A DNA stretch of 64,000 bases from Nakamurella leprariae (GTDB lineage: Bacteria; Actinomycetota; Actinomycetes; Mycobacteriales; Nakamurellaceae), in the NCBI RefSeq assembly GCF_016918035.1, contig NZ_JAERWK010000012.1, positions 1 through 64,000 of the forward strand. The letters are read 5' to 3'. The number at the start of each line of letters is the position of its first letter. Position 1 is the stretch's first letter. The position numbers were made by a program, and so were the translations under genes. The notes below the pieces were generated by a model. That model had not been told where the DNA came from. It did not search any database and saw only the letters and a program-made list of their open reading frames with translations. Shown in pieces: positions 1-64,000 of the stretch.

Positions 1-65
1 GGGGGGGTTTCCCCCGCCCCCCGGGGGGGGGGGGGGGGGGGGGGGGGGCCGGGGGCCCCCCCCCC
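1..65. other. G/C homopolymer stretch, probable assembly artefact
   Basis: The first 65 bases are almost only long runs of G and C. This does not look like coding or regulatory sequence even in a high-GC genome. It interrupts the reading frame of the permease fragment that follows, so it is most simply a low-quality contig edge. Confidence 0.7.
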
Positions 66-260
66 CACTTCCGGGCGCCGACCTGGGTCCCGGTGCTCGG
101 CATCGTCACTTGCGCCTACCTGGTCACCCCGCTGTCCGGCCGGGCCACGGCCGACTACTGGCTGGCGTTGATCCTGCTCGGCGTCGGGGTGGTGCTGTGG
201 GCGGTGAACCGGATGGTCGTGGGCAAGGTCCGGTTCGACGCGGGCAAGCTGGACGAGTGA
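66..260 (+). CDS. Amino-acid permease (APC superfamily), C-terminal fragment
   Basis: An open frame comes out of the homopolymer run and ends in TGA at 258-260. It encodes about 63 residues. The segment RAPTWVPVLGI resembles the linker before the last two helices of APC-superfamily amino-acid permeases. It is followed by two hydrophobic stretches (LGIVTCAYLVTPL and YWLALILLGVGVVLWAV) and a short charged cytoplasmic tail ending in LDE. The role would be amino-acid uptake at the cytoplasmic membrane. The rest of the gene lies outside the window or was lost in the low-quality edge. The substrate cannot be told from this piece. Confidence 0.6.
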   Translation, partial: HFRAPTWVPVLGIVTCAYLVTPLSGRATADYWLALILLGVGVVLWAVNRMVVGKVRFDAGKLDE

Positions 261-297
261 GCGGACACGACTGACCGCGTCACCCGGGGCCGCTCAC

Positions 298-576
298 ATG
301 GAGGCGGCGATGCCCCGGGACCGGGTGTCCTCCTCGCCCGGGGCGACCCGAGCTCGAGCCAACCGGTCCCGGGTGCGCGTCCCCGACCTCGAGATCAATG
401 TCATGGTCACGGATGTCGGCACCGGCCCGGACAGGTTCCGGGACCGGGTCGATGCGGCCTACCGAGCGAAGGACCACCGGTACGGGCGCTCCGCGGACGC
501 GATGACCCGCGACGGGACGGCCGCATCCACGCTGCGGCTGACATCGGGACCGGCGGCCGAGCGGCCCGGGGACTAG
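298..576 (+). pseudogene. Remnant of a DUF2255-family protein (C-terminal half only)
   Basis: The frame encodes 92 residues. From about residue 24 it resembles the C-terminal half of DUF2255 proteins: a RVRVPDLE strand, then RVDAAYRAKDHRYG, then DAMTRDG and a final TLRL strand. The N-terminal part of that small domain is absent, and the first 20 or so residues look like unrelated or frameshifted sequence. The 3' end overlaps the end of the convergent methionine aminopeptidase gene by four bases. DUF2255 function is unknown. I read this as a decayed gene; the alternative is a chance frame, but the match to the family's AAYRAK-x-RY core argues against that. Confidence 0.45.
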
Positions 577-1364
577 GCGACCGTGAGGACCCGCGGGCCG
601 GCGTCGGTCACCGCGACGGTGTGCTCGACGTGGCAGGCCATCGACCCGTCGGCGGTGGCCACGCCCCAGCCGTCGGGCAGGTGGCGGTAGTCGTCCTTGC
701 CGCCCAGGTGCAGCATGGGCTCCAGGGCGAGCACCAGGCCGCTGCGCAGCTCGAGGCCCCGGTGCCGGCGCCCCTCGTTGGCCACGTGCGGGGCCGCGTG
801 CATCTCCCGGCCGATGCCGTGCCCGCCGTGCCCCTTGAGCAGGCCGTACCCGCCGGCCCGGGCCACCTGGCCGATGGCTGCGGAGACGTCGCCGAGCTGG
901 TTGCCGCGGCGCATGGCGTCGATGCCGGCGTCCAGCGCCCGGGAGGCGGTGTCGATCATGGCCAGCAGCCGCGGGTCCGGGTCGGCGCCGAGCACGAAGG
1001 AGATGGCCGCGTCCGCCGCCCACCCGTCGACCGTGACCGCGATGTCCACCGAGACCAGATCGCCCGGCTCCAGCCGGCGGCCGTCCGGGATGGCGTGCAC
1101 CACCACGTCGTTGACGCTGATGCAGGTGACCGCCGGGTACGGCGACGGCGCCCAGCCCGGGTGGTAGCCGATGTAGCAGGACTCGGCGCCGCGGTCGGCG
1201 ATGACCTGCGCCGCCGCGGCGTCCAGCGCGAGCGCGGTGACGCCGGCGTCCAGCGAGGTCTCGGCCGTCTCGCGGCACGCCTGCAGGCAGGCGGCCACCA
1301 CCGATCCGGCCGCGGCCATCGCGTCGATCTCGCCGGGCGTGCGCAGTTCCACCAGTTCGGGCAT
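573..1364 (-). CDS. map: Type I methionine aminopeptidase
   Basis: This 263-residue enzyme removes the initiator methionine from nascent proteins in the cytoplasm. The metal-binding set of the family can be followed along the chain: Asp in SVDIAV, Asp in WAADAAISF, His in GHGIGREMH, Glu in LALEPML and Glu in HVEHTVAVT. The substrate-side His is in VVHAIPD. The length fits a type I enzyme without N-terminal extension. The ATG start gives MPELVELRTPGEI, the usual opening of the family. It is a monocistronic minus-strand gene whose 3' end meets the DUF2255 remnant. Actinobacteria often have two map genes; this copy is not in the ribosomal-protein cluster, so it may be the second one. Confidence 0.93.
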   Translation of the reverse strand: MPELVELRTPGEIDAMAAAGSVVAACLQACRETAETSLDAGVTALALDAAAAQVIADRGAESCYIGYHPGWAPSPYPAVTCISVNDVVVHAIPDGRRLEPGDLVSVDIAVTVDGWAADAAISFVLGADPDPRLLAMIDTASRALDAGIDAMRRGNQLGDVSAAIGQVARAGGYGLLKGHGGHGIGREMHAAPHVANEGRRHRGLELRSGLVLALEPMLHLGGKDDYRHLPDGWGVATADGSMACHVEHTVAVTDAGPRVLTVA

Positions 1365-1398
1365 CGCGGATCCTCGTCAGTGCTGGTCGGTCGTGAGG

Positions 1399-2220
1399 TC
1401 AGTCGTCGTCGACGGCGGCCAGGTCACGCAGCTCCGTCCGGGCGATCTTCCCGTCGAGATCGTCGGCCAGCTGGTCCTGACCGGCCAGGTGCCGCAGGAA
1501 GAAGGCGGTCGCCAGCATCCGCACGACCGACTGGGTCTTGCCCTCGTGTCCGCTGCCGGACACCGTGGACGTCCAGTGCGGGCCTTCGGCCAGCCCGAAC
1601 AGACTGGCGCGCTTGACCACTCGCAGCTGCGAGGGGCCGGTCCAGGACCGGGCGATCTGGGAGCCGGCCGACTCGACCATGTCGCCGCCGTCGGTCCCGA
1701 TCAGGTGCAGTCCGGGCACCTCGACCAGGCCGGCGGCCTGGATCGCGGACGGCGAGGTCTCCACCGCGGTCACGGTGACGACCGCGTCGATCGAGTCGTC
1801 CTGGGACGCGGCCAGCACCGCGGAGCCGGCGCCGGTGGTGTGGCCCATGACGCCCATCCGGGACGGGTCGGCGCGCACCCGCCCGCCGCCCAGCCGGGCG
1901 TGCGCGGCGACCCGCAACGCCTTCGACAGGTCGACGGCCAGCCCGCTGTGCGAGGCCAGCGGACCGCGTTCCGTGCTCGGCGCGACGGCGATGATCCCCC
2001 AGCTGGCCAGGTACCGCAGGGTGTCCAGGTACCGGGACACCGGCTGCAACCAGCCGTGCGCGAAGGCGACGACCGGCAGGTCGCGCCCCGACTGCGGGGT
2101 GAAGACGACACCCGGCAGGCCGGCGATGTCGAGATCCCCGGTGGCCACCCGGTGCGGTCCGCGGTGGGCCAGGTAGTCCAGGGTGGGATGCTCGATCCGG
2201 GGAGCCCCGCGCCGTGTCAT
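1399..2220 (-). CDS. Alpha/beta hydrolase-fold protein with Thr at the nucleophile position
   Basis: This 273-residue protein has the layout of dienelactone-hydrolase or cutinase-like alpha/beta hydrolases: an early strand LPVVAFAHGW with the oxyanion region, a nucleophile elbow at about residues 126-130, a possible acid in LIGTDGGDM, and a possible His in SGSGHEGKTQ. The elbow reads GHTTG rather than GHSxG, so threonine 128 replaces the catalytic serine. There is no signal peptide. The ATG at 2220 was chosen because homology begins soon after it. It is divergent from the AAA ATPase gene across 155 bases. Substrate is unknown; it may be a catalytically altered or non-enzymatic member. Confidence 0.75.
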   Translation of the reverse strand: MTRRGAPRIEHPTLDYLAHRGPHRVATGDLDIAGLPGVVFTPQSGRDLPVVAFAHGWLQPVSRYLDTLRYLASWGIIAVAPSTERGPLASHSGLAVDLSKALRVAAHARLGGGRVRADPSRMGVMGHTTGAGSAVLAASQDDSIDAVVTVTAVETSPSAIQAAGLVEVPGLHLIGTDGGDMVESAGSQIARSWTGPSQLRVVKRASLFGLAEGPHWTSTVSGSGHEGKTQSVVRMLATAFFLRHLAGQDQLADDLDGKIARTELRDLAAVDDD

Positions 2221-2375
2221 CCGACCTCCTGCTCGCCCGTGAATCGCGCACTGCTGGTTCCGTACAGTAGTGCCGCCCGGGCCGGCCGCGGCGCAGGGCC
2301 GTCGGGGTGGAGCCCCGGCCGCCGTGCCGGTGCAGTCGCCACGGGAGCCGCGATGGCAGAGGTGTGGGGGACCTG

Positions 2376-4082
2376 ATGAGCGCACCCGACCGTCCGTCCG
2401 TGACCCACGCCCCGGCCGGCGGGCTGCCACCGGCCGAGCCGCTGGACGCCTTCGCCGCCGAACTGCGCCGGTTGGTCCGGGCCCGCTTCCCGCTGCTGGC
2501 CGTGCAGACCGCGGAGGAGTCGCGGGTGCTGGCCGAGATCGCCCGCGTGCTGGGCGACCGGACGCTGGTCTTCCCGCCGCGCCAGGTGCACACCTGGTCG
2601 ACCTCCCAGGGGTTCGCGGCGCTGGGCAGGCCCGGGCATCCGGACACCCGGCCGCCGCACGCCGCGCTGGCCGCGGCCGGCACGCTCTCGGCGCCCAGTG
2701 CGGTGGTCATGCTCGACCTGCACCCATGGCTGGGGTCGCCGAACACCCCGCCGGACACCCAGCTGGTGCGGCTGCTCAAGGACACGGTGCGGACCTATCG
2801 GGAGGGCTCCGTGCCCCGCACGCTGATCCTGGTCTCGCCGGTCGGGTACCTGCCGCCGGAACTGGAGTCGCTGGTCACCACGGTCGAGTTCCCGCTGCCG
2901 ACCGCCTCGCAGATCCGCGGGCTGCTGGACCGGATGATCGAGCACAACGTCGGCACCGGTGCGCTCACCGTCGATCTCGGCCCGCAGGGGGCCGAGCGGC
3001 TGGCCGAGGCGGCCCGCGGGCTGACCGCGGCGGAGGCCGAGAACGCCTTCGCCCGGGCCATGGTCGACGACGGACGGCTCACCGACGACGACGTCGGCCA
3101 GGTGTGGCAGGAGAAGCGCCAGATCGTGGCCAGGTCGGGGGTGCTGGACGTCGTCCGGTCCACCGTCAGGCTGTCCGACGTGGGTGGACTGGGCACCCTC
3201 AAGACCTGGCTGACCAAGCGCAACGGGGCCTGGCTGGACGACGCCCGGGCGTACGGGCTGCCGGCTCCCAAGGGCGTGCTGGTCACCGGGGTGCCGGGGT
3301 GCGGGAAGTCGCTGACCGCCAAGGCCATGGCGTCGGCCTGGTCGCTCCCGCTGCTGCGGCTGGACATCGGCCGGGTGTTCGGCGGGCTGGTCGGCGCCAG
3401 CGAGGCCAACATGCGCACCGCGCTGCGCACCGCCGAGGCGGTGGCGCCGTGCGTGCTGTGGATCGACGAGATCGAGAAGGGCTTCGCTGCGGGCGCGTCC
3501 GGCAGCGGCGACTCCGGCACCTCGGCCCGGGTGTTCGGCACCTTCCTGACCTGGATGCAGGAGAAGACGGCGCCGGTGTTCGTGATGGCCACCGCGAACC
3601 AGATCGGGCTGCTACCGCCGGAGATGCTGCGCAAGGGCCGGTTCGACGAGATCTTCTTCATCGACCTGCCCACCGACGCGGAGCGCACCGTCATCTTCCG
3701 GCTGCACCTGACCGCCCGACTGGCCGCCGGTCCGGCGCTCGGGGCGCTGACCGTCACCGACGACCTGCTGGCCCGGCTGGTGGCCGCCACCGAGGGATTC
3801 TCCGGCGCCGAGATCGAGCAGGTCGTCATCGCCGCGTGTTTCGACGCGTTCGCCGGGCGGCGGGAACTGACCGAGGTCGACCTGCTCACCGAGATCGAGC
3901 GGACCGTGCCGCTGTCGGTGACCCAGGCCGAGCAGATCGCCGCACTGCGGGCCTGGGCCGATGTGCGGGCCGTGGCCGCCACCGCCGCCGAGGACCGGGC
4001 CGGTTACGTCACCGGGGAGCCGGGCGGCGCCCCGCAGGCCGACCTGGTGCAGGCGCGGGGTGGGCGGGCGATGCCGGGCTGA
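2376..4082 (+). CDS. AAA+ ATPase of the Ycf46 type
   Basis: The 568-residue protein has a poorly conserved N-terminal region and a single C-terminal AAA+ module. Walker A is GVPGCGKSLTAKAMA (around residue 305), Walker B is CVLWIDEIEKGF, and the sensor and arginine-finger region follows in ATANQIGLLPPEMLRKGRFDEIFF. The stretches PLLRLDIGRVFGG and GDSGTSARVFGTFLTWMQEK closely follow cyanobacterial and plastid Ycf46 proteins, whose role is not well defined. No protease domain is present, so it is not FtsH. The ATG at 2376 follows a GGTGTGGGGGA purine-rich stretch; in-frame codons upstream give non-homologous sequence. It is probably cytosolic and could act as a remodelling ATPase. Confidence 0.82.
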   Translation: MSAPDRPSVTHAPAGGLPPAEPLDAFAAELRRLVRARFPLLAVQTAEESRVLAEIARVLGDRTLVFPPRQVHTWSTSQGFAALGRPGHPDTRPPHAALAAAGTLSAPSAVVMLDLHPWLGSPNTPPDTQLVRLLKDTVRTYREGSVPRTLILVSPVGYLPPELESLVTTVEFPLPTASQIRGLLDRMIEHNVGTGALTVDLGPQGAERLAEAARGLTAAEAENAFARAMVDDGRLTDDDVGQVWQEKRQIVARSGVLDVVRSTVRLSDVGGLGTLKTWLTKRNGAWLDDARAYGLPAPKGVLVTGVPGCGKSLTAKAMASAWSLPLLRLDIGRVFGGLVGASEANMRTALRTAEAVAPCVLWIDEIEKGFAAGASGSGDSGTSARVFGTFLTWMQEKTAPVFVMATANQIGLLPPEMLRKGRFDEIFFIDLPTDAERTVIFRLHLTARLAAGPALGALTVTDDLLARLVAATEGFSGAEIEQVVIAACFDAFAGRRELTEVDLLTEIERTVPLSVTQAEQIAALRAWADVRAVAATAAEDRAGYVTGEPGGAPQADLVQARGGRAMPG

Positions 4083-4085
4083 GGC

Positions 4086-4107
4086 GCCCGGCTCACCCCT
4101 GCCGGGC
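4086..4107. terminator. Short hairpin between convergent genes
   Basis: GCCCGGC, an 8-base loop, then GCCGGGC form a perfect 7-bp stem just after the AAA ATPase stop and overlapping the last codons of the convergent benE gene. There is no T-run. It could stop transcription from either side, but this is weak evidence. Confidence 0.35.
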
Positions 4108-5301
4108 TCGCCGCGGGCGGAGCAGCGCCAGCACGGCCACCCCGGCCAGCAGACCCCAGAACGCGGAGCCGATGCCGACGAACGCGGTCCCGGCCGCGGT
4201 CACCACGAACGTCACCGCGGCCGACTCCAGCCGGCCCTCGGTCCGCGGGGCCGGGGCACCGGCCGCCGCCGGCGCCGGCGGGCCGAACGCGGCCATCAGG
4301 GCGGAGGCCAGGGCGCCGAGCAGGGCCAGGCCGGCCACCGCCTCGATGAGCACCGGCGGGGCGACCGCCAGCAACGCCCCGGCCAGTCCGGCGAGCAGAC
4401 CGAGCAGCCCGAGCCCGACACCGGCGGTGACCGATGCGATCCACCGTCGGCCGCGGTCGGGGCCTGCGTCGGGCCCGGCGGCCAGCGCGGCACTGATCGC
4501 GGCCAGGTTGACCGCGTGCCCGCCGAACGGGGCGCCGGCGACGGTGGCCACGCCGGTGGCGAGCAGGATCGGCCGCAGCGCCGGGCGGTAGCCGTACTGG
4601 GCCAGCACGGCCATGCCCGGGACGTTCTGCGACGCCATGGTGACCACGAACAGCGGTAGCGCGATCCCGACGACAGCGCCGACCGTGAACTCCGGGGTGA
4701 CCCAGGTCAGGGTGGGCAGCAGCGGGACCCCGACGAGTTCGGGCCCGCTGATCAGGATGCCGGCGACGGCCACGACCAGCGCGGCGGGCACCGCCCAGGG
4801 CCGGGCGAACCGGGTCAGCAGCAACCAGGTCACGATGACCGGCGCGGCCAGGGCGGGCACCTCGCCGAGCGCGCGCACCGGAGCCAGGCAGAGTTGCAGC
4901 AGCACCCCGGCGAGCATCGCGCTGGCCAGGTGGGCGGGGATGGCGGCGATGAGCCGGCCCAGCGGTGCCAGTGTCCCGGCCAGCACGATGAGCACGCCGC
5001 AGATCAGGAAGGCGCCCACCGCGGCGGGGAACCCGCCCTCCGGGGTGCCGGTCGAGATGAGGAGTGCCGCACCGGGGGTCGACCACGCGATGCTGATCGG
5101 AAGCTTCGTGCGGAGCCCGAGCAGCACCGCCACCACCGCGCACGCCACGCTCACCGCCAGCAGCCCGGACGCGGCCTGGGCGTCGTCCGCGCCGGCCGCC
5201 CGCAACCCGGTCAGCACCACCGTGAAGGAACTGGCGAACCCGACGAGGGCGGTGACCACGCCGGCCAGCAGGGGTTGCGCGCGGCCGGCGGCTCGGGGCA
5301 T
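4093..5301 (-). CDS. benE: BenE-family benzoate/H+ symporter-like membrane protein
   Basis: About 402 residues with 11-12 hydrophobic segments. Family marks are visible: IAWSTPGAALLISTG in the first half, then ASQNVPGMAVLAQYGYRP and APFGGHAVNLAAISAAL in the second. These are the conserved half-helix motifs of BenE (NCS2-like fold) transporters. Known members import benzoate with protons. No benzoate-catabolic genes are nearby, so the real substrate is uncertain. The start at 5301 (MPRAAGRAQPLLAGVV) is the last methionine before the first helix and was preferred to an upstream ATG that adds an Arg/Pro-rich, non-homologous stretch. Confidence 0.88.
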   Translation of the reverse strand: MPRAAGRAQPLLAGVVTALVGFASSFTVVLTGLRAAGADDAQAASGLLAVSVACAVVAVLLGLRTKLPISIAWSTPGAALLISTGTPEGGFPAAVGAFLICGVLIVLAGTLAPLGRLIAAIPAHLASAMLAGVLLQLCLAPVRALGEVPALAAPVIVTWLLLTRFARPWAVPAALVVAVAGILISGPELVGVPLLPTLTWVTPEFTVGAVVGIALPLFVVTMASQNVPGMAVLAQYGYRPALRPILLATGVATVAGAPFGGHAVNLAAISAALAAGPDAGPDRGRRWIASVTAGVGLGLLGLLAGLAGALLAVAPPVLIEAVAGLALLGALASALMAAFGPPAPAAAGAPAPRTEGRLESAAVTFVVTAAGTAFVGIGSAFWGLLAGVAVLALLRPRRARQG

Positions 5302-5520
5302 GCGGTCTCCAGTCGGGCTCCTCGACGGGCCGGGACGCCCGTGCGGCGGCACACCGTACCCCCGCGTTCCCGTGCCGCCCGGGCATTGATGGTCCGGGCT
5401 CCGCGTCGAACGGTGCATCCCGAGCTCCGGATGGGCTCACCTCCAGGAAGGACGCGGCGTTCGTCGGGGCTCGTCCGTCGGACCCCTGGGTCCCGGGGGA
5501 GACCGACCGACGGAGGACCT

Positions 5521-5920
5521 GTGCCAGCGACGTTCAACCACACCATCATCGCCACCGGCGACCGCGAGGCCTCGGCGGTGTCCTACCGCTCCATCCTGGA
5601 GGCGGCCGACGCGCAGAGCTGGGGCATCTTCACCAACGTGCAGCTCGACGGGGGGGTGTTCCTGCAGTTCGCCGACCTGCCGGTGGAGGTGTTCCCGGAG
5701 ATCCAGATCCAGCACTCCGCGTTCCTGGTCGACGACGCGTTCCTGGTCGACGACGCCTGTTCGACCGCGCCCTGCACCGGCTGCGCTCCGGCGGCATCGA
5801 GCACTGGACCGACCCGGCGGCAGCGACCGGGGGAGATCAACCACGAGCACGGCGGCCGCGGCGTCTCCCTCGACCCGGCCGGGCACGGTCTGGGGATCTC
5901 GACCCGGCCGTACTGCTGGG
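5521..5920 (+). pseudogene. Frameshifted VOC (glyoxalase/bleomycin-resistance) family gene
   Basis: The GTG at 5521 follows GGAGG and opens a VOC-domain protein (PATFNHTIIATGDREAS, then GIFTNVQLDGGVFLQFAD). Three lesions break it. The 18 bases coding AFLVDD are duplicated in tandem at about 5718-5753. From 5760 to about 5820 the homologous residues (FDRALHRLRSGGIEHW) are in another frame. After 5821 the first frame resumes with QRPGEINHEHGGRG. The expected stop after TRPY is missing, and the frame stays open past the glmS start. Intact relatives are single-domain metal-dependent VOC proteins. The coding trace is clear, so this is a recent pseudogene or contains sequencing errors. Confidence 0.75.
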
Positions 5921-6150
5921 CGAGGGAGTCGGGCGGTCCGGGAGACGGTCGGGTGCGAAGTGGGTCGGACGGTGTGCGGATGGCGGCAGGATGTGCGAGT
6001 CCGGCCGTACGGTGGTGCAACCCAGCGACCGGGCAAGACACGCGCTCTTCGGAACGAAGCAATTACGCACCGTGCAGGCCCACCCGGGTCACCATCACCC
6101 ACTGTGGCGCATCCGACCGTCGACACCGCGAATCGGACGGGCCGCCGGGC

Positions 6151-6156
6151 TACCCT
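6151..6156 (+). promoter_or_regulatory. Candidate -10 hexamer for leaderless glmS
   Basis: TACCCT ends 7 bases before the glmS ATG and no Shine-Dalgarno sequence lies between. In actinobacteria a TANNNT hexamer ending 6-8 bases before the start codon is typical of leaderless mRNAs. No convincing -35 box was seen. Confidence 0.5.
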
Positions 6157-6163
6157 CTCGACC

Positions 6164-8023
6164 ATGTGCGGCATCATCGGCTACATCGGTCCCCGGCAGG
6201 CGTTGCCACTCGTCCTGGAGGGGCTGGGCCGGATGGAGTACCGCGGGTACGACTCCGCGGGCGTGGCCATCCTGGACGAGACCGGGGAGCTGCACACCGC
6301 CAAGAAGGCGGGCGCGCTGGTCAACCTGGAGCGGCTCATCGACTCCGGTGAGGTGGCACTGGCCGGCTCCGTCGGCATCGGGCACACCCGGTGGGCGACG
6401 CACGGCGGCCCGACCGACCGGAACGCCCACCCGCACACCGACCGGCCGGGACGGGTCGCCGTCATCCACAACGGGATCATCGAGAACTTCCCGGTGCTGC
6501 GTCGTGAGCTCGAGGCGGCCGGCGTGGAGATGACCAGCGACACCGACACCGAGGTGGTCGCGCATCTGCTCGGCGAGGCGTTCGACCGCGGCCCCACCGC
6601 GGGCGACCTGCCGGCCAGCATGGCCGCGGTCTGCCGGCGGCTCGAGGGTGCGTTCACGCTGGTCGCCACGCACGCCGACGTCCCCGACCTGCTGGTCGCC
6701 GCCCGACGCAACTCGCCGCTGGTCATCGGGCAGGGCGACGGCGAGATGTTCGTGGCCAGCGACGTCGCCGCGTTCATCTCACACACCGATCAGGCCGTCG
6801 AGCTGGGCCAGGACCAGCTGGTCGTCATCACCCCGGACGGGTACGAGGTCACCTCGTTCACCGGGGGCGACCCGGACTTCCGCCCGTTCACGGTGGACTG
6901 GGACCTGGCCGCCGCCGAGAAGGGCGGCTTCCCGACCTTCATGGACAAGGAGATCGCCGAGCAGCCGGCCGCCCTGGCCGACACCCTGCGTGGTCACTTC
7001 GACGGCACCCACATCGTGCTCGACGAGCAGCGCCTGGGTGAGGACGAGCTGCGCACCGTCGACAAGGTGTTCGTCGTCGCCTGCGGCAGCGCCTACCACT
7101 CCGGGCTGGTGGCCAAGTACGCCATCGAGCACTGGACCCGGCTCCCCGTGGAGGTCGAGCTGGCCAGCGAGTTCCGGTACCGGGACCCGGTGCTGGACCG
7201 GGACACCTTGGTGGTGGCCGTCTCCCAGTCCGGCGAGACGGCCGACACCCTGGAGGCCGTCCGGCACGCCCGCCGGCAGCGGGCCCGGGTGCTGGCCGTC
7301 TGCAACACCAACGGCTCGCAGATCCCGCGGGAGTCGGACGCTGTCCTCTACACGCACGCAGGTCCGGAGATCGGGGTCGCCTCGACCAAGGCGTTCCTGG
7401 CCCAGGTCGCCGCGAACTACCTGGTCGGTCTGGCCCTGGCCCAGGCCCGCGGCACCAAGTACCCCGACGAGGTCGGTCGCGAGTTCGCCGCCCTGTCCGA
7501 GATGCCCGACGCGGTGGCGCAGACGCTGACCCTGCTGGACCCGGTCCGGCAGTGGGCCCGCGAACTGGCCGGCTCGCGCGCCGTGCTGTTCCTGGGCCGG
7601 CACGTCGGCTATCCGGTGGCCCTGGAGGGCGCGCTCAAGCTGAAGGAGCTGGCGTACATGCACGCCGAGGGCTTCGCGGCGGGCGAGCTCAAGCACGGCC
7701 CCATCGCGCTGATCGAGGAGGGCCTCCCGGTGGTGGTGGTCACCCCGTCGCCCAAGGCGCAGCCGATGTTGCACAGCAAGATCCTTTCCAACATCCGTGA
7801 GGTGCAGGCCCGTGGCGCCCGCACCCTGGTCATCGCCGAGGAGGGTGACGACACCGTCGCCCCGTTCGCCGACATGCTCGTCGAGCTGCCCCGGGTGCCG
7901 TCGCTGCTGCAGCCCCTGGTCGCCACGCTGCCGCTGCAGGTGCTGGCCGCCGAGATCGCCCGCAGCCGCGGCTACGACATCGACAAGCCGCGCAACCTGG
8001 CCAAGTCGGTCACCGTCGAGTAG
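6164..8023 (+). CDS. glmS: Glutamine--fructose-6-phosphate aminotransferase
   Basis: This 619-residue enzyme makes glucosamine-6-phosphate from fructose-6-phosphate and glutamine, the first step to UDP-GlcNAc for peptidoglycan. The chain begins MCGIIGYIG, so Cys2 becomes the N-terminal nucleophile of the class II glutaminase domain (roughly residues 2-220, with GHTRWATHG and HNGIIENF). Two SIS sugar-isomerase domains follow, the first marked by [10 protein letters not shown] and [10 protein letters not shown], and the chain ends in the characteristic [13 protein letters not shown]. Full length for the family. The start is fixed by the obligatory MCG. The acpS gene begins two bases after its stop, so the two are probably co-transcribed. 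Confidence 0.97.
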
Positions 8024-8025
8024 CG

Positions 8026-8457
8026 GTGCGGTTCCCCCGTCGCTCGACGCCGGCCGGCCGGCCGGGATCGTCCGGCCGTCCCGGTCTGGCCGTCATCGGC
8101 GTCGGCATCGACGTCGTCGCCGTGGACCGGTTCGCCGCGTCGCTGGCCCGCACCCCGAGCCTGGTCGACCGACTGTTCGCCTCCGACGAGCGGGTGACCC
8201 GCAGCGGGCACCCGCGGTCGGCGACCTCACTGGCCGCGCGGTTCGCGGCCAAGGAGGCGGTGGCCAAGGCGCTCGGGGTCCCGGCCGGGATGCAGTGGCA
8301 CCACTGCCGGGTGGTCAGCGCCGACAGCGGACGGCCTTCGCTGGTGATGACCGGCACCGTGCTCGCGGCGGCCGACGCCCAGGGCATCCAGGACTGGCAA
8401 CTGTCGCTCTCCCACGACGCCGGCATCGCCGCGGCCATGGTCGTCGCGCTGGGCTGA
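8026..8457 (+). CDS. acpS: Holo-[acyl-carrier-protein] synthase
   Basis: A 143-residue 4'-phosphopantetheinyl transferase that converts apo-ACP to holo-ACP for fatty-acid synthesis. The magnesium-binding motif is [10 protein letters not shown] near residue 27 and the second signature is [15 protein letters not shown] near residue 72. The last third ([18 protein letters not shown]) is also typical. The GTG at 8026 is used here; it adds about 20 Arg/Pro-rich residues before the domain, and the true start may lie a little downstream because VIGVGID is where homology begins. It directly follows glmS. Confidence 0.92.
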
Positions 8458-8505
8458 CGGCCGGTCCGGCGGCCACGGGTCGTGCAGGGGTCGCGCGGGG
8501 CCGGT

Positions 8506-9015
8506 TCAGCGGAACGCGATCGGGAACTGCACGGTCGGCTCCACCACCACCTCGGCGTTCAGCGTGTTGGCGATGAAGCACTCGTCGTGCCCCTGGTGCA
8601 CCATCGCCACCACCCGCTCGGTGTCGGTGCCCTCGGCCACCTCGATGTGCGGGCGCAGCACGATCCGGGTGATGCGCATGGCCTCCCGGGTCACCGGCAT
8701 CTCGGCCTCCGCCTCGTCCGAGTAGGACAGCACGTCCACGCCGGCGACCGCCGCCAGGGCCAGGAACGACAGCAGCTGGCAGGACGCGGCCGCCGCCAGC
8801 AGCAGCTGCTCCGGATTGGGCAGGGCCGCGTCCCCGCGGAACGCGGCGTCGGCGGTGACGGTCAGGCGCGTGTCGGTCGGCGGCAGCGTGACGTGGTGCG
8901 CCCGCGAGTAGTCGCGGTAGCCGCCGGCGGTGCTCCCGGACCACCTCAGCGCGGACGTGAACCGGTGCACCCTCGGGGCGCGGGCCGGCCGGACATCGGG
9001 CTCATCGGTGGTCAT
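8506..9015 (-). CDS. OsmC/Ohr-family protein
   Basis: A 169-residue protein of the OsmC fold, a family of thiol-dependent peroxidases that reduce organic hydroperoxides. The two conserved cysteines are visible: AAASCQLLSFL near residue 87 and HDECFIANTL near residue 153. The ATG at 9015 follows GGAGG. The gene is minus-strand and lies upstream of no obvious partner; nnr begins on the same strand higher up, so the two could form one transcript with 39 bases between them. It may belong to the OsmC subgroup rather than Ohr, since it lacks the Ohr ending. Confidence 0.88.
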   Translation of the reverse strand: MTTDEPDVRPARAPRVHRFTSALRWSGSTAGGYRDYSRAHHVTLPPTDTRLTVTADAAFRGDAALPNPEQLLLAAAASCQLLSFLALAAVAGVDVLSYSDEAEAEMPVTREAMRITRIVLRPHIEVAEGTDTERVVAMVHQGHDECFIANTLNAEVVVEPTVQFPIAFR

Positions 9016-9054
9016 CTCGGGTCCTCCCCGTCCAGACGGTCGTTGCCGGGCGGA

Positions 9055-10521
9055 TCAGCCCCGCAGGAACTCCCACAGCGCGTGGGCGCCGGCCCGGCCG
9101 GCCCGCTCGGCGCGCTCCCCGGCCCGGCCGTGCAGGTGCGCCCCGAGCGCGGCGGCGCGGTCGGCGGGCAGCCCGCTGGCCAGCAGCGACCCGATCACCC
9201 CGCTCAGCACGTCACCCGATCCGGCGCTGGCCAGCCACGGCGTCCCGGTCAGATTGACCCAGGTGGTGCCGTCCGGCGCGGCGACCAGGGTGCGGTGCCC
9301 CTTGAGCAGCACCACCGCGCCGCTCGTCGCGGCCGCCCGACGGACCGCGTCCAGCCGGTCGGTGAGGTCGAGATCGCCGAACACCCGGGTGAACTCGCGG
9401 TCGTGCGGGGTCAGGACGGTGACCTGTCCGGCCGCCCGGCGGCGGTCCAGCCAGTCCCGGTGCCCGGCCAGCAGGGTGAGCCCGTCCGCGTCCACCAGCA
9501 CGGGCACGTCCTGCTCCAGCACGGTCCGCAGCGTGGCCGCGGCCGTCTCGTCGGTGCCCATACCGGGCCCGACCACCCAGGCCTGCACCCGCCCGGCCCG
9601 CTCGACCGACTCCGCCGCCACCACCTCCGGCCAGCGGGCGACCACGGCCTTCGCCTGCGCGCCGGCGTACCGGACCATGCCCGGCCGCAGGCAGACCGCG
9701 CCGCCCACACTCAGCACCGGGGCGCCCGGGTAGTCGGTCGAGCCGGCGGCCACGCCGACCAGGCCGCCGGTGTACTTGTCGTCCGCGCGGCCCGGGTCGG
9801 GCAGCAGCGCGGCCGCGGCCCCGTCGGTGAGGGCGAGCAGGTCCGCACGCACGGACGTCCCCGGGGCTGTGCCCACTCCCATGCCCAGGTCGTCGCTCAC
9901 CACCGTGCCGCACCACTCGTCGGCCAGCAGCAGCCCGGGCTTGAGCGCCCCGAACGTCACGGTCACGTCCGCGCGGAACACCGGGCCGGACACCACGCCG
10001 GTGTCCGGGTGCAGCCCGCTGGGCAGGTCGACCGCCACGGTCAGGGCGGGGGAGTCGACCGCGAGCCGGACCAGCGACGCGGCCGGTTCGCGCAGCGGCG
10101 GCCGGGCGGCCAGACCGACCAGCCCGTCGATCACCACGTCGGCACCGGCCAGCAGGCCCGCGACCCGCGGGTCGTCGGCGGTGACCACCCGGCCCCAGGC
10201 CCGCCGCAGCCGGGCCAGGCCGTCGGCGTGCGCGCGAGCGGGATCGGTGAGCACGGCGGTCACGGCCAGGCCGCGGCCCCGCAGCAGGGCCCCGGCGATG
10301 AGCGCATCGCCGCCGTTGTCGCCGGTGCCGACCAGCAGCACCACCGACCGACCCGGCAACCTGGATCCGGGCCGCGACCCGAGCCGCGCAGTCAGCCGTG
10401 CCACGACCACCTGGGCCAGGGCGGTCGCCGCCCGTCGCATCAGCACGCCGTCCCCGGTCCGGGCCTGGGCCGCAGCCTCGGCCTGCCGGATCCGCTCCAC
10501 CGAGTACGCCTGGATCAGCAC
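9055..10521 (-). CDS. nnr: Bifunctional NAD(P)H-hydrate epimerase / ADP-dependent dehydratase
   Basis: About 488 residues that repair damaged NAD(P)HX. The N-terminal YjeF_N epimerase domain starts at LIQAYSVERIRQAE and has LLVGTGDNGGDALIAG. The C-terminal carbohydrate-kinase-like dehydratase domain has TVLTPHDREFTRVFG, VVLLKGHRTLVA and the signature SAGSGDVLSGVIGSLL. The GTG at 10521 was chosen because homology starts immediately; in-frame sequence further upstream is the translation of an intergenic repeat. It is divergent from alr. In actinobacteria this gene commonly sits between acpS and alr, as here. Confidence 0.94.
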   Translation of the reverse strand: MLIQAYSVERIRQAEAAAQARTGDGVLMRRAATALAQVVVARLTARLGSRPGSRLPGRSVVLLVGTGDNGGDALIAGALLRGRGLAVTAVLTDPARAHADGLARLRRAWGRVVTADDPRVAGLLAGADVVIDGLVGLAARPPLREPAASLVRLAVDSPALTVAVDLPSGLHPDTGVVSGPVFRADVTVTFGALKPGLLLADEWCGTVVSDDLGMGVGTAPGTSVRADLLALTDGAAAALLPDPGRADDKYTGGLVGVAAGSTDYPGAPVLSVGGAVCLRPGMVRYAGAQAKAVVARWPEVVAAESVERAGRVQAWVVGPGMGTDETAAATLRTVLEQDVPVLVDADGLTLLAGHRDWLDRRRAAGQVTVLTPHDREFTRVFGDLDLTDRLDAVRRAAATSGAVVLLKGHRTLVAAPDGTTWVNLTGTPWLASAGSGDVLSGVIGSLLASGLPADRAAALGAHLHGRAGERAERAGRAGAHALWEFLRG

Positions 10522-10553
10522 CCGTCCACCATGCCGCACGGGATGGGACCGGT

Positions 10554-10654
10554 GGAGCCCGGTCCTCCGCTCGTTCCTCGCTCGGCCGACTCCGCCGGGA
10601 TGGACTGGCGGAGCCCGGTCCCTCCGCTCGTTCCTCGCTCGGCCGACTCCGCCG
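10554..10654. repeat. Direct repeat of about 45 bp in the nnr-alr divergent region
   Basis: Two almost identical units, 10554-10597 and 10610-10654, each run GGAGCCCGGTC to GACTCCGCCG and differ by one extra C. They are separated by 12 bases. The core CTCCGCTCGTTCCTCGCTC looks like a dispersed intergenic motif. They occupy most of the space between the two divergent starts, so the alr and nnr promoters must lie in or next to them. Confidence 0.8.
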
Positions 10655-10669
10655 TGCTTCCATCGGCAG

Positions 10670-11989
10670 GTGACCACCGACCACCACGTCCGGCCCACCG
10701 GCCCGTCCGGGGCCCCCGCGGCCGCCGCCGACCTGCGCGGCGAGGCGGTGGTGGACACCGGCGCGATCACCGGCAACGTCCGCCGGCTGCTGGCCCACGC
10801 CCGCACGGTCAACCCGGCGGGTGAGCTGATGGCCGTGGTCAAGGCGAACGGCTACGGCCACGGTGACGTCCCCGCCGCCCGCGCCGCGCTGGCCGGTGGG
10901 GCCGGGATGCTCGGCGTGGCCACCCCGGCCGAGGCCGTGCGGCTCCGGGTCGCGGGCGTCACCGAGGTGCCGCTGCTGGCCTGGCTGTGGCTGCCGGGCA
11001 CCGACCTGGCGCCCGCGCTGGACGCCGGAGTCACCCTGGCGGTCAGCCATCCCGACCACCTGGCCGCGGTGCTGGCCGCGGTGGACGGTGGCGCCGGTCG
11101 CGGTGGACCGGTGGACGTGCACGTCAAGGTGGACACCGGGCTCGGCCGCAACGGCGTGCCCGCGCTCGCCCCCGGCGGTCCGGTCCGGGAGCCGGGCCCG
11201 GTGGGCACGCTGCTGGCCGGGCTGGCCGCGGCCGAGCGGTCCGGGCGGGTCCGGCTCACCGGGGTGATGAGTCACCTGGCCAGTGCGGACGTGCCCGGCG
11301 ATCCGTCGGTCGGCGAGCAGACGGCGCTGTTCACCCAGGTGCTCGCCGCGGTCGACGCGGCCGGGCTGCGGCCGCGGTGGCGCCACCTGGCCAACACGGC
11401 GGCCACGCTGGACCACCCGGGCACCGTGTTCGACCTGGTCCGCTGCGGCATCGGCGTCTACGGCCTGGACCCCACCGCGACCGACCCGACCGGACCCGGG
11501 ACCGCCGTGGGCCGGTCGTTGCGGCCGGCCATGACGCTGCGCGCTGCCGTCGCCCTGACCAAGCGGGTGCCGGCCGGGGCCGGGGTGTCGTACGGGCTGA
11601 CCTACCGGACTCCCCGGGAGTCCACCCTGGCCCTGGTCCCGCTCGGCTACGCCGACGGCATCCCCCGCGCGGCCAGCTCGGTGGCCGAGGTGTCGCTGGG
11701 CGGGCGCCGGCGCCGGGTCGCCGGTCGGGTGGCCATGGACCAGTTCGTCCTCGACGTCGGGGACGAGCCGGTGCGCATCGGTGACGAGGTACTGCTGTTC
11801 GGACCGGGCGACGCCGGGGAACCGACCGCCACCGAGTGGGCCGACCGCACCGGCACCATCGACTACGAGATCGTCACCCGGATCGGAGCCCGGGTGCCGC
11901 GCCGATGGATCGGACCGGGCACCGACGGTGGCCCGGCCGAGCGGGACACTGGACTCCGGCAGCGCGGACAGGGACAGGGACAGGAGTGA
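10670..11989 (+). CDS. alr: Alanine racemase
   Basis: A 439-residue PLP enzyme that interconverts L- and D-alanine for peptidoglycan. The PLP lysine is in AVVKANGYGHG near residue 55. The second-half markers GVSYGLTYRT (catalytic tyrosine region), LVPLGYADGIPR and AGRVAMDQFVLDVG are all present. GTG at 10670 was chosen because it opens the protein after the direct repeats. The final 25 residues are a low-complexity Gly/Gln tail beyond the usual end. The next gene starts two bases after its stop, so alr heads a run reaching tsaE. Confidence 0.95.
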   Translation: MTTDHHVRPTGPSGAPAAAADLRGEAVVDTGAITGNVRRLLAHARTVNPAGELMAVVKANGYGHGDVPAARAALAGGAGMLGVATPAEAVRLRVAGVTEVPLLAWLWLPGTDLAPALDAGVTLAVSHPDHLAAVLAAVDGGAGRGGPVDVHVKVDTGLGRNGVPALAPGGPVREPGPVGTLLAGLAAAERSGRVRLTGVMSHLASADVPGDPSVGEQTALFTQVLAAVDAAGLRPRWRHLANTAATLDHPGTVFDLVRCGIGVYGLDPTATDPTGPGTAVGRSLRPAMTLRAAVALTKRVPAGAGVSYGLTYRTPRESTLALVPLGYADGIPRAASSVAEVSLGGRRRRVAGRVAMDQFVLDVGDEPVRIGDEVLLFGPGDAGEPTATEWADRTGTIDYEIVTRIGARVPRRWIGPGTDGGPAERDTGLRQRGQGQGQE

Positions 11990-11991
11990 GC

Positions 11992-13281
11992 GTGGCGGCA
12001 CGACCGAGCACCGTCGGCCGGCTGGTCGGTGCGGCGGGCATCGTCACCGGGGTCGTCGGTGCGGCCGCGCTGGGTGGCATGACCGCGCAGCGCCGCGCCG
12101 TCCGGCACTACCGCGATGTGACCGCGCAGGCCGTCGGCGAGCTCGCCGGCGTGCCCGACGACGTGGCGTACGACTCCCTGGTTCCCGACCGGAGCTACTC
12201 GGTGGTCAGCGACGACGGGGTGGTGCTCGCCGTGGAGGAGGTCGGGCCGGCTGACGCCCCGCTCACCGTCGTCTTCGCCCACGGCTGGACGCTGCGCGCC
12301 GGCGCGTGGCACTACCAGCGGTTGGCCCTGTCCGGCGGCTGGCCGCGCCCGGACGGGGCCGGCGGCGCGCAGGAGCGGACCGCGCCGCCGGACGACGCGG
12401 GCATGCCCGTGATGCGGCTGGTGTTCTACGACCAGCGTTCGCACGGCCGGTCGTCGAGGGCGCCGCTCGGGTCGAGCACGATGGCGCACCTGGCCGACGA
12501 CCTGGCCGCGGTGGTGGCCACCGCCGCACCGACCGGTCCGCTGGTCGTGGTGGGCCACAGCATGGGTGCGATGGCGCTGCTCACCCTGGCCGGCCGGGAC
12601 GAACGCTTCGTGCAGCGGCTCGTCGGCGTGGGTCTGATCTCCACCACCGCCACCGCGCTGCGCCAGCCCGAACTCACCCGGATGCTGGTCAGCGGCAGCA
12701 ACCCGCTGCTGAAGGTGCTGACCGCCACGGCCGCCCGGTACCCGGCGCTGTTCGAACGGGGCCGCCGGTCCAGCCGCGACGCGGTCTGGCTGCTCACCCG
12801 GACCCTCGGGTTCGCCCGGCGTGACGTGCCCGGAGCGATGGTCGACTACCTCGACGAGATGATCTCCTCCACCCCGGCCGATGTGATCGCCGACTTCCTG
12901 CCGGTGCTGCTGAGCATGGACCAGCGGCCGGCCCTGGCCCGGCTGACCGGTCGGCCGACGCTCATCCTGTGTGGCGACGCGGACCGGATGACGCCGATCA
13001 GCCGGTCCCGGGCCATGGCCGCGGCGCTGCCCGGGGCTGAGATGGTCACCGTGGCCGGGGCCGGGCACATGGCCATCCTGGAGGCGCCGGCCGAGGTCAA
13101 CCAGGCCGTGCGGCGCCTGCTCGTCCGGGCCGCCGACCGCGCCGGGCTGCTGGCTGACGGGCAGGCGTCCCGGCTGCTGGCCGCGCTCCAGGACGCCCCG
13201 GCCCCGGCCGCGCCGGCCGACGGGGAGCCGGCCGCCGGCCGGGACGGAGCCGCGGAGACCGGACGGGCGGTCTCGCGATGA
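11992..13281 (+). CDS. Alpha/beta hydrolase, membrane-anchored or exported
   Basis: About 429 residues. An N-terminal hydrophobic stretch (LVGAAGIVTGVVGAAALGGM) suggests a membrane anchor or signal sequence. The catalytic set of a serine hydrolase is complete: GHSMG elbow in VVVGHSMGAMALL, Asp in LCGDADRMTPI, and His in AGAGHMAIL. The C-terminus is an Ala/Pro-rich tail. GTG at 11992 has AGGAG five bases upstream; a GTG at 11986 overlapping the alr stop is the alternative. A hydrolase of this kind between alr and tsaE is a recurring arrangement in actinobacteria. The substrate is unknown. Confidence 0.85.
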   Translation: MAARPSTVGRLVGAAGIVTGVVGAAALGGMTAQRRAVRHYRDVTAQAVGELAGVPDDVAYDSLVPDRSYSVVSDDGVVLAVEEVGPADAPLTVVFAHGWTLRAGAWHYQRLALSGGWPRPDGAGGAQERTAPPDDAGMPVMRLVFYDQRSHGRSSRAPLGSSTMAHLADDLAAVVATAAPTGPLVVVGHSMGAMALLTLAGRDERFVQRLVGVGLISTTATALRQPELTRMLVSGSNPLLKVLTATAARYPALFERGRRSSRDAVWLLTRTLGFARRDVPGAMVDYLDEMISSTPADVIADFLPVLLSMDQRPALARLTGRPTLILCGDADRMTPISRSRAMAAALPGAEMVTVAGAGHMAILEAPAEVNQAVRRLLVRAADRAGLLADGQASRLLAALQDAPAPAAPADGEPAAGRDGAAETGRAVSR

Positions 13282-13793
13282 GCGCGCACGACGGGGCCGG
13301 TGCGGCGGTGACCACCACGATCGAGCTGCCCACCGCGGCGGACACCGACGCCTTCGGCCGTGCACTCGGCGCGGTGCTGCGGGCCGGTGACCTGGTGCTG
13401 CTGGCCGGTGGGCTCGGCGCCGGCAAGACGACGCTGACCAAGGGCGTCGCCGTCGGCATGGGCATCGACGCCACCGTCACCTCGCCCACGTTCGTGCTGG
13501 CCCGGATGTACCGGCCGGCGACCGGCGGTCCCCGGCTGGTCCACGTGGACGCCTACCGGCTCGGCGGCCGCCTGGAGCTCGACGACCTGGACCTGGACAC
13601 CGACCTGACCACCGCTGCGGTGGTGGTCGAGTGGGGCGAGGGCGTGGCCGACCAGCTCGCCGAGGACCACCTGTTGGTGCGGCTGGACCGGCATCCGGAC
13701 GACACCCGGACGGCCGAGCTGGTGGCCGTCGGTGGCGACTGGCCCCGGCGGGTCGCCCGGGCCGCGACGGCGGTCCGCGCGTCCAGCGCCTGA
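13278..13793 (+). CDS. tsaE: tRNA t6A synthesis ATPase TsaE
   Basis: A 171-residue P-loop ATPase that works with TsaB and TsaD to load threonylcarbamoyl onto A37 of ANN-decoding tRNAs. Walker A is LLAGGLGAGKTTLTKG near residue 42; the family motifs TSPTFVLARMY and HVDAYRLGG follow, then VVVEWGEG. It overlaps the preceding hydrolase stop by ATGA, which indicates translational coupling. tsaB, rimI and tsaD follow after an inserted acyltransferase gene. Confidence 0.95.
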   Translation: MSAHDGAGAAVTTTIELPTAADTDAFGRALGAVLRAGDLVLLAGGLGAGKTTLTKGVAVGMGIDATVTSPTFVLARMYRPATGGPRLVHVDAYRLGGRLELDDLDLDTDLTTAAVVVEWGEGVADQLAEDHLLVRLDRHPDDTRTAELVAVGGDWPRRVARAATAVRASSA

Positions 13794-13988
13794 CGGCATC
13801 CGCCCCCGGGCGCCGATCCACGTCACACCCCCGGTTCCGATCCGGTCTCGATCAGCGTCGCCCGGGCCGATCCGTCCCGCGCGGTCCTTCGTGTCACGCA
13901 TCATCGATGGTCGTCGCACCGGTGTGGCGCGGCCGTTCGGCCGCGATCCGGTGCACGTCGGCCGGGGGACGCGGAACGGAGCTGGTGG

Positions 13989-16055
13989 GTGCAGGCAGGA
14001 ACACGACGCACGTCCCCGGATGCGGCGGTCGCGGCCCGCGGTCCGTCCGCGGCGTTCCGGCCGGAGATCGAGGGACTGCGCGCGCTGGCCTGCGTCCTGG
14101 TGGTCGGCTACCACGTGTGGGGCGACCGGGTCTCCGGCGGCGTCGACGTCTTCTTCGTGCTCACCGGGTTCCTGCTCACCGGGCAGTTGCTCCGCGGCGT
14201 CGCTCGCGGCGGGTTCGGCCCGGTCGAGGTGGCCCGGCGCTGGTCGCGGACGGTGCAGCGGCTGGTACCCGCCACCGGCGTGGTGCTGCTGGTCACCGCG
14301 GCCGGCGCACTGCTGGTGCTGCCGAGCTCACGGTGGGGGCAGACCAGCCGGGAACTCGTCTCGTCGGTGCTGTTCGTGCAGAACTGGCAGCTGGCGTCCG
14401 ACGCGGTCGACTACGCCGCCCAGCACCGCTCGGCCAGCCCGATGCAGCACCTGTGGTCGCTGTCCGTCCAGTTGCAGGTGGTGCTCGTCGCCCCGGTCCT
14501 GGTGCTGGCCGCCGTCCGTTGGGCCCGGTGGCGCGGCGTCGACCCGGTCCGCTCGATGGCCGGCCTGCTGACGGTGGCGTTCGCGGGCTCACTCGCCTGC
14601 TCGATCGTGCTCACTGCGGTCGACCAGCCGCTGGCCTACTTCCACACCGCGACCCGGGTCTGGGAGTTCGCCCTGGGCGGCCTGCTCGCCCTCGTCGTGG
14701 ACCACCTGCGGCTGCCCGGCCGGGTGCGGCTCGCCGCCGGCTGGGTCGGGGTCGGCGGCCTGATCGCCTGTGGCGCCGTGCTCTCCGGTGACCGGCTGTT
14801 CCCCGGGGTCGCCGCGCTGTGGCCGACCGGCTGTGCCGTGCTGGTGGTGCTGGCCGGGCGGACCGGTGACCGCTGGTCGGCCGACCGCTGGCTGACCACC
14901 GGGCCCGCGCAGCGGCTCGGCGGGTGGTCGTTCGGCTGGTACCTCTGGCACTGGCCGTTGTTGATCATGACGCTGGCCGCGACCGGCGCGGACCGGCTGG
15001 GCCTGATCGACGGACTGGTCGTGGTGCTGGCCGCTCTCGGGCTGGCCGTGCTCACCGACCAGGGGCTGGACCGGGCGCTCACCCGGCGGCTGCGGCGCCC
15101 GCGCGGCGGCCTGCGGCCGGCTGGGCTGGTCGCGCTCGCCGCGATCTCGGCGGTGACCGTGGTGTCGCTGGTCTGGCAGGCGGCCATCCGCCCGCCGGCG
15201 CTGGCGATCGACGACCCCCGCTACCCGGGTGCGGCCGTGCTGGCCGGCGCGGAGGCCGACCCGCTGCCCGCGATCCCGACCGCGGTCACCGCCACGGACG
15301 ACTGGGTGCCGACCGAGCAGTGGGACTGCACGCCGCTGACCCGGTACCCCGACCAGCTGGTCTGCGTGCAGCCGGTGGTCGAGCAGCCGACCCGTCGGGT
15401 CGCGGTGGTCGGGGACTCGCACGCGCAGCAGATCTCCGGGTCGTTGCTCACCGTGGGACAGCAGCTGGGGTGGCAGTTCATCGCCCTGATCCGCGGCGGA
15501 TGCCCGTTCTCGACCGCGGCCGAGAGCAACCCGGGCGACCAGACGTGTGTCGACTCCAACGCGGCGGTCCTCGACGAGATGGCCGACCTGCAGCCGGACC
15601 TGGTCGTCACGATGGCCACCCGCAACGCCCGGCCCGGCCTCACCGAGCAGACCCCGACCGGGTTCGTCGACAAGTGGCGGGCGCTGGACGAACTCGGCAT
15701 CCCGGTGCTGGCGTTCCGCGACAATCCCCGCTTCGAGGAGTCCCAGCTGGAGTGCTGGGAGCAGGCCGGCCGGCCGGTCGGCGCGCCCGACACGGCCATC
15801 GGCCGGGACGTGGGCTGCGGTGGTCTCCGATCGGACATCTACGCGACCGATCCGCCGTGGCTGGCCGTCCCGGACCTACCGGGCAACGTGACCTTCGTCG
15901 ACATCGCCGACGCGGTGTGCGACGCCGAGTACTGCCCGGTGGCGGTGGGCAACGTCCTCGTCTACATGGACGACAACCACCTGACCGCCACCTACAGCGC
16001 GTCGATGGCCCCGCTGGTGGCCCCGACGGCCGTGCAGCTGCTCGGCGACTTCTGA
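13989..16055 (+). CDS. Membrane O-acyltransferase with C-terminal SGNH domain (OafA/OatA type)
   Basis: A 688-residue two-domain protein. The N-terminal part (about 20-400) is an acyltransferase-3 domain with FRPEIEGLRALA, the catalytic-His helix VVGYHVWG and GVDVFFVLTGFLLTG, and about ten membrane segments. The C-terminal part (from about 465) is an extracytoplasmic SGNH hydrolase-like domain with VAVVGDSHAQQ near residue 473 and the Asp/His block MDDNHLTATYS near 660. Such fusions O-acetylate cell-wall polysaccharide or peptidoglycan. GTG at 13989 has a GGAG upstream. It sits between tsaE and tsaB, which are usually neighbours, so it looks inserted into the block. Confidence 0.9.
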   Translation: MQAGTRRTSPDAAVAARGPSAAFRPEIEGLRALACVLVVGYHVWGDRVSGGVDVFFVLTGFLLTGQLLRGVARGGFGPVEVARRWSRTVQRLVPATGVVLLVTAAGALLVLPSSRWGQTSRELVSSVLFVQNWQLASDAVDYAAQHRSASPMQHLWSLSVQLQVVLVAPVLVLAAVRWARWRGVDPVRSMAGLLTVAFAGSLACSIVLTAVDQPLAYFHTATRVWEFALGGLLALVVDHLRLPGRVRLAAGWVGVGGLIACGAVLSGDRLFPGVAALWPTGCAVLVVLAGRTGDRWSADRWLTTGPAQRLGGWSFGWYLWHWPLLIMTLAATGADRLGLIDGLVVVLAALGLAVLTDQGLDRALTRRLRRPRGGLRPAGLVALAAISAVTVVSLVWQAAIRPPALAIDDPRYPGAAVLAGAEADPLPAIPTAVTATDDWVPTEQWDCTPLTRYPDQLVCVQPVVEQPTRRVAVVGDSHAQQISGSLLTVGQQLGWQFIALIRGGCPFSTAAESNPGDQTCVDSNAAVLDEMADLQPDLVVTMATRNARPGLTEQTPTGFVDKWRALDELGIPVLAFRDNPRFEESQLECWEQAGRPVGAPDTAIGRDVGCGGLRSDIYATDPPWLAVPDLPGNVTFVDIADAVCDAEYCPVAVGNVLVYMDDNHLTATYSASMAPLVAPTAVQLLGDF

Positions 16056-16109
16056 TCCGGCGCCGGGGGACCGCCCGTCCGGGCCGCCCGGCGGGGTCGG
16101 CGCCGCGCC

Positions 16110-16115
16110 TAGACT
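16110..16115 (+). promoter_or_regulatory. Candidate -10 hexamer for leaderless tsaB
   Basis: TAGACT ends 8 bases before the tsaB GTG, and no Shine-Dalgarno sequence is present. The same hexamer at the same distance precedes guaA at 46913. This suggests tsaB-rimI-tsaD has its own promoter after the inserted acyltransferase gene. Confidence 0.5.
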
Positions 16116-16123
16116 CGGATCTC

Positions 16124-16888
16124 GTGCTCGTCCTGGCCATCGACACCTCGACGCCCGTGGTCACCGCGGGCGTGGCCCGCGTGCTGCGCGCCCACGAACT
16201 CATCGCCCTCGCCGGCGGCGGCGGTCTGACGGGGCCGTCCTCGATGCCGACCACGGTGCTGGCCGAGCGGTCGGTCACCGACGCCTTCGCCCACGCCGAG
16301 CGGCTGATGCCGCTGGCCACCGAGGCCCTGGCCGAGACCGGGCACCGGGTGGCCGACCTCGAGGCCGTGGTCGTCGGGCTGGGACCCGGTCCGTTCACCG
16401 GGCTGCGGGTCGGCATCGCCACCGCCGCCGCGCTGGGGGACGCGCTGGACGTGCCGGTGCACGGGGTGCCCTCGCACGACGGGGTCGCGGGGTCCGTCGT
16501 GCGTGCGGTCGCCGGTGCCGTCGGGAGCACCGACGGACCACTGCTGGTGGCCACCGACGCCCGACGCCGCGAGGTGTACGTCTCCGCCTACGCCGCGGAC
16601 GGGCGGCGGCTGGCCGGGCCGGCGGTGCTGGCGCCCGCCGCGGTCCCGGCCTGGCTGGACGAGCACGACGTGCGACCCGCGGCCCTCGCCGGGGCGGGCG
16701 CCGACCTGGTCGCCGGGGTGCTGCCGCTGCCGGTGACCGCCCCGACCCGGCCGCTCACCGCCGGCCTGGTGACCCGGGCCGAGCGCGCGCTGGTCACCGA
16801 CGCCGTGCCCGGCCCGCTCACCCCGCTGTACCTGCGCCGCCCGGACGCCACCGAGCCGTCGGCGACCAAGTCGGTGCTGGGCCGGTGA
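16124..16888 (+). CDS. tsaB: tRNA t6A synthesis protein TsaB
   Basis: A 254-residue ASKHA-fold partner of TsaD. It opens with [15 protein letters not shown] and contains the family motif [22 protein letters not shown] near residue 87. It lacks the metal-binding histidines of TsaD, as expected for TsaB, whose role is structural in the t6A complex. GTG at 16124 follows a -10-like hexamer by 8 bases, so the transcript may be leaderless. The rimI gene overlaps its stop by GTGA. Confidence 0.94.
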
Positions 16889-17436
16889 GCACCCTGACCG
16901 AGCCCCGCGTGCTGGAGCCGCTGCGCTGGTGGGACATCCCGGCGCTGGTCCAGCTCGAGGCCCGGCTGTTCCCGGAGGACTCGCCCTGGACGCCGGCCAT
17001 GTTCTGGTCCGAGCTGGCCGCCGGGCACCACTACCTCATCCACCGCGGGGCGCACGGGCAGGTCGACGGCTACGCCGGGCTGGCCCGCCAGTTCGACGAG
17101 GCCGAGGTGCAGACCATCGGCGTCGATCCGGCCGCCCAGGGCACCGGGCTGGGCCGGGCACTGCTGCACGACCTGCTCGGCGCCGCCGTCGCCGGCGGGG
17201 CCGCCCGGGTCTTCCTGGACGTCCGGACGGACAACGTGCCGGCCCGGACCCTGTACGAGACGGAGGGTTTCACCGTGATGGGCGTGCGGCGGCGGTACTA
17301 CGAACCCAGTGGGGCGGACGCCTACGGCATGGTGCTGGAGCTGGCCGACTGGACGCCGCAGGTCCACCGGCAGCAAGGGCACCGGCAGCAAGGGCACCGG
17401 CAGCAGGAAGACCGGCGACCGGAGCAGGCGCGATGA
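16885..17436 (+). CDS. rimI: Ribosomal-protein-S18-alanine N-acetyltransferase
   Basis: A 183-residue GNAT acetyltransferase. The acetyl-CoA binding motif is [19 protein letters not shown] near residue 76, and [16 protein letters not shown] and [19 protein letters not shown] complete the RimI pattern. [13 protein letters not shown] at the N-terminus matches substrate-side residues in the family. In E. coli RimI acetylates S18; actinobacterial enzymes may have broader targets. The last 25 residues are an added tail with three copies of HRQQ(G/E) from a 15-bp tandem repeat. It is coupled to tsaB and tsaD by 4-base overlaps on both sides. Confidence 0.93.
17365..17409 (+). repeat. Three tandem 15-bp units in the 3' end of rimI
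   Basis: CACCGGCAGCAAGGG occurs twice and then once more with changes in its last bases. The units are in frame and encode [15 protein letters not shown] in a tail after the GNAT domain. Copy number could vary between strains. Confidence 0.85.
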
Positions 17437-18500
17437 GCCCGCTGCCGCCCGGTTCGATCGTGCTGGGCATCGAGTCCTCCTGCGACGAGACCGGCGCCGG
17501 GCTGGTCCGGGTGCCCGAGCCCGGTGGTGCGCCGCAGCTGCTCGGCCACGAACTGGCCTCCAGCTCCGATCAGCACGCCCGGTTCGGTGGCGTGGTGCCG
17601 GAGATCGCCTCCCGGGCTCACCTGGAGTCGATGACGCACACGGTGCGCTCGGCCTTCGCCAAGGCCGGGGTGCAGCGCTCCGACGTCAGCGCCGTCGCGG
17701 TGACCTGCGGACCCGGCCTGGCCGGCGCCCTGCTGGTCGGGGTGGCCGCGGCCAAGGCCTACGCGGCCGCCTGGGACGTGCCGCTGTACGGGGTCAACCA
17801 CCTGGCCGGGCACGTCGCCGCGGACACCCTGGAACACGGGCCACTGCCGACCCCGTCCCTGGCCCTGCTGGTCTCCGGAGGGCACACCCAGCTGTTGCGC
17901 ATCGGCGACCTGGCCGGCGACATCACCGAGATCGGCACCACCATCGACGACGCGGCGGGGGAGGCCTACGACAAGGTCGCCCGCATCCTCGGACTGGGGT
18001 ACCCGGGCGGCCCGGTCATCGACCGGCTGGCCGGGCAGGGCGACCCGACCGCCATCGCGTTCCCGCGCGGGTTGACCGGTCCCCGCGACGCCCGGTACGA
18101 CTTCTCCTTCTCCGGGCTGAAGACGGCCGTGGCGCGGTGGGTCGAGGCCCGGCAGCGGGCGGGCGAGCCGGTCCCGGTCGAGGACGTGTGCGCCTCGTTC
18201 CAGGAGGCGGTCGTCGACGTGCTCACCGCCAAGACGGTGCGGGCGGCCACGGATCTGGGCATCGGCACCGTGCTCGTCGCGGGCGGCGTGGCCGCCAACG
18301 GCCGGCTGCGCGCGCTGGCCCAGCAGCGGTGTGACGCGGCCGGGCTGCTGCTGCGGGTGCCGCGGCCCGGGCTGTGCACCGACAACGGCGCCATGATCGC
18401 GGCGGTCGGCGCCCTGGTCGCGGCGTCCGGCGCGGCGCCGTCCTCGCCGCTGCTGTCCGGGGATCCGGGGCTGCCGGTCTCCGTGGTGCACGCACCCTGA
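17433..18500 (+). CDS. tsaD: tRNA N6-adenosine threonylcarbamoyltransferase
   Basis: A 355-residue catalytic subunit of the t6A system. It transfers threonylcarbamoyl from TC-AMP to A37 of tRNA. Visible motifs are [12 protein letters not shown] at the N-terminus, the metal-binding [10 protein letters not shown] (His-x3-His), [24 protein letters not shown] and [11 protein letters not shown], with the C-terminal [12 protein letters not shown] carrying the metal Asp. Full length. The ATG overlaps the rimI stop. It is followed within 50 bases by the chaperonin promoter. Confidence 0.96.
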
Positions 18501-18540
18501 ACGACCGTGGACACTGCCGCGCCGTCCGCCACCCCCGAGG

Positions 18541-18574
18541 TTGAGTGCTGGCACTCACCTGGCTAGAGTGCCAG
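18541..18574 (+). promoter_or_regulatory. groES promoter with embedded CIRCE operator
   Basis: CIRCE is CTGGCACTC-N9-GAGTGCCAG at 18548-18574, a perfect 9-bp inverted repeat. The -35 is TTGAGT (18541-18546) and the -10 is TAGAGT (18564-18569), spaced by 17 bases, so the operator covers the -10. CIRCE is the binding site of the HrcA repressor. Heat-inducible, HrcA-type control of groES and probably groEL follows from this. Confidence 0.9.
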
Positions 18575-18696
18575 TCGTACGGAGCGAGGCGGCCCGATCC
18601 CCGCGACGGCGGGACGCAGCGACCTCCGGACGTCGATATGCGTGCACATGTCCATCAGCAGTTCTGCTGTCGAACCCCAGAAGGGGGAGGTTCCAC

Positions 18697-18996
18697 GTGG
18701 CGAGCGTGAACATCCAGCCGCTCGAGGACAAGATCCTCGTCCAGGCCAACGAGGCCGAGACGACGACCGCGTCGGGCATCGTCATCCCCGACACCGCCAA
18801 GGAGAAGCCGCAGGAGGGCACTGTCCTCGCGGTCGGCCCCGGCCGCATCGACGACAACGGCAAGCGGGTCCCGCTGGACGTCGCCGAGGGTGACGTCGTC
18901 ATCTACTCGAAGTACGGCGGCACCGAGGTCAAGTACGCCGGCCAGGAGTACCTCCTGCTGTCGGCGCGCGACGTGCTGGCCAAGGTCACCAAGTGA
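18697..18996 (+). CDS. groES: Co-chaperonin GroES
   Basis: A 99-residue cap protein of the chaperonin. [17 protein letters not shown] opens the chain, the mobile loop is [20 protein letters not shown], and the end is [18 protein letters not shown] at 18697 is placed six bases after a strong GGGGGAGG. The leader from the CIRCE promoter is about 120 bases. groEL follows after 152 bases. Confidence 0.97.
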
Positions 18997-19133
18997 CCGG
19001 CGGCGGGTGACGCAGCGCGCCGCCCGCCATCTCCAGGACCGACTCGCGCCCCGGCGGCCACCTCGTGGTCACCGGGGCGCAGCGGTGTCCGCCGGGTCAC
19101 CCGGCCTCCCTGCACTGGTCAACTCTGCTCTGA

Positions 19134-20771
<1,638 letters not shown>

Positions 20772-20811
20772 TCGCGAGCCGCTGATCGCACACCCCGCTG
20801 GGGTGACCGAC

Positions 20812-20840
20812 GGCCCCATCCCCTCCCCGGGGGTGGGGCC
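20812..20840 (+). terminator. Terminator hairpin after groEL1
   Basis: GGCCCCA at 20812-20818 pairs with TGGGGCC at 20834-20840, with further CCC/GGG pairing inside. Only a weak T-rich tail (GTTGTGCTCCTT) follows. It lies 40 bases after the groEL1 stop. Confidence 0.6.
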
Positions 20841-21010
20841 GTTGTGCTCCTTCCGGGTGCGGCGCACCCCGACCGACGCAACGAACCGTCGGTCCGACTG
20901 TGTATGGTCACCCCATGGGAGGAGTGGGCTTCGCCCGTTCTGGCGCGCACGTCTCGCGCCGCCACGGCCGGGTGAGCCGATCGGGCGGTCCGGAGGCCGG
21001 AGCGAGCGGT

Positions 21011-21331
21011 TCAGCCCGCCTTGCTGGAGCCCAACGGAGTGCCCACCGTCGGGGACTGGGCGGCCATGAGGATCTGGTTGCGTTCTCCCTCGGAGAGCCC
21101 GCCCCAGATGCCGTACGGCTCGTGCACGCGCAGCGCGTGCTCCCGGCACTGCAGGATGGCCGGGCACTGGCCGCACACCGCCTTGGCCCGCGCCTCGCGC
21201 CGGGCCCGGGCCGGGCCGCGCTCGCCCTCGGGGTGGAAGAAGTAGGAACTGGCCATGCCGCGGCAGGCGGCGTCCAATTGCCAGTCCCAGAGGTCGGCGT
21301 TCGGTCCCGGAAGTCTTCTGGTGTCGGCCAT
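21011..21331 (-). CDS. whiB: WhiB-family [4Fe-4S] transcriptional regulator
   Basis: A 106-residue WhiB protein. Four cysteines at 23, 53, 56 and 62 (AACRG, CGQC, QCREH) form the iron-sulfur site, followed by the family turn YGIWGG near residue 73. ATG at 21331 follows AGGAGGAG, so an in-frame ATG seven codons upstream was not used. The position next to groEL1 and before the sigD region matches whiB3 of M. tuberculosis, a redox sensor, but the orthologue cannot be fixed from sequence alone. It is convergent with groEL1. Confidence 0.92.
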   Translation of the reverse strand: MADTRRLPGPNADLWDWQLDAACRGMASSYFFHPEGERGPARARREARAKAVCGQCPAILQCREHALRVHEPYGIWGGLSEGERNQILMAAQSPTVGTPLGSSKAG

Positions 21332-22010
21332 CTCGATCTCCTCCTGGGGCACCCGGAACAGGGTGGTGCCGGCGCAGGGGGCGCGGCGGGCGGAAGCCGG
21401 TCGGAGACACGGCAGGACGGGTGCCCGGGCGGGAGCGCCGCGGTCGACGCGTCCGGACCCATCGTGCTGTCGTCACCTCGCGGGGCCCGGATCCACGCTG
21501 ATCCTGGCTGCCGTGATCGTCCGACCCTAGAACCGATCGCACCGGCGGGACAAGGGGTCTGCTCGATCTTGCGGCGGCGTTCCGGAGGCCGGATCCGGCC
21601 GTGTCGGACGGCACGTCACGAGTCGGTACCGACCACCGTCGGGTTCGTGTCGTTCGCCCGGTTCCGGGGTACTCCGACGCCCCACCGCCGGGCGACGCGC
21701 GCCCGAGCGGGTGATGGCGCGATCCATCCGGCCGGTGGCGCTCCGGTCGCCCTGTGGACACGGGACCGACCGGGATTGATCTTCCGGGGGACGGCGCGCC
21801 GACGAGTCGGTGAGATCCGCGAAAGCTGGGGGTTTCGGAGAGCAACCGATCGGCTACACTCCGTGAGTAGTCGGGGGCGATGCCTGACCGACCTGACCAA
21901 GGCGGTCGAGACAACACGGGTCGGATGGCCGGATCGGGGCCGAGGGATCTCGGCGCCGTCGGCAATGGTCGAGCGCAGCCCGGTCAGGGCTCGCGAGGGA
22001 GTGGGTTGAC
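21332..22010. other. Long intergenic region between whiB and the BldM-like gene
   Basis: This 679-base gap holds the divergent starts of whiB and the response regulator. Frames across it have no family resemblance. A TACACT hexamer at 21855-21860 could be a -10 for the downstream gene, giving a leader of about 145 bases, but I see no good -35. Long upstream regions are usual for developmental regulators of this kind. Confidence 0.4.
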
Positions 22011-22607
22011 GTGACCACAGTGCTCATCTGCGACGAGCGCCGCAGCGCCCGGGACGGTCTGACCCGGGTCATGACGGCGGTGCCGTCCGTGGACTCGATC
22101 GACTGCGTCGGCAGCGGGGACGAACTGCTCGCGCGGTACGGCCGCCAGGCCACCGACGTCGTGCTGATCGGCACCCAGCGCGCGTTGACCAGTGGCATCG
22201 AGGCGACCCGACGGTTGCTGGCCATCCATCCGTCGGCCGTCGTCATCGTGTTCGGGTCACCGGACGACACCGCGTCCATCGCCGCGGCCATCGCCTGCGG
22301 GGCGCGCGGGTTCCTGCGCTGGGACGCCACCCAGCCGGAGATCGTGGCCGCCCTGGCCGACACCCTCACCATCCCGCGGCTGCCGGCTGTGCGGGACGCG
22401 GTGGACGGGGAGGCGCCGCTGACCGAGCGCGAGCTGCAGGTGCTGCGCGGGATGAGTCAGGGGCAGAGCAACGGTGAGATCGGCAAGGAGCTGTTCCTGT
22501 CCGAGGACACCGTCAAGACGCACGCACGGCGGCTGTTCCGCAAGCTCGGGGCGCGGGACCGGGCCCAGGCGGTGGCGCTGGGTTTCCGGCGCGGGCTGGT
22601 GGCCTGA
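22011..22607 (+). CDS. bldM: BldM-like orphan response regulator with degenerate receiver
   Basis: A 198-residue regulator with an N-terminal receiver-like domain and a C-terminal LuxR-type helix-turn-helix (LTERELQVLRGMSQGQSN, then FLSEDTVKTHARRLFRKLGARDRAQAVALGF). The DNA-binding half closely follows Streptomyces BldM, as does the position before sigD and guaB. The phosphorylation site is lost: the position matching Asp54 is Gly54 (DVVLIG) and the conserved Lys near residue 104 is replaced (FLRWD). The protein therefore cannot be activated by ordinary aspartyl phosphorylation. GTG at 22011. No kinase is adjacent. BldM in Streptomyces controls sporulation genes. Confidence 0.85.
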   Translation: MTTVLICDERRSARDGLTRVMTAVPSVDSIDCVGSGDELLARYGRQATDVVLIGTQRALTSGIEATRRLLAIHPSAVVIVFGSPDDTASIAAAIACGARGFLRWDATQPEIVAALADTLTIPRLPAVRDAVDGEAPLTERELQVLRGMSQGQSNGEIGKELFLSEDTVKTHARRLFRKLGARDRAQAVALGFRRGLVA

Positions 22608-22747
22608 CCGCCGGTCCCGGTCGCCGATCTGACGGATGACCGGACGACCGACCCGACCACGGCGTGCGGTCATGCGGTGCTGGGGCACGGTTCCGTCGGT
22701 CGGCCCAACGAGTTCCGGCATCCGTTTCCGTCGACGTTGCACGCAGT

Positions 22748-22771
22748 GTGACGAAATGTGTGGATCGTCAC
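22748..22771. promoter_or_regulatory. Inverted repeat upstream of sigD
   Basis: GTGACGA, 10 bases, TCGTCAC form a perfect 7-bp dyad in the 327-base gap between the BldM-like gene and sigD. The surroundings are more AT-rich than the average here. It could be an operator. A TAGCAT hexamer at 22876-22881 is a possible -10 for sigD. Nothing else was recognised in this gap. Confidence 0.35.
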
Positions 22772-22934
22772 GTTCTGTCGCATTGGGTCGTCGCAGCGAA
22801 GACGGCGATGTGCCGAAGGGGCGGTGTCCACTCCACTGACGTGCCGCTCCCTGCCCACTTCCATGTTCGGACCGTTAGCATCACTCGCCGAACACGGGGT
22901 TGGACCGGGTGAACGCTGGGGGAAGGTGGTCACG

Positions 22935-23636
22935 ATGACCTCCGCCGGCGTGCCCAGGCGTGTAATGCGCGGGCTGTCCGCTGCGATGAAGCAGACGGAC
23001 CCCGAGGCGGAGCACCTCGAGGCCGCAGCGTCCGACCCCACGGGAGCCGACGACCGGTCCGGGAACACCCTGGACCTCGACGCCGATCTGGCCGTCACCG
23101 GTGACCGGGCCGCGCTGGAGCGTGTGCTCGCCCAGATCCATCCCGTCATCGTCCGATACTGCCGGACCCGCCTGTCCGACGGCCACCGCTCACTGGTGAC
23201 CCCGGACGACATCGCCCAGGAGGTGTGCATGGCCGTCATCTCGGCGCTGCCCACCTACCGGCGCGAAGGGCGGCCCTTCCTGGCCTTCGTCTACGGCATC
23301 TGCCACCACAAGGTGGCCGATGCCCATCGCGCCGGCGGCCGCTCGCGGTCCCAGCCGTTCGCCGAGGTCCCGGACTCCGTGGCCACCGATCGCACGCCCG
23401 AACAGGTCGCCGTGCAGGGCTCGGTCACCGCGTCGATGAACGAACTGCTGACCGTGCTGCCCGAGCAGCAGCGGGAGATCCTGCGACTGCGGATCGGGGT
23501 GGGCCTGTCGGCCGACCAGACCGCGCAGGCGCTGGGCATGTCGGCCGGGGCGGTGCGGGTCGCGCAGCACCGCGCGCTGGCCAAGCTGCGCACCGTCCTG
23601 GCCAACGACGACGCCTGGCCGGAGCAACTGCTGTGA
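22935..23636 (+). CDS. sigD: ECF sigma factor, SigD type
   Basis: About 233 residues. Sigma region 2 is VTPDDIAQEVCMAVISALPTYR, with the core- and -10-binding stretch FLAFVYGICHHKVADAHR. Sigma region 4 is LPEQQREILRLRIGVGLS with the helix-turn-helix ALGMSAGAVRVAQHRALAKLR. ATG at 22935 follows GGGGGAAGG. It overlaps by GTGA the next gene, which has the features of the cognate anti-sigma factor RsdA. The same pair lies upstream of guaB2 in M. tuberculosis (sigD and Rv3413c). SigD there is linked to starvation and stationary-phase gene control. Confidence 0.9.
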   Translation: MTSAGVPRRVMRGLSAAMKQTDPEAEHLEAAASDPTGADDRSGNTLDLDADLAVTGDRAALERVLAQIHPVIVRYCRTRLSDGHRSLVTPDDIAQEVCMAVISALPTYRREGRPFLAFVYGICHHKVADAHRAGGRSRSQPFAEVPDSVATDRTPEQVAVQGSVTASMNELLTVLPEQQREILRLRIGVGLSADQTAQALGMSAGAVRVAQHRALAKLRTVLANDDAWPEQLL

Positions 23637-24928
23637 GCCGACGCCGCCGGGACACCCCCACCCCGGGGTCCGGAACGCCCGCCGCCGACTCCCTGGCTCC
23701 CATCGACCTGGACGCGGTGCTGACCGACGACCGCCTGCTGGACGACCTGCAGCAGCGTCGCTCCGGACTGCGGTTGGTCGACGCGCAGCAGGACCCGATC
23801 CCGGATCTGTTCGCCGCCTGGCGGCAGGACGTCGAGGCCGTCCCGGTCCCGCCACCCCCGCCGCTGCGGGTGGCCGCTGCCGCGCTGGAGGCGGGTCGCC
23901 CTCAGCCGCGCCGCGGCGTGCGGCCCATGCTCGCCGTCGCGGCCGCCATCGCCACCCTGCTGCTCGGCATCGGGGTGGGCGTGACCCGGTCGGCCACCGA
24001 GGAATCGCCGCTGTGGCCGATCGCCCAGCGGCTGTGGGCCGATCGGGCCGAGTCGGTGGCCAGCAAGCGGGCGGTCGAGGACGCTCTCGGCGACGCCGAG
24101 ATCGCCCTGCAGGCCGGCCAGCCGGACGCGGCCCGCCGTGCGCTGCAGGTGGCCGAGGCCGCGGTCGACAACGTGCAGGACCTGGACGGCCGGGACACCC
24201 TGGCCACCCGGCTGCAGGACCTGCAGACCAAGGGTGGGGTCACCCCGGCGCCGCGCGCCTCGAGTGGTCCGAACTTCGCCGCGCCGCCGTCACTGTTCGT
24301 GCCGCCCACGGCGAGCAGTCAGACGACCGGCACCCCGACCCCGCAGTCCGGGACCAGCACCTCACCGAGCCCGTCGCCGTCCGGCGCGCCGCCCGCGACG
24401 GGATCCAGCGCGGCGGTGACCGACGTCGGCACCCAGGGCCCTGGCACGTCCATCGAGACCCGGCCGACCCGCTCCGTGGTGCCGGCCCGCCCGGTGCCGC
24501 CGGTCGACGGCAGCGAGCCCTCGACGTCGTCGTCATCCGCATCGGTGCCGTCGACGCCGGCCACACCCTCGACGCCGGCCACACCCGTCGCCCCGCCGCC
24601 GGCGTCCACCTCCGAGGAGCTGCCACCGGTGGTGGTGATCCCGCCGGCCGAGACGCCGAGTTCGCCGGTGGAGACCCCGACCACCCGCCCGGCCGAGTCC
24701 TCGACGACCCCGGCCACCCAAACCACGCCGACCAGCCCGGTCAGTACCCCGTCGAGCACCGCGACCGATCCGGCGACGTCCGAGCCGGACGGGACGCCGA
24801 CCACGCCCGGCACCGGCACGACCGTCGCGACCACCGGCTCGACGGGGCCGGAGCCGACCGGGGACCCGGCCGCACCGACGCCCGGCACGGACGCCCTGTC
24901 CCGCCCGGGTCAGCTCGAGATCCGCTGA
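23633..24928 (+). CDS. rsdA: Membrane anti-sigma factor, RsdA-like
   Basis: About 431 residues. The N-terminal cytosolic part carries IDLDAVLTDDRLLDDL and DLFAAWRQDV, which resemble the SigD-binding segment of RsdA. A single membrane helix (MLAVAAAIATLLLGIGVGV) is near residue 100. An extracytoplasmic part follows with a helical stretch (about 130-195) and then about 240 residues rich in Ser, Thr and Pro, including a near-perfect duplication of STPATP. The tail probably spans the cell wall and may be glycosylated. GTG start overlaps the sigD stop, as expected for a co-regulated pair. Confidence 0.82.
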   Translation: MSRRRRDTPTPGSGTPAADSLAPIDLDAVLTDDRLLDDLQQRRSGLRLVDAQQDPIPDLFAAWRQDVEAVPVPPPPPLRVAAAALEAGRPQPRRGVRPMLAVAAAIATLLLGIGVGVTRSATEESPLWPIAQRLWADRAESVASKRAVEDALGDAEIALQAGQPDAARRALQVAEAAVDNVQDLDGRDTLATRLQDLQTKGGVTPAPRASSGPNFAAPPSLFVPPTASSQTTGTPTPQSGTSTSPSPSPSGAPPATGSSAAVTDVGTQGPGTSIETRPTRSVVPARPVPPVDGSEPSTSSSSASVPSTPATPSTPATPVAPPPASTSEELPPVVVIPPAETPSSPVETPTTRPAESSTTPATQTTPTSPVSTPSSTATDPATSEPDGTPTTPGTGTTVATTGSTGPEPTGDPAAPTPGTDALSRPGQLEIR

Positions 24929-24969
24929 TCACCGGCCGATCACCGGCTGATCAGCGGCCGGATCAGCGG
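24922..24969. repeat. Cluster of CCGCTGATC / GATCAGCGG repeats after rsdA
   Basis: CCGCTGATC at 24922 is followed by two inverted copies (GATCAGCGG at 24949 and 24961) with GATCACCGG variants between. The first copy overlaps the rsdA stop. The units can fold into a hairpin and may act as a terminator before guaB, but there is no T-run. Confidence 0.5.
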
Positions 24970-24973
24970 CTGA

Positions 24974-26788
<1,815 letters not shown>

Positions 26789-26937
26789 TCCCGTCCCACC
26801 TCGCACCGGGACCGGGGATGCGCACCGGCGGCTAGCATGCTTCCGGCGCGGTCCGGCTGCGCCCGGGACCGCCCGTCGGCGGATCCGAGAGCTGTGCCGC
26901 CGGCGGGAGCCGGGGGCCGACCGCGAGGAGTCCCTCA

Positions 26938-28080
26938 GTGCCCGACACCGTGGAGATCGGCATCGGGCGGGACGCCCGCCGGGTCTACGGCCTGGACCAG
27001 GTCGCGATCGTCCCGTCCCGGCGCACCCGGTCGTCGGCCGACGTGTCCACGGCGTGGCAGATCGACGCCTACCGGTTCGACATCCCGCTGCTCACCCGAC
27101 CCAGCGACGCCGTGGTGTCCCCGCAGGTCGCGGTGGCCGTCGGCCGGCTCGGCGGGCTCGGCGTGCTGGACGGCGAGGGCCTGTGGACGCGGCACGAGCA
27201 ACCGCAGTCGGTGATCGACGAGCTGGTGCGCACCGCAGAGCAGGCCGCAGACCCGGCCGAGGTCACCGCCGCCCTGCAGCGGGCGTACTCATCGCCGGTG
27301 CGGGACGACCTGGTCCAGCAGGCGGTGGCCGAGTTGCGGGCCGACGGCGGCACGGTCGCCGTCCGGGTGTCCCCGCAGAACGCGGCCGCCCTGGCCCCCA
27401 GCCTGGTCGCCGCGGGCGTCGAGCTGCTGGTCATCCAGGGCACCATCGTCTCGGCCGAGCACGTGCGGGTCGGCCGGGGCGGCGAGGAACAGCCGCTCAA
27501 CCTGAAGTCGTTCATCTCCGACCTGGAGATCCCGGTGGTGGTCGGCGGGTGCACCAACTACCAGACCGCCACCCACCTGATGCGCACCGGCGCCGCCGGG
27601 GTCATCGTCGGCACCGGCGCCGGCCCCACCTCGACGACCGACGAGGTGCTGGGCATGGCGGTGCCGATGGCCACCGCCATCGCCGACGCGGCCGCGGCCC
27701 GCCGCTCATACCTGGACGAGACCGGCGGCCGGTACGTGCATGTCATCGCCTCCGGCCCGATCGAGACCAGTGGCGACATCGCCAAGGCCATCGCCTGTGG
27801 CGCCGACGCGGTGATGCTGGGCGAGCCGCTCACCGCCGCGGCCGAGGCCCCGGCCGACGGCTGGTTCTGGCCGTCCACGGCCGCGCACCCGGTGCTGCCG
27901 CGGGGGTACGCGGCGCCGTGCGGTCCCGCCGACGTCCCGCTGGAGCAACTGCTGCTCGGCCCGGCGGCCGGCGCCGACGGCCGCACCAACCTCTTCGGAG
28001 GGCTGCGCCGCGCCATGGCCAAGGCCGGGTACTCCACGCTCAAGGACTTCCAGCGGGTGGGACTCACCGTGTCGATCTGA
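26938..28080 (+). CDS. guaB3: GuaB3-family IMP dehydrogenase-related protein
   Basis: A 380-residue TIM-barrel protein of the IMPDH/GMP reductase superfamily without CBS domains. Family marks are VEIGIGRDARRVYGLDQVAIVPSRRTRS at the start, VVGGCTNYQTATHLM, and the ending FGGLRRAMAKAGYSTLKDFQRV. The loop that holds the catalytic Cys in IMPDH reads GAGPTSTT, so Ser or Thr replaces Cys. GuaB3 proteins of cyanobacteria have been reported to act as GMP reductases; whether this one does is open. GTG at 26938 follows GAGGAG. A TAGCAT at 26833 may be its own -10. Confidence 0.9.
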   Translation: MPDTVEIGIGRDARRVYGLDQVAIVPSRRTRSSADVSTAWQIDAYRFDIPLLTRPSDAVVSPQVAVAVGRLGGLGVLDGEGLWTRHEQPQSVIDELVRTAEQAADPAEVTAALQRAYSSPVRDDLVQQAVAELRADGGTVAVRVSPQNAAALAPSLVAAGVELLVIQGTIVSAEHVRVGRGGEEQPLNLKSFISDLEIPVVVGGCTNYQTATHLMRTGAAGVIVGTGAGPTSTTDEVLGMAVPMATAIADAAAARRSYLDETGGRYVHVIASGPIETSGDIAKAIACGADAVMLGEPLTAAAEAPADGWFWPSTAAHPVLPRGYAAPCGPADVPLEQLLLGPAAGADGRTNLFGGLRRAMAKAGYSTLKDFQRVGLTVSI

Positions 28081-28156
28081 TCGGCCCGGATCTGATCGTG
28101 CCGGCCCCGATCGGGGCTGCACCCGAGGCGCCGGACGTGGCGGGCAGACTGGCCGG

Positions 28157-29122
28157 ATGCAGACCTTCCTGCCGTACCGAGACTTCCGGGCCAGCGCCGA
28201 GGTGCTCGACTCGCCGCGGCTGGGCAAGCAGCGGGTGGAGACCCTGCAGGTGCTGCGGGCGCTGGAGCTGCCGGAGTACGGCTGGCGCAACCACCCGGCC
28301 GTCATCATGTGGCGCGGCCGGCTGCCCGCGCTGGTCAGCTACGGGCTGACCATGGCCCAGGTCTGGACCGAGCGCGGGTTCGGTGACACCACCGCGGCCC
28401 AGATGATCGAGTTCGCGCCCGAGGTCGCCGATCTCACGCAGGAAGAGCTGACCGCGGACGGGCTGGTGCCGAGCTGGCTGGGCCGGGAGGACTTCCACGT
28501 CTCGCACCGCAGCCGGCTCATCACCAAGGACCCGGACACCTACCGGCCCCGGTTCCCGGGCACCCCTGAGGGGCTGGAGTACGTGTGGCCCGGCGCCGAC
28601 CCGACAGCCCCGGCGGCGTCACCGGCGCTCGGCCGCCCGCTCTGGGTGGTGCGGCCCGAGACCGAGGCCGAGCTCGAGGTGTTCACCACTGAGTCGGTGA
28701 TCGGGTTGGGGGAGAGCACCGGACTGCCCGTCGATGCCGTCGGGCTGGACGAGGCCGCGCTGCGGAACGCCGCCGGCATCACCGGGCGGAAGCGCCCCGG
28801 GCGCGGCCTGGTCGCCCTGCGTCTGCTGCTGGACCGGTTGCGCCCGGACGACGAGGTCGCGGTCCTGATCGACGAGGGTCGCAGCCTGCTGGTCGGCGTC
28901 GTCCTGGACTCCTACCGGCACGACCGCCGCTCGGCGGTCCCGCACCGGTGGCCGGTGCGGTGGGACCGGACCGTGCCGCGGGCGGCCGTGGTCCGGCCGG
29001 CCCGCCTGCAGGACCCGCGACCGGCGTTCACCGTCGACCTGGCCGCCGAGCCGGTCGCCCCGGCCGGTCGGACGACGACGGACGAGCCGGTCCGGGCCAC
29101 CGACCGACCGTCCAGCCGCTGA
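28157..29122 (+). CDS. MSMEG_6728-family protein with pyrimidine-dimer glycosylase-like domain
   Basis: A 321-residue protein. The first 150 residues follow the Pyr_excise/MSMEG_6728 family: MQTFLPYRDFRASAEVLDSP, RLGKQRVETLQVLRAL, YGWRNHPAVIMWRG, and DFHVSHRSRLI. T4 endonuclease V, the distant model, nicks DNA at pyrimidine dimers, but activity has not been shown for this branch as far as I know. The remaining 170 residues are a second, unrecognised region with a mixed alpha/beta look and no transmembrane segment. It lies 76 bases after guaB3 and ends at a strong bidirectional terminator. Confidence 0.75.
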   Translation: MQTFLPYRDFRASAEVLDSPRLGKQRVETLQVLRALELPEYGWRNHPAVIMWRGRLPALVSYGLTMAQVWTERGFGDTTAAQMIEFAPEVADLTQEELTADGLVPSWLGREDFHVSHRSRLITKDPDTYRPRFPGTPEGLEYVWPGADPTAPAASPALGRPLWVVRPETEAELEVFTTESVIGLGESTGLPVDAVGLDEAALRNAAGITGRKRPGRGLVALRLLLDRLRPDDEVAVLIDEGRSLLVGVVLDSYRHDRRSAVPHRWPVRWDRTVPRAAVVRPARLQDPRPAFTVDLAAEPVAPAGRTTTDEPVRATDRPSSR

Positions 29123-29170
29123 CCCGTCCTGCCACGGATTCGTCCTGCCACTGGCCCGGGCTGCCCCTGG

Positions 29171-29202
29171 CCCGTCCCGCCGACGGGACCCGGCGGGACG
29201 GG
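29171..29202. terminator. Bidirectional hairpin between convergent genes
   Basis: CCCGTCCCGCC (29171-29181) and GGCGGGACGGG (29192-29202) form a perfect 11-bp stem with a 10-base loop. It sits between two convergent genes and marks the border of the accessory locus that follows. No T-run on either side. Confidence 0.7.
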
Positions 29203-29271
29203 TGGGGGAACGGCCGGGGCGGTGTGACGCCCGGGACGCGGGTCAGTGGTCGGGCCGCACGAGGGTCTGGC

Positions 29272-30873
29272 TCAGGCGTTGGTCCCGACGGCCACCCGGC
29301 GCATGTCGAACATGTACTCCGGCTCGTAGCCCTCGGGGAACACCACGTTGGTCGTCCACACGGTCGGCGGGGTGTGGTGGTGGATCGGGATGGACTTGCG
29401 GATCTGCTTCTCCGCCTGGACCATGTCGGCGATCGCCGGCAGTCGCTCCTGCTGCGTCGTCCCGACGAGCGCGTCCTTCCAAGCGGTCTCGAACTCCGGC
29501 GTGGTCAGGTTCCACGGGTTGGCGTACTGACCGGGCAGGTTGCCCTGGTAGACCGTGGTCGGGTCGGCCCACGGTGAGCCCATGCCGATGAAGGCGTTGC
29601 CCTCCTGCCGGCTGAAGAACGTGACACCCGTGGTGGCCGAGTCGATCACGCGGGTGTTCACGGTGAACCCGGCCTCGGCGAACATCGGCACCAGCGCCTC
29701 GGCGGCACCGCGGTGACTGTCGGTGCCCGGCACCAGCATCTCGAACTCGACGCCGTCCGGGTAGCCGGCCTCGGCCAGCAGCTCGCGCGACTTGGCCGGA
29801 TCCAGGTTGTACTCCGGCATGTCGGGCTCGACCGCCGGATCGTGGGCCCAGTGGGTCGGCGGGATGAACTGCGCCACCGGGGTGCCGAAGCCGAAGAACA
29901 CACCGTCCACGATGCCCTCCCGGTCGATCGCGTGCTCCACGGCCTCCCGGACCCGGAAGTCGTCGAACGGCGGCTTGCTCGGGTTCATCGTCATGCCCAG
30001 CACGGTGAGGCTCTTGGACGGCACCGCGTTGAGCCCGGCGCCGCGGGCCTGGTCGGCCTGCGACGGCTCCAGGTAGGCCGCATCGGCCTGGCCGCCGAGC
30101 AGCATGTTCATCCGGGTGGCTGCGGTGGGCTGGCCGTACAGCTCGTACTTGGCCGCCTTGGCCGCCTCCGGATCCCAGTAGTCCGGGTTGCGCTCGAACT
30201 TGACCACCTGGTTGGGGATGTACTCGGTCATCCTGGCCATGCCGGACCCGACGGGATTCTGGTCGAGGTCGGGGTTGTCGAACGCGGCCGGGCTGACCAG
30301 GGCGCCGGCAGTGGAGGCGAACAGCCCCGGCAGGTCGCCGCCCGGGCCGGCCAGGTTGATGCGGATCTCGGTGGGGGAGATGACGTCCACCGAGGCGATC
30401 CGGGACATCGTGCCCTTGAGCGTGCCGTTCTCGAGGGTGCGGGCGCGATCGAGATTGGCCTTGACCGCCTCCGCGTCGAGCGTCGTGCCGTCGATGAAGG
30501 TGACGTCGTCGCGCAGCTGCATGACCAGCGCAGTGCCGTCGTCCACGAACTCCCAGGACGTGGCGACCTGCGGTTGCAGCTCACCGTTCTGGTCCTCGTA
30601 GATGAGGTGGTCGTAGACCAGCTCGTAGGCGATGTTGTCCCACTGGTTGGCGGACCGGTGCGGATCGAAGCTGGACGGTGTCTGCACGAACACGTAGCGG
30701 AACGTCCCGTTCGGATCGATCTCGGTCGCCTGCCCGGGCAGCGGTCCGGACGCCGACCCGTCGGTCGGTCCGCTGCCGGCGTCGCTGCTGCCGCCGCACG
30801 AGGCCAGCAGCACGGAGGCGGCGCCCAAGGCGGCCAACCACCTGCTCCGGGGGCGGATCCGGGTACGCGCCAT
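29272..30873 (-). CDS. Peptide/nickel-type ABC solute-binding lipoprotein (divergent copy)
   Basis: A 533-residue SBP_bac_5 family protein. The signal peptide ends in a lipobox LLASC, giving Cys26 as the lipidated residue. The mature protein has the family pattern: TFRYVFVQTPSSFDPHRS, DGTALVMQLRDDVTFIDGTTLDAEAVKANLDR, then FDDFRVREAVEHAIDREGIV. ATG at 30873 follows GAGGAG. It is transcribed away from the second binding protein and the importer genes, so the locus has two different receptors for one set of membrane parts. Ligands of this family range from peptides to sugars and organic acids; the ligand here is unknown. Confidence 0.9.
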   Translation of the reverse strand: MARTRIRPRSRWLAALGAASVLLASCGGSSDAGSGPTDGSASGPLPGQATEIDPNGTFRYVFVQTPSSFDPHRSANQWDNIAYELVYDHLIYEDQNGELQPQVATSWEFVDDGTALVMQLRDDVTFIDGTTLDAEAVKANLDRARTLENGTLKGTMSRIASVDVISPTEIRINLAGPGGDLPGLFASTAGALVSPAAFDNPDLDQNPVGSGMARMTEYIPNQVVKFERNPDYWDPEAAKAAKYELYGQPTAATRMNMLLGGQADAAYLEPSQADQARGAGLNAVPSKSLTVLGMTMNPSKPPFDDFRVREAVEHAIDREGIVDGVFFGFGTPVAQFIPPTHWAHDPAVEPDMPEYNLDPAKSRELLAEAGYPDGVEFEMLVPGTDSHRGAAEALVPMFAEAGFTVNTRVIDSATTGVTFFSRQEGNAFIGMGSPWADPTTVYQGNLPGQYANPWNLTTPEFETAWKDALVGTTQQERLPAIADMVQAEKQIRKSIPIHHHTPPTVWTTNVVFPEGYEPEYMFDMRRVAVGTNA

Positions 30874-31044
30874 TGCGTTCTCCTCGTCATCACAGTCCTG
30901 GCACACAGCTGCGCGCGACCGTCGCGGACCGTCCTGCGGGTCGGGAACCCGGGCGGACGACCGGTGCGGTCGGCACGGCTTGGGATCCGGCGACGGGATG
31001 GGGCCCGGTCGCCGGACGGGGGGACAGCCGGTGCTGGACGGGGG

Positions 31045-31074
31045 TTGATTTGTGACGGACTCCGTCAGTAGAGT
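31045..31074 (+). promoter_or_regulatory. Promoter with a perfect 15-bp palindrome ahead of the importer operon
   Basis: A -35 TTGATT (31045-31050) and -10 TAGAGT (31069-31074) are spaced by 18 bases. The spacer contains TGACGGACTCCGTCA (31053-31067), a perfect palindrome around a central C. An almost identical element lies in the tetR/carboxyltransferase promoter at 43254-43268. This is the best operator candidate for the locus. It lies in the 405-base gap between the two divergent solute-binding protein genes; the rest of that gap shows no other gene. Confidence 0.7.
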
Positions 31075-31278
31075 GCCACACGCGAGGTGATCCCGCTCAC
31101 TCGGGCCGCCCGACACTCCGGGGATCCCGGAACGGAACCGGCACTGCGCTCTCGGCGACGAGGCCGAGACACCCCCCAGCGCAGTCGATCCCGGTCATGC
31201 AGTGATGTCGTGCCGTGCTGTCCGCCGCTGTCTCCGGCGCGCCCGGCACCCCCATGTCAACGAAGGAGTTGGTCTGGA

Positions 31279-32913
31279 ATGAGGAGTACCCGCCGCGCAT
31301 CCCGCGCCTTGTCCCTGACGGCCGCGGCGATCGGAGCGGCGCTGGTGCTGTCCTCCTGCGCCTCGAACGATCCGCCGCCGCCGCTGCAGGAGGAGTCGGT
31401 CGCCTCCCTCGAGCGCAACCCGTTCGGCAGCGACCTGGCCACCGACGGCACGCCCGAGCCGGGCGGCACGCTGATCATGGCCGGCCAGGGCGTGAGCGGT
31501 TTCGACCCGGTGAAGACCAGCGGCGGCCTGGGCATCTACGACCAGCTGCTGAAGGTCGAGCCGGACGGCACGATCTCGCCGTACATGGCCGAGTCGATGA
31601 CCAGCCCCGACGGCGGCACCACCTGGGTGCTCAAGCTCCGCGACGGCGTCAACTTCAGCGACGGCACCCCGTTGGACGCCGAGGCGGTGGTGTTCAACGT
31701 GCGTCGCCACATGGACAACCCGACCGCCGCCGGCCACGCCGCCTCGCTGCCGATCGTCGACCTGGTCGCCACCGACCCGCTCACCGTGACCTTCACCCTC
31801 AGCAGCCCGATCGGCGAGTTCCCCGCCCGCTTCGCGGACCCCTTCGTGGCCGGGTCGTTCGTCGGCGCACTGGGTGTCATCGGCTCGCCGACCGCGATCC
31901 AGCAGTACGGCGACGACTACAACCGCAACCCGGTCGGCGCCGGCCCGTTCAAGCTGGTGTCCTGGACGCCCGGCAGCCAGGTCGTCCTGACCAAGAACGA
32001 GGACTACTGGCAGAAGGACAAGGGCCTGCCGTACCTGGACGGCTTCGAGTACCGCCAGATCCCCGACACCGAGACCCGTTTCGCCTCGCTGCAGAACGGC
32101 GACGTCGACATGATCGGGTCGCTGTTCCACTCCGAGCTCATCGGCGGCATCGACAACCCGGACCTCAACGTCTACTACCGGTCCGGTAACGGCGCCGAGT
32201 GGCTGTACTTCAACCAGACCGAGCCGCCGTTCGACGACCGCCGCATGCGGGAGGCCGTCGCGGTGGGCCTGAACCTGGATGCGTTGAGCGCCACCCAGTT
32301 CCGCGGCCGCATGGAGCGGGCGGACAGCTACTTCGGTGAGGACAGCCCGTACTACAACGCGGAGGCCGGCGCCTCCTGGCCGCAGTACGACCTGGCCAAG
32401 GCCAAGGCCCTGGTCGACGAGTACGTCGCCGACGGCGGCTCCCGGGCCGTGCGCATCTCCAACACCACCGCGCCGAACCGGGTCAAGTTCGCCGAGTTCC
32501 TGCAGGCCCAGCTGACCGAGATCGGGATGGAGCCGACCGTCGAGTTCTTCGACCCGACCGAGTTCGTCGACCGGGTCCAGAAGCAGAACTTCCAGATCGT
32601 GCCGTACGCCCCCGGTCAGTGGCTGAACCCGTACCCGGTGGTCTACGACATGTTCCACACCGACGGACAGGCCAACCGCGGCAAGTACAGCAACCCGGAG
32701 ATGGACGCCCTGCTCGAGCGGGCGATCAGTACCACCGACGACGCCGAGCGCGCGGACCTCTACCGGCAGGTGCAGCAGCTGGCCACCGACGACCTGGCCG
32801 TCGTCTGGTACAGCCGCGGCTACCACTCGGTGCTCACCGACAAGGACGTCAAGGGCGTGGTCCGCAACTCCGGTGGCGCCACCTACCCCGAGTACCTGTG
32901 GCTGGACCGATGA
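31279..32913 (+). CDS. Peptide/nickel-type ABC solute-binding lipoprotein (operon copy)
   Basis: A 544-residue SBP_bac_5 protein. The signal peptide ends in the lipobox LVLSSC, so Cys27 is lipidated. Family marks are GGTLIMAGQGVSGFDPVKTSGG, WVLKLRDGVNFSDGTPLDAEAV, NPVGAGPFKLVSWTPGSQVVL and FDDRRMREAVAVGLN. It differs clearly from the divergent copy at 29272, so the two are not a recent duplication. ATG at 31279 has AGGAG ten bases upstream. The next gene overlaps its stop by ATGA, which puts it first in a long operon. Confidence 0.9.
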   Translation: MRSTRRASRALSLTAAAIGAALVLSSCASNDPPPPLQEESVASLERNPFGSDLATDGTPEPGGTLIMAGQGVSGFDPVKTSGGLGIYDQLLKVEPDGTISPYMAESMTSPDGGTTWVLKLRDGVNFSDGTPLDAEAVVFNVRRHMDNPTAAGHAASLPIVDLVATDPLTVTFTLSSPIGEFPARFADPFVAGSFVGALGVIGSPTAIQQYGDDYNRNPVGAGPFKLVSWTPGSQVVLTKNEDYWQKDKGLPYLDGFEYRQIPDTETRFASLQNGDVDMIGSLFHSELIGGIDNPDLNVYYRSGNGAEWLYFNQTEPPFDDRRMREAVAVGLNLDALSATQFRGRMERADSYFGEDSPYYNAEAGASWPQYDLAKAKALVDEYVADGGSRAVRISNTTAPNRVKFAEFLQAQLTEIGMEPTVEFFDPTEFVDRVQKQNFQIVPYAPGQWLNPYPVVYDMFHTDGQANRGKYSNPEMDALLERAISTTDDAERADLYRQVQQLATDDLAVVWYSRGYHSVLTDKDVKGVVRNSGGATYPEYLWLDR

Positions 32914-34265
32914 CGGTCACCCAGCCCGGACGGACGCCCGGATCGGCCGCGGCGGAGCGCCGGCCGCTGCGCCTGGACGACGAGGGCGTTCCGGGTGTCA
33001 GCCGGTCGGCCACCCCGGGGGCGCTGGAGGGCGTCCGGGTGCTGGACCTGTCCAAGTTCTGGGCCGGCCCGGCGCTGACCGAGGTGCTCGGCAACATGGG
33101 CGCCGAGGTCATCAAGGTGGAGGCGGTGCAGTCGCCCGACCCGTGGCGGGCGGGCGGTGCCCGCTCCGGCCCCACCTCGCTGGGCGACGCGCCACCGGCC
33201 GAGCTGTCGGCCATCTTCAACGCGGTCAACCGCAACAAGCTGGGGATCACCCTGGACCTGAGCCGCGAGGAGGGTCGGGACCTGTTCCGCCGCCTGGTGC
33301 CCCAGGTCGACGTGGTGGTGGAGAACTACACCCCGCGGGTGATGGCCAAGTTCGGGTTCCAGTGGCCCGCGCTGCGGGAGCTGAACCCGGAGCTGGTGTA
33401 CATCTCGCTGCCCGGGTTCGGCAGCACCGGCCCCTGGAAGGACCACGTCGGCTACGCCTGGCCGACCGAGGAGACCAGTGGGTTCCCGCATCTCACCGGG
33501 TACGAGGGTGGCCGGCCGATGCTCTGGGGCAGTGCCGCCGCCGACGCGATCGCCGGGGTCACCGGGGCCGTCGGCGTCCTGGCCGCACTGTTGCACCGCC
33601 GGCGCACCGGCGTCGGCCAGTGGATCGACCTGTCGCAGGTCGAGGCGCTGACCAGCTTCCTGGGCGGATCGGTGGTGGACGCCGCCCTGAACGGGACCGA
33701 GCGGCCGCGGCGCGGCAACACGGATCTGCGGTTCGAGCCGCAGGGCGTGCACCCGGCGGCCGGGGACGACCGCTGGGTGGTCGTCGCGGTGCAGGACGAC
33801 ACCCAGTGGGCGGCGCTGTGCGGGGTGATCGGCCGGGCCGACCTGGCCGAGCGCACCGACCTGGCCGACCGGGCCGGCCGGGCCGCGGCGCGGGAGGAGA
33901 TCGCCACGGCCATCTCCGACTGGACCCGGGACCGTCCGGGACGCGAGGCCGCCACCCGGTTGCAGGAGGCCGGCGTGGCCGCTGCCCCGGTCACCCCGGG
34001 GCACGAGCTGATCGAGGACCCGCAGCTGCAGGCCCGCGACTTCTTCGAGTTCGTCGACCGGCGGTGGATCGGACCGCAACCGCACCACGGCATGTGGGCC
34101 AAGTTCTCCCGGACCCCGGGCACGATCCGGCGCCCGGCGCCCACGCTCGGCGAGCACAACGAGGCCGTGCTCGGCGGGCTGCTCGACCTGACCGCCGCGG
34201 AACTCGCCGAGCTCACGGACACCCAGATCATCGGCACCGACGCGGCCACCCTCGGGAAGTGGTGA
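32910..34265 (+). CDS. Class III (CaiB/BaiF) acyl-CoA transferase, first subunit
   Basis: A 451-residue family III CoA-transferase. Marks: LEGVRVLDLSKFWAGPALTEVLGNMGAEVIKVE at the N-terminus, FNAVNRNKLGITLDL, VVVENYTPRVMAKFG, LVYISLPGFGSTGP, and GVGQWIDLSQVEALTSFLG. The catalytic Asp in this family follows the large domain; here a likely residue is in AAADAIAGVTGAVG. These enzymes move CoA between carboxylic acids. It is coupled by 4-base overlaps to the binding protein before and a second transferase after. Adjacent pairs often form one heteromeric enzyme, such as BbsEF. Confidence 0.9.
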   Translation: MTVTQPGRTPGSAAAERRPLRLDDEGVPGVSRSATPGALEGVRVLDLSKFWAGPALTEVLGNMGAEVIKVEAVQSPDPWRAGGARSGPTSLGDAPPAELSAIFNAVNRNKLGITLDLSREEGRDLFRRLVPQVDVVVENYTPRVMAKFGFQWPALRELNPELVYISLPGFGSTGPWKDHVGYAWPTEETSGFPHLTGYEGGRPMLWGSAAADAIAGVTGAVGVLAALLHRRRTGVGQWIDLSQVEALTSFLGGSVVDAALNGTERPRRGNTDLRFEPQGVHPAAGDDRWVVVAVQDDTQWAALCGVIGRADLAERTDLADRAGRAAAREEIATAISDWTRDRPGREAATRLQEAGVAAAPVTPGHELIEDPQLQARDFFEFVDRRWIGPQPHHGMWAKFSRTPGTIRRPAPTLGEHNEAVLGGLLDLTAAELAELTDTQIIGTDAATLGKW

Positions 34266-35533
34266 CGGACATGGCGACGACGACCTCCGACCCGGCTGGC
34301 GGCTCCGCCCTGGACGGTCTGGTGGTGCTCGACCTGACCACCGGCGTCGACGGGCCGGCCTGCACCAAGTACCTGGTCGACCTGGGTGCGCGGGTCATCA
34401 AGATCGAGCCGCCGGGCGGTGATCCGACCCGGACCGCCGAGCCCTTGGTCAGCAACGGGTCCGGTTCCGGCACCGACCGCTGGAGCACCACCTTCCTCTA
34501 CCTCAACGGCGGCAAGGAGAGCGTGGTCCTGGACCTGCACTCCGAGCTGGACCGGGTGCGGTTGCAGCGGCTGGTCCGCGGCGCGGACCTGCTGGTCGAG
34601 AACGGCCGCCCGGGCGAGCTGGACGCGCTCGGACTCGGCTACGACTCGCTGGCCCGGCTGAACCCGGCGCTGGTGCACCTGTCGATCAGCCCGTTCGGAG
34701 CGACCGGTCCGTACGCCGGCTGGCAGGGCCCCGACATCGTGCTGCAGGCACTGTCCGGATGGATGGCCCAGGGCGGGTCGCCGGACCGCGAGCCACTGCG
34801 TTCGGGCGGCGACATCTCGCTGCACATCACCGCGGTCTACGCCGCGACCGCCGCACTGGTCGGGATCCTCTCGGCGCAGCAGACGGGGCAGGGCCAGCAC
34901 ATCGACGTCTCCGGTCTGGAGGCGATGGTGACCACGGCCGGGCAGGAGACCTACCGGGCCAGCGTGCACGGCGCCGACGCGGCGTGGCGCCGGATCGGCC
35001 ACGCCACCCTGCCGACCATGCTGGCGCCGTGCGCGGACGGCTGGGTCGGCATCAACCTGCTGTACGGCGCGCACTACCTGACGCTGCTCGAACTGGCCGG
35101 GATGCAGGACGTCGCCGAGGATCCCGACTTCGCCTCGCTGGCCGCGCTGCGCGCGTCCGGCCGGGCCGCCGAGCTCAACGAGCGGCTGACCGCCTGGACC
35201 CGTCAGTTCGGCAAGTACGAGCTGGTGGAACGGGCCCAGGCGCTGAAGATGTCGATCACCGCGGTGCCGACCATGGACGAGATCCCGACCGTGCCGCAGC
35301 ACGTGGCGCGCGGGTACATCGTCGAGGTCGACCATCCCGAGCTGGGCCGGTACCGGCAGCCGGGTGCACCGTACGCGCTGAGCGAGTCGCCCTGCGTCCC
35401 ACCGCGGCCCGCCCCCCGGCTCGGTGAACACGCGGCGCTGCACCTCGACGCGCACGGGGAGACCGCCGTCGAGGCAGGCACCGCCGACGGTGGCCCGGCT
35501 GCCGCACCGCTGCGGGCCGGAGCGGCCCGGTGA
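34262..35533 (+). CDS. Class III (CaiB/BaiF) acyl-CoA transferase, second subunit
   Basis: A 423-residue family III CoA-transferase, different in sequence from its neighbour. Marks: LDGLVVLDLTTGVDGPACTKYLVDLGARVIKIEPPGGD, LLVENGRPGELDALGLGYDSL, LVHLSISPFGATGPY and GQGQHIDVSGLEAMVT. The segment expected to hold the catalytic Asp reads LRSGGDISLHITAVYA, so Asp is present. GTG at 34262 overlaps the previous stop; an ATG at 34271 is an alternative start. The C-terminal 30 residues are Ala/Gly-rich. Likely partner of the upstream transferase. Confidence 0.9.
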   Translation: MTDMATTTSDPAGGSALDGLVVLDLTTGVDGPACTKYLVDLGARVIKIEPPGGDPTRTAEPLVSNGSGSGTDRWSTTFLYLNGGKESVVLDLHSELDRVRLQRLVRGADLLVENGRPGELDALGLGYDSLARLNPALVHLSISPFGATGPYAGWQGPDIVLQALSGWMAQGGSPDREPLRSGGDISLHITAVYAATAALVGILSAQQTGQGQHIDVSGLEAMVTTAGQETYRASVHGADAAWRRIGHATLPTMLAPCADGWVGINLLYGAHYLTLLELAGMQDVAEDPDFASLAALRASGRAAELNERLTAWTRQFGKYELVERAQALKMSITAVPTMDEIPTVPQHVARGYIVEVDHPELGRYRQPGAPYALSESPCVPPRPAPRLGEHAALHLDAHGETAVEAGTADGGPAAAPLRAGAAR

Positions 35534-36585
35534 GCGCCGGCCTGGCCGCGAGCCCGGCCGCGGACCCGACGGCCGGCGCCACGGTGGCGGCCGGGGCACC
35601 GGCGCGGGCCCCGCGCGGCCGCCGGCAGCGCCGGTTCGCCGCGGTGGTGGGCAAGCGGCTGCTGCACCTGCTCATCGTGCTGCTGCTGGTCACGTTCGCC
35701 TCGTTCGCCATCACCGACCTGCTGCCCGGTGACGCGGCCGCCACCGTGGCCGGGGAGAACGCCACCCCGGAGCAGATCGCGGCGGTGCGCACCGAACTCG
35801 GTCTGGACCGGCCGATGATCGTGCGGTACTTCGACTGGCTCGGCGGTGTGCTCACCGGCGATCTGGGCAACTCGTTCCGGACCGGGCAGCCGGTGACCGA
35901 GGCGCTGGCCCAGCGCATCCCGGTGTCGTTCGAGATCGCCGTGGTGGCACAGATCCTCGCGCTGCTGGTGGCCATCCCGCTGGCCGTCTACTCCGCCTAC
36001 CGGCCCGGCAAGCTCATCGACCGCAGCTCGATGGCCATCGGCTTCGGGGCCGCGGCCATGCCGCACTTCATCCTCGGCATGGTGCTGATCCTGCTGTTCG
36101 CGGGTGGCCTGTCCAGCATCCTGCCGGCCACCGGTTTCGTCGGGTTCTTCGACGACCCGCTGGGCAACCTCAAGAGCATCATCCTGCCGTGCCTGACCCT
36201 GATGCTGGGCGAGGCGGCGGTGTACCGACAACTGCTGCGGTCGGACATGATCTCGACGCTGCAGGAGGACTTCATCCTGATGGCGCGGTCCAAGGGCCTG
36301 TCGCCGCGGCGGATCCTGTTCCGGCACGCGCTGCGGCCGTCGTCGTTCTCGCTCATCACCCTGGCCGGGGTGAACATGGGCCGGCTGCTCGGCGGCGCCA
36401 TCGTCGTCGAGGTCATGTTCGCCATCCCGGGTCTCGGCCAGATGGTCGCCCAGGCGGTCTACGACCGTGACTACCTGATGCTCCAGGGAGGGATCCTGGT
36501 GATCGCCGTGAGCTACGTCGTGATCAACGCGTTGATCGACCTGCTGTACGCGGCGCTGGACCCGAGGGTGCGTCGCCGTGGCTGA
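35530..36585 (+). CDS. ABC transporter permease, DppB type
   Basis: A 351-residue inner-membrane permease. It shows the DppB N-terminal pattern (LLHLLIVLLLVTFASFAITDLLPGD), the periplasmic PEQIAAVRTELGLDRP block, and the EAA loop that contacts the ATPase (MARSKGLSPRRILFRHALRPS). About six membrane segments. The first 38 residues are an Ala/Pro-rich extension. GTG overlaps the second CoA-transferase stop. It forms the channel together with the next gene. Confidence 0.93.
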   Translation: MSAGLAASPAADPTAGATVAAGAPARAPRGRRQRRFAAVVGKRLLHLLIVLLLVTFASFAITDLLPGDAAATVAGENATPEQIAAVRTELGLDRPMIVRYFDWLGGVLTGDLGNSFRTGQPVTEALAQRIPVSFEIAVVAQILALLVAIPLAVYSAYRPGKLIDRSSMAIGFGAAAMPHFILGMVLILLFAGGLSSILPATGFVGFFDDPLGNLKSIILPCLTLMLGEAAVYRQLLRSDMISTLQEDFILMARSKGLSPRRILFRHALRPSSFSLITLAGVNMGRLLGGAIVVEVMFAIPGLGQMVAQAVYDRDYLMLQGGILVIAVSYVVINALIDLLYAALDPRVRRRG

Positions 36586-37522
36586 GGCACGGGAGACCCT
36601 GGAGGAGCCCATCCTCACCGGGAACGGTGGACCCACCGACCTGGCCGCGATGGAGCCGGACCTGCTCGACGTCGAGCCGGACCAGACGGTCGCGTCGGGC
36701 CGCCGCCGGCGGTCCTTCCAGTTCGGCTGGTGGCTGGCCTGCGGCTGGCTGATCCTGGTGGTCGGCGCGGCCCTGCTGGCGCCGATCCTGCCGCTCTGGG
36801 AGCCGGGCACGCCCGACTACACCAACGTGGCCGGCGGGCTGTCCGCCTCGCACCCGCTGGGCGGCGACGCGATCGGCCGGGACAACCTGTCGCGCCTCAT
36901 CTACGGTGCCCGGGCGTCCCTGCTGGTGGGCCTGTCGGCCGTGGTGCTCGGCGCGGTGATCGGTGGCCTGCTCGGCATCATCGCCGGCTACGTCGGCGGC
37001 AAGGTCGAACGGGTGCTGCTGACCCTGACCGATGCCACGCTGGCCTTCCCCGGCCTGGTGCTGCTCATCGCCGCGGTGGCCGTGTTCGGGGCGAGCATGA
37101 CGGTGATCATCGTCGGCCTGGCCGTGCTGTCCATCCCGACGTTCATTCGGCTGGCCCGGGCCACGACGTTGGTCATCGTGCAGCGGGAGTTCGTCACCGC
37201 GGCCCGGGCGTACGGCGCCAGACCGATGCGGGTGATGCTGCGGGAGGTCGTGCCCAACGTGGTGCTGCCGGTCGCGGCCTACGGCTTCATCATGGTCGGC
37301 GTCTTCATCGTGGCCGAGGGCTCGCTGAGCTTCCTCGGCCTCGGCATCCCGCCGCCCACGCCCAGCTGGGGCAGCATGATCGCCGCCGGCCGGACGGAAC
37401 TCCTGACCCACCCGCAGATCTCGCTGATCCCGGCCGCGGTCATGTTCGTGACGGTGCTGTCGATCAACTACGTCGGTGAGCGCACCCGCAAGCGCTTCGA
37501 GGTGAAGGACAGCAACCTGTGA
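36578..37522 (+). CDS. ABC transporter permease, DppC type
   Basis: A 314-residue partner permease. Marks: HPLGGDAIGRDNLSRLIYGARASLLVG, LSAVVLGAVIGGLLGIIAGYVGG, the EAA loop TAARAYGARPMRVMLREVVPN, and SFLGLGIPPPTPSWGSMI near the end. Six membrane segments. GTG at 36578 overlaps the DppB-type gene by eight bases, and the ATPase gene overlaps its own stop by GTGA. Together with the DppB type it makes the membrane channel of the importer. Confidence 0.94.
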   Translation: MAEARETLEEPILTGNGGPTDLAAMEPDLLDVEPDQTVASGRRRRSFQFGWWLACGWLILVVGAALLAPILPLWEPGTPDYTNVAGGLSASHPLGGDAIGRDNLSRLIYGARASLLVGLSAVVLGAVIGGLLGIIAGYVGGKVERVLLTLTDATLAFPGLVLLIAAVAVFGASMTVIIVGLAVLSIPTFIRLARATTLVIVQREFVTAARAYGARPMRVMLREVVPNVVLPVAAYGFIMVGVFIVAEGSLSFLGLGIPPPTPSWGSMIAAGRTELLTHPQISLIPAAVMFVTVLSINYVGERTRKRFEVKDSNL

Positions 37523-38751
37523 CCAGCATCGACGCCGGGCCGGCCGACCAGCGCCGCGACACCCGGCCGCCCGCGGCAGGCAGTGCGCAGACGACCGCCC
37601 CGGGCGCCACCGCCACCCGGCCGCTGCTGGAGGTGGACCAGCTGCGGGTGCACTTCGCCACGCCGGCCGGCCTGGTCCGCGCGGTGGACGGGGTGTCCCT
37701 GTCCGTGCGGGCCGGCGAGGTGCTCGGCGTGGTGGGGGAGAGTGGTTCCGGCAAGACGGTGATGTCCCGCCGGGCCATGGGTCTGGTCGGGCCGGGTACC
37801 ACCACCCGGCTCTCCGGCACCGTCCGGTACGACGGCACCGAGATCAGTGCGCTGCCGCCGGCCGAGCTGTCCAAGCTGTGGGGCAGCGAGATGGCCATGA
37901 TCCTGCAGGACCCGATGACGTCGCTGAACCCGGTGAAGCGGGTCGGTGAGCAGATCGGCGAGTCGCTGCGCCGGCACCTGGGTCTGGACCGCGCCGCGGC
38001 GCACCAGCGGGCGGTGCAACTGCTGCGTTCGGTCGGGCTGTCCGAACCCGAGCGGCGGGTGCGCCAGTACCCGCACGAACTGTCCGGCGGCATGCGGCAG
38101 CGGGTGACCATCGCGATCGCGCTGTCCTGCGACCCACGGCTGTTGTTCGCCGACGAGCCGACCACCGCGCTGGACGTCACGGTGCAGGCGCAGATCCTGG
38201 AACTGCTGGCCCGCCAGCAGGCCGAGCACCGGATGGCGATGATGATCGTCACCCACGACCTGCGGGTGGTGCGTGGCCACACCGACCGGGTGGTGGTCAT
38301 GTACGCCGGCAAGGTGGTCGAGGCCGCGCCCACCCGCACCCTGTTCGCGGCACCCCGGATGCCGTACACCGAGGCGCTGATGAACGCGGTCCCGCCGCTG
38401 ACCGGCTCCAACCACGCGGTGCTGCGGGTCATCCCGGGTCGGCCGCCGAACCTGCTGGCCCCGCCGCCCGGCTGTGCGTTCGCGCCGCGCTGCGCGTCCG
38501 CGCAGGAGCGCTGCCTGACCGAGATGCCGCCGTTGCGGTCCGCCGCGGACCTGGCCGGTGCCTCCCCCGGTGGGTCGGCCGCCGGTGCCCCGGCCGGTGG
38601 ACCGGCCCCGGCGATCGCCGGGACACCCGACGACCACGTGTACCGCTGCTGGTACCCGGTCGGCACCGAGGCCGGCGACGAGGCCCGGCGCACCAACATC
38701 GAGCGCGGTCACACGGCCGCGGGAACCCCGATCCTGGCAGAGGCGGTGTGA
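37519..38751 (+). CDS. ABC transporter ATP-binding protein, DppD type
   Basis: A 410-residue ATPase. Walker A GESGSGKTVMSRRAMG is near residue 75, the Q-loop is MILQDPMTSLNP, the signature is LSGGMRQRVTIAIAL and Walker B is LLFADEPTTALD, with the H-loop in MIVTHDLRVV. The oligopeptide/dipeptide C-terminal extension with clustered cysteines (CAFAPRCASAQERC) is present and is known in this family to bind an iron-sulfur cluster. Pro/Ala-rich ends lengthen it beyond the usual 330 residues. Confidence 0.94.
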   Translation: MTSIDAGPADQRRDTRPPAAGSAQTTAPGATATRPLLEVDQLRVHFATPAGLVRAVDGVSLSVRAGEVLGVVGESGSGKTVMSRRAMGLVGPGTTTRLSGTVRYDGTEISALPPAELSKLWGSEMAMILQDPMTSLNPVKRVGEQIGESLRRHLGLDRAAAHQRAVQLLRSVGLSEPERRVRQYPHELSGGMRQRVTIAIALSCDPRLLFADEPTTALDVTVQAQILELLARQQAEHRMAMMIVTHDLRVVRGHTDRVVVMYAGKVVEAAPTRTLFAAPRMPYTEALMNAVPPLTGSNHAVLRVIPGRPPNLLAPPPGCAFAPRCASAQERCLTEMPPLRSAADLAGASPGGSAAGAPAGGPAPAIAGTPDDHVYRCWYPVGTEAGDEARRTNIERGHTAAGTPILAEAV

Positions 38752-38755
38752 GGCG

Positions 38756-39916
38756 ATGACGGACCTGGTGAAGGACGAGCGTCAGAACAAGACCGGCGCC
38801 AGCAGCGGTCCCGGCGGCGACCCGGGCGCGAGCCGGCACGTCCAGCTGCGCGACGCCGACGACGTGGTGCTCTCCGTCGAGGACCTGGTCGTGGAGTTCG
38901 GAGTGGGTGGCGGTTCCACCGTGCACGCCGTCTCGGGTGTGTCCTTCGACGTGCGGCGCGGCGAGACCCTCGGCCTGGTCGGCGAATCCGGCTGCGGCAA
39001 GTCGACCACCGGCCGCTCCATCATGCAGCTGCCCAAGCCGACGTCGGGCAGTGTCCGGCTGCACGGTGACAACCTGGGTGGCATGCCGTCCGGGCAGATG
39101 CGCCGGGCCCGGCGCAAGCTGCAGATGATCTTCCAGGACCCGATCTCGTCGCTGAATCCGCGACGGCGCATCGCCGACATCATCGCCGAGCCGTTGCGGG
39201 TGTGGGGCAGCTCGCCCGACGCCCGCAAGGCCAAGGTGGCCGAGACGCTGGAGGCGGTGGGGCTCGATCCGCAGCTGGTCGCCGACCGCCGGCCGCACCA
39301 GTTCTCCGGCGGGCAGTGCCAGCGCATCTCGATCGCCCGAGCCCTGGTGCTGGAGCCCGAGGTGTTGATCTGCGACGAACCCGTGTCGGCGCTGGACGTC
39401 TCGGTGCAGGCGCAGATCCTCAACCTGCTGGAGGAGATGAAGGAGCGCTACCAGCTGACGATGATCTTCATCTCGCACGACCTGGCCGTGGTGCGCAACA
39501 TCAGCGACCGGGTCGCGGTGATGTACCTCGGCAAGCTGTGCGAGATCGCCCCCGCGGTCGAGCTCTTCGACCGGCCGCGGCACCACTACTCGTCGCTGCT
39601 GCTGTCGTCGATCCCGTCGGCGGACCAGGACGCCACCACCTCGGCGGCCCGGCTGGACCGCTCCGGCGGTGAGATGCCGTCCCCGGTGTCGCCGCCCAGC
39701 GGCTGCCGGTTCCGGACCCGGTGCCCGGCCGCCACCGAGCGGTGCGCGGTCGAGGAGCCGCTGATGCGGCAGGTCGGCGACGGCCACTTCGTGGCCTGCC
39801 ACCACCCACTGGAGGTCGCCGAGGTGGTCGCGTCCGGCGCCGAGGGGTCGGTCGAGCGGTCTGCCGACGGAACGCCCGACGGGGCACTGCGCCCGGTCGC
39901 GCTCGAGGGGGTCTGA
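38756..39916 (+). CDS. ABC transporter ATP-binding protein, DppF type
   Basis: A 386-residue second ATPase of the importer. Walker A is GESGCGKSTTGRSIMQL, Q-loop is MIFQDPISSLNPRRR, signature is FSGGQCQRISIARAL, Walker B is LICDEPVSALD and the H-loop is FISHDLAVVRN. The C-terminal motif CRFRTRCPAATERC is again present. ATG at 38756 follows the previous stop by four bases. It completes a full five-part importer (binding protein, B, C, D, F) within one operon. Confidence 0.94.
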   Translation: MTDLVKDERQNKTGASSGPGGDPGASRHVQLRDADDVVLSVEDLVVEFGVGGGSTVHAVSGVSFDVRRGETLGLVGESGCGKSTTGRSIMQLPKPTSGSVRLHGDNLGGMPSGQMRRARRKLQMIFQDPISSLNPRRRIADIIAEPLRVWGSSPDARKAKVAETLEAVGLDPQLVADRRPHQFSGGQCQRISIARALVLEPEVLICDEPVSALDVSVQAQILNLLEEMKERYQLTMIFISHDLAVVRNISDRVAVMYLGKLCEIAPAVELFDRPRHHYSSLLLSSIPSADQDATTSAARLDRSGGEMPSPVSPPSGCRFRTRCPAATERCAVEEPLMRQVGDGHFVACHHPLEVAEVVASGAEGSVERSADGTPDGALRPVALEGV

Positions 39917-39917
39917 G

Positions 39918-41258
39918 GTGTTCGAGTCCCTGCTGGTGGCCAACCGCGGCGAGATCGCGGTGCGGGTCATCCGAACCGCCCGACGGCTCGGCATCCGCAC
40001 CATCGCGGTGCACAGCACGGCCGATGCGGACGCCCCCCACGTGGCGCTCGCCGACGAGGCGGTCGAACTCGGGCCGGAGCCGCCGGCCCAGTCGTACCTG
40101 GACGTCGACGCGGTGCTGGTCGCCGCCCGGCGCACCGGCGCGCAGGCCGTCCACCCGGGGTACGGCTTCCTGTCGGAGAATCCGGCGTTCGCCCGGCGGG
40201 TGGCCGCCGCCGGCCTGGTCTGGGTGGGCCCGGATCCGGAGAGCATGGAACGGGTCTCGGACAAGATCGACGCCCGGAACCTGATGGCGGCGGCCGGGGT
40301 GCCGGTGGCCGCCGGCACCGAGGAGCCGTGTGCGGACCTCGAGGAGGCGGTGCGCGCCGTCGCGGAGATCGGTTACCCGGTGATGGTGAAGCCGTCCGGT
40401 GGCGGTGGCGGGATCGGCATGGCCGTGGTCGAGGACGAGACCGCACTGCGGGCCGCGTTCGACACCGCGCGTACCCGGTCCAGCCGGTTCTTCGGCAGTG
40501 ACCGGATCCTGCTGGAGCGGTACATCCCGCGAGCCCGGCACGTGGAGATCCAGGTGCTGGGACTGGCCGACGGACGAGTGGTGGCGCTCGGGGAGCGGGA
40601 CTGCTCGGTGCAGCGCCGGCACCAGAAGGTGATCGAGGAGACCCCGTCGCCCGGGGTCGGTGACGAACTGCGGCGCCGCATGATCGACGGCGCGGTGCGC
40701 GCAGCGGCCGCGGTCGGGTACCGCAACGCCGGCACCGTGGAGTGCCTGGTCGACCCGGAGCGGCAGGAGTTCGTCTTCCTGGAGATGAACACCCGGCTGC
40801 AGGTCGAGCATCCGGTCACCGAGATGACCTTCGGTGTCGATCTGGTCGAGGCCCAGCTGCTCATCGCGGCGGGCAAACCGGTGCAGTTCGAGCCGGACGA
40901 CCTGCGGCCCGACGGTCATGCCATCGAGTTCCGCGTCTACGCCGAGGATCCCGTCCGGTTCCTGCCGTCGCCGGGCACGCTCACCGAGTGGGTGGAGCCC
41001 ACCGGGGAGGGCGTCCGGGTGGACGCGGGGTACCGCGCGGGCAACACGGTCTCGCGGTCCTACGACCCGCTGCTGGCCAAGCTCGTGGTGCACGGAGCCG
41101 ACCGGGACGAGGCGCTGGCCCGGTCGCGCGCCGCGGTGGCCGCGTTCCGGATCAGCGGCGTCAGGACCAACCTGCCGTTCCTGGCCGAACTGCTCGACGC
41201 CCCGGAGTTCGTCAGCGGCCGGTACGACACCACCACCGTGCCGCGGCTGCGCGGCTGA
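39918..41258 (+). CDS. Biotin carboxylase subunit of an acyl-CoA carboxylase
   Basis: A 446-residue ATP-grasp biotin carboxylase (AccC type). It opens FESLLVANRGEIAVRVIRTARRLGIRT and has HPGYGFLSENPAFARR, the ATP lid VKPSGGGGGIGM, HVEIQVLGL, ERDCSVQRRHQKVIEE and FLEMNTRLQVEHPVTE. No biotin-carrier domain is fused, since the chain stops at the normal AccC end. It carboxylates biotin on the carrier protein encoded next. GTG at 39918 comes one base after the DppF-type stop, so transport and carboxylation genes share a transcript. Confidence 0.95.
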   Translation: MFESLLVANRGEIAVRVIRTARRLGIRTIAVHSTADADAPHVALADEAVELGPEPPAQSYLDVDAVLVAARRTGAQAVHPGYGFLSENPAFARRVAAAGLVWVGPDPESMERVSDKIDARNLMAAAGVPVAAGTEEPCADLEEAVRAVAEIGYPVMVKPSGGGGGIGMAVVEDETALRAAFDTARTRSSRFFGSDRILLERYIPRARHVEIQVLGLADGRVVALGERDCSVQRRHQKVIEETPSPGVGDELRRRMIDGAVRAAAAVGYRNAGTVECLVDPERQEFVFLEMNTRLQVEHPVTEMTFGVDLVEAQLLIAAGKPVQFEPDDLRPDGHAIEFRVYAEDPVRFLPSPGTLTEWVEPTGEGVRVDAGYRAGNTVSRSYDPLLAKLVVHGADRDEALARSRAAVAAFRISGVRTNLPFLAELLDAPEFVSGRYDTTTVPRLRG

Positions 41259-41272
41259 GGAAGGAAGCGACC

Positions 41273-41485
41273 ATGATGGAAGTGACCAGTGAGCTGGCGG
41301 CGACGGTGTGGAAGGTCGAGGTCGCCCCGGGCGCACCGGTGCAGGAGGAGGACACGCTGCTCGTCCTGGAGTCGATGAAGATGGAGATCCCGGTGCTGGC
41401 CGAGGGGGCCGGCGTGGTGCGGGAGATCCGGGTGCAGGAGGGCGACAGCGTCGAGGAGGGCGATGTCCTGCTCGTGCTCGAGTGA
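41273..41485 (+). CDS. Stand-alone biotin carboxyl carrier protein (70 residues)
   Basis: A single biotinyl domain. The biotinylated lysine is Lys36 in VLESMKMEIPV, and the hammerhead fold ending GDSVEEGDVLLVLE is complete. There is no N-terminal extension as in AccB of E. coli; it resembles the small 7-kDa carriers of actinobacteria. ATG at 41273 follows GAGGAAGGAAG. An in-frame ATG three bases later is equally possible. It must be biotinylated by a ligase encoded elsewhere. Confidence 0.93.
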   Translation: MMEVTSELAATVWKVEVAPGAPVQEEDTLLVLESMKMEIPVLAEGAGVVREIRVQEGDSVEEGDVLLVLE

Positions 41486-41546
41486 GCAGGAGTGCGTGCA
41501 CGGCGGTGGCCGGCCGGTCGCCGGACCCGGACGACGGAGGGGACCG

Positions 41547-42425
41547 ATGACCGAACAGCTGGCGGGGGAGCGGGCGCAGACGGCGCCGGGCGCCGGGGCC
41601 GCCGCCCGGCACGCGACCGTCGTGCAGGACCTGGCCGACGAGACGGCCGCGCTGCGGGCCGTGCTGGCCGATCTGCCGGACGCGGACTGGGAGCTGCCCA
41701 CTCCGGCCCAGGACTGGGCGATCCGGGACCAGGTGTCACACCTGGCCTACTTCGACGGGGCCGCGGTCCGCTCGGTGCGTGACCCGGACGGCTTCGCCGC
41801 CGAGATCGCCGCCATGATGGCCGGCACGCCGTTGCCCGGACGCTCCGGGCGGGCCGAGGAGTTCCGCGACATGTCCGCCCCGGAGCTGCTGGCCTGGTCG
41901 GACACCGCCCGCGCGGAACTGCTCGAGTGCTTCGGCGGCCTGCATCCCCGGGACCGCGTCATCTGGTACGGGCCGTCGATGAGCGCCAAGTCGATGGTGA
42001 CCGCCCGGCTGATGGAGACCTGGGCGCACGGGACCGACGTGCTCGACGCGGTCGGGGCGCCCAGCCGGCCATCCTCCCGGCTCCGGCACGTCGCCCACAT
42101 CGGGATCGCGGCGCGCGGGTTCGCGTTCCGGACCAACGGCCAGCCGGTGCCGACCGAGCCGGTGCGGGTCGAGCTCGATCCCCAGGTGCCGGACGAGACC
42201 ACCTGGGAGTGGGGCCCTGTCGACGCTGCCGACCGGGTCACCGGGACAGCGCTCGACTTCTGCCTGCTGGTCACCCAGCGGCGGCACCGGGCCGACACCG
42301 CGCTGGTCGCCCAGGGGCCGGTCGCCGACGCCTGGCTCGACCTGGCCCAGGCCTTCGCCGGCCCGCCCGGTGCCGGGCGGGCCCCCGACTTCGACCGCTG
42401 GTGGGGCGACGCCCGCGGCCGGTGA
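41547..42425 (+). CDS. TIGR03084-family metal-binding protein (DinB/MDMPI fold)
   Basis: A 292-residue protein. The N-terminal four-helix domain (about 20-200) has DWAIRDQVSHLAYFDGAAV and MVTARLMETWAHGTDVLDAVG, with histidines placed like the metal ligands of the DinB and mycothiol-dependent maleylpyruvate isomerase superfamily. The C-terminal part (ETTWEWGPVDAADRVTGTALDF and DTALVAQGPVADAWL) completes the TIGR03084 pattern. Proteins of this family often lie beside acyl-CoA carboxylase and CoA-transferase genes; their function is unknown. ATG at 41547 has GGAGGGG upstream. Confidence 0.82.
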   Translation: MTEQLAGERAQTAPGAGAAARHATVVQDLADETAALRAVLADLPDADWELPTPAQDWAIRDQVSHLAYFDGAAVRSVRDPDGFAAEIAAMMAGTPLPGRSGRAEEFRDMSAPELLAWSDTARAELLECFGGLHPRDRVIWYGPSMSAKSMVTARLMETWAHGTDVLDAVGAPSRPSSRLRHVAHIGIAARGFAFRTNGQPVPTEPVRVELDPQVPDETTWEWGPVDAADRVTGTALDFCLLVTQRRHRADTALVAQGPVADAWLDLAQAFAGPPGAGRAPDFDRWWGDARGR

Positions 42426-42445
42426 ATCCGGTCCGCGCGCGTCGA

Positions 42446-43222
42446 TCAGGTCGGCTGCTCGTGCAGCCGACCGGACCGCTGCGCCGCGAAGGTGGCGGTC
42501 CCGGCGTCCGGGCCGGTCCGGTCCGACGCGGGTCCGGGTGCTGCCGGCACGTCCGCGTGGCCGTGCCCAGGCCCCGCATCGGCTGCGGGCCTGGTCGTCT
42601 CGGCGTACATGGCGTGCACCCCGGCCAGCACGGTGTCCACCACCAGGGCCACGTACCGGTCGGGATCGAACCGGTCGCCGAGGACCTCGGCCGGGACGTA
42701 CGCGGTGCTGGAGGCGTGGTTGGTGACCGCGCCGGCGACCAGGTCGGCGATGAGGGCGGTGGAGGTCGCGGGAGGGATCTCGCCGCGCTCGCGGCCCCGC
42801 CGCACGATGCTCCGGGTGGCCCGGATGAAGCTCGGGTACGAGTCCCGCTGCAGGGCGGCCCGCACCTCCGGGTGATAGCGGGCGTCGATGGCCAACCGGC
42901 GCATCAGCGACCAGTCGTCGCTGCGCACGAAGTCCAGGTACCGCCGCGCGAATTGGACGAGATCCTCACGCATCGAACCGGTGTCGATCGTGGTGATGAA
43001 CGACGCGGTGTCCCGCACGGCGTCCACCAGCAGCGCGGCGCGGTCCGGCCAGCGCAGGTACAGGGACCCCTTGCCCAGCCCGGAACGGCGCGTCACCTGC
43101 TCCATGGCGAAGCCGCTCCAGCCGCGCTCCTGGTAGACCTCGCGGGCGGCCGCGAAGGCGCGGGCCTCGATGTCGGGATCGCGGGGCCGGCCCAGCCGGC
43201 GGCCGGACGTCTCGTCGGTCAT
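42446..43222 (-). CDS. TetR-family transcriptional regulator
   Basis: A 258-residue repressor. The helix-turn-helix is in ARAFAAAREVYQERGWSGFAMEQVTRRSGLGKGSLYLRW split over residues 20-60, followed by a ligand domain (TASFITTIDTGSMREDLVQFARRYLDFV). The C-terminal 40 residues are Pro/Gly/Ala-rich. ATG at 43222 is used; an in-frame ATG at 43240 would add six residues. It is transcribed opposite to the carboxyltransferase genes. A palindrome in the shared promoter region matches one in front of the importer operon, so it is the likely regulator of both. Confidence 0.88.
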   Translation of the reverse strand: MTDETSGRRLGRPRDPDIEARAFAAAREVYQERGWSGFAMEQVTRRSGLGKGSLYLRWPDRAALLVDAVRDTASFITTIDTGSMREDLVQFARRYLDFVRSDDWSLMRRLAIDARYHPEVRAALQRDSYPSFIRATRSIVRRGRERGEIPPATSTALIADLVAGAVTNHASSTAYVPAEVLGDRFDPDRYVALVVDTVLAGVHAMYAETTRPAADAGPGHGHADVPAAPGPASDRTGPDAGTATFAAQRSGRLHEQPT

Positions 43223-43246
43223 CGGTCCATCGTTCCACATCACACC

Positions 43247-43275
43247 TTGTTCGCGACGGCACCCGTCAGTATCAT
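43247..43275 (+). promoter_or_regulatory. Divergent tetR/carboxyltransferase promoter with TetR-type operator
   Basis: On the plus strand TTGTTC (43247-43252) and TATCAT (43270-43275) are spaced by 17 bases. The spacer holds CGACGGCACCCGTCAGTA (43254-43271), which matches the element at 31053-31070 at 14 of 18 positions, including CCGTCAGTA. On the minus strand GATACT overlaps it as a possible -10 for tetR. This fits autoregulation by the TetR protein. Confidence 0.65.
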
Positions 43276-43486
43276 CGGCGGGGTCGACGTCGACATCGGG
43301 CTCTGCCCGGGCCGTCGGTCGGCCCGGAGGTCCGGCAGTCCGTCCGGCCTCGGGATTCCCGCATCCACCGCAGGTGCCCCGCTCCCGTCGTACCGCGGCT
43401 CCGGCCGCGCCACGGCTGTCCTTCGGTCCGCCGCCACCGCGGCGCGACCGCCGAACGCGGCGCCTGGATCCCCCGGAGGTCCCTTG

Positions 43487-44977
43487 ATGACCGGCAGCGC
43501 GATGACCGGCAGCGTCACCAGCACCGACGGGCTCGCCGTGGCAGCTCTGTCGCACGGGTCGTCCCCTGGTCCGGCGCTCGACCCGGACGGCACGGTCGAC
43601 CCGGCCCGGCCGCTGGCCGAGACGCTGCGGCGGTGGTTCGACGGCGGCGCCCCGACCGTGGTCTACGGCGACCAGGCCGGCCCGGTCGGGCGCGGCGCCG
43701 AGGTCCCCGGGGACGGCGTGTCGGTGCTGGCCGGCCGGATCGACGGCGACGCGACCGTGGTGATCGGGTACGACCCGGGCGTGGGCGACACCGGGCACGG
43801 TCTGGTGAACCACGCCAAGGTCGCGCGCGGACTCGAGGTGGCCGGGGCGATGTCGGCCGCGGTGGTGCTGGTGGTCTCCGGCGGTCCGTACCGGGCCGGC
43901 GAGCTGGCGTACCACCAGGAGCGTCGCGACGTGGTGCACCAGCTGGTCGGGCTGTCCGGCCGGGTGCCGCTGGTGGGCGTGGCCGTCGGGGCGGTGACCG
44001 ACGTCCGGTCGGTGATGCTGGGGGTGTGCGACGTGGTCGTCGCCACGCCGTCGGCCACGGTCACGCTGGACGAGATCGCCGGTCAGCAGGACGCTCCCGT
44101 GCTGGCTGCGGAGAAGGCCGGGGCGTTCGACCTGGTCGCCGAATCAGTGCCCGATGCCCTGCAGCTGGCCCGGCGATACCTGGACCTGGTCCGCCGGACC
44201 CGGGCCGCGTTCGATCCGGCCGATGACGTCCCCGTCCGCGAGGCGCTGCGAGCAGTGGTGCCGGAGAACCCGCGACGGGCCATCGACGCCCGCAAGCTCA
44301 TCGAGTTGGTGGCGGACGCGGGATCGGTGCTGCCGCTGCGGGTGCGGTTCGGCGGGGCGATCCAGACCGCGCTGGCCCGCATCGGTGGACGCTCCGTCGG
44401 GCTGATGGCCAACCACTCGATGGTCGGCGCCGGTGCGATCGACAGCCCGGCGGCCGACAAGATGCACCGCTTCCAGACGCTCTGCGACGCCGCGGGCATC
44501 CCGATCGTCCAGTTGACCGACGTCCCCGGGCTGCTGGCCGGCCCGCAGGCGGAACAGGCGGCGCTGAACCGACACTCGACCCGGCCGTACTTCTCCCAGG
44601 TGCACGCCCGGGTGCCGTTCCTCTCGGTGATCCTCCGCCGGGCCTACGGCCAGGGCATGATCATCATGGGCATGGGCGGCCACATCGACCGCCGTCCGCT
44701 GCAGATGGTTTGGCCCACTGCCAACTTCGGCGGCATGGGCCTGGGCGGGGCCGCCGCGATCACCGCCAAGTCGTCGGCGACGGCCGACTCCCAGCGTTCC
44801 GAAGCCGAGATCCTGGCCGAGCTCACCGACGCCGGCAGCGCCCGCAGCCTGGCCGCCAACTTCCGCACCGACGAGCTGATCGACCCGGCCGACACGCGCG
44901 ACCGACTGCTCGCCGCCGTGGGTCTGCTGCCCGACGCAGGCCCGCGCCCGGTCGTCCGTGCCATCGACCCCTGGTGA
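43487..44977 (+). CDS. Acyl-CoA carboxylase carboxyltransferase subunit, first copy
   Basis: A 496-residue protein with the two crotonase-like halves of AccD/PccB-type carboxyltransferases. The N-half is divergent (GHGLVNHAKVARGLEVAG, VVSGGPYRAGELAYHQ) and lacks the usual RERIxxLLD opening. The C-half is well conserved: IPIVQLTDVPGLLAGPQAEQ, FLSVILRRAYGQGMIIMGMGG and MVWPTANFGGMGLGGAAAI. It ends in AIDPW. ATG at 43487 follows CCGGAGG. The neighbouring second carboxyltransferase also ends in DPW, so the two probably form a heteromeric enzyme that takes the carboxyl group from biotin to an acyl-CoA. Confidence 0.87.
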   Translation: MTGSAMTGSVTSTDGLAVAALSHGSSPGPALDPDGTVDPARPLAETLRRWFDGGAPTVVYGDQAGPVGRGAEVPGDGVSVLAGRIDGDATVVIGYDPGVGDTGHGLVNHAKVARGLEVAGAMSAAVVLVVSGGPYRAGELAYHQERRDVVHQLVGLSGRVPLVGVAVGAVTDVRSVMLGVCDVVVATPSATVTLDEIAGQQDAPVLAAEKAGAFDLVAESVPDALQLARRYLDLVRRTRAAFDPADDVPVREALRAVVPENPRRAIDARKLIELVADAGSVLPLRVRFGGAIQTALARIGGRSVGLMANHSMVGAGAIDSPAADKMHRFQTLCDAAGIPIVQLTDVPGLLAGPQAEQAALNRHSTRPYFSQVHARVPFLSVILRRAYGQGMIIMGMGGHIDRRPLQMVWPTANFGGMGLGGAAAITAKSSATADSQRSEAEILAELTDAGSARSLAANFRTDELIDPADTRDRLLAAVGLLPDAGPRPVVRAIDPW

Positions 44978-45032
44978 GCCGCAACGGTCCTCGTGCCGAT
45001 CACCCCCGACACCCTCTCGACAGGAGTACGCG

Positions 45033-46463
45033 ATGCCGCAGCACGACCTGCTGAGCCGCCTGCAGGACCTGCACGACGACGTGCTGGACCAGCGCCGCCC
45101 GGAGGCGGTGGCCAAACAACGCGGTCGCGGCCAGCTCACCGCCCGCGAGCGGATCACCCGGCTGCTCGACCCGGGTGAGTCGTTCTTCGAGTCCGGGGCG
45201 CTGGCCCAGCCGGCCGACCCGTCGTTGCGCGCGGCTGCGGACGCGGTGGTCATCGGCGTCGGCCGGGTGCACGGACGGCCTTCGGTCATCGTCTCCTACG
45301 ACTACACCGTGCTCGGTGGATCGCAGGGGATCAACAACCACGCCAAGACCTCTCGCGCCATCCTGCTGGCCGAGCGCCACCAGGCGCCGGTCTACATGCT
45401 GGCCGAGGGCGGCGGGGCGCGGGCGCTGGAGCTCGGCGCCATGGGCGGTGCCCGGTCCTCCGGCGACTTCGAGTGGCTGGCCCGGCTGTCCGGCCGGGTG
45501 CCCATGGTCGGGGTGGCCATGGGGCGGGCCTTCGCCGGGCATGCCATCTTCGTCTCCGAGTGCGACGTGATCATCGCGACCCGGCGCTCGGCCATGGGGG
45601 TGGCCGGGCCGCCGCTGGTCAAGGCGTCCACCGGGCAGGACCTCACCCCGGAGCAGATCGGTGCCGCGTCCATCCACGAGGGCGCCGGCGGTGTCGAACG
45701 GATGGCCGAGGACGACGACGACGCGTTGGCTCAGGCGCGGCGGTACATGAGCTTCCCGGTGCTGCCGCGACTGCCGTTCGCCGACGCCCGGCCGGGGATG
45801 GCGGATGCGGTGCGCGGCTGGGCCTTCCGGGACGGGCCGCGGCCGGTGCGGGAGCTGGTCGATGCCCTGGTCGACGCCGACAGTGCGTTCGAACTGCGGC
45901 CGACGTGGCACCCGGAGGTCGTCACCGCGTTCGCCCGGCTCGAGGGCCGCGCGGTCGGGGTGGTGGCCACGGACGGCGCGGTCGACGACGGGCGGCTGAC
46001 CGGACCGGGCTGCGACAAGATCGCTCGGTTCGTCCGGCTGTGCGACTCCTACGGCCTGCCGCTGGTGGTGCTGGTGGACTCGGCCGGTGCGGCCGACGAC
46101 CGGGGCGCCGGTGACCTGGCCGCGTTCCGGCACGCCGCGCGGGTGCCGGTGGCGCTGGCCGAGGCCGACATCCCGGTCGTCACGGTCGTGGTGGGCCGGG
46201 TCGGCGGAGTGGCCCAGTCGCTGCTCGGCGGGTTCGGCCGCTTCCTGGAGGGGCCGCCGCACCTGATGTGGCCGACCGCCCGTATCGAGGGCCTGGGCGT
46301 GCCGGCCGGCAGCGACGCGGAGGACCCGCTGCGGGCCGCGGCGTCCTTCCTGACCGACGACGTCATCGACCCGGGCCGCACCCGGGAGGTGCTGGCCCAG
46401 CTGATGGACGCGGCCCCGCCCCGGGCGACGCGGGCGTTCCCCGCGCCGATCGATCCGTGGTGA
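45033..46463 (+). CDS. Acyl-CoA carboxylase carboxyltransferase subunit, second copy
   Basis: A 476-residue carboxyltransferase. The N-half is canonical: KQRGRGQLTARERITRLLDPGESFFE, GGSQGINNHAKTSRAILLAE, MLAEGGGARALELG. The C-half has GPGCDKIARFVRLCDSYGLPLVVLVDSAG and LMWPTARIEGLGVPAG, with the usual DVPG replaced by DSAG. It ends PIDPW like the first copy. So one copy has the better N-half and the other the better C-half, which suits an active site shared between two different chains. ATG at 45033 follows CAGGAG. Confidence 0.88.
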   Translation: MPQHDLLSRLQDLHDDVLDQRRPEAVAKQRGRGQLTARERITRLLDPGESFFESGALAQPADPSLRAAADAVVIGVGRVHGRPSVIVSYDYTVLGGSQGINNHAKTSRAILLAERHQAPVYMLAEGGGARALELGAMGGARSSGDFEWLARLSGRVPMVGVAMGRAFAGHAIFVSECDVIIATRRSAMGVAGPPLVKASTGQDLTPEQIGAASIHEGAGGVERMAEDDDDALAQARRYMSFPVLPRLPFADARPGMADAVRGWAFRDGPRPVRELVDALVDADSAFELRPTWHPEVVTAFARLEGRAVGVVATDGAVDDGRLTGPGCDKIARFVRLCDSYGLPLVVLVDSAGAADDRGAGDLAAFRHAARVPVALAEADIPVVTVVVGRVGGVAQSLLGGFGRFLEGPPHLMWPTARIEGLGVPAGSDAEDPLRAAASFLTDDVIDPGRTREVLAQLMDAAPPRATRAFPAPIDPW

Positions 46464-46496
46464 TGGGCTGATCGGGATCCGGGACGCCCGACCGGC

Positions 46497-46772
46497 TCAG
46501 AAGGTGTCGAAGCGGGGCGGCTTGCGCCGGCGCAGTCCGGAGGCCAGGAGCCGGGTGATCAGCTCGCGGCCGCTGACCGCCAGCGCGCCGCCCGCGACGA
46601 GCTCGTCGTACCGCTCCTGCGGCACGTCGTAGTGGTCCCGGTCGAAGCTCCGCTCCGGCAGTTCGTGCGTGCGGGCGAAGGCGTGCAGCTCGTCCAGCGA
46701 GGCGTCGCTGACCAGGTGGGACCACAGCCGGCCGTGTGCCGGCCACTGCGGGGGATCGATGAGCACAGCCAC
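46497..46772 (-). CDS. DUF4031 domain protein
   Basis: A 91-residue protein matching DUF4031: VLIDPPQWPAHGRLWSHLVSD, SLDELHAFARTHELPERSFDRDHYDVPQERYDELV, SGRELITRLL. The function is not known. The GTG at 46772 was chosen so that the chain begins just before the conserved ILIDPP strand; a GTG two codons later is also possible. It is convergent with the carboxyltransferase gene and divergent from guaA, which starts 154 bases away. Confidence 0.82.
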   Translation of the reverse strand: MAVLIDPPQWPAHGRLWSHLVSDASLDELHAFARTHELPERSFDRDHYDVPQERYDELVAGGALAVSGRELITRLLASGLRRRKPPRFDTF

Positions 46773-46912
46773 CCAGCCAGGGTAGGTGGGGTGTCCGGTT
46801 GGGCAGGGCCCGCGCAGGTTCGCCGACGCGGGCCGGACCGGAGGGTGTTCGGCTGGCTGGCGGGAGTGCGGCTGCCCGTCGCGGGCCGGATCGGCCGGGT
46901 CCTGCTCACCGA

Positions 46913-46918
46913 TAGACT
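46913..46918 (+). promoter_or_regulatory. Candidate -10 hexamer for leaderless guaA
   Basis: TAGACT ends 8 bases before the guaA GTG with no Shine-Dalgarno sequence between. Hexamer and spacing are the same as for tsaB at 16110. Confidence 0.5.
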
Positions 46919-46926
46919 CCGCGGTC

Positions 46927-48561
46927 GTGCCTGGTGACGCCGTGAACCCCGAACTGCGCTCGAGCGAGCCGACCGGCCCCACCGGGCCGGGCACCGAGCC
47001 GCTGGCCCTGGAGGAGCACCCGGTCCTGGTCGTCGACTTCGGCGCCCAGTACGCGCAGCTCATCGCCCGCCGGGTGCGTGAGGCCAGCGTCTACTCCGAG
47101 GTGGTGCCGTCGACGCTGTCGGTGGCCGAGATGGTGGCCAAGAGCCCGGCCGCGATCATCCTGTCCGGTGGGCCGGCCAGCGTGTACGCGCAGGACGCGC
47201 CGCGCATCGACCCCGCCCTGTTCGAGGCGGGCGTGCCGGTGTTCGGCATCTGCTACGGCTTCCAGGCCATGGCCCAGGCCCTCGGTGGCGAGGTCGCGCA
47301 GACCGGGCGCCGCGAGTACGGCGCCACCGAGCTGGCCGTGACCGACCCGGAGGCCGCCCTGCTGCGCGACCTGCCGGAGCGGCTCGGGGTGTGGATGAGC
47401 CACGGCGACGCGGTCTCCGTCGCGCCGCCCGGGTTCCGGGTCACCGCGACCACCCCGGAGACGCCGATCGCGGCGTTCGAGGACCCGGAGCGCAAGCTGG
47501 CCGGCGTGCAGTACCACCCGGAGGTCGCGCACTCGGAGTTCGGCCAGGAGGTGCTGCGCCGGTTCCTGCACGACATCGCCGGCATCCCCGCCGACTGGAC
47601 GCCGGCCGAGATCCTCACCGAGCAGGTCGCCGCCATCCGTGAGCGGATCGGGGACGCCAAGGTCATCTGCGGGCTGTCCGGCGGGGTCGACTCGGCCGTG
47701 GCCGCCGCGCTGGTGCACCGCGCGGTGGGGGACCAGCTCACCTGTGTCTTCGTCGACCACGGCCTGCTGCGGGCCGGCGAGCGCGAGCAGGTCGAGCGTG
47801 ACTACGTGGCCGCCACCGGCATCCGACTGGTCACCGTGGACGCCTCGGAACGGTTCCTGTCCGCGCTGGCCGGGGTGAGCGACCCGGAGACCAAGCGCAA
47901 GACCATCGGCCGCGAGTTCATCCGCGTCTTCGAGCGGGCGGCGGCGGAGATCGCCGAGGCCGAGGGCGGAGTCAAGTACCTGGTGCAGGGCACGCTCTAC
48001 CCGGACGTGGTCGAGTCCGGTGGCGGCACCGGCACCGCCACCATCAAGAGCCACCACAACGTGGGCGGCCTGCCCGAGGACATGACCTTCGAGCTGGTCG
48101 AGCCGCTGCGCCTGCTGTTCAAGGACGAGGTCCGGCTGCTGGGCGCCGAACTCGGTCTGCCGCCGGCGATGGTGGCCCGACACCCGTTCCCCGGACCGGG
48201 TCTCGGCATCCGCATCATCGGCGAGGTGACCCGCGACCGGCTCCAGATCCTGCGCGCCGCAGACGCCATCGTGCGCGCCGAGATGACCGCCGCCGGGGTC
48301 GACGCGCAGATCTGGCAGTGCCCGGTGGTTCTGCTGGCCGACGTCCGCTCGGTCGGCGTGCAGGGTGACGGGCGCACCTATGGCCACCCCGTCGTGCTGC
48401 GCCCGGTGTCCAGCGAGGACGCGATGACCGCGGACTGGTCGCGGCTGGAGTACGACCTGCTGGCCCGCATCTCCAGCCGGATCACCGGCGAGGTGACCGA
48501 GGTGAACCGGGTGGTGCTGGACATCACCAGCAAGCCGCCGGGCACCATCGAGTGGGAGTGA
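46927..48561 (+). CDS. guaA: GMP synthase (glutamine-hydrolysing)
   Basis: A 544-residue two-domain enzyme that aminates XMP to GMP. The glutaminase domain (about 30-225) begins [20 protein letters not shown], holds the catalytic Cys in [11 protein letters not shown] and the His/Glu in [11 protein letters not shown]. The synthetase domain has the PP-loop [34 protein letters not shown], and the dimerisation end with [18 protein letters not shown]. Full length. The GTG start fits a leaderless transcript; it adds about 27 residues before homology begins. It completes the guanine branch opened by guaB and guaB3 18 kb upstream. Confidence 0.96.
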
Positions 48562-48740
48562 TCGTCCGGGCCTGACGGCCCCGTGCCGGGCGCGGCGATG
48601 TGGCCGCTCCCGGAGGCGCTCCTGTGGACTGCGCCCGCCCGCGCCGTTCCTGCGACGGCGCCGACCCGATGCGACCGTGTCGTCCCGCCCGCCCGGCGGG
48701 TCCGTTCGCGACCCCGTGCCCGCTGTGCTGTCCCGAGGTG

Positions 48741-48783
48741 TTGACCCACCCGGTAGTCGGTGCTACGAAGTACCGGTACCTCG
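48741..48783 (+). promoter_or_regulatory. padR promoter with an 18-bp palindrome over the -10
   Basis: TTGACC (48741-48746) and TACGAA (48764-48769) are spaced by 17 bases. CGAAGTACC-GGTACCTCG (48766-48783) is a palindrome with a single mismatched pair and overlaps the -10. Autoregulation by the PadR protein encoded 44 bases further on is likely. Confidence 0.6.
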
Positions 48784-48826
48784 CGTCACGCAGTAGTGGC
48801 GCCGGGCCGAGGAGGGGACCCGTCCC

Positions 48827-49153
48827 GTGGACAACCTCACGGAGATGCTGAAGGGCGTGCTCGAGGGCTGCGTCCTGGAGATCATCGACCGCGGCGAGAC
48901 CTACGGCTACGAGATCGCCTCCACGCTGCGAGCTCTCGGCTTCGCCGACGTCGTGGAGGGCACTGTCTACACCATCCTGGTGCGCCTCGAGCGCAACGCC
49001 CTGGTCGACACCGAGAAGCAGCCGTCCACCCAGGGCCCGCCCCGAAAGTTCTACTCACTGACGCCCGCGGGTCGCGCGGAGCTGGCCGTGTTCTGGGCCA
49101 AGTGGGACTTCGTCTCGACCAAGATCACCGAACTCAGAGGAGCGCACGGATGA
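48827..49153 (+). CDS. PadR-family transcriptional regulator
   Basis: A 108-residue PadR repressor. The winged-helix pattern is clear: MLKGVLEGCVLEIIDRGETYGYEI, GTVYTILVRLERNALVDTE and GPPRKFYSLTPAGRAELAVFW. GTG at 48827 follows GAGGAGGGG. The following gene overlaps its stop by ATGA. PadR proteins of this size often control adjacent ABC exporters in response to a toxic ligand. Confidence 0.92.
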   Translation: MDNLTEMLKGVLEGCVLEIIDRGETYGYEIASTLRALGFADVVEGTVYTILVRLERNALVDTEKQPSTQGPPRKFYSLTPAGRAELAVFWAKWDFVSTKITELRGAHG

Positions 49154-49500
49154 CCGACTTCCTGAAGAAGATCCTGGGTGACAAGAAGGAGTGGCGGCGC
49201 ATGGAGGCGCGCGCCGCCGCGCTGCCCGGCGACTACCGCATCGTCCACTCCGAGATCAAGCAGTATCTGTGGCGGTTCACGGCCGGGGACGGCATGGACA
49301 TCATCGCCATCCTGCGGGATCTGCTCGATCTGTTCGAGACCGGCGCCGCCGACGGCCGGCGCGCGCTGGAGGTCACCGGCGCGGACGTCGCCGCCTTCTG
49401 CGACGAACTGCTGCGCAACGCCAACACCTACACCGCCAAGTGGCGCGAGACGCTGAACCGCAACGTGGCGGACAAACTGCGCCAGGAGGGCACATCATGA
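49150..49500 (+). CDS. DUF1048 domain protein
   Basis: A 116-residue helical protein of the DUF1048 family: FLKKILGDKKEWRRMEARAAALPGDYRIVHSEIKQYLW, then GMDIIAILRDLLDLFETGAADGR, AFCDELLRNANTYTAKWRE. Such proteins are commonly coded between a PadR regulator and an ABC exporter. Biochemical role unknown; it may sense or modulate the regulator. It overlaps both neighbours by four bases. Confidence 0.87.
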   Translation: MTDFLKKILGDKKEWRRMEARAAALPGDYRIVHSEIKQYLWRFTAGDGMDIIAILRDLLDLFETGAADGRRALEVTGADVAAFCDELLRNANTYTAKWRETLNRNVADKLRQEGTS

Positions 49501-50333
49501 CTGCCTCCATGCCCACAGCTCCCGACATCGCCATCAGGGCAACCGGTCTGACCAAGTCGTTCAAGGATGCAGCGGTCCTGCGTGGAGTCGATCTCCAGGT
49601 CCGCCGGGGCGAGATCTTCGCCCTGCTCGGCTCCAACGGGGCCGGCAAGACGACCACGGTGAACATCCTGTCCACGCTGCTGGCGCCGGACGCCGGCGCG
49701 GCCGTGGTGGGCGGCTTCGACACCGCTCGCGAGCCGGAACGCGTGCGCGAGACCATCAGCCTCACCGGGCAGTTCGCCGCGGTCGACGTCATCCTCACCG
49801 GGCGGGAGAACCTGGTGCTGGTGGCCCGGCTCCGCGGGGTGCCGGATCCGGCCCGGGTCGCGGACGACCTGCTGCGCCGGTTCGGCCTGCACGAGGCGGG
49901 CGACCGGCGGGTGGGAACCTGGTCGGGCGGTATGACCCGCCGGCTCGACATCGCGATGAGCCTCGTCGGGTCGCCCGCGGTCATCTTCCTGGACGAGCCG
50001 ACCACGGGACTCGATCCGGAGGGGCGACGCGAGGTGTGGCGCACCATCACCGAACTCGCCGGAGCCGGCACCACCATCCTGCTCACCACGCAGTACCTGG
50101 AGGAGGCCGAGCACCTCGCCGACCGGATCGCCGTCCTGCACCAGGGGACGATCCTCGCCGAGGGGACGTTGGCCGAGCTCAAGGCGCTGCTGCCGCCGGC
50201 CGAGATCGAGTACGTGGAACGACAGCCGACGCTCGAGCAGGTCTTCCTGGCCGTGATCGGCCGTCGCAGTCACACGCCGGGCCGCACCCCGGGCAGCAGC
50301 AGCAGCGGCGCCGACGAGGAGGTCAGGCCGTGA
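49497..50333 (+). CDS. ABC exporter ATP-binding protein (DrrA-like)
   Basis: A 278-residue ATPase. Walker A is LLGSNGAGKTTTVNILSTLL, the signature is WSGGMTRRLDIAMSL, Walker B is VIFLDEPTTGLDPEG, H-loop in ILLTTQYLEEAEHLADR. The C-terminus has the short DrrA-type extension (PTLEQVFLAVIG). It would drive export of a drug or secondary metabolite through the next gene's product. ATG overlaps the DUF1048 stop. Confidence 0.93.
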   Translation: MTASMPTAPDIAIRATGLTKSFKDAAVLRGVDLQVRRGEIFALLGSNGAGKTTTVNILSTLLAPDAGAAVVGGFDTAREPERVRETISLTGQFAAVDVILTGRENLVLVARLRGVPDPARVADDLLRRFGLHEAGDRRVGTWSGGMTRRLDIAMSLVGSPAVIFLDEPTTGLDPEGRREVWRTITELAGAGTTILLTTQYLEEAEHLADRIAVLHQGTILAEGTLAELKALLPPAEIEYVERQPTLEQVFLAVIGRRSHTPGRTPGSSSSGADEEVRP

Positions 50334-51082
50334 AGACGTTGCAGGACACCAGGTATCTGTTCGGCCGATCGATGCGCCACATCCAACGCAGCCCGGACAC
50401 CATCATCACCGTCGCGATCGTGCCGATCGCCCTCATGCTGCTGTTCGTGTACGTGTTCGGCGGCGCCATCCAGGCCGGGACCGACGACTACGTCGACTAC
50501 ATGCTGCCGGGCATCCTGCTCATCGCGATCGCCAGCGGCATCTCCTACACGGCGGTGCGCATCTTCACCGACACGCAGGCGGGCATCATCGCCCGGCTGC
50601 ACTCGATGCCGGTGTCGCGGTCTGCGGTGCTGTGGGCACACGTGCTGACATCACAGTTCTCGAACGCGATCTCGGTCGTGGTCATCGTCGGTGTGGCGCT
50701 GCTCATGGGATTCCGGTCCAGTGCCGACGTGCTCGCCTGGCTGGCGGTGGCCGGCCTCCTGATGCTGTTCACCCTGGTGCTGACCTGGCTGGCGGTCATC
50801 CGGGGTCTCACGGCCAGCACCATCGACGGCGCCTCCGCCTTCGCCTACCCGTTGATCTTCCTGCCGTTCATCAGCTCGGCGTTCGTCCCCACCGACACCA
50901 TGCCGACGCCGGTGCGGGTGTTCGCCGAACACCAGCCCGTCACCGCCATCGTCGACTCGATCCGGGCCCTGCTCGACGGCCGTCCGGTGGGATCGGAGAT
51001 CTGGGTGGCGCTGGCCTGGTGCGTCGGTGTCGGTCTGGTGGCCTACGCCTTCGCGATGCGGGCCTACCGGCGCACGCCCTGA
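50330..51082 (+). CDS. ABC exporter permease (ABC-2 type, DrrB-like)
   Basis: A 250-residue membrane protein with six hydrophobic segments. SPDTIITVAIVPIALMLLFVYVFGGAI and YMLPGILLIAIASGISYTAVRIFTD are typical of DrrB-type ABC-2 permeases, as is FLPFISSAFVPTDTMP before the last helices. GTG overlaps the ATPase stop. A very stable hairpin 20 bases after its stop ends the operon. Confidence 0.92.
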   Translation: MKTLQDTRYLFGRSMRHIQRSPDTIITVAIVPIALMLLFVYVFGGAIQAGTDDYVDYMLPGILLIAIASGISYTAVRIFTDTQAGIIARLHSMPVSRSAVLWAHVLTSQFSNAISVVVIVGVALLMGFRSSADVLAWLAVAGLLMLFTLVLTWLAVIRGLTASTIDGASAFAYPLIFLPFISSAFVPTDTMPTPVRVFAEHQPVTAIVDSIRALLDGRPVGSEIWVALAWCVGVGLVAYAFAMRAYRRTP

Positions 51083-51102
51083 CCGATCAGGGAAGCGGAC
51101 GA

Positions 51103-51138
51103 GCGCTGGAGCGCGGGCCGGTGCCCGCGCTCCAGCGC
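51103..51138 (+). terminator. Strong hairpin after the PadR/ABC operon
   Basis: GCGCTGGAGCGCGGG (51103-51117) and CCCGCGCTCCAGCGC (51124-51138) form a perfect 15-bp stem with a 6-base loop. No T-run follows. It probably ends the exporter operon. Confidence 0.7.
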
Positions 51139-51139
51139 C

Positions 51140-51454
51140 GGCGTGCAGACCCGTTCGGCCCGGCGGGGACCACGAAGAGCGCCGCGCAGGCGGCGGCGAC
51201 GACCGACACGGCGGCCGGCACCATCCGGCGGGCGGTCGTCCATCGGGTGCGTGACGGCCGCCACGACGACCGGGCGGCCGGCAGGGCGAGCACCAGGCCG
51301 AGCCCGCCAAGGCGTACGCCATCAGCAGGATCATCCCGCCGCCGATGGTGGGCGCGCCCCACACGAGCGGGTGCAGCCGCTGGAGCGCGCGGTCGATGCC
51401 GACCCACACCAGGCCCGCGGCCAGCAGCACGGTGCCGGTGATCCATCGCGTCAC
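51140..51454 (-). pseudogene. Possible frameshifted small membrane protein
   Basis: From a GTG at 51454 on the minus strand the frame encodes VTRWITGTVLLAAGLVWVGI and IGGGMILLMAYALAG, two plausible membrane helices. Near 51305 the hydrophobic coding trace moves to another frame (GLGLVLALPAARS) and continues with AAVSVVAAACAALFVVPAG. Joined, the two parts give about 100 residues with three or four helices. It may be a decayed gene or one with a sequencing error. The family is not recognised. Confidence 0.35.
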
Positions 51455-51664
51455 GGACGGTTCATGCCGGTCGGGTGATCGGTCCGGCATCGGCGAGGCC
51501 GCGCGACCCGGCGATGGCATCCGGTCGGGCGCGCGGCCGTTACGGTGGATGGGTCGCCCCGGGCGTCGAGGTGTCGACCGCGGTCCGCCGCCTCGGCCGC
51601 GGCCCGGGGAGCGACAGGACACCGCCGGCGCCGGTGGTGGAGTTGATCGAAGGGGTTCTCGAGG

Positions 51665-53992
51665 ATGCACCGTCGCGCGCCCGTCCGGGACATCGACGAG
51701 GCGGACCTGACGGTCGGCCCACCGCAGGAGCACGCGGCCGGGATCAAGGCGGTCACCGTTGCGCTGCAGCGGGGCGTGTCCCAGGCGGGCGTGGCCCGGA
51801 CGGCGCGCAGTCTGGCCCGGCTGAACCAAGCACACGGGTTCGACTGCCCCGGCTGTGCCTGGCCGGAGCCGCAGGGTCGGCGGCGGCCGGCGGAGTTCTG
51901 CGAGAACGGGGCCAAGGCGGTCGCCGAAGAGGCGACGCTGCGGACGGTGGGCCCGGAGTTCTTCGCCGCGCATCCGGTGTCGGAGCTGCTGATGCGGACC
52001 GAGCACTGGCTGGGCAGCCAGGGCCGGTTGACCGAGCCGATGATGCTCGAACCGGGCAGTGACCACTACCGGCCGATCAGCTGGGACGAGGCGTTCGGGC
52101 TGGTCGCCACGGCGCTGCGGGCGACCACGGCGGACCGGTCGGTGTTCTACACCTCCGGGCGGACCTCGAACGAGGCCGCGTTCCTGTACCAGCTGTTCGT
52201 CCGCTGTCTGGGCACCAACAACCTGCCGGACTGCTCCAACATGTGCCACGAGTCCTCCGGTTCGGCGTTGAGCCAGACCATCGGCATCGGCAAGGGCTCG
52301 GTGTCCCTGGAGGACATCCACGAGGCCGATCTGGTCCTGGTGATGGGGCAGAACCCGGGGACCAACCACCCGCGGATGCTCACCGCTCTGACCCACACCA
52401 AGCAGCGCGGCGGTCGGGTCGTGGCGGTCAATCCGTTGCCCGAGGCCGGTCTGCTCAACTTCCGGGACCCGCAGACCGTGTCGGGACTGCTGCGCGGCGG
52501 GACCGACCTGGCCGACGACTTCCTGCAGATCCGGCTGGGCGGTGACCTGGCGCTGCTGCAGGCCGTCGGGCATCTGCTGGTGACCCGGCACGCCGACACC
52601 CTGGACCGGGACTTCATCGCTGCGCACACCCGCGGCTTCGAGGCCTACGCGGCCGCCCGGGCCACCATCGACTGGGCCGAGATCGAGGCGGCCACCGGGC
52701 TGCCCCGGACCCGGATCGAGGCGCTGGCCGAGCAGATGGCCTCCTCGCAGCGCACCATCATCTGCTGGGCGATGGGTCTGACGCAGCACAAGCACTCGGT
52801 GCCGACGCTGCGGGAGCTGGTCGACGTGCTGCTGCTGCGCGGCATGATCGGCAAGCCGGGCGCGGGGGTGTGCCCGGTCCGGGGGCACTCGAACGTCCAG
52901 GGCGACCGGACGATGGGGATCTACGAGAAGCCACCGGCATCCTTCCTGGACGCTCTGGAGCGGGAGTTCGCGCTGCCCGAGGCCGGCGTGTCGTTGCCCC
53001 GCGAGCACGGGTACGACGTCGTGGAGGCGTTGCAGGCCATGGGCCGCGGCGAGGTCGACGTCTTCGTGGCCATGGGTGGGAACTTCATCGGTGCGACGCC
53101 GGACACCACGGCCACCGAGGCGGCGATGCGGTCGGTCGGATTGACCGTGCAGATCTCCACCAAGCTCAACCGATCCCACCTGGTGCACGGCACGGTCGGG
53201 CTGATCCTGCCCACGCTGGGCCGCTCCGACGCCGACACCGACCACCCGGGCGGCGCCCAGTTCGTCAGCGTCGAGGACTCCATGTCGGCCGTGCACGCCT
53301 CCCGCGGGCGGCTGACGCCGGTCTCGGAGCAGCTGCTGGCCGAGCCGGTCATCGTGGCCCGCCTGGCCCAGGCCGTCCTCGGGGACGACCATCCCGTCGA
53401 CTGGGCCGAGATGGCCGCCGACTACGACGTCATCCGCGACCACATCGCCGGCGTGCTCCCGGATTTCGCCGACTACAACACTCGAGTGCGACACCGCGGT
53501 GGGTTCGTGCTGCCGCATCCGCCGCGGGACTCGCGCACCTTCAGCACGGCCAGCGGCCGGGCCGAGTTCACCGTCAACGAGCTGACCTGGTTGCGGGTGC
53601 CGCCGGGACGGCTGCTGCTGCAGACGCTGCGCTCCCACGACCAGTACAACACCACCATCTACGGCCTGGACGACCGCTACCGCGGCATCGCCAACGCCCG
53701 GCGGGTGGTGCTGGTCAACCCTGACGACCTGGCGGAACTCGGTCTGGCTGAGCGTGAGTCGGTCGACGTGGTCAGCGAGTGGACCGCCGCCGACGGGACG
53801 GTCACCGAGCGGCGCGGTGAGCAGTTCACCGTCGTCGGCTACCCGACGCCCCGCGGTTGTGCGGCGGCCTACTACCCGGAGGCCAACGTCCTGATCCCCA
53901 CGGACTCCGTGGCCGACGAGTCGAACACGCCGACCTCGAAGTCCGTCGTCATCCGCCTCGAGTCGCGGTCGCCGCACCCGGCCAAGCTCTGA
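51665..53992 (+). CDS. FdhF/YdeP-family molybdopterin oxidoreductase
   Basis: A 775-residue bis-molybdopterin enzyme of the YdeP type. Marks: HGFDCPGCAWPEP near residue 57, YRPISWDEAF, SNMCHESSGSALSQTIGIGKGSV, VLVMGQNPGTNHPRML, GKPGAGVCPVRGHSNVQGDRTMGI and, in the C-terminal molydopterin-dinucleotide domain, LRSHDQYNTTIYGLDDRYRG. The N-terminal iron-sulfur site of classic formate dehydrogenase is not obvious, and no twin-arginine signal is seen, so it is cytoplasmic. YdeP in E. coli is linked to acid resistance but its reaction is unknown. No Mo-cofactor or FdhD gene is nearby. Confidence 0.9.
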   Translation: MHRRAPVRDIDEADLTVGPPQEHAAGIKAVTVALQRGVSQAGVARTARSLARLNQAHGFDCPGCAWPEPQGRRRPAEFCENGAKAVAEEATLRTVGPEFFAAHPVSELLMRTEHWLGSQGRLTEPMMLEPGSDHYRPISWDEAFGLVATALRATTADRSVFYTSGRTSNEAAFLYQLFVRCLGTNNLPDCSNMCHESSGSALSQTIGIGKGSVSLEDIHEADLVLVMGQNPGTNHPRMLTALTHTKQRGGRVVAVNPLPEAGLLNFRDPQTVSGLLRGGTDLADDFLQIRLGGDLALLQAVGHLLVTRHADTLDRDFIAAHTRGFEAYAAARATIDWAEIEAATGLPRTRIEALAEQMASSQRTIICWAMGLTQHKHSVPTLRELVDVLLLRGMIGKPGAGVCPVRGHSNVQGDRTMGIYEKPPASFLDALEREFALPEAGVSLPREHGYDVVEALQAMGRGEVDVFVAMGGNFIGATPDTTATEAAMRSVGLTVQISTKLNRSHLVHGTVGLILPTLGRSDADTDHPGGAQFVSVEDSMSAVHASRGRLTPVSEQLLAEPVIVARLAQAVLGDDHPVDWAEMAADYDVIRDHIAGVLPDFADYNTRVRHRGGFVLPHPPRDSRTFSTASGRAEFTVNELTWLRVPPGRLLLQTLRSHDQYNTTIYGLDDRYRGIANARRVVLVNPDDLAELGLAERESVDVVSEWTAADGTVTERRGEQFTVVGYPTPRGCAAAYYPEANVLIPTDSVADESNTPTSKSVVIRLESRSPHPAKL

Positions 53993-54003
53993 CCGCAGAC
54001 GCC

Positions 54004-54048
54004 GCGACCCTCCGCCGGCACCCGGATACGGGCGCCCCGGAGGGTCGC
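54004..54048. terminator. Bidirectional hairpin after the FdhF/YdeP gene
   Basis: GCGACCCTCCG (54004-54014) and CGGAGGGTCGC (54038-54048) form a perfect 11-bp stem around a 23-base loop. It lies between the convergent molybdoenzyme and small membrane-protein genes. Confidence 0.65.
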
Positions 54049-54071
54049 GGTGAGTGAGATTGCCGGTCCGG

Positions 54072-54290
54072 TCAGCGGTTCCGGCGGCCGCCGGCGGTGA
54101 CCAGCAGCCCCAGCCCGACCAGGGCGACGGTGACCGCCACCATCCACTTGGTGGCCTCGTTGAACAGCCAGCCCGGGTCGCCGGAGAAGCCGACCGAGGC
54201 CACGGACAGCAGGACGAATCCGGCGAGCAGACCGAACCAGTTGATGCGGGGGCGAGCCGGGGTGCTCGCCCGAGGGGTCGGATCAGCCAC
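54072..54290 (-). CDS. Small two-helix membrane protein
   Basis: A 72-residue protein with two membrane helices (WFGLLAGFVLLSVASVGF and WMVAVTVALVGLGLLVTAG) and a basic GRRNR end. It overlaps the 3' end of the PspC gene by eight bases, so it is the last gene of that transcript. The family is not recognised. A role next to the PspC sensor in envelope stress is only a guess from position. Confidence 0.7.
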   Translation of the reverse strand: MADPTPRASTPARPRINWFGLLAGFVLLSVASVGFSGDPGWLFNEATKWMVAVTVALVGLGLLVTAGGRRNR

Positions 54291-55857
54291 GACGCACCTC
54301 CGCGTTCCCCGCGCCGACGGTGACGTTCAGTTCCAGGGTCCCGGCGTCGGGGTTCTGGGACCGGTTGTCCGCGAACGGGACCGTCTTGTCGAGTCCGTTC
54401 TGCTGGACCCCGAAACAGTCCACCTGACCGGCGTTCACGTGGCAGCTGCCGCTCACCGACAGCTCCTCGGGGACGATCACCTCTGCCTGCCCGGCCCGCA
54501 CCGTGACGTCCACGCTGCGGTCGACGCCGTCCGGCAGGGTCAGGCCGCGCAGGTCGAGCACCCCGTTGCCGCCGTTGACCAGGTAGTCCGACTCCAGCTC
54601 GGCGACGGTGGTCGGCCGCCAGACGCTCTCACCGAACCCATCGGTGCCGGTGAGGCCGGTCATGGCCAGCCCGGCGGTCAGGATGCCCAGGAAGATCCCC
54701 GGCCCGACCAGTGGGCCGAGACGTCCGCGCCGCCAGACCAGCGAGCCGACGATCAGGCCGAGTGCCACCACGGTGAGCGGGATGGCCGCGACCGCGGCCC
54801 AGCTCAGCTGCCACCATCCGGCGAACACGCCGGTGGCAGCGAGTGCGCCGCTGAGCAGCGCGAGGCCCAGAGCGATGCGGGCCAGCACGGCCCGGTCCCG
54901 CCGCGGCGGTGCCGGGGTGGGCGCCGGGGCCGGGTCGGGCAGGTCCCAGGCGAACGGCGCCACACCCAGCGGATCCCAGGCCGGCGGCTGCTGGGGCTGG
55001 TCGACCGGATCGGGCGCCTCGCCGGCCGCAGGCTTGCGCAGTGACACCTTCGGCTCGCCGGTCGCCGGATCGGTCTCCGCCGGGCGGTCCCAGGAGGCCG
55101 GCCCGTCGAACGGCGACTCGGGCGAGCCCGGGACCGGACCGGTCGGCGCGGACGCTGAGTCGCTCCCACCCCAGCCGGAGCCAGGGCGGCGGCCGGACGG
55201 GCCCGACGACCCGGCCCACGGCTGCCGCTCGACCCAGTCCTGGGCCTGGCGACCCCACTGCTGGCTCTGCTCCTGCAGGGTGCGCACCCATTCCGGCGGC
55301 GGCCCACCCATCGCTCCGGGCCGGCCCCGCCGCTGGCCCCGGCCCTGGTGGCGGCCGCAGCCGCCGGCGTGGCGGAACGCGTGCTTGCGGGTCAGGACCA
55401 CCGCCGTGACGATCGCGACCGGGATGAGCCAGAACGGCAGCCCCCAGGAGAACGCGCCGGCCGCGGCGATCGCGGCGATGACGGCGAGCCCGACCGTCAC
55501 CACCGGAGGCACCGACGAACGGCCGCGGCCGAGCAGCGCCTCGGCCGCGGAGACCTCGTCACCGTCGGCGGGCAGCAACAGCCACCCCAACAGGTACAGC
55601 ACCGCGCCGGCGCCACCGAACACGGTGAGCACCACGAACACGACCCGGATCAGCACCGGATCGATGCCCAGCGACCGGCCCAGCCCGCCGGCCACGCCGG
55701 CGACCTTGCGGTCGACGACAGACCGGCGCGGGCGCCGGGCCCACCAGCCGTCCCACTCCGATCCCGGGCCGCGGTCGGCCGCCGATCCCGGTTCGCCCGT
55801 CCCGAAGTCGGTCCGGGAGCCGGCCTGCTGCCGGTCGGTGCCCCAGTGCTCGCTCAT
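54283..55857 (-). CDS. PspC-domain membrane protein with LiaF-like C-terminal domain
   Basis: About 524 residues. An N-terminal PspC domain (RRSVVDRKVAGVAGGLGRSLGIDPVLIRVVFVVLTVFGGAG) is followed by helices, a long Pro/Gly-rich linker (about 190-340), four more hydrophobic segments, and an extracytoplasmic beta-rich end (VDVTVRAGQAEVIVPEELSVSG, TLELNVTVGAGNAEV) typical of the LiaF/cell-wall-active antibiotic response domain. ATG at 55857. It is divergent from a PspC-histidine kinase gene, so the pair shares 112 bases of control sequence. Likely an envelope-stress sensor or partner of that kinase. Confidence 0.88.
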   Translation of the reverse strand: MSEHWGTDRQQAGSRTDFGTGEPGSAADRGPGSEWDGWWARRPRRSVVDRKVAGVAGGLGRSLGIDPVLIRVVFVVLTVFGGAGAVLYLLGWLLLPADGDEVSAAEALLGRGRSSVPPVVTVGLAVIAAIAAAGAFSWGLPFWLIPVAIVTAVVLTRKHAFRHAGGCGRHQGRGQRRGRPGAMGGPPPEWVRTLQEQSQQWGRQAQDWVERQPWAGSSGPSGRRPGSGWGGSDSASAPTGPVPGSPESPFDGPASWDRPAETDPATGEPKVSLRKPAAGEAPDPVDQPQQPPAWDPLGVAPFAWDLPDPAPAPTPAPPRRDRAVLARIALGLALLSGALAATGVFAGWWQLSWAAVAAIPLTVVALGLIVGSLVWRRGRLGPLVGPGIFLGILTAGLAMTGLTGTDGFGESVWRPTTVAELESDYLVNGGNGVLDLRGLTLPDGVDRSVDVTVRAGQAEVIVPEELSVSGSCHVNAGQVDCFGVQQNGLDKTVPFADNRSQNPDAGTLELNVTVGAGNAEVRRG

Positions 55858-55969
55858 GCCGTCCAGCCTGGACATCGACGATCGCCGGCACCATCGGGGA
55901 CGCCCCTGAACCCGGGAACCAGGGTCGTCCCGCATACCGTCCGGGACGGCTCCGTGTGACCCTGGAGGG

Positions 55970-57580
55970 GTGAGTCGGACCAGGACCGTCGGCGGGACGC
56001 CGAGTGCCTCCCCGCCGCCTGCGCAGCCGCCCGCGCGCGACGGGGACGCGGGTGCGCCAGGGCAGGAACCCCCCGACCCGGCGCCCGGTTCCAGGGACGC
56101 GACGCCGGAACCGCCCGCGCCTCCGGTCCCGCCCGCGTCCCCGGTGCTTCCCCCACCTCCGGTCCCGCCGGCAGCGCCGACCGGTCAGGCTGCTCCGGAG
56201 ACCGCGGAGGGCTCGGACGCCTCCGCGGCACCGGCCCGGCCCCGGCGGCCCGCCGCGGATCCCACCCGCACCGTCGAGGGGTTGCCCAGACTGCTCCGGC
56301 TGCGTCAGGGCATGGTCCTGGGCGGGGTCGCGGCCGGACTGGCCCGTCACCTGCGGGTGCCGGTCCTCTGGGTCCGGCTGACCTTCGCCATCACCGCGGT
56401 GTTCGGCGGCGCCGGTGTGCTGGCGTACGCCCTGCTGTGGATCTTCGTGCCGCCCGCGCCGGACAGCACCACCGATCCGGGCGAGCCGCGCACCGGCGGC
56501 CGGGAACGCCGGCAGGCGCTCGGCATCGCCGCCGTCGGGCTGGCCCTGCTCATCGCCGGGACGGCGCTGGGGCTCGGGTCGATCGTCGGGTGGATCCTCG
56601 GGCCGCTGGGCCTGGCCGCCGTCGGTGGCGCCTTCATCTGGCGGGAGGCCGACGACGCCCGGCGGGCCCGCTGGCGGCGCACCGCCGTCGGCATGATGGC
56701 CCCCAGCCGGGCGTCGATGTGGCGGCTGGTCGGCGGCTGTGCCCTGGTGGTCGGCGGGCTGTCGGTGTTCGCCATCGGCCAACTGGACTTCGGGGCCGTC
56801 CGCTCGGCGCTGGTCGCTGTGCTGCTCACCCTGGTCGGCGTCGCCATCATCACTGTGCCGTGGTGGCTGCGCCTGGTCCGCGACCTGGGCGACGAGCGCC
56901 GCGGGCGGGTGCGCGAGCGCGAGCGGGCCGAGATCGCCGCGCACCTGCACGACTCGGTGTTGCAGACGCTGGCGCTCATCCAGCGCCAGTCGGGCGACAG
57001 CCGGGAGGTGCTGCGACTGGCCCGCGGCCAGGAGCGGGAACTGCGCACCTGGCTGTACGGGCCGGCCGGGTACGCCTCTCCGGACGGTGTGGCGGGCGGA
57101 CCCGGTGACGGCGCCGCGCGCAGCACGCTGGCCGCGGCACTGGCCCAAGCGGCTGGGGACGTCGAGGACACCTACGCCATCGCCGTCGCCCCGGTGGTGG
57201 TCGGCGACGCACCGATGGACCCGCAGCTGGCCGCCCTGGTCGCCGCCGCCCGCGAGGCCATGGTGAACGCGGCCAAGCACGCGGAGGTGGGCGAGGTCAG
57301 CGTCTACGCCGAGGTCGAGGAGGGCACCGCCAGCGTCTTCGTGCGGGACCGGGGGACCGGCTTCGAGCCGACCACGGTCGGCGCGGACCGGCGCGGGCTG
57401 GCCGAGTCGATCCGGGGCAGGATGGAACGACACGGCGGCACGGCGCTGATCCGGTCGGCGCCCGGCGCCGGCACCGAGGTCGAGCTGAGCATGCCGGTGG
57501 CCCGGGGCCGGAGCACCGAGTCCGGTGACGACTCGCACGAGCAGGACGGGCGGCGTGAGCCCGCGGAAGGACGGCGATGA
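55970..57580 (+). CDS. PspC-domain sensor histidine kinase
   Basis: A 536-residue membrane kinase. The first 95 residues are Pro-rich. A PspC domain follows (LLRLRQGMVLGGVAAGLARHL, VLWVRLTFAITAVFGGAG), then several helices, then a HisKA_3 dimerisation helix with the phospho-acceptor His in AEIAAHLHDSVLQTLALIQ, and a HATPase domain (REAMVNAAKHAE, VRDRGTGFEPTTVGADRRGLAESIRGRME). GTG at 55970 follows GGAGG. The response-regulator gene overlaps its stop by ATGA. In actinobacteria PspC-kinases of this kind respond to cell-envelope stress. Confidence 0.92.
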   Translation: MSRTRTVGGTPSASPPPAQPPARDGDAGAPGQEPPDPAPGSRDATPEPPAPPVPPASPVLPPPPVPPAAPTGQAAPETAEGSDASAAPARPRRPAADPTRTVEGLPRLLRLRQGMVLGGVAAGLARHLRVPVLWVRLTFAITAVFGGAGVLAYALLWIFVPPAPDSTTDPGEPRTGGRERRQALGIAAVGLALLIAGTALGLGSIVGWILGPLGLAAVGGAFIWREADDARRARWRRTAVGMMAPSRASMWRLVGGCALVVGGLSVFAIGQLDFGAVRSALVAVLLTLVGVAIITVPWWLRLVRDLGDERRGRVRERERAEIAAHLHDSVLQTLALIQRQSGDSREVLRLARGQERELRTWLYGPAGYASPDGVAGGPGDGAARSTLAAALAQAAGDVEDTYAIAVAPVVVGDAPMDPQLAALVAAAREAMVNAAKHAEVGEVSVYAEVEEGTASVFVRDRGTGFEPTTVGADRRGLAESIRGRMERHGGTALIRSAPGAGTEVELSMPVARGRSTESGDDSHEQDGRREPAEGRR

Positions 57581-58395
57581 GCAACCCCTTCGACCGGTCG
57601 TTGCGACTGGACCGCAGCCCCGCTGGGGTCGGGCAGACCCCGGCCCAGGCGTCTCGGGCGTCTCGGTCCGCCGAGCCGGCCGAGACCGGGTCCGGGGCCG
57701 GATCGGCATCTGCCGCCGCGGAGCCGGCCGCGACCGGCGCGCGTCCGGTCCGGGTGTTCCTGGTCGACGACCATGCGCTGTTCCGCACCGGGGTCAAGGC
57801 AGAACTGGCAGGGCTCGGGGACGACCGGCTGGAGGTGGTCGGCGAGGCCGGCAGCGTCGACGAGGCGGTCGTCCGGATCACCACGGTCCGACCCGACGTG
57901 GTGCTGCTGGACGTGCACATGCCCGACGGCGGCGGTCGCGCGGTGCTGGACCGGGTCCGCTCGCGGCAACCCGAGGTGGTGTTCCTGGCCCTGTCCGTCT
58001 CGGACGCCGCCGAGGACGTCATCGCGGTGATCCGGGCGGGCGCCCGCGGGTACGTCACCAAGACGATCTCCGGGCGCGAGCTGGCCGACGCCATCGTCCG
58101 GGTGGCCGGGGGCGACGCGGTGTTCTCACCGCGGCTGGCCGGGTTCGTGCTGGATGCCTTCAGCGACCGCGGGGGCGCCCGCTCGGTCACCGACCCCGAG
58201 CTGGACATGCTCTCGCCGCGGGAGCGGGACGTGCTCAAGCTGCTGGCCCGTGGATACGCCTACAAGGAGATCGCCGCCCAGCTGTTCATCTCGATCAAGA
58301 CGGTGGAGACCCACGTCTCGAGCGTGCTGCGCAAGACCCAGCTGTCCAACCGCTACGAACTGTCCCGCTGGGCCACCGACCGCCGACTGGTCTGA
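57577..58395 (+). CDS. LuxR-type response regulator, partner of the PspC kinase
   Basis: A 272-residue regulator. An unusual 55-residue Ala/Gly-rich N-terminus precedes the receiver domain (VRVFLVDDHALFRTGVKAEL; phospho-acceptor Asp in VVLLDVHMPD; Lys in YVTKTISG). The C-terminal LuxR helix-turn-helix is LSPRERDVLKLLARGYAYKEIAAQLFISIKTVETHVSSVLRKTQ, in pieces along residues 205-250. All phosphorylation residues are intact. It is coupled to the kinase gene. Confidence 0.93.
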   Translation: MSNPFDRSLRLDRSPAGVGQTPAQASRASRSAEPAETGSGAGSASAAAEPAATGARPVRVFLVDDHALFRTGVKAELAGLGDDRLEVVGEAGSVDEAVVRITTVRPDVVLLDVHMPDGGGRAVLDRVRSRQPEVVFLALSVSDAAEDVIAVIRAGARGYVTKTISGRELADAIVRVAGGDAVFSPRLAGFVLDAFSDRGGARSVTDPELDMLSPRERDVLKLLARGYAYKEIAAQLFISIKTVETHVSSVLRKTQLSNRYELSRWATDRRLV

Positions 58396-58737
58396 ACGGT
58401 CCTCAGTCGTGGCAGGGCCGTGGGTCGCGGGCGTGTTTCCGGTCATGCAGAGTGTCATCACTCGAAGGGGTGTGTTCGATTCGTCGTGCGGTGTCACGGA
58501 ACGGTCACGGACGTGGTTCCTGATGACAGCACGCCGATGTCATCGTTCGTCCGACGGTCCCGGACATCGCCGCTGGTCGTCGGCATGATCATCAGGAATC
58601 GCCGACGAAATGTTGCTCACCGCGGGCGGGAGGCGGAGCGATGCGTCACCAGTTCGATGACCCGGTGATGCAACGGGCGATTCGAGGGTGACCGCATGAG
58701 GGGATCGACTGGCGATCGCCCACACCGCGTGTCGCGG
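58396..58737. other. Intergenic region between two convergent regulator genes
   Basis: This 342-base stretch between the two convergent response-regulator genes is less GC-rich than its surroundings. No frame in it resembles a protein family, and I found no clear hairpin with a T-run. It may hold terminators for both sides or decayed sequence. Confidence 0.4.
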
Positions 58738-59429
58738 TCAGCGGGCGTCGGTGTTCGGGATCTCGTCGGCGGTGGCGTCGGTCGCGCAGTCCAGCCCGTG
58801 CCGGACGGCGAGCACGGCCAGCTGCACGCGGCTGCGGCTGCCGGTCTTGTCCATGATCGAGGCCACGTGCGTCTTCACCGTGGTCACCGAGATGTGCATG
58901 AGGGTCGCGATGTCGCCGTTGCTGAGCCCGGATCCGAGGTGTTGCAGCACATCCCGCTCTCGCTCGGTCAGCTCGGGCAGCCCGGCAGGTGGCGTCGGAG
59001 TGCCCGGACCGCCGGCCCGGACCGCCCGGTCGACCAGCCGACGCAGCACCGGTGGGCTGAACGGTGACTCGCCGGCCGCGGCCCGGCGCACCGCGTCGAG
59101 CAGGTCGGCCGGTGAGGCGTCCTTGGTGAGCAGGCCGCAGGCGCCGGCCGACAGCGCCGGGTAGAGGTGATCGTCGTCGTCGAACGTGGTCAGCGCGACG
59201 ACCCGGGTGGCCGGCCGGGCCGAGACGATGGCGGCGGTGGCGGCGATGCCGTCCAGCACCGGCATCCGCAGGTCCATCAGCACCACGTCCGGCCGGCAGT
59301 CGTCGACCAGCCGCACCGCCTCCGCACCGTTGCGCGCCTCGCCGACGATCTCCACGTCGGCAGCGGACTCGCACAGCATGCGCAGCCCGGACCGCACCAG
59401 CGCCTGGTCGTCCGCGACCAGCACCCGGA

Positions 59430-59433
<4 letters not shown>
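58738..59433 (-). CDS. NarL/LuxR-type response regulator
   Basis: A 231-residue regulator. The receiver starts IRVLVADDQALVRSGLRML, has the phospho-Asp in VVLMDLRMPV and the Lys in LLTKDASPADL. The helix-turn-helix is LTERERDVLQHLGSGLSNGDIATLMHISVTTVKTHVASIMDK, split along residues 165-205. GTG at 59433 overlaps the upstream kinase stop by GTGA. It is the output partner of the kinase at 59430-61013; the target genes are unknown. Confidence 0.93.
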
Positions 59434-61013
<1,580 letters not shown>

Positions 61014-61047
61014 GCCGATCACGGTACCGAGCCGACCCGGCGGTCCG

Positions 61048-61095
61048 CCTCCTGCGGACGGCCTCCTGCTCCAGCAGGAGGCCGTCCGCAGGAGG
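61048..61095. repeat. Perfect 23-bp inverted repeat with 2-base centre
   Basis: The arm 61048-61070 (CCTCCTGCGGACGG... to CTCCTGCT) is exactly reverse-complementary to 61073-61095, separated by CC. It lies between divergent genes, so it is not placed like a terminator. It could be a high-affinity operator, a cruciform or a dispersed REP-like element. Confidence 0.85.
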
Positions 61096-61271
61096 GCGTC
61101 CTCCCGTCGGCCGGGACCACCTCCTGCCGGCGCCGCCGGATCCAGGCCCCGCGGCGGAGGTCGCAGGCGTCCGTCCCGACCAGGCTCGGCAGCGCCGCGA
61201 GGCAGCGGCCAGCCGATCGGCCATCTGCGAGCGCGTTGACCCCCGTGCCATCCCGAGGAGACCGAGGTCCG

Positions 61272-62021
61272 ATGCCCCTGTCCGTCGCCGCCCCGTCCAC
61301 CGCCCCGTCCGACCCCCGTCCCGCCGTCCGCCGCTGCCGGCCCGCCGCTGCTGCCCCGGTCCCGGCGCCCGTGGCCGCCGCGCGGTCCGGCGGTCCCCGC
61401 CGGACCGCGCTGTTCGTGCGCGAGTTCGCCCGGCACCCGCTGACCACCGCCTCGCTGCTGCCGAGCTCCGGGGCGCTGGCCCGGGCGATGGTCCCGGGGC
61501 CGGCGGCCGGGGCGCCGGACCCGGGAGCCGGTCGGCCGGTGGTGGTGGAGCTCGGTCCGGGCACCGGGGCGTTCACCGCCGCGCTGCAGCACCCGGCCGG
61601 CATCCGGCCCGACCGGCACCTGGCGCTGGAACTCAATCCCGTCCTCGGCCGCAGCCTGGCCGGCGATCACCCGGACGTCGAGGTGGTGGTCGGCGCGGCC
61701 GCCGATCTGCTGGACGTGCTGGCCGACCGGAACCTGCTCGGCCGGGTCGATCTGGTCGTCAGCGGGCTGCCGTGGCAGGCCTTCGCCGGCCCGGTGGGGG
61801 CGCGACTGGTCCCGGACATCGCCCGGGCGCTGCGGCCCACCGGGGCCTACACCCAGTTCACCTACAGCTGGACGCGGTGGGCCCCACCGGGCCGGCGCCA
61901 GCTCGCCACCATGCGCGCGGCCTTCGGTTCGGTCACGCTGACCGGCCCGGTGTGGCGCAACCTGCCACCGGCCACCGTCTACACCTGCCGCCGGCCGGCC
62001 GCAGCCGCCCGCGCGGCCTGA
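61272..62021 (+). CDS. SAM-dependent methyltransferase, phospholipid N-methyltransferase-like
   Basis: A 249-residue protein. After 40 Ala/Pro-rich residues comes FVREFARHPLTTASLLPSSGALARAM, the opening of PmtA-like methyltransferases, then the SAM motif VVVELGPGTGAFTAAL and LALELNPVLG, and the post-motif LVVSGLPWQAF. Known relatives methylate phosphatidylethanolamine or are only rRNA-dimethylase-like. ATG at 61272 follows GAGGAG. A membrane protein gene starts 14 bases after its stop. Substrate is not certain. Confidence 0.82.
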   Translation: MPLSVAAPSTAPSDPRPAVRRCRPAAAAPVPAPVAAARSGGPRRTALFVREFARHPLTTASLLPSSGALARAMVPGPAAGAPDPGAGRPVVVELGPGTGAFTAALQHPAGIRPDRHLALELNPVLGRSLAGDHPDVEVVVGAAADLLDVLADRNLLGRVDLVVSGLPWQAFAGPVGARLVPDIARALRPTGAYTQFTYSWTRWAPPGRRQLATMRAAFGSVTLTGPVWRNLPPATVYTCRRPAAAARAA

Positions 62022-62035
62022 TCGGGCGGTCCGCG

Positions 62036-62743
62036 ATGGGCGACTGGCTGATCGACGGCGTCGGGGCCGTGCCGGCCCCGGCCGTCCTGGCCCTGTGCGC
62101 GCTGGTCCTCGCGGCCGAGACCGCGCTGCTGATCGGCGTGGTGCTGCCCGCCGCATCGGCGCTGGCCCTGCTGGGCGCGGCGGTCGGGACCGGCGCCGTG
62201 CCCGCCGCGGTCGCCGTGCCGGTGGCCGTGACGGCCTCGCTGACCGGCGGCATGGTCGCGGTCGCCCGGGCCCGCCGCCCGGTCCCGCGAGCAGGCAGCC
62301 CCGCCGCCGTCCGGTGGTCGGGCGTCCGCCGTTCGGCCCCGTTCGGTCGGCTGGAGCGCCGGCTGCACCGGCACCTCGGGAGCGGGGCGCCGTCCTGGCC
62401 GGTGGTCACCGTCGGGCACGTGCTGGCCGGGGTGCGCACCCTGGTGCCGCGGCTGGCCGGCAGCCGGGGGATCGGCGTCGGCTGGTGGGCGGCCGCGGCA
62501 GCGCCCGGTGCGGTGCTGTGGGTCGGCAGCTGGACCGCGGCCGGCGCCGCCGGTGCCCAGGTCCTGGACCGGCTGGACACCGTCAGCAGCGCCGTGGTCC
62601 TGGCGCTGCTGGTCGGTGCCGTCCTGACGCTGGCCGGCGTGGCCGTCCGGACCGTGGTGCGCCGGGCCGTGGTGCACCGGACCGCGGTGCGCCGGTCCCG
62701 ACGCGGGCGAGCCGGGTCGACCCCGATCCCCGCCACGGCGTGA
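62036..62743 (+). CDS. DedA-like membrane protein
   Basis: A 235-residue protein with four or five membrane segments. VLALCALVLAAETALLIGVVLPAASAL resembles the re-entrant first half of DedA proteins (usually ENxGLPIPGE), and VGHVLAGVRTLVPRLAGSRGIG matches their FIPGVRTLxPxxAG motif, followed by AAAPGAVLWVGSW. DedA proteins act in lipid flipping and membrane homeostasis. The usual Glu and Arg of the first motif are only partly kept. It is coupled by position to the methyltransferase upstream. Confidence 0.78.
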   Translation: MGDWLIDGVGAVPAPAVLALCALVLAAETALLIGVVLPAASALALLGAAVGTGAVPAAVAVPVAVTASLTGGMVAVARARRPVPRAGSPAAVRWSGVRRSAPFGRLERRLHRHLGSGAPSWPVVTVGHVLAGVRTLVPRLAGSRGIGVGWWAAAAAPGAVLWVGSWTAAGAAGAQVLDRLDTVSSAVVLALLVGAVLTLAGVAVRTVVRRAVVHRTAVRRSRRGRAGSTPIPATA

Positions 62744-62745
62744 AC

Positions 62746-63126
62746 TCAGTCGACGTCGCTGTCCCCGGAGTGAACGTCGCCGGCCGGGCCCTCGGGGCGA
62801 CGGCCGAGCTTGCCGCGGCCCATGGCCAGCAGCATCATCCCCAGATCGGTGCCGGCCGGGCCGAGGCCGCGGAAGCGCTCCAGGATGGCCATCTCACGGC
62901 TGTAGACGATGCGCGGCCCGCCCAGCTGCTTGCGGGCGGCGCCGATCGCGTTGGACAGGGCGGTGCGGCGCTTGATCAGCCGCACGAGTTCGGCGTCGAT
63001 GTCGTCGATCTCGAGCCGCAGCGTGTCGATCCCGGCCTGGTCGGCCGGCACCGGCACCGGCCCGCCGGTCGGTTCGTCGGCTCGGGCGTCGTCGGACCGG
63101 AGCTCGGAGCCCAGCGTGCTGGTCAT
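62746..63126 (-). CDS. Chorismate mutase (AroQ type)
   Basis: A 126-residue enzyme that converts chorismate to prephenate, the branch to phenylalanine and tyrosine. The AroQ helical pattern is clear: IDTLRLEIDDIDAELVRLIKRRTALSNAIGAARKQLGG in pieces along residues 33-70, then RIVYSREMAILERFRGLG. It resembles the intracellular enzyme of M. tuberculosis (Rv0948c), which is poorly active until bound to DAHP synthase. ATG at 63126 follows GAAGGA. The upstream RNA has an aromatic-residue leader peptide and a terminator, so expression is probably controlled by attenuation. Confidence 0.9.
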   Translation of the reverse strand: MTSTLGSELRSDDARADEPTGGPVPVPADQAGIDTLRLEIDDIDAELVRLIKRRTALSNAIGAARKQLGGPRIVYSREMAILERFRGLGPAGTDLGMMLLAMGRGKLGRRPEGPAGDVHSGDSDVD

Positions 63127-63168
63127 GTCGTCCTTCAATCTGCCCGTCCGTCCCGGCGCCCGGCACGG

Positions 63169-63199
63169 AAAACGCCCCGGGTCGAAGGACCTCGGGGCG
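63169..63199 (-). terminator. Intrinsic terminator in the chorismate mutase leader (attenuator)
   Basis: On the minus strand CGCCCCGAGGTC, the loop CTTC, then GACCCGGGGCG form an 11-bp stem with one bulged A, followed at once by TTTT. Such a T-run is unusual in this GC-rich window. The hairpin lies between the leader peptide stop and the chorismate mutase start, the usual place of an attenuator. Confidence 0.8.
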
Positions 63200-63215
63200 C
63201 GTCGTGGCGGATGTG

Positions 63216-63275
63216 TCAGCCGCGGACGGGCACCGGAGTCCGGTACCCGTAGGAAAAGCCGCGGCAGGAGTGCAT
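63216..63275 (-). CDS. Leader peptide of the chorismate mutase attenuator
   Basis: A 19-codon frame reads MHSCRGFSYGYRTPVPVRG and ends in TGA 16 bases before the terminator hairpin. It holds one Phe and two Tyr, the end products controlled by chorismate mutase. The Tyr codons sit in the 5' arm of a hairpin (CGGGTACCGG with CCGGTGCCCG, 63227-63249). A ribosome waiting there would open that hairpin and free 63223-63232, which is also complementary over 10 bases to 63141-63150 next to the chorismate mutase ribosome site. CACACT seven bases before the ATG could be a -10 for a leaderless start. Confidence 0.65.
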   Translation of the reverse strand: MHSCRGFSYGYRTPVPVRG

Positions 63276-63437
63276 GGCGGGGAGTGTGCCACAGCGGTCC
63301 GGTCCGGCGGAACCCGGGACGCGGGACGCCACCGGATCGAGTCCGATGAATCGGGCTGCCGCGGGCCGTCCGACCGAGCATCGACAGCGGCCGCGCCGGG
63401 GCGCCCGCTGGTGCCGTGGACGGACGGGAGTCGGCCG

Positions 63438-64000
63438 ATGGACGAGCAGGACCGCGGTGGCGAGGTGACCTGCAGCGTGGCGGTGTCGCTGGACGGGTAC
63501 GTGGCCGGGCCCGACCAGCGCCTCGACCAGCCGTTGGGGCGGTGGGCCGAGCAGCTGCTGCACCGGTGGATGTTCGACGAACCCGAGCAGCACCGGGCGG
63601 AGCTGGCGGCGATCACCGACGCCGGGGCGTTCGTGATGGGCCGCAACATGTTCGGACCGGTCCGCGGCGGGTGGGACAGCTGGGCGGGGCCGGATCCGTG
63701 GCGCGGCTGGTGGGGCGAGGCTCCGCCGTACCACGCGCCGGTCTTCGTGCTCACCCACCACGAGCGGGAGCCGCTGACCATGGCGGGCGGCACCACCTTC
63801 GTCTTCGTGACCGAGGGACCGGAGGTGGCGCTGACCCGGGCGCGGGAAGCGGCTGGGGCCAGGAACGTCGCGATCGCCGGAGGGGCGGCCACGATCAACC
63901 AGTACCTGCGGGCCCTCGCGATCGACGAGCTCCGGCTGCACGTCGCCCCGGTCACCCTGGGGGCCGGGGAGCGGCTGTTCGACGGGGTGGGACGACTGGA
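63438..64000 (+). CDS. Dihydrofolate reductase-family protein (RibD C-terminal type), 3'-truncated by window end
   Basis: The frame from ATG 63438 stays open to the end of the window (187 residues). It fits the RibD_C/DHFR-like fold: CSVAVSLDGYVAGPDQ at the N-terminus, AGAFVMGRNMFGPVRG, VFVLTHHEREPL, and NVAIAGGAATINQYLRALAIDELRLHVAPVTLGAGERLF near the visible end, in pieces. Such stand-alone proteins are NADPH-dependent reductases of unknown substrate. It is divergent from the chorismate mutase leader across 162 bases. The last residues lie beyond the window. Confidence 0.88.
   Translation, partial: MDEQDRGGEVTCSVAVSLDGYVAGPDQRLDQPLGRWAEQLLHRWMFDEPEQHRAELAAITDAGAFVMGRNMFGPVRGGWDSWAGPDPWRGWWGEAPPYHAPVFVLTHHEREPLTMAGGTTFVFVTEGPEVALTRAREAAGARNVAIAGGAATINQYLRALAIDELRLHVAPVTLGAGERLFDGVGRL

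Follow-up and report, generated by a model that had tools for sequence, protein, structure and literature searches.

A conserved aromatic leader peptide, hairpin and terminator upstream of chorismate mutase in Nakamurella and other actinomycetes resemble a ribosome-mediated transcription attenuator

In Escherichia coli, a proteobacterium, the Phe-sensing leader pheL precedes pheA, which encodes a fused chorismate mutase-prephenate dehydratase. In Corynebacterium glutamicum, an attenuator formed by the AroR leader and aroF (DAHP synthase) was reportedly described by Neshat et al. in 2014, and the AroR transcript is leaderless. Leaders for other amino acids occur in actinobacteria, and the abstract of a 2005 survey of Actinobacteria is said to include cys leaders too. 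In the available text of the sources, aroF of C. glutamicum is preceded by a Phe-Tyr-Phe leader peptide that acts by ribosome-mediated attenuation (PMC4046766, PMC11802643) and responds to Phe limitation, not to Tyr limitation (PMC11802643); the same available text mentions the pheL-pheA attenuator of E. coli (PMC11802643). Leader attenuators of actinobacteria are described, again in the accessible portions, for trp, leu and ilv (PMC1262725, PMC8079986) and for cys (PMC4633059). According to the available part of the 2005 survey, conserved RNA structures were not seen ahead of Phe/Tyr operons (PMC1262725); the available part of a study of S. lividans gives eight leaders, none of them for Phe, Tyr or chorismate mutase (PMC8079986). 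The word "chorismate" is absent from the main text, as available and with supplements outside the search, of PMC2965389, PMC13236596, PMC4633059, PMC9094748, PMC6448022, PMC5784534, PMC4833913 and PMC4046766.

The window analysed here is a 64,000-nt stretch of Nakamurella leprariae DNA, in which a free-standing chorismate mutase (CM) gene is preceded by a short aromatic leader frame. Judging from the sequence, this element very probably controls the CM by ribosome-mediated transcription attenuation, with the charging of Phe- and Tyr-tRNA as the signal sensed. By analogy, the closest known case is AroR/aroF, which, as far as its available descriptions go, shares with the CM leader the aromatic leader peptide, ribosome-mediated attenuation, the pathway and an actinobacterial host, but controls DAHP synthase, whereas the gene downstream in the window is a CM. 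The pheL-pheA system likewise places a Phe-sensing leader before a gene with chorismate mutase activity; it differs in its fused pheA, the gene of the window being a free-standing AroQ CM and its leader having both Phe and Tyr codons. The actinobacterial trp, leu, ilv and cys leaders are short, often leaderless and provided with regulatory codons, like the CM leader, and concern other amino acids. The earlier note knew of no attenuator for a free-standing CM, and none was found in the literature searched, as far as its texts were available and with supplementary tables outside the search, which is not proof of absence. The kind of attenuator is known; what appears to be new, within the searchable literature, is the member at the CM, the breadth of its occurrence and its sequence family.

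On the minus strand the locus reads, in order, an extended -10 box, the leader frame, an in-frame hairpin, a terminator, a Shine-Dalgarno sequence and the CM gene, with the following features:

63283..63293, minus strand: predicted promoter box of the extended -10 type, TGTGGCACACT, whose end lies 7 nt 5' of the leader start codon; the signal comes from 80 leaders
63216..63275, minus strand: leader frame MHSCRGFSYGYRTPVPVRG followed by a stop, 19 codons, ATG at 63275, TGA ending at 63216; conserved in relatives
63249..63257, minus strand: putative sensing codons TTT-TCC-TAC (Phe-Ser-Tyr); Phe-Phe/Tyr-Tyr in most relatives
63226..63250, minus strand: leader hairpin P1 (1:2), in the reading frame, arms 63240-63250 and 63226-63236; covariation across families
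63233..63241, minus strand: candidate antiterminator strand 2 (GGACTCCGG), from family-wise pairing and folds
63187..63195, minus strand: candidate antiterminator strand 3 (CCGAGGTCC), inside the terminator 5' arm and loop edge
63169..63200, minus strand: intrinsic terminator (3:4), stem 63172-63200 and TTTT tail 63169-63172; conserved
63131..63145, minus strand: box GGGCAGATTGAAGGA containing the CM Shine-Dalgarno sequence (GAAGGA, 63131-63136); several close relatives have GGGGCAGAATGAGGA
62746..63126, minus strand: CM gene, AroQ type, 126 aa, start at 63126, from Pfam and NCBIfam

The leader frame, hairpin, terminator with TTTT and Shine-Dalgarno sequence all lie where the earlier note had placed them. 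P1 has 11 bp and a loop of 3 in the window, and the terminator stem is predicted at -23.0 kcal/mol. The region 63110-63300 folds at -95.8 kcal/mol vs a shuffle mean of -80.2 (z -3.5), and none of 200 dinucleotide shuffles is as stable. The CM assignment is sound: the product scores 41.4 bits against PF01817 (cut-off 27) and lies above the cut-offs of two NCBIfam chorismate mutase models, NF005894 and TIGR01808. A scan of 62500-64000 with Rfam 15 (E up to 5) returned seven miRNA matches, all below their gathering scores and none over 63126-63275.

The same layout bears on the notion that the frame is a conserved small protein or a re-initiation frame, followed by an ordinary terminator and with no amino acid sensing. 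Many genes of Actinobacteria have short frames in front of them, according to the accessible text of PMC4833913, but here 89 nt separate the leader stop codon from the CM start, with the terminator in that gap. The upstream neighbour, a plus-strand frame from about 63438 with a RibD_C domain, is divergent, so the terminator serves no upstream gene. Selection on the aromatic codons and on the alternative pairings, described below, speaks against a mere small protein, and we regard this explanation as very improbable.

Three further observations concern the window and its genome. The GGGGCAGAATGAGGA box round the CM Shine-Dalgarno sequence is strongly conserved in several Nakamurella loci (L004, L005, L010, L016, L018-L020) and may have a role beyond ribosome binding, a second promoter being one conceivable role. 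The genome of the window holds a second PF01817 chorismate mutase domain in another frame (L126, G000:C16), the product of which is perhaps exported, as its start resembles a lipoprotein signal by eye. At about 59440-59530 of the window, a low-complexity repeat encodes, by eye, the Asp-rich tail of a minus-strand frame resembling a sensor kinase.

The CM is present in 17/17 family genomes searched, all of one genus, with 19 matches, one of which is a contig-end fragment. The earlier note had proposed to look in related actinobacteria for an aromatic short frame followed by a terminator before the CM, and this arrangement was found at 17/18 other CM loci read in Nakamurella, hairpin included (one of the 17 read as copy L022 of the same contig), and at 10/10 loci read in Pseudonocardia, Crossiella and Allokutzneria; its proposal of an aromatic-amino-acid attenuator before the CM gains support from this conservation. 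The sole exception in the genus, L017, is the second CM copy of genome G004, the other copy of which (L020) carries leader, hairpin and terminator. The Pseudonocardiales count leaves out L034, which starts at a contig end, and ten more distant loci (L035-L044) stand outside the counts. Leaders of the genus end in a form of F/Y-rich-G-Y-R-x-P-V-P-V, followed by a hairpin like CGCCCCGAGGTCC...GGACCCGGGGCGTTTT, and the window's own copy is among the more diverged ones. The hairpin position was set by hand in five loci (L013, L029, L030, L031 and L033), and for the terminator, antiterminator and P1 statistics the ten Pseudonocardiales loci were placed in family f14 by inference.

To follow the element further, an RNA model (R1) was built from 27 leaders of Nakamurella and Pseudonocardiales. 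It matches in 265/298 genomes drawn from the order (E <= 0.01), in 97/197 from the class and in 12/119 from the phylum (E <= 1e-4), counts that are upper bounds for the element because weak matches include plain terminators. A CM lies downstream at 69 of the 79 R1 loci checked (order 30/30, class 19/29, further set 20/20), a non-random set that joins the best-scoring loci to a hand-picked spread of families, contains the window and Nakamurella loci again, and counts one genome twice (L076, L119). At five of the ten non-CM loci an aromatic leader stands before a class I DAHP synthase (L088, confirmed with Pfam, and L094, L095, L097 and L098, assigned by evident similarity); the other five are without such a leader. 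The 12 genomes of the phylum search divide into five CM cases already seen, five (f61, f63) with an aromatic leader before an apparent DAHP synthase and two with plain terminators. Among the matches set aside are two others in the window's genome, which by eye look like ordinary terminators after a protein-coding frame, and L093, L096, L099, L100, L101, L172 and L176, which have a terminator without aromatic leader or CM.

In the converse, gene-first test, a CM of this type was found in 32/128 class genomes (35 matches, E <= 1e-9), several of them identical to genomes of the class-level R1 search. An aromatic leader lies upstream of 26 of the 30 class-wide CM loci read (25 by script, L153 by eye), which agrees with the search that the earlier note had suggested; one of the 30 is cut by a contig end, and at three, L137 and L144 (genus g20) and L146 (genus g38), no leader was recognised before the CM. 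Both of these genera nevertheless keep an aromatic leader before the DAHP synthase (L163, L166, L169). Besides Nakamurella, Pseudonocardia, Crossiella and Allokutzneria, further actinomycete families have the module before the CM.

The codons were compared in 80 CM-linked leaders of 17 families, comprising the 27 of the first alignment and 53 others, with repeats removed. Counted back from the hairpin, aromatic codons occur at -3 in 77/80, at -2 in 66/80 and at -1 in 76/80 leaders; at -2 the window has Ser, leaving one Phe and one Tyr at its three putative sensing positions. The earlier note had matched the Phe and Tyr codons of the leader to the products of the pathway, and this holds for the conserved aromatic run before the hairpin and less so for Tyr codon 11 inside it, which is kept in only 43/80 leaders; for that reason sensing most likely falls to the codons that directly precede the hairpin. 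On its codons, the leader has the appearance expected of an attenuator, being short and rich in codons for pathway products. Phe at codons -4 to -1 is written TTT in 90/138 cases, vs 0/13 Phe codons in the CM genes of 53 loci (Fisher p 3e-6, only a guide because the leaders are related) and 0/11 in three genes of the window. At codon -3 (63255-63257 in the window) TTT stands in 69/80 leaders, and Arg at codon -4 is CGA in 39/80.

In hairpin P1, 715/814 cells are paired (87.8%) over 74 rows, against at most 46.1% for slid pairings; the statistics use 74 of 77 rows, L089, L090 and L103 having been dropped for a shifted register. Double-change cells number 36 vs 14.0 in shuffles, with 0/1000 as high, and 11 vs 5.5 with one row for each of 16 families, with 1/1000 as high, both in shuffles that leave relatedness in place. 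Within the first 27 sequences, hairpin and terminator gave no covariation beyond shuffles (145/500 as high), because P1 and the terminator are too conserved there. Across families, the arm pairs GGG/CCC, GGC/GCC, GGT/ACC and GGGA/TCCC substitute for one another.

These substitutions touch on the idea that the nascent peptide FFYGYRxPVPV itself stalls the ribosome on a metabolite, in the manner of an arrest peptide, rather than through shortage of charged tRNA. Many families keep the C-terminal GYRxPVPV to a striking degree, its proline-rich residues included; against this, the arms still pair, as far as checked, in the variants PVAV, PAPV, GNR, GIR, TGSPAAV, NRPTGCHGRAA and DRARSPL (the f32 form by eye), as expected if selection acts on RNA, and the steadiest feature of the peptide is the aromatic run before the hairpin. 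Peptide arrest is accordingly improbable in our estimation, and GYRxPVPV appears to follow the RNA.

An intrinsic terminator lies between leader and gene, as in attenuators, and was found by script in 77/80 CM-linked elements, L123 with its doubtful fold among them. By eye, the script misses L030 and L032 also show a terminator stem; L092 (G118) has leader and CM without a terminator, possibly a natural loss of the switch. The alternative structure that is conserved is, to judge from the sequence comparisons, an antiterminator between the leader and the 5' arm of the terminator, which the earlier note had missed. In the window it pairs 63241-63233 with 63195-63187, where eight of nine bases pair, one of them as G-U. 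Over the 27 sequences, 88.9% of its cells are paired vs at most 67.5% for slid pairings, and 6/500 shuffles are as high. Averaged over 16 families, own pairing amounts to -14.8 kcal/mol vs -13.1 with the families permuted, and 1 of 10,000 permutations is as good; this test used 76 of 77 elements, L123 being left out for its doubtful terminator fold. The own pairing beats both crosses in only 9/16 families, and in the family of the window it is no better than others, the leader giving -13.3 with its own terminator arms and -13.6 with those of other families. The covariation of P1 and, between families, of the antiterminator is directly observed, as are the parts and their conservation.

The effect of a stalled ribosome was modelled by folding the RNA downstream of it, before strand 4 exists, with 9 protected bases assumed downstream of the A-site codon. 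For the window, the folds predict strand 3 to be bound upstream at 10/13 bases with the ribosome at -3 or -2, at 8/13 with it at -1, and at 3/13 with it at +1 or at the stop codon. The same contrast between stalls at -3/-2 and the stop codon appeared in six other sequences, one from Nakamurella and five from other families; in L119 a stall at +1 also leaves strand 3 bound. With no ribosome present, 6/13 bases of strand 3 are already bound in the window, and in L024, L116 and L085 the binding equals that of the stalled state. These folds and the family test suggest a mutually exclusive antiterminator that a stalled ribosome would free, weakly so in the family of the window. Once the RNA is folded at full length, the terminator belongs to the most stable structure whatever the state of the ribosome, which means that the choice has to be made kinetically.

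The earlier note also pointed to an alternative pairing of 63223-63232 with 63141-63150 that would exclude the leader hairpin, so that stalling could affect access to the ribosome site. In a reading built on it, leader translation would open or close the ribosome site of the CM through this pairing. The 10-base complement is present, and the longest complement between leader and Shine-Dalgarno region in the window, 11 bases with G-U, is reached by 4/200 shuffles; L008 and L015 have pairings of 8 and 7 bases with similar sequence. In the other 16 Nakamurella loci, however, the longest such complement is matched or exceeded in 20 to 199 of 200 shuffles, and the terminator is kept. For this test the Shine-Dalgarno region was a stretch of fixed extent behind the terminator, the end of which did not always coincide with the CM start. 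Being at shuffle level in 16/17 Nakamurella loci, the pairing was rejected as a conserved device, and translational control of this kind seems highly unlikely to us.

Upstream of the 80 leaders a -10 signal stands out (T at -7, A at -11, TG at -15/-14), which is shifted by one base in the window. The box usually stands 6 nt before the leader start codon (7 in the window), at a nearly fixed distance, the start codon having been chosen as that nearest to the hairpin within 21-54 nt, with a few choices visibly doubtful. Because the box is 6-7 nt before the start codon, the leader frame is probably leaderless, its start codon at or near the RNA 5' end. A transcription start downstream of 63216 had been named as an observation that would speak against the attenuator; the start is instead predicted, though not mapped, at the leader.

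From these elements we infer where transcription begins, that the leader is translated, that ribosomes stall on it, and which way and how strongly the gene responds. In the attenuation reading, RNA polymerase would start at or next to the leader start codon, as the -10 box suggests, and the leaderless 5' end would let a ribosome bind directly and follow the polymerase closely. When Phe and Tyr are ample, the ribosome would reach the stop codon and block the pairing of the leader with strand 3, whereupon terminator 3:4 would form and transcription would end near 63169. Under a shortage of Phe- or Tyr-tRNA, the ribosome would presumably stall on the codons before P1 and break it, strand 2 would be free to pair with strand 3, the terminator would come too late, and the CM gene would be transcribed. 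By analogy with AroR, Phe may matter more than Tyr.

Aromatic leaders were also seen before DAHP synthase, at L158-L169 (f7), at L088, L094, L095, L097 and L098 (f31), at L170-L171 (f61) and at L173-L175 (f63), and the forms include WRFYFEW, YWRFIEAPGEPA, VYFWFSxPA, SFWYGDGP and YFWFYGTSG. In f7, a pattern search without chance control placed an aromatic leader upstream of the class I DAHP synthase (PF00793) in 12/12 genomes picked; these leaders read WRFYFEW, YWRFIEAPGEPA or VYFWFSxPA, lack GYRxPVPV, and in one case contain the F-Y-F run described for AroR. The leaders of f31, f61 and f63 (FWRFYGYRP, RFFYGGWSP, YFWFYGTSG) resemble both the CM type and the AroR type, the latter known by description only. 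The genome of the window has no match to PF00793 (class I DAHP synthase).

It is quite possible, if a little short of probable, that one ancient leaderless attenuator of the FFYG type governs both entry points of Phe/Tyr synthesis, DAHP synthase and CM, across much of the phylum Actinomycetota, and that selection has placed TTT, a codon hardly used elsewhere in these GC-rich genes, where the ribosome stalls, so as to sharpen the sensing of Phe-tRNA charging. The DAHP synthase leaders would extend the AroR type far beyond Corynebacterium. Actinomycetes make many Phe- and Tyr-derived antibiotics, and the CM leader would give the CM of these bacteria a transcriptional control, none having been found described in the available text of the literature searched. 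It would also go beyond what the accessible part of the 2005 survey (PMC1262725) offers on Phe/Tyr operons. The RNA model may be used to annotate many genomes, and the family would offer RNA switches with natural variation, suited to separating constraints on the peptide from those on the RNA.
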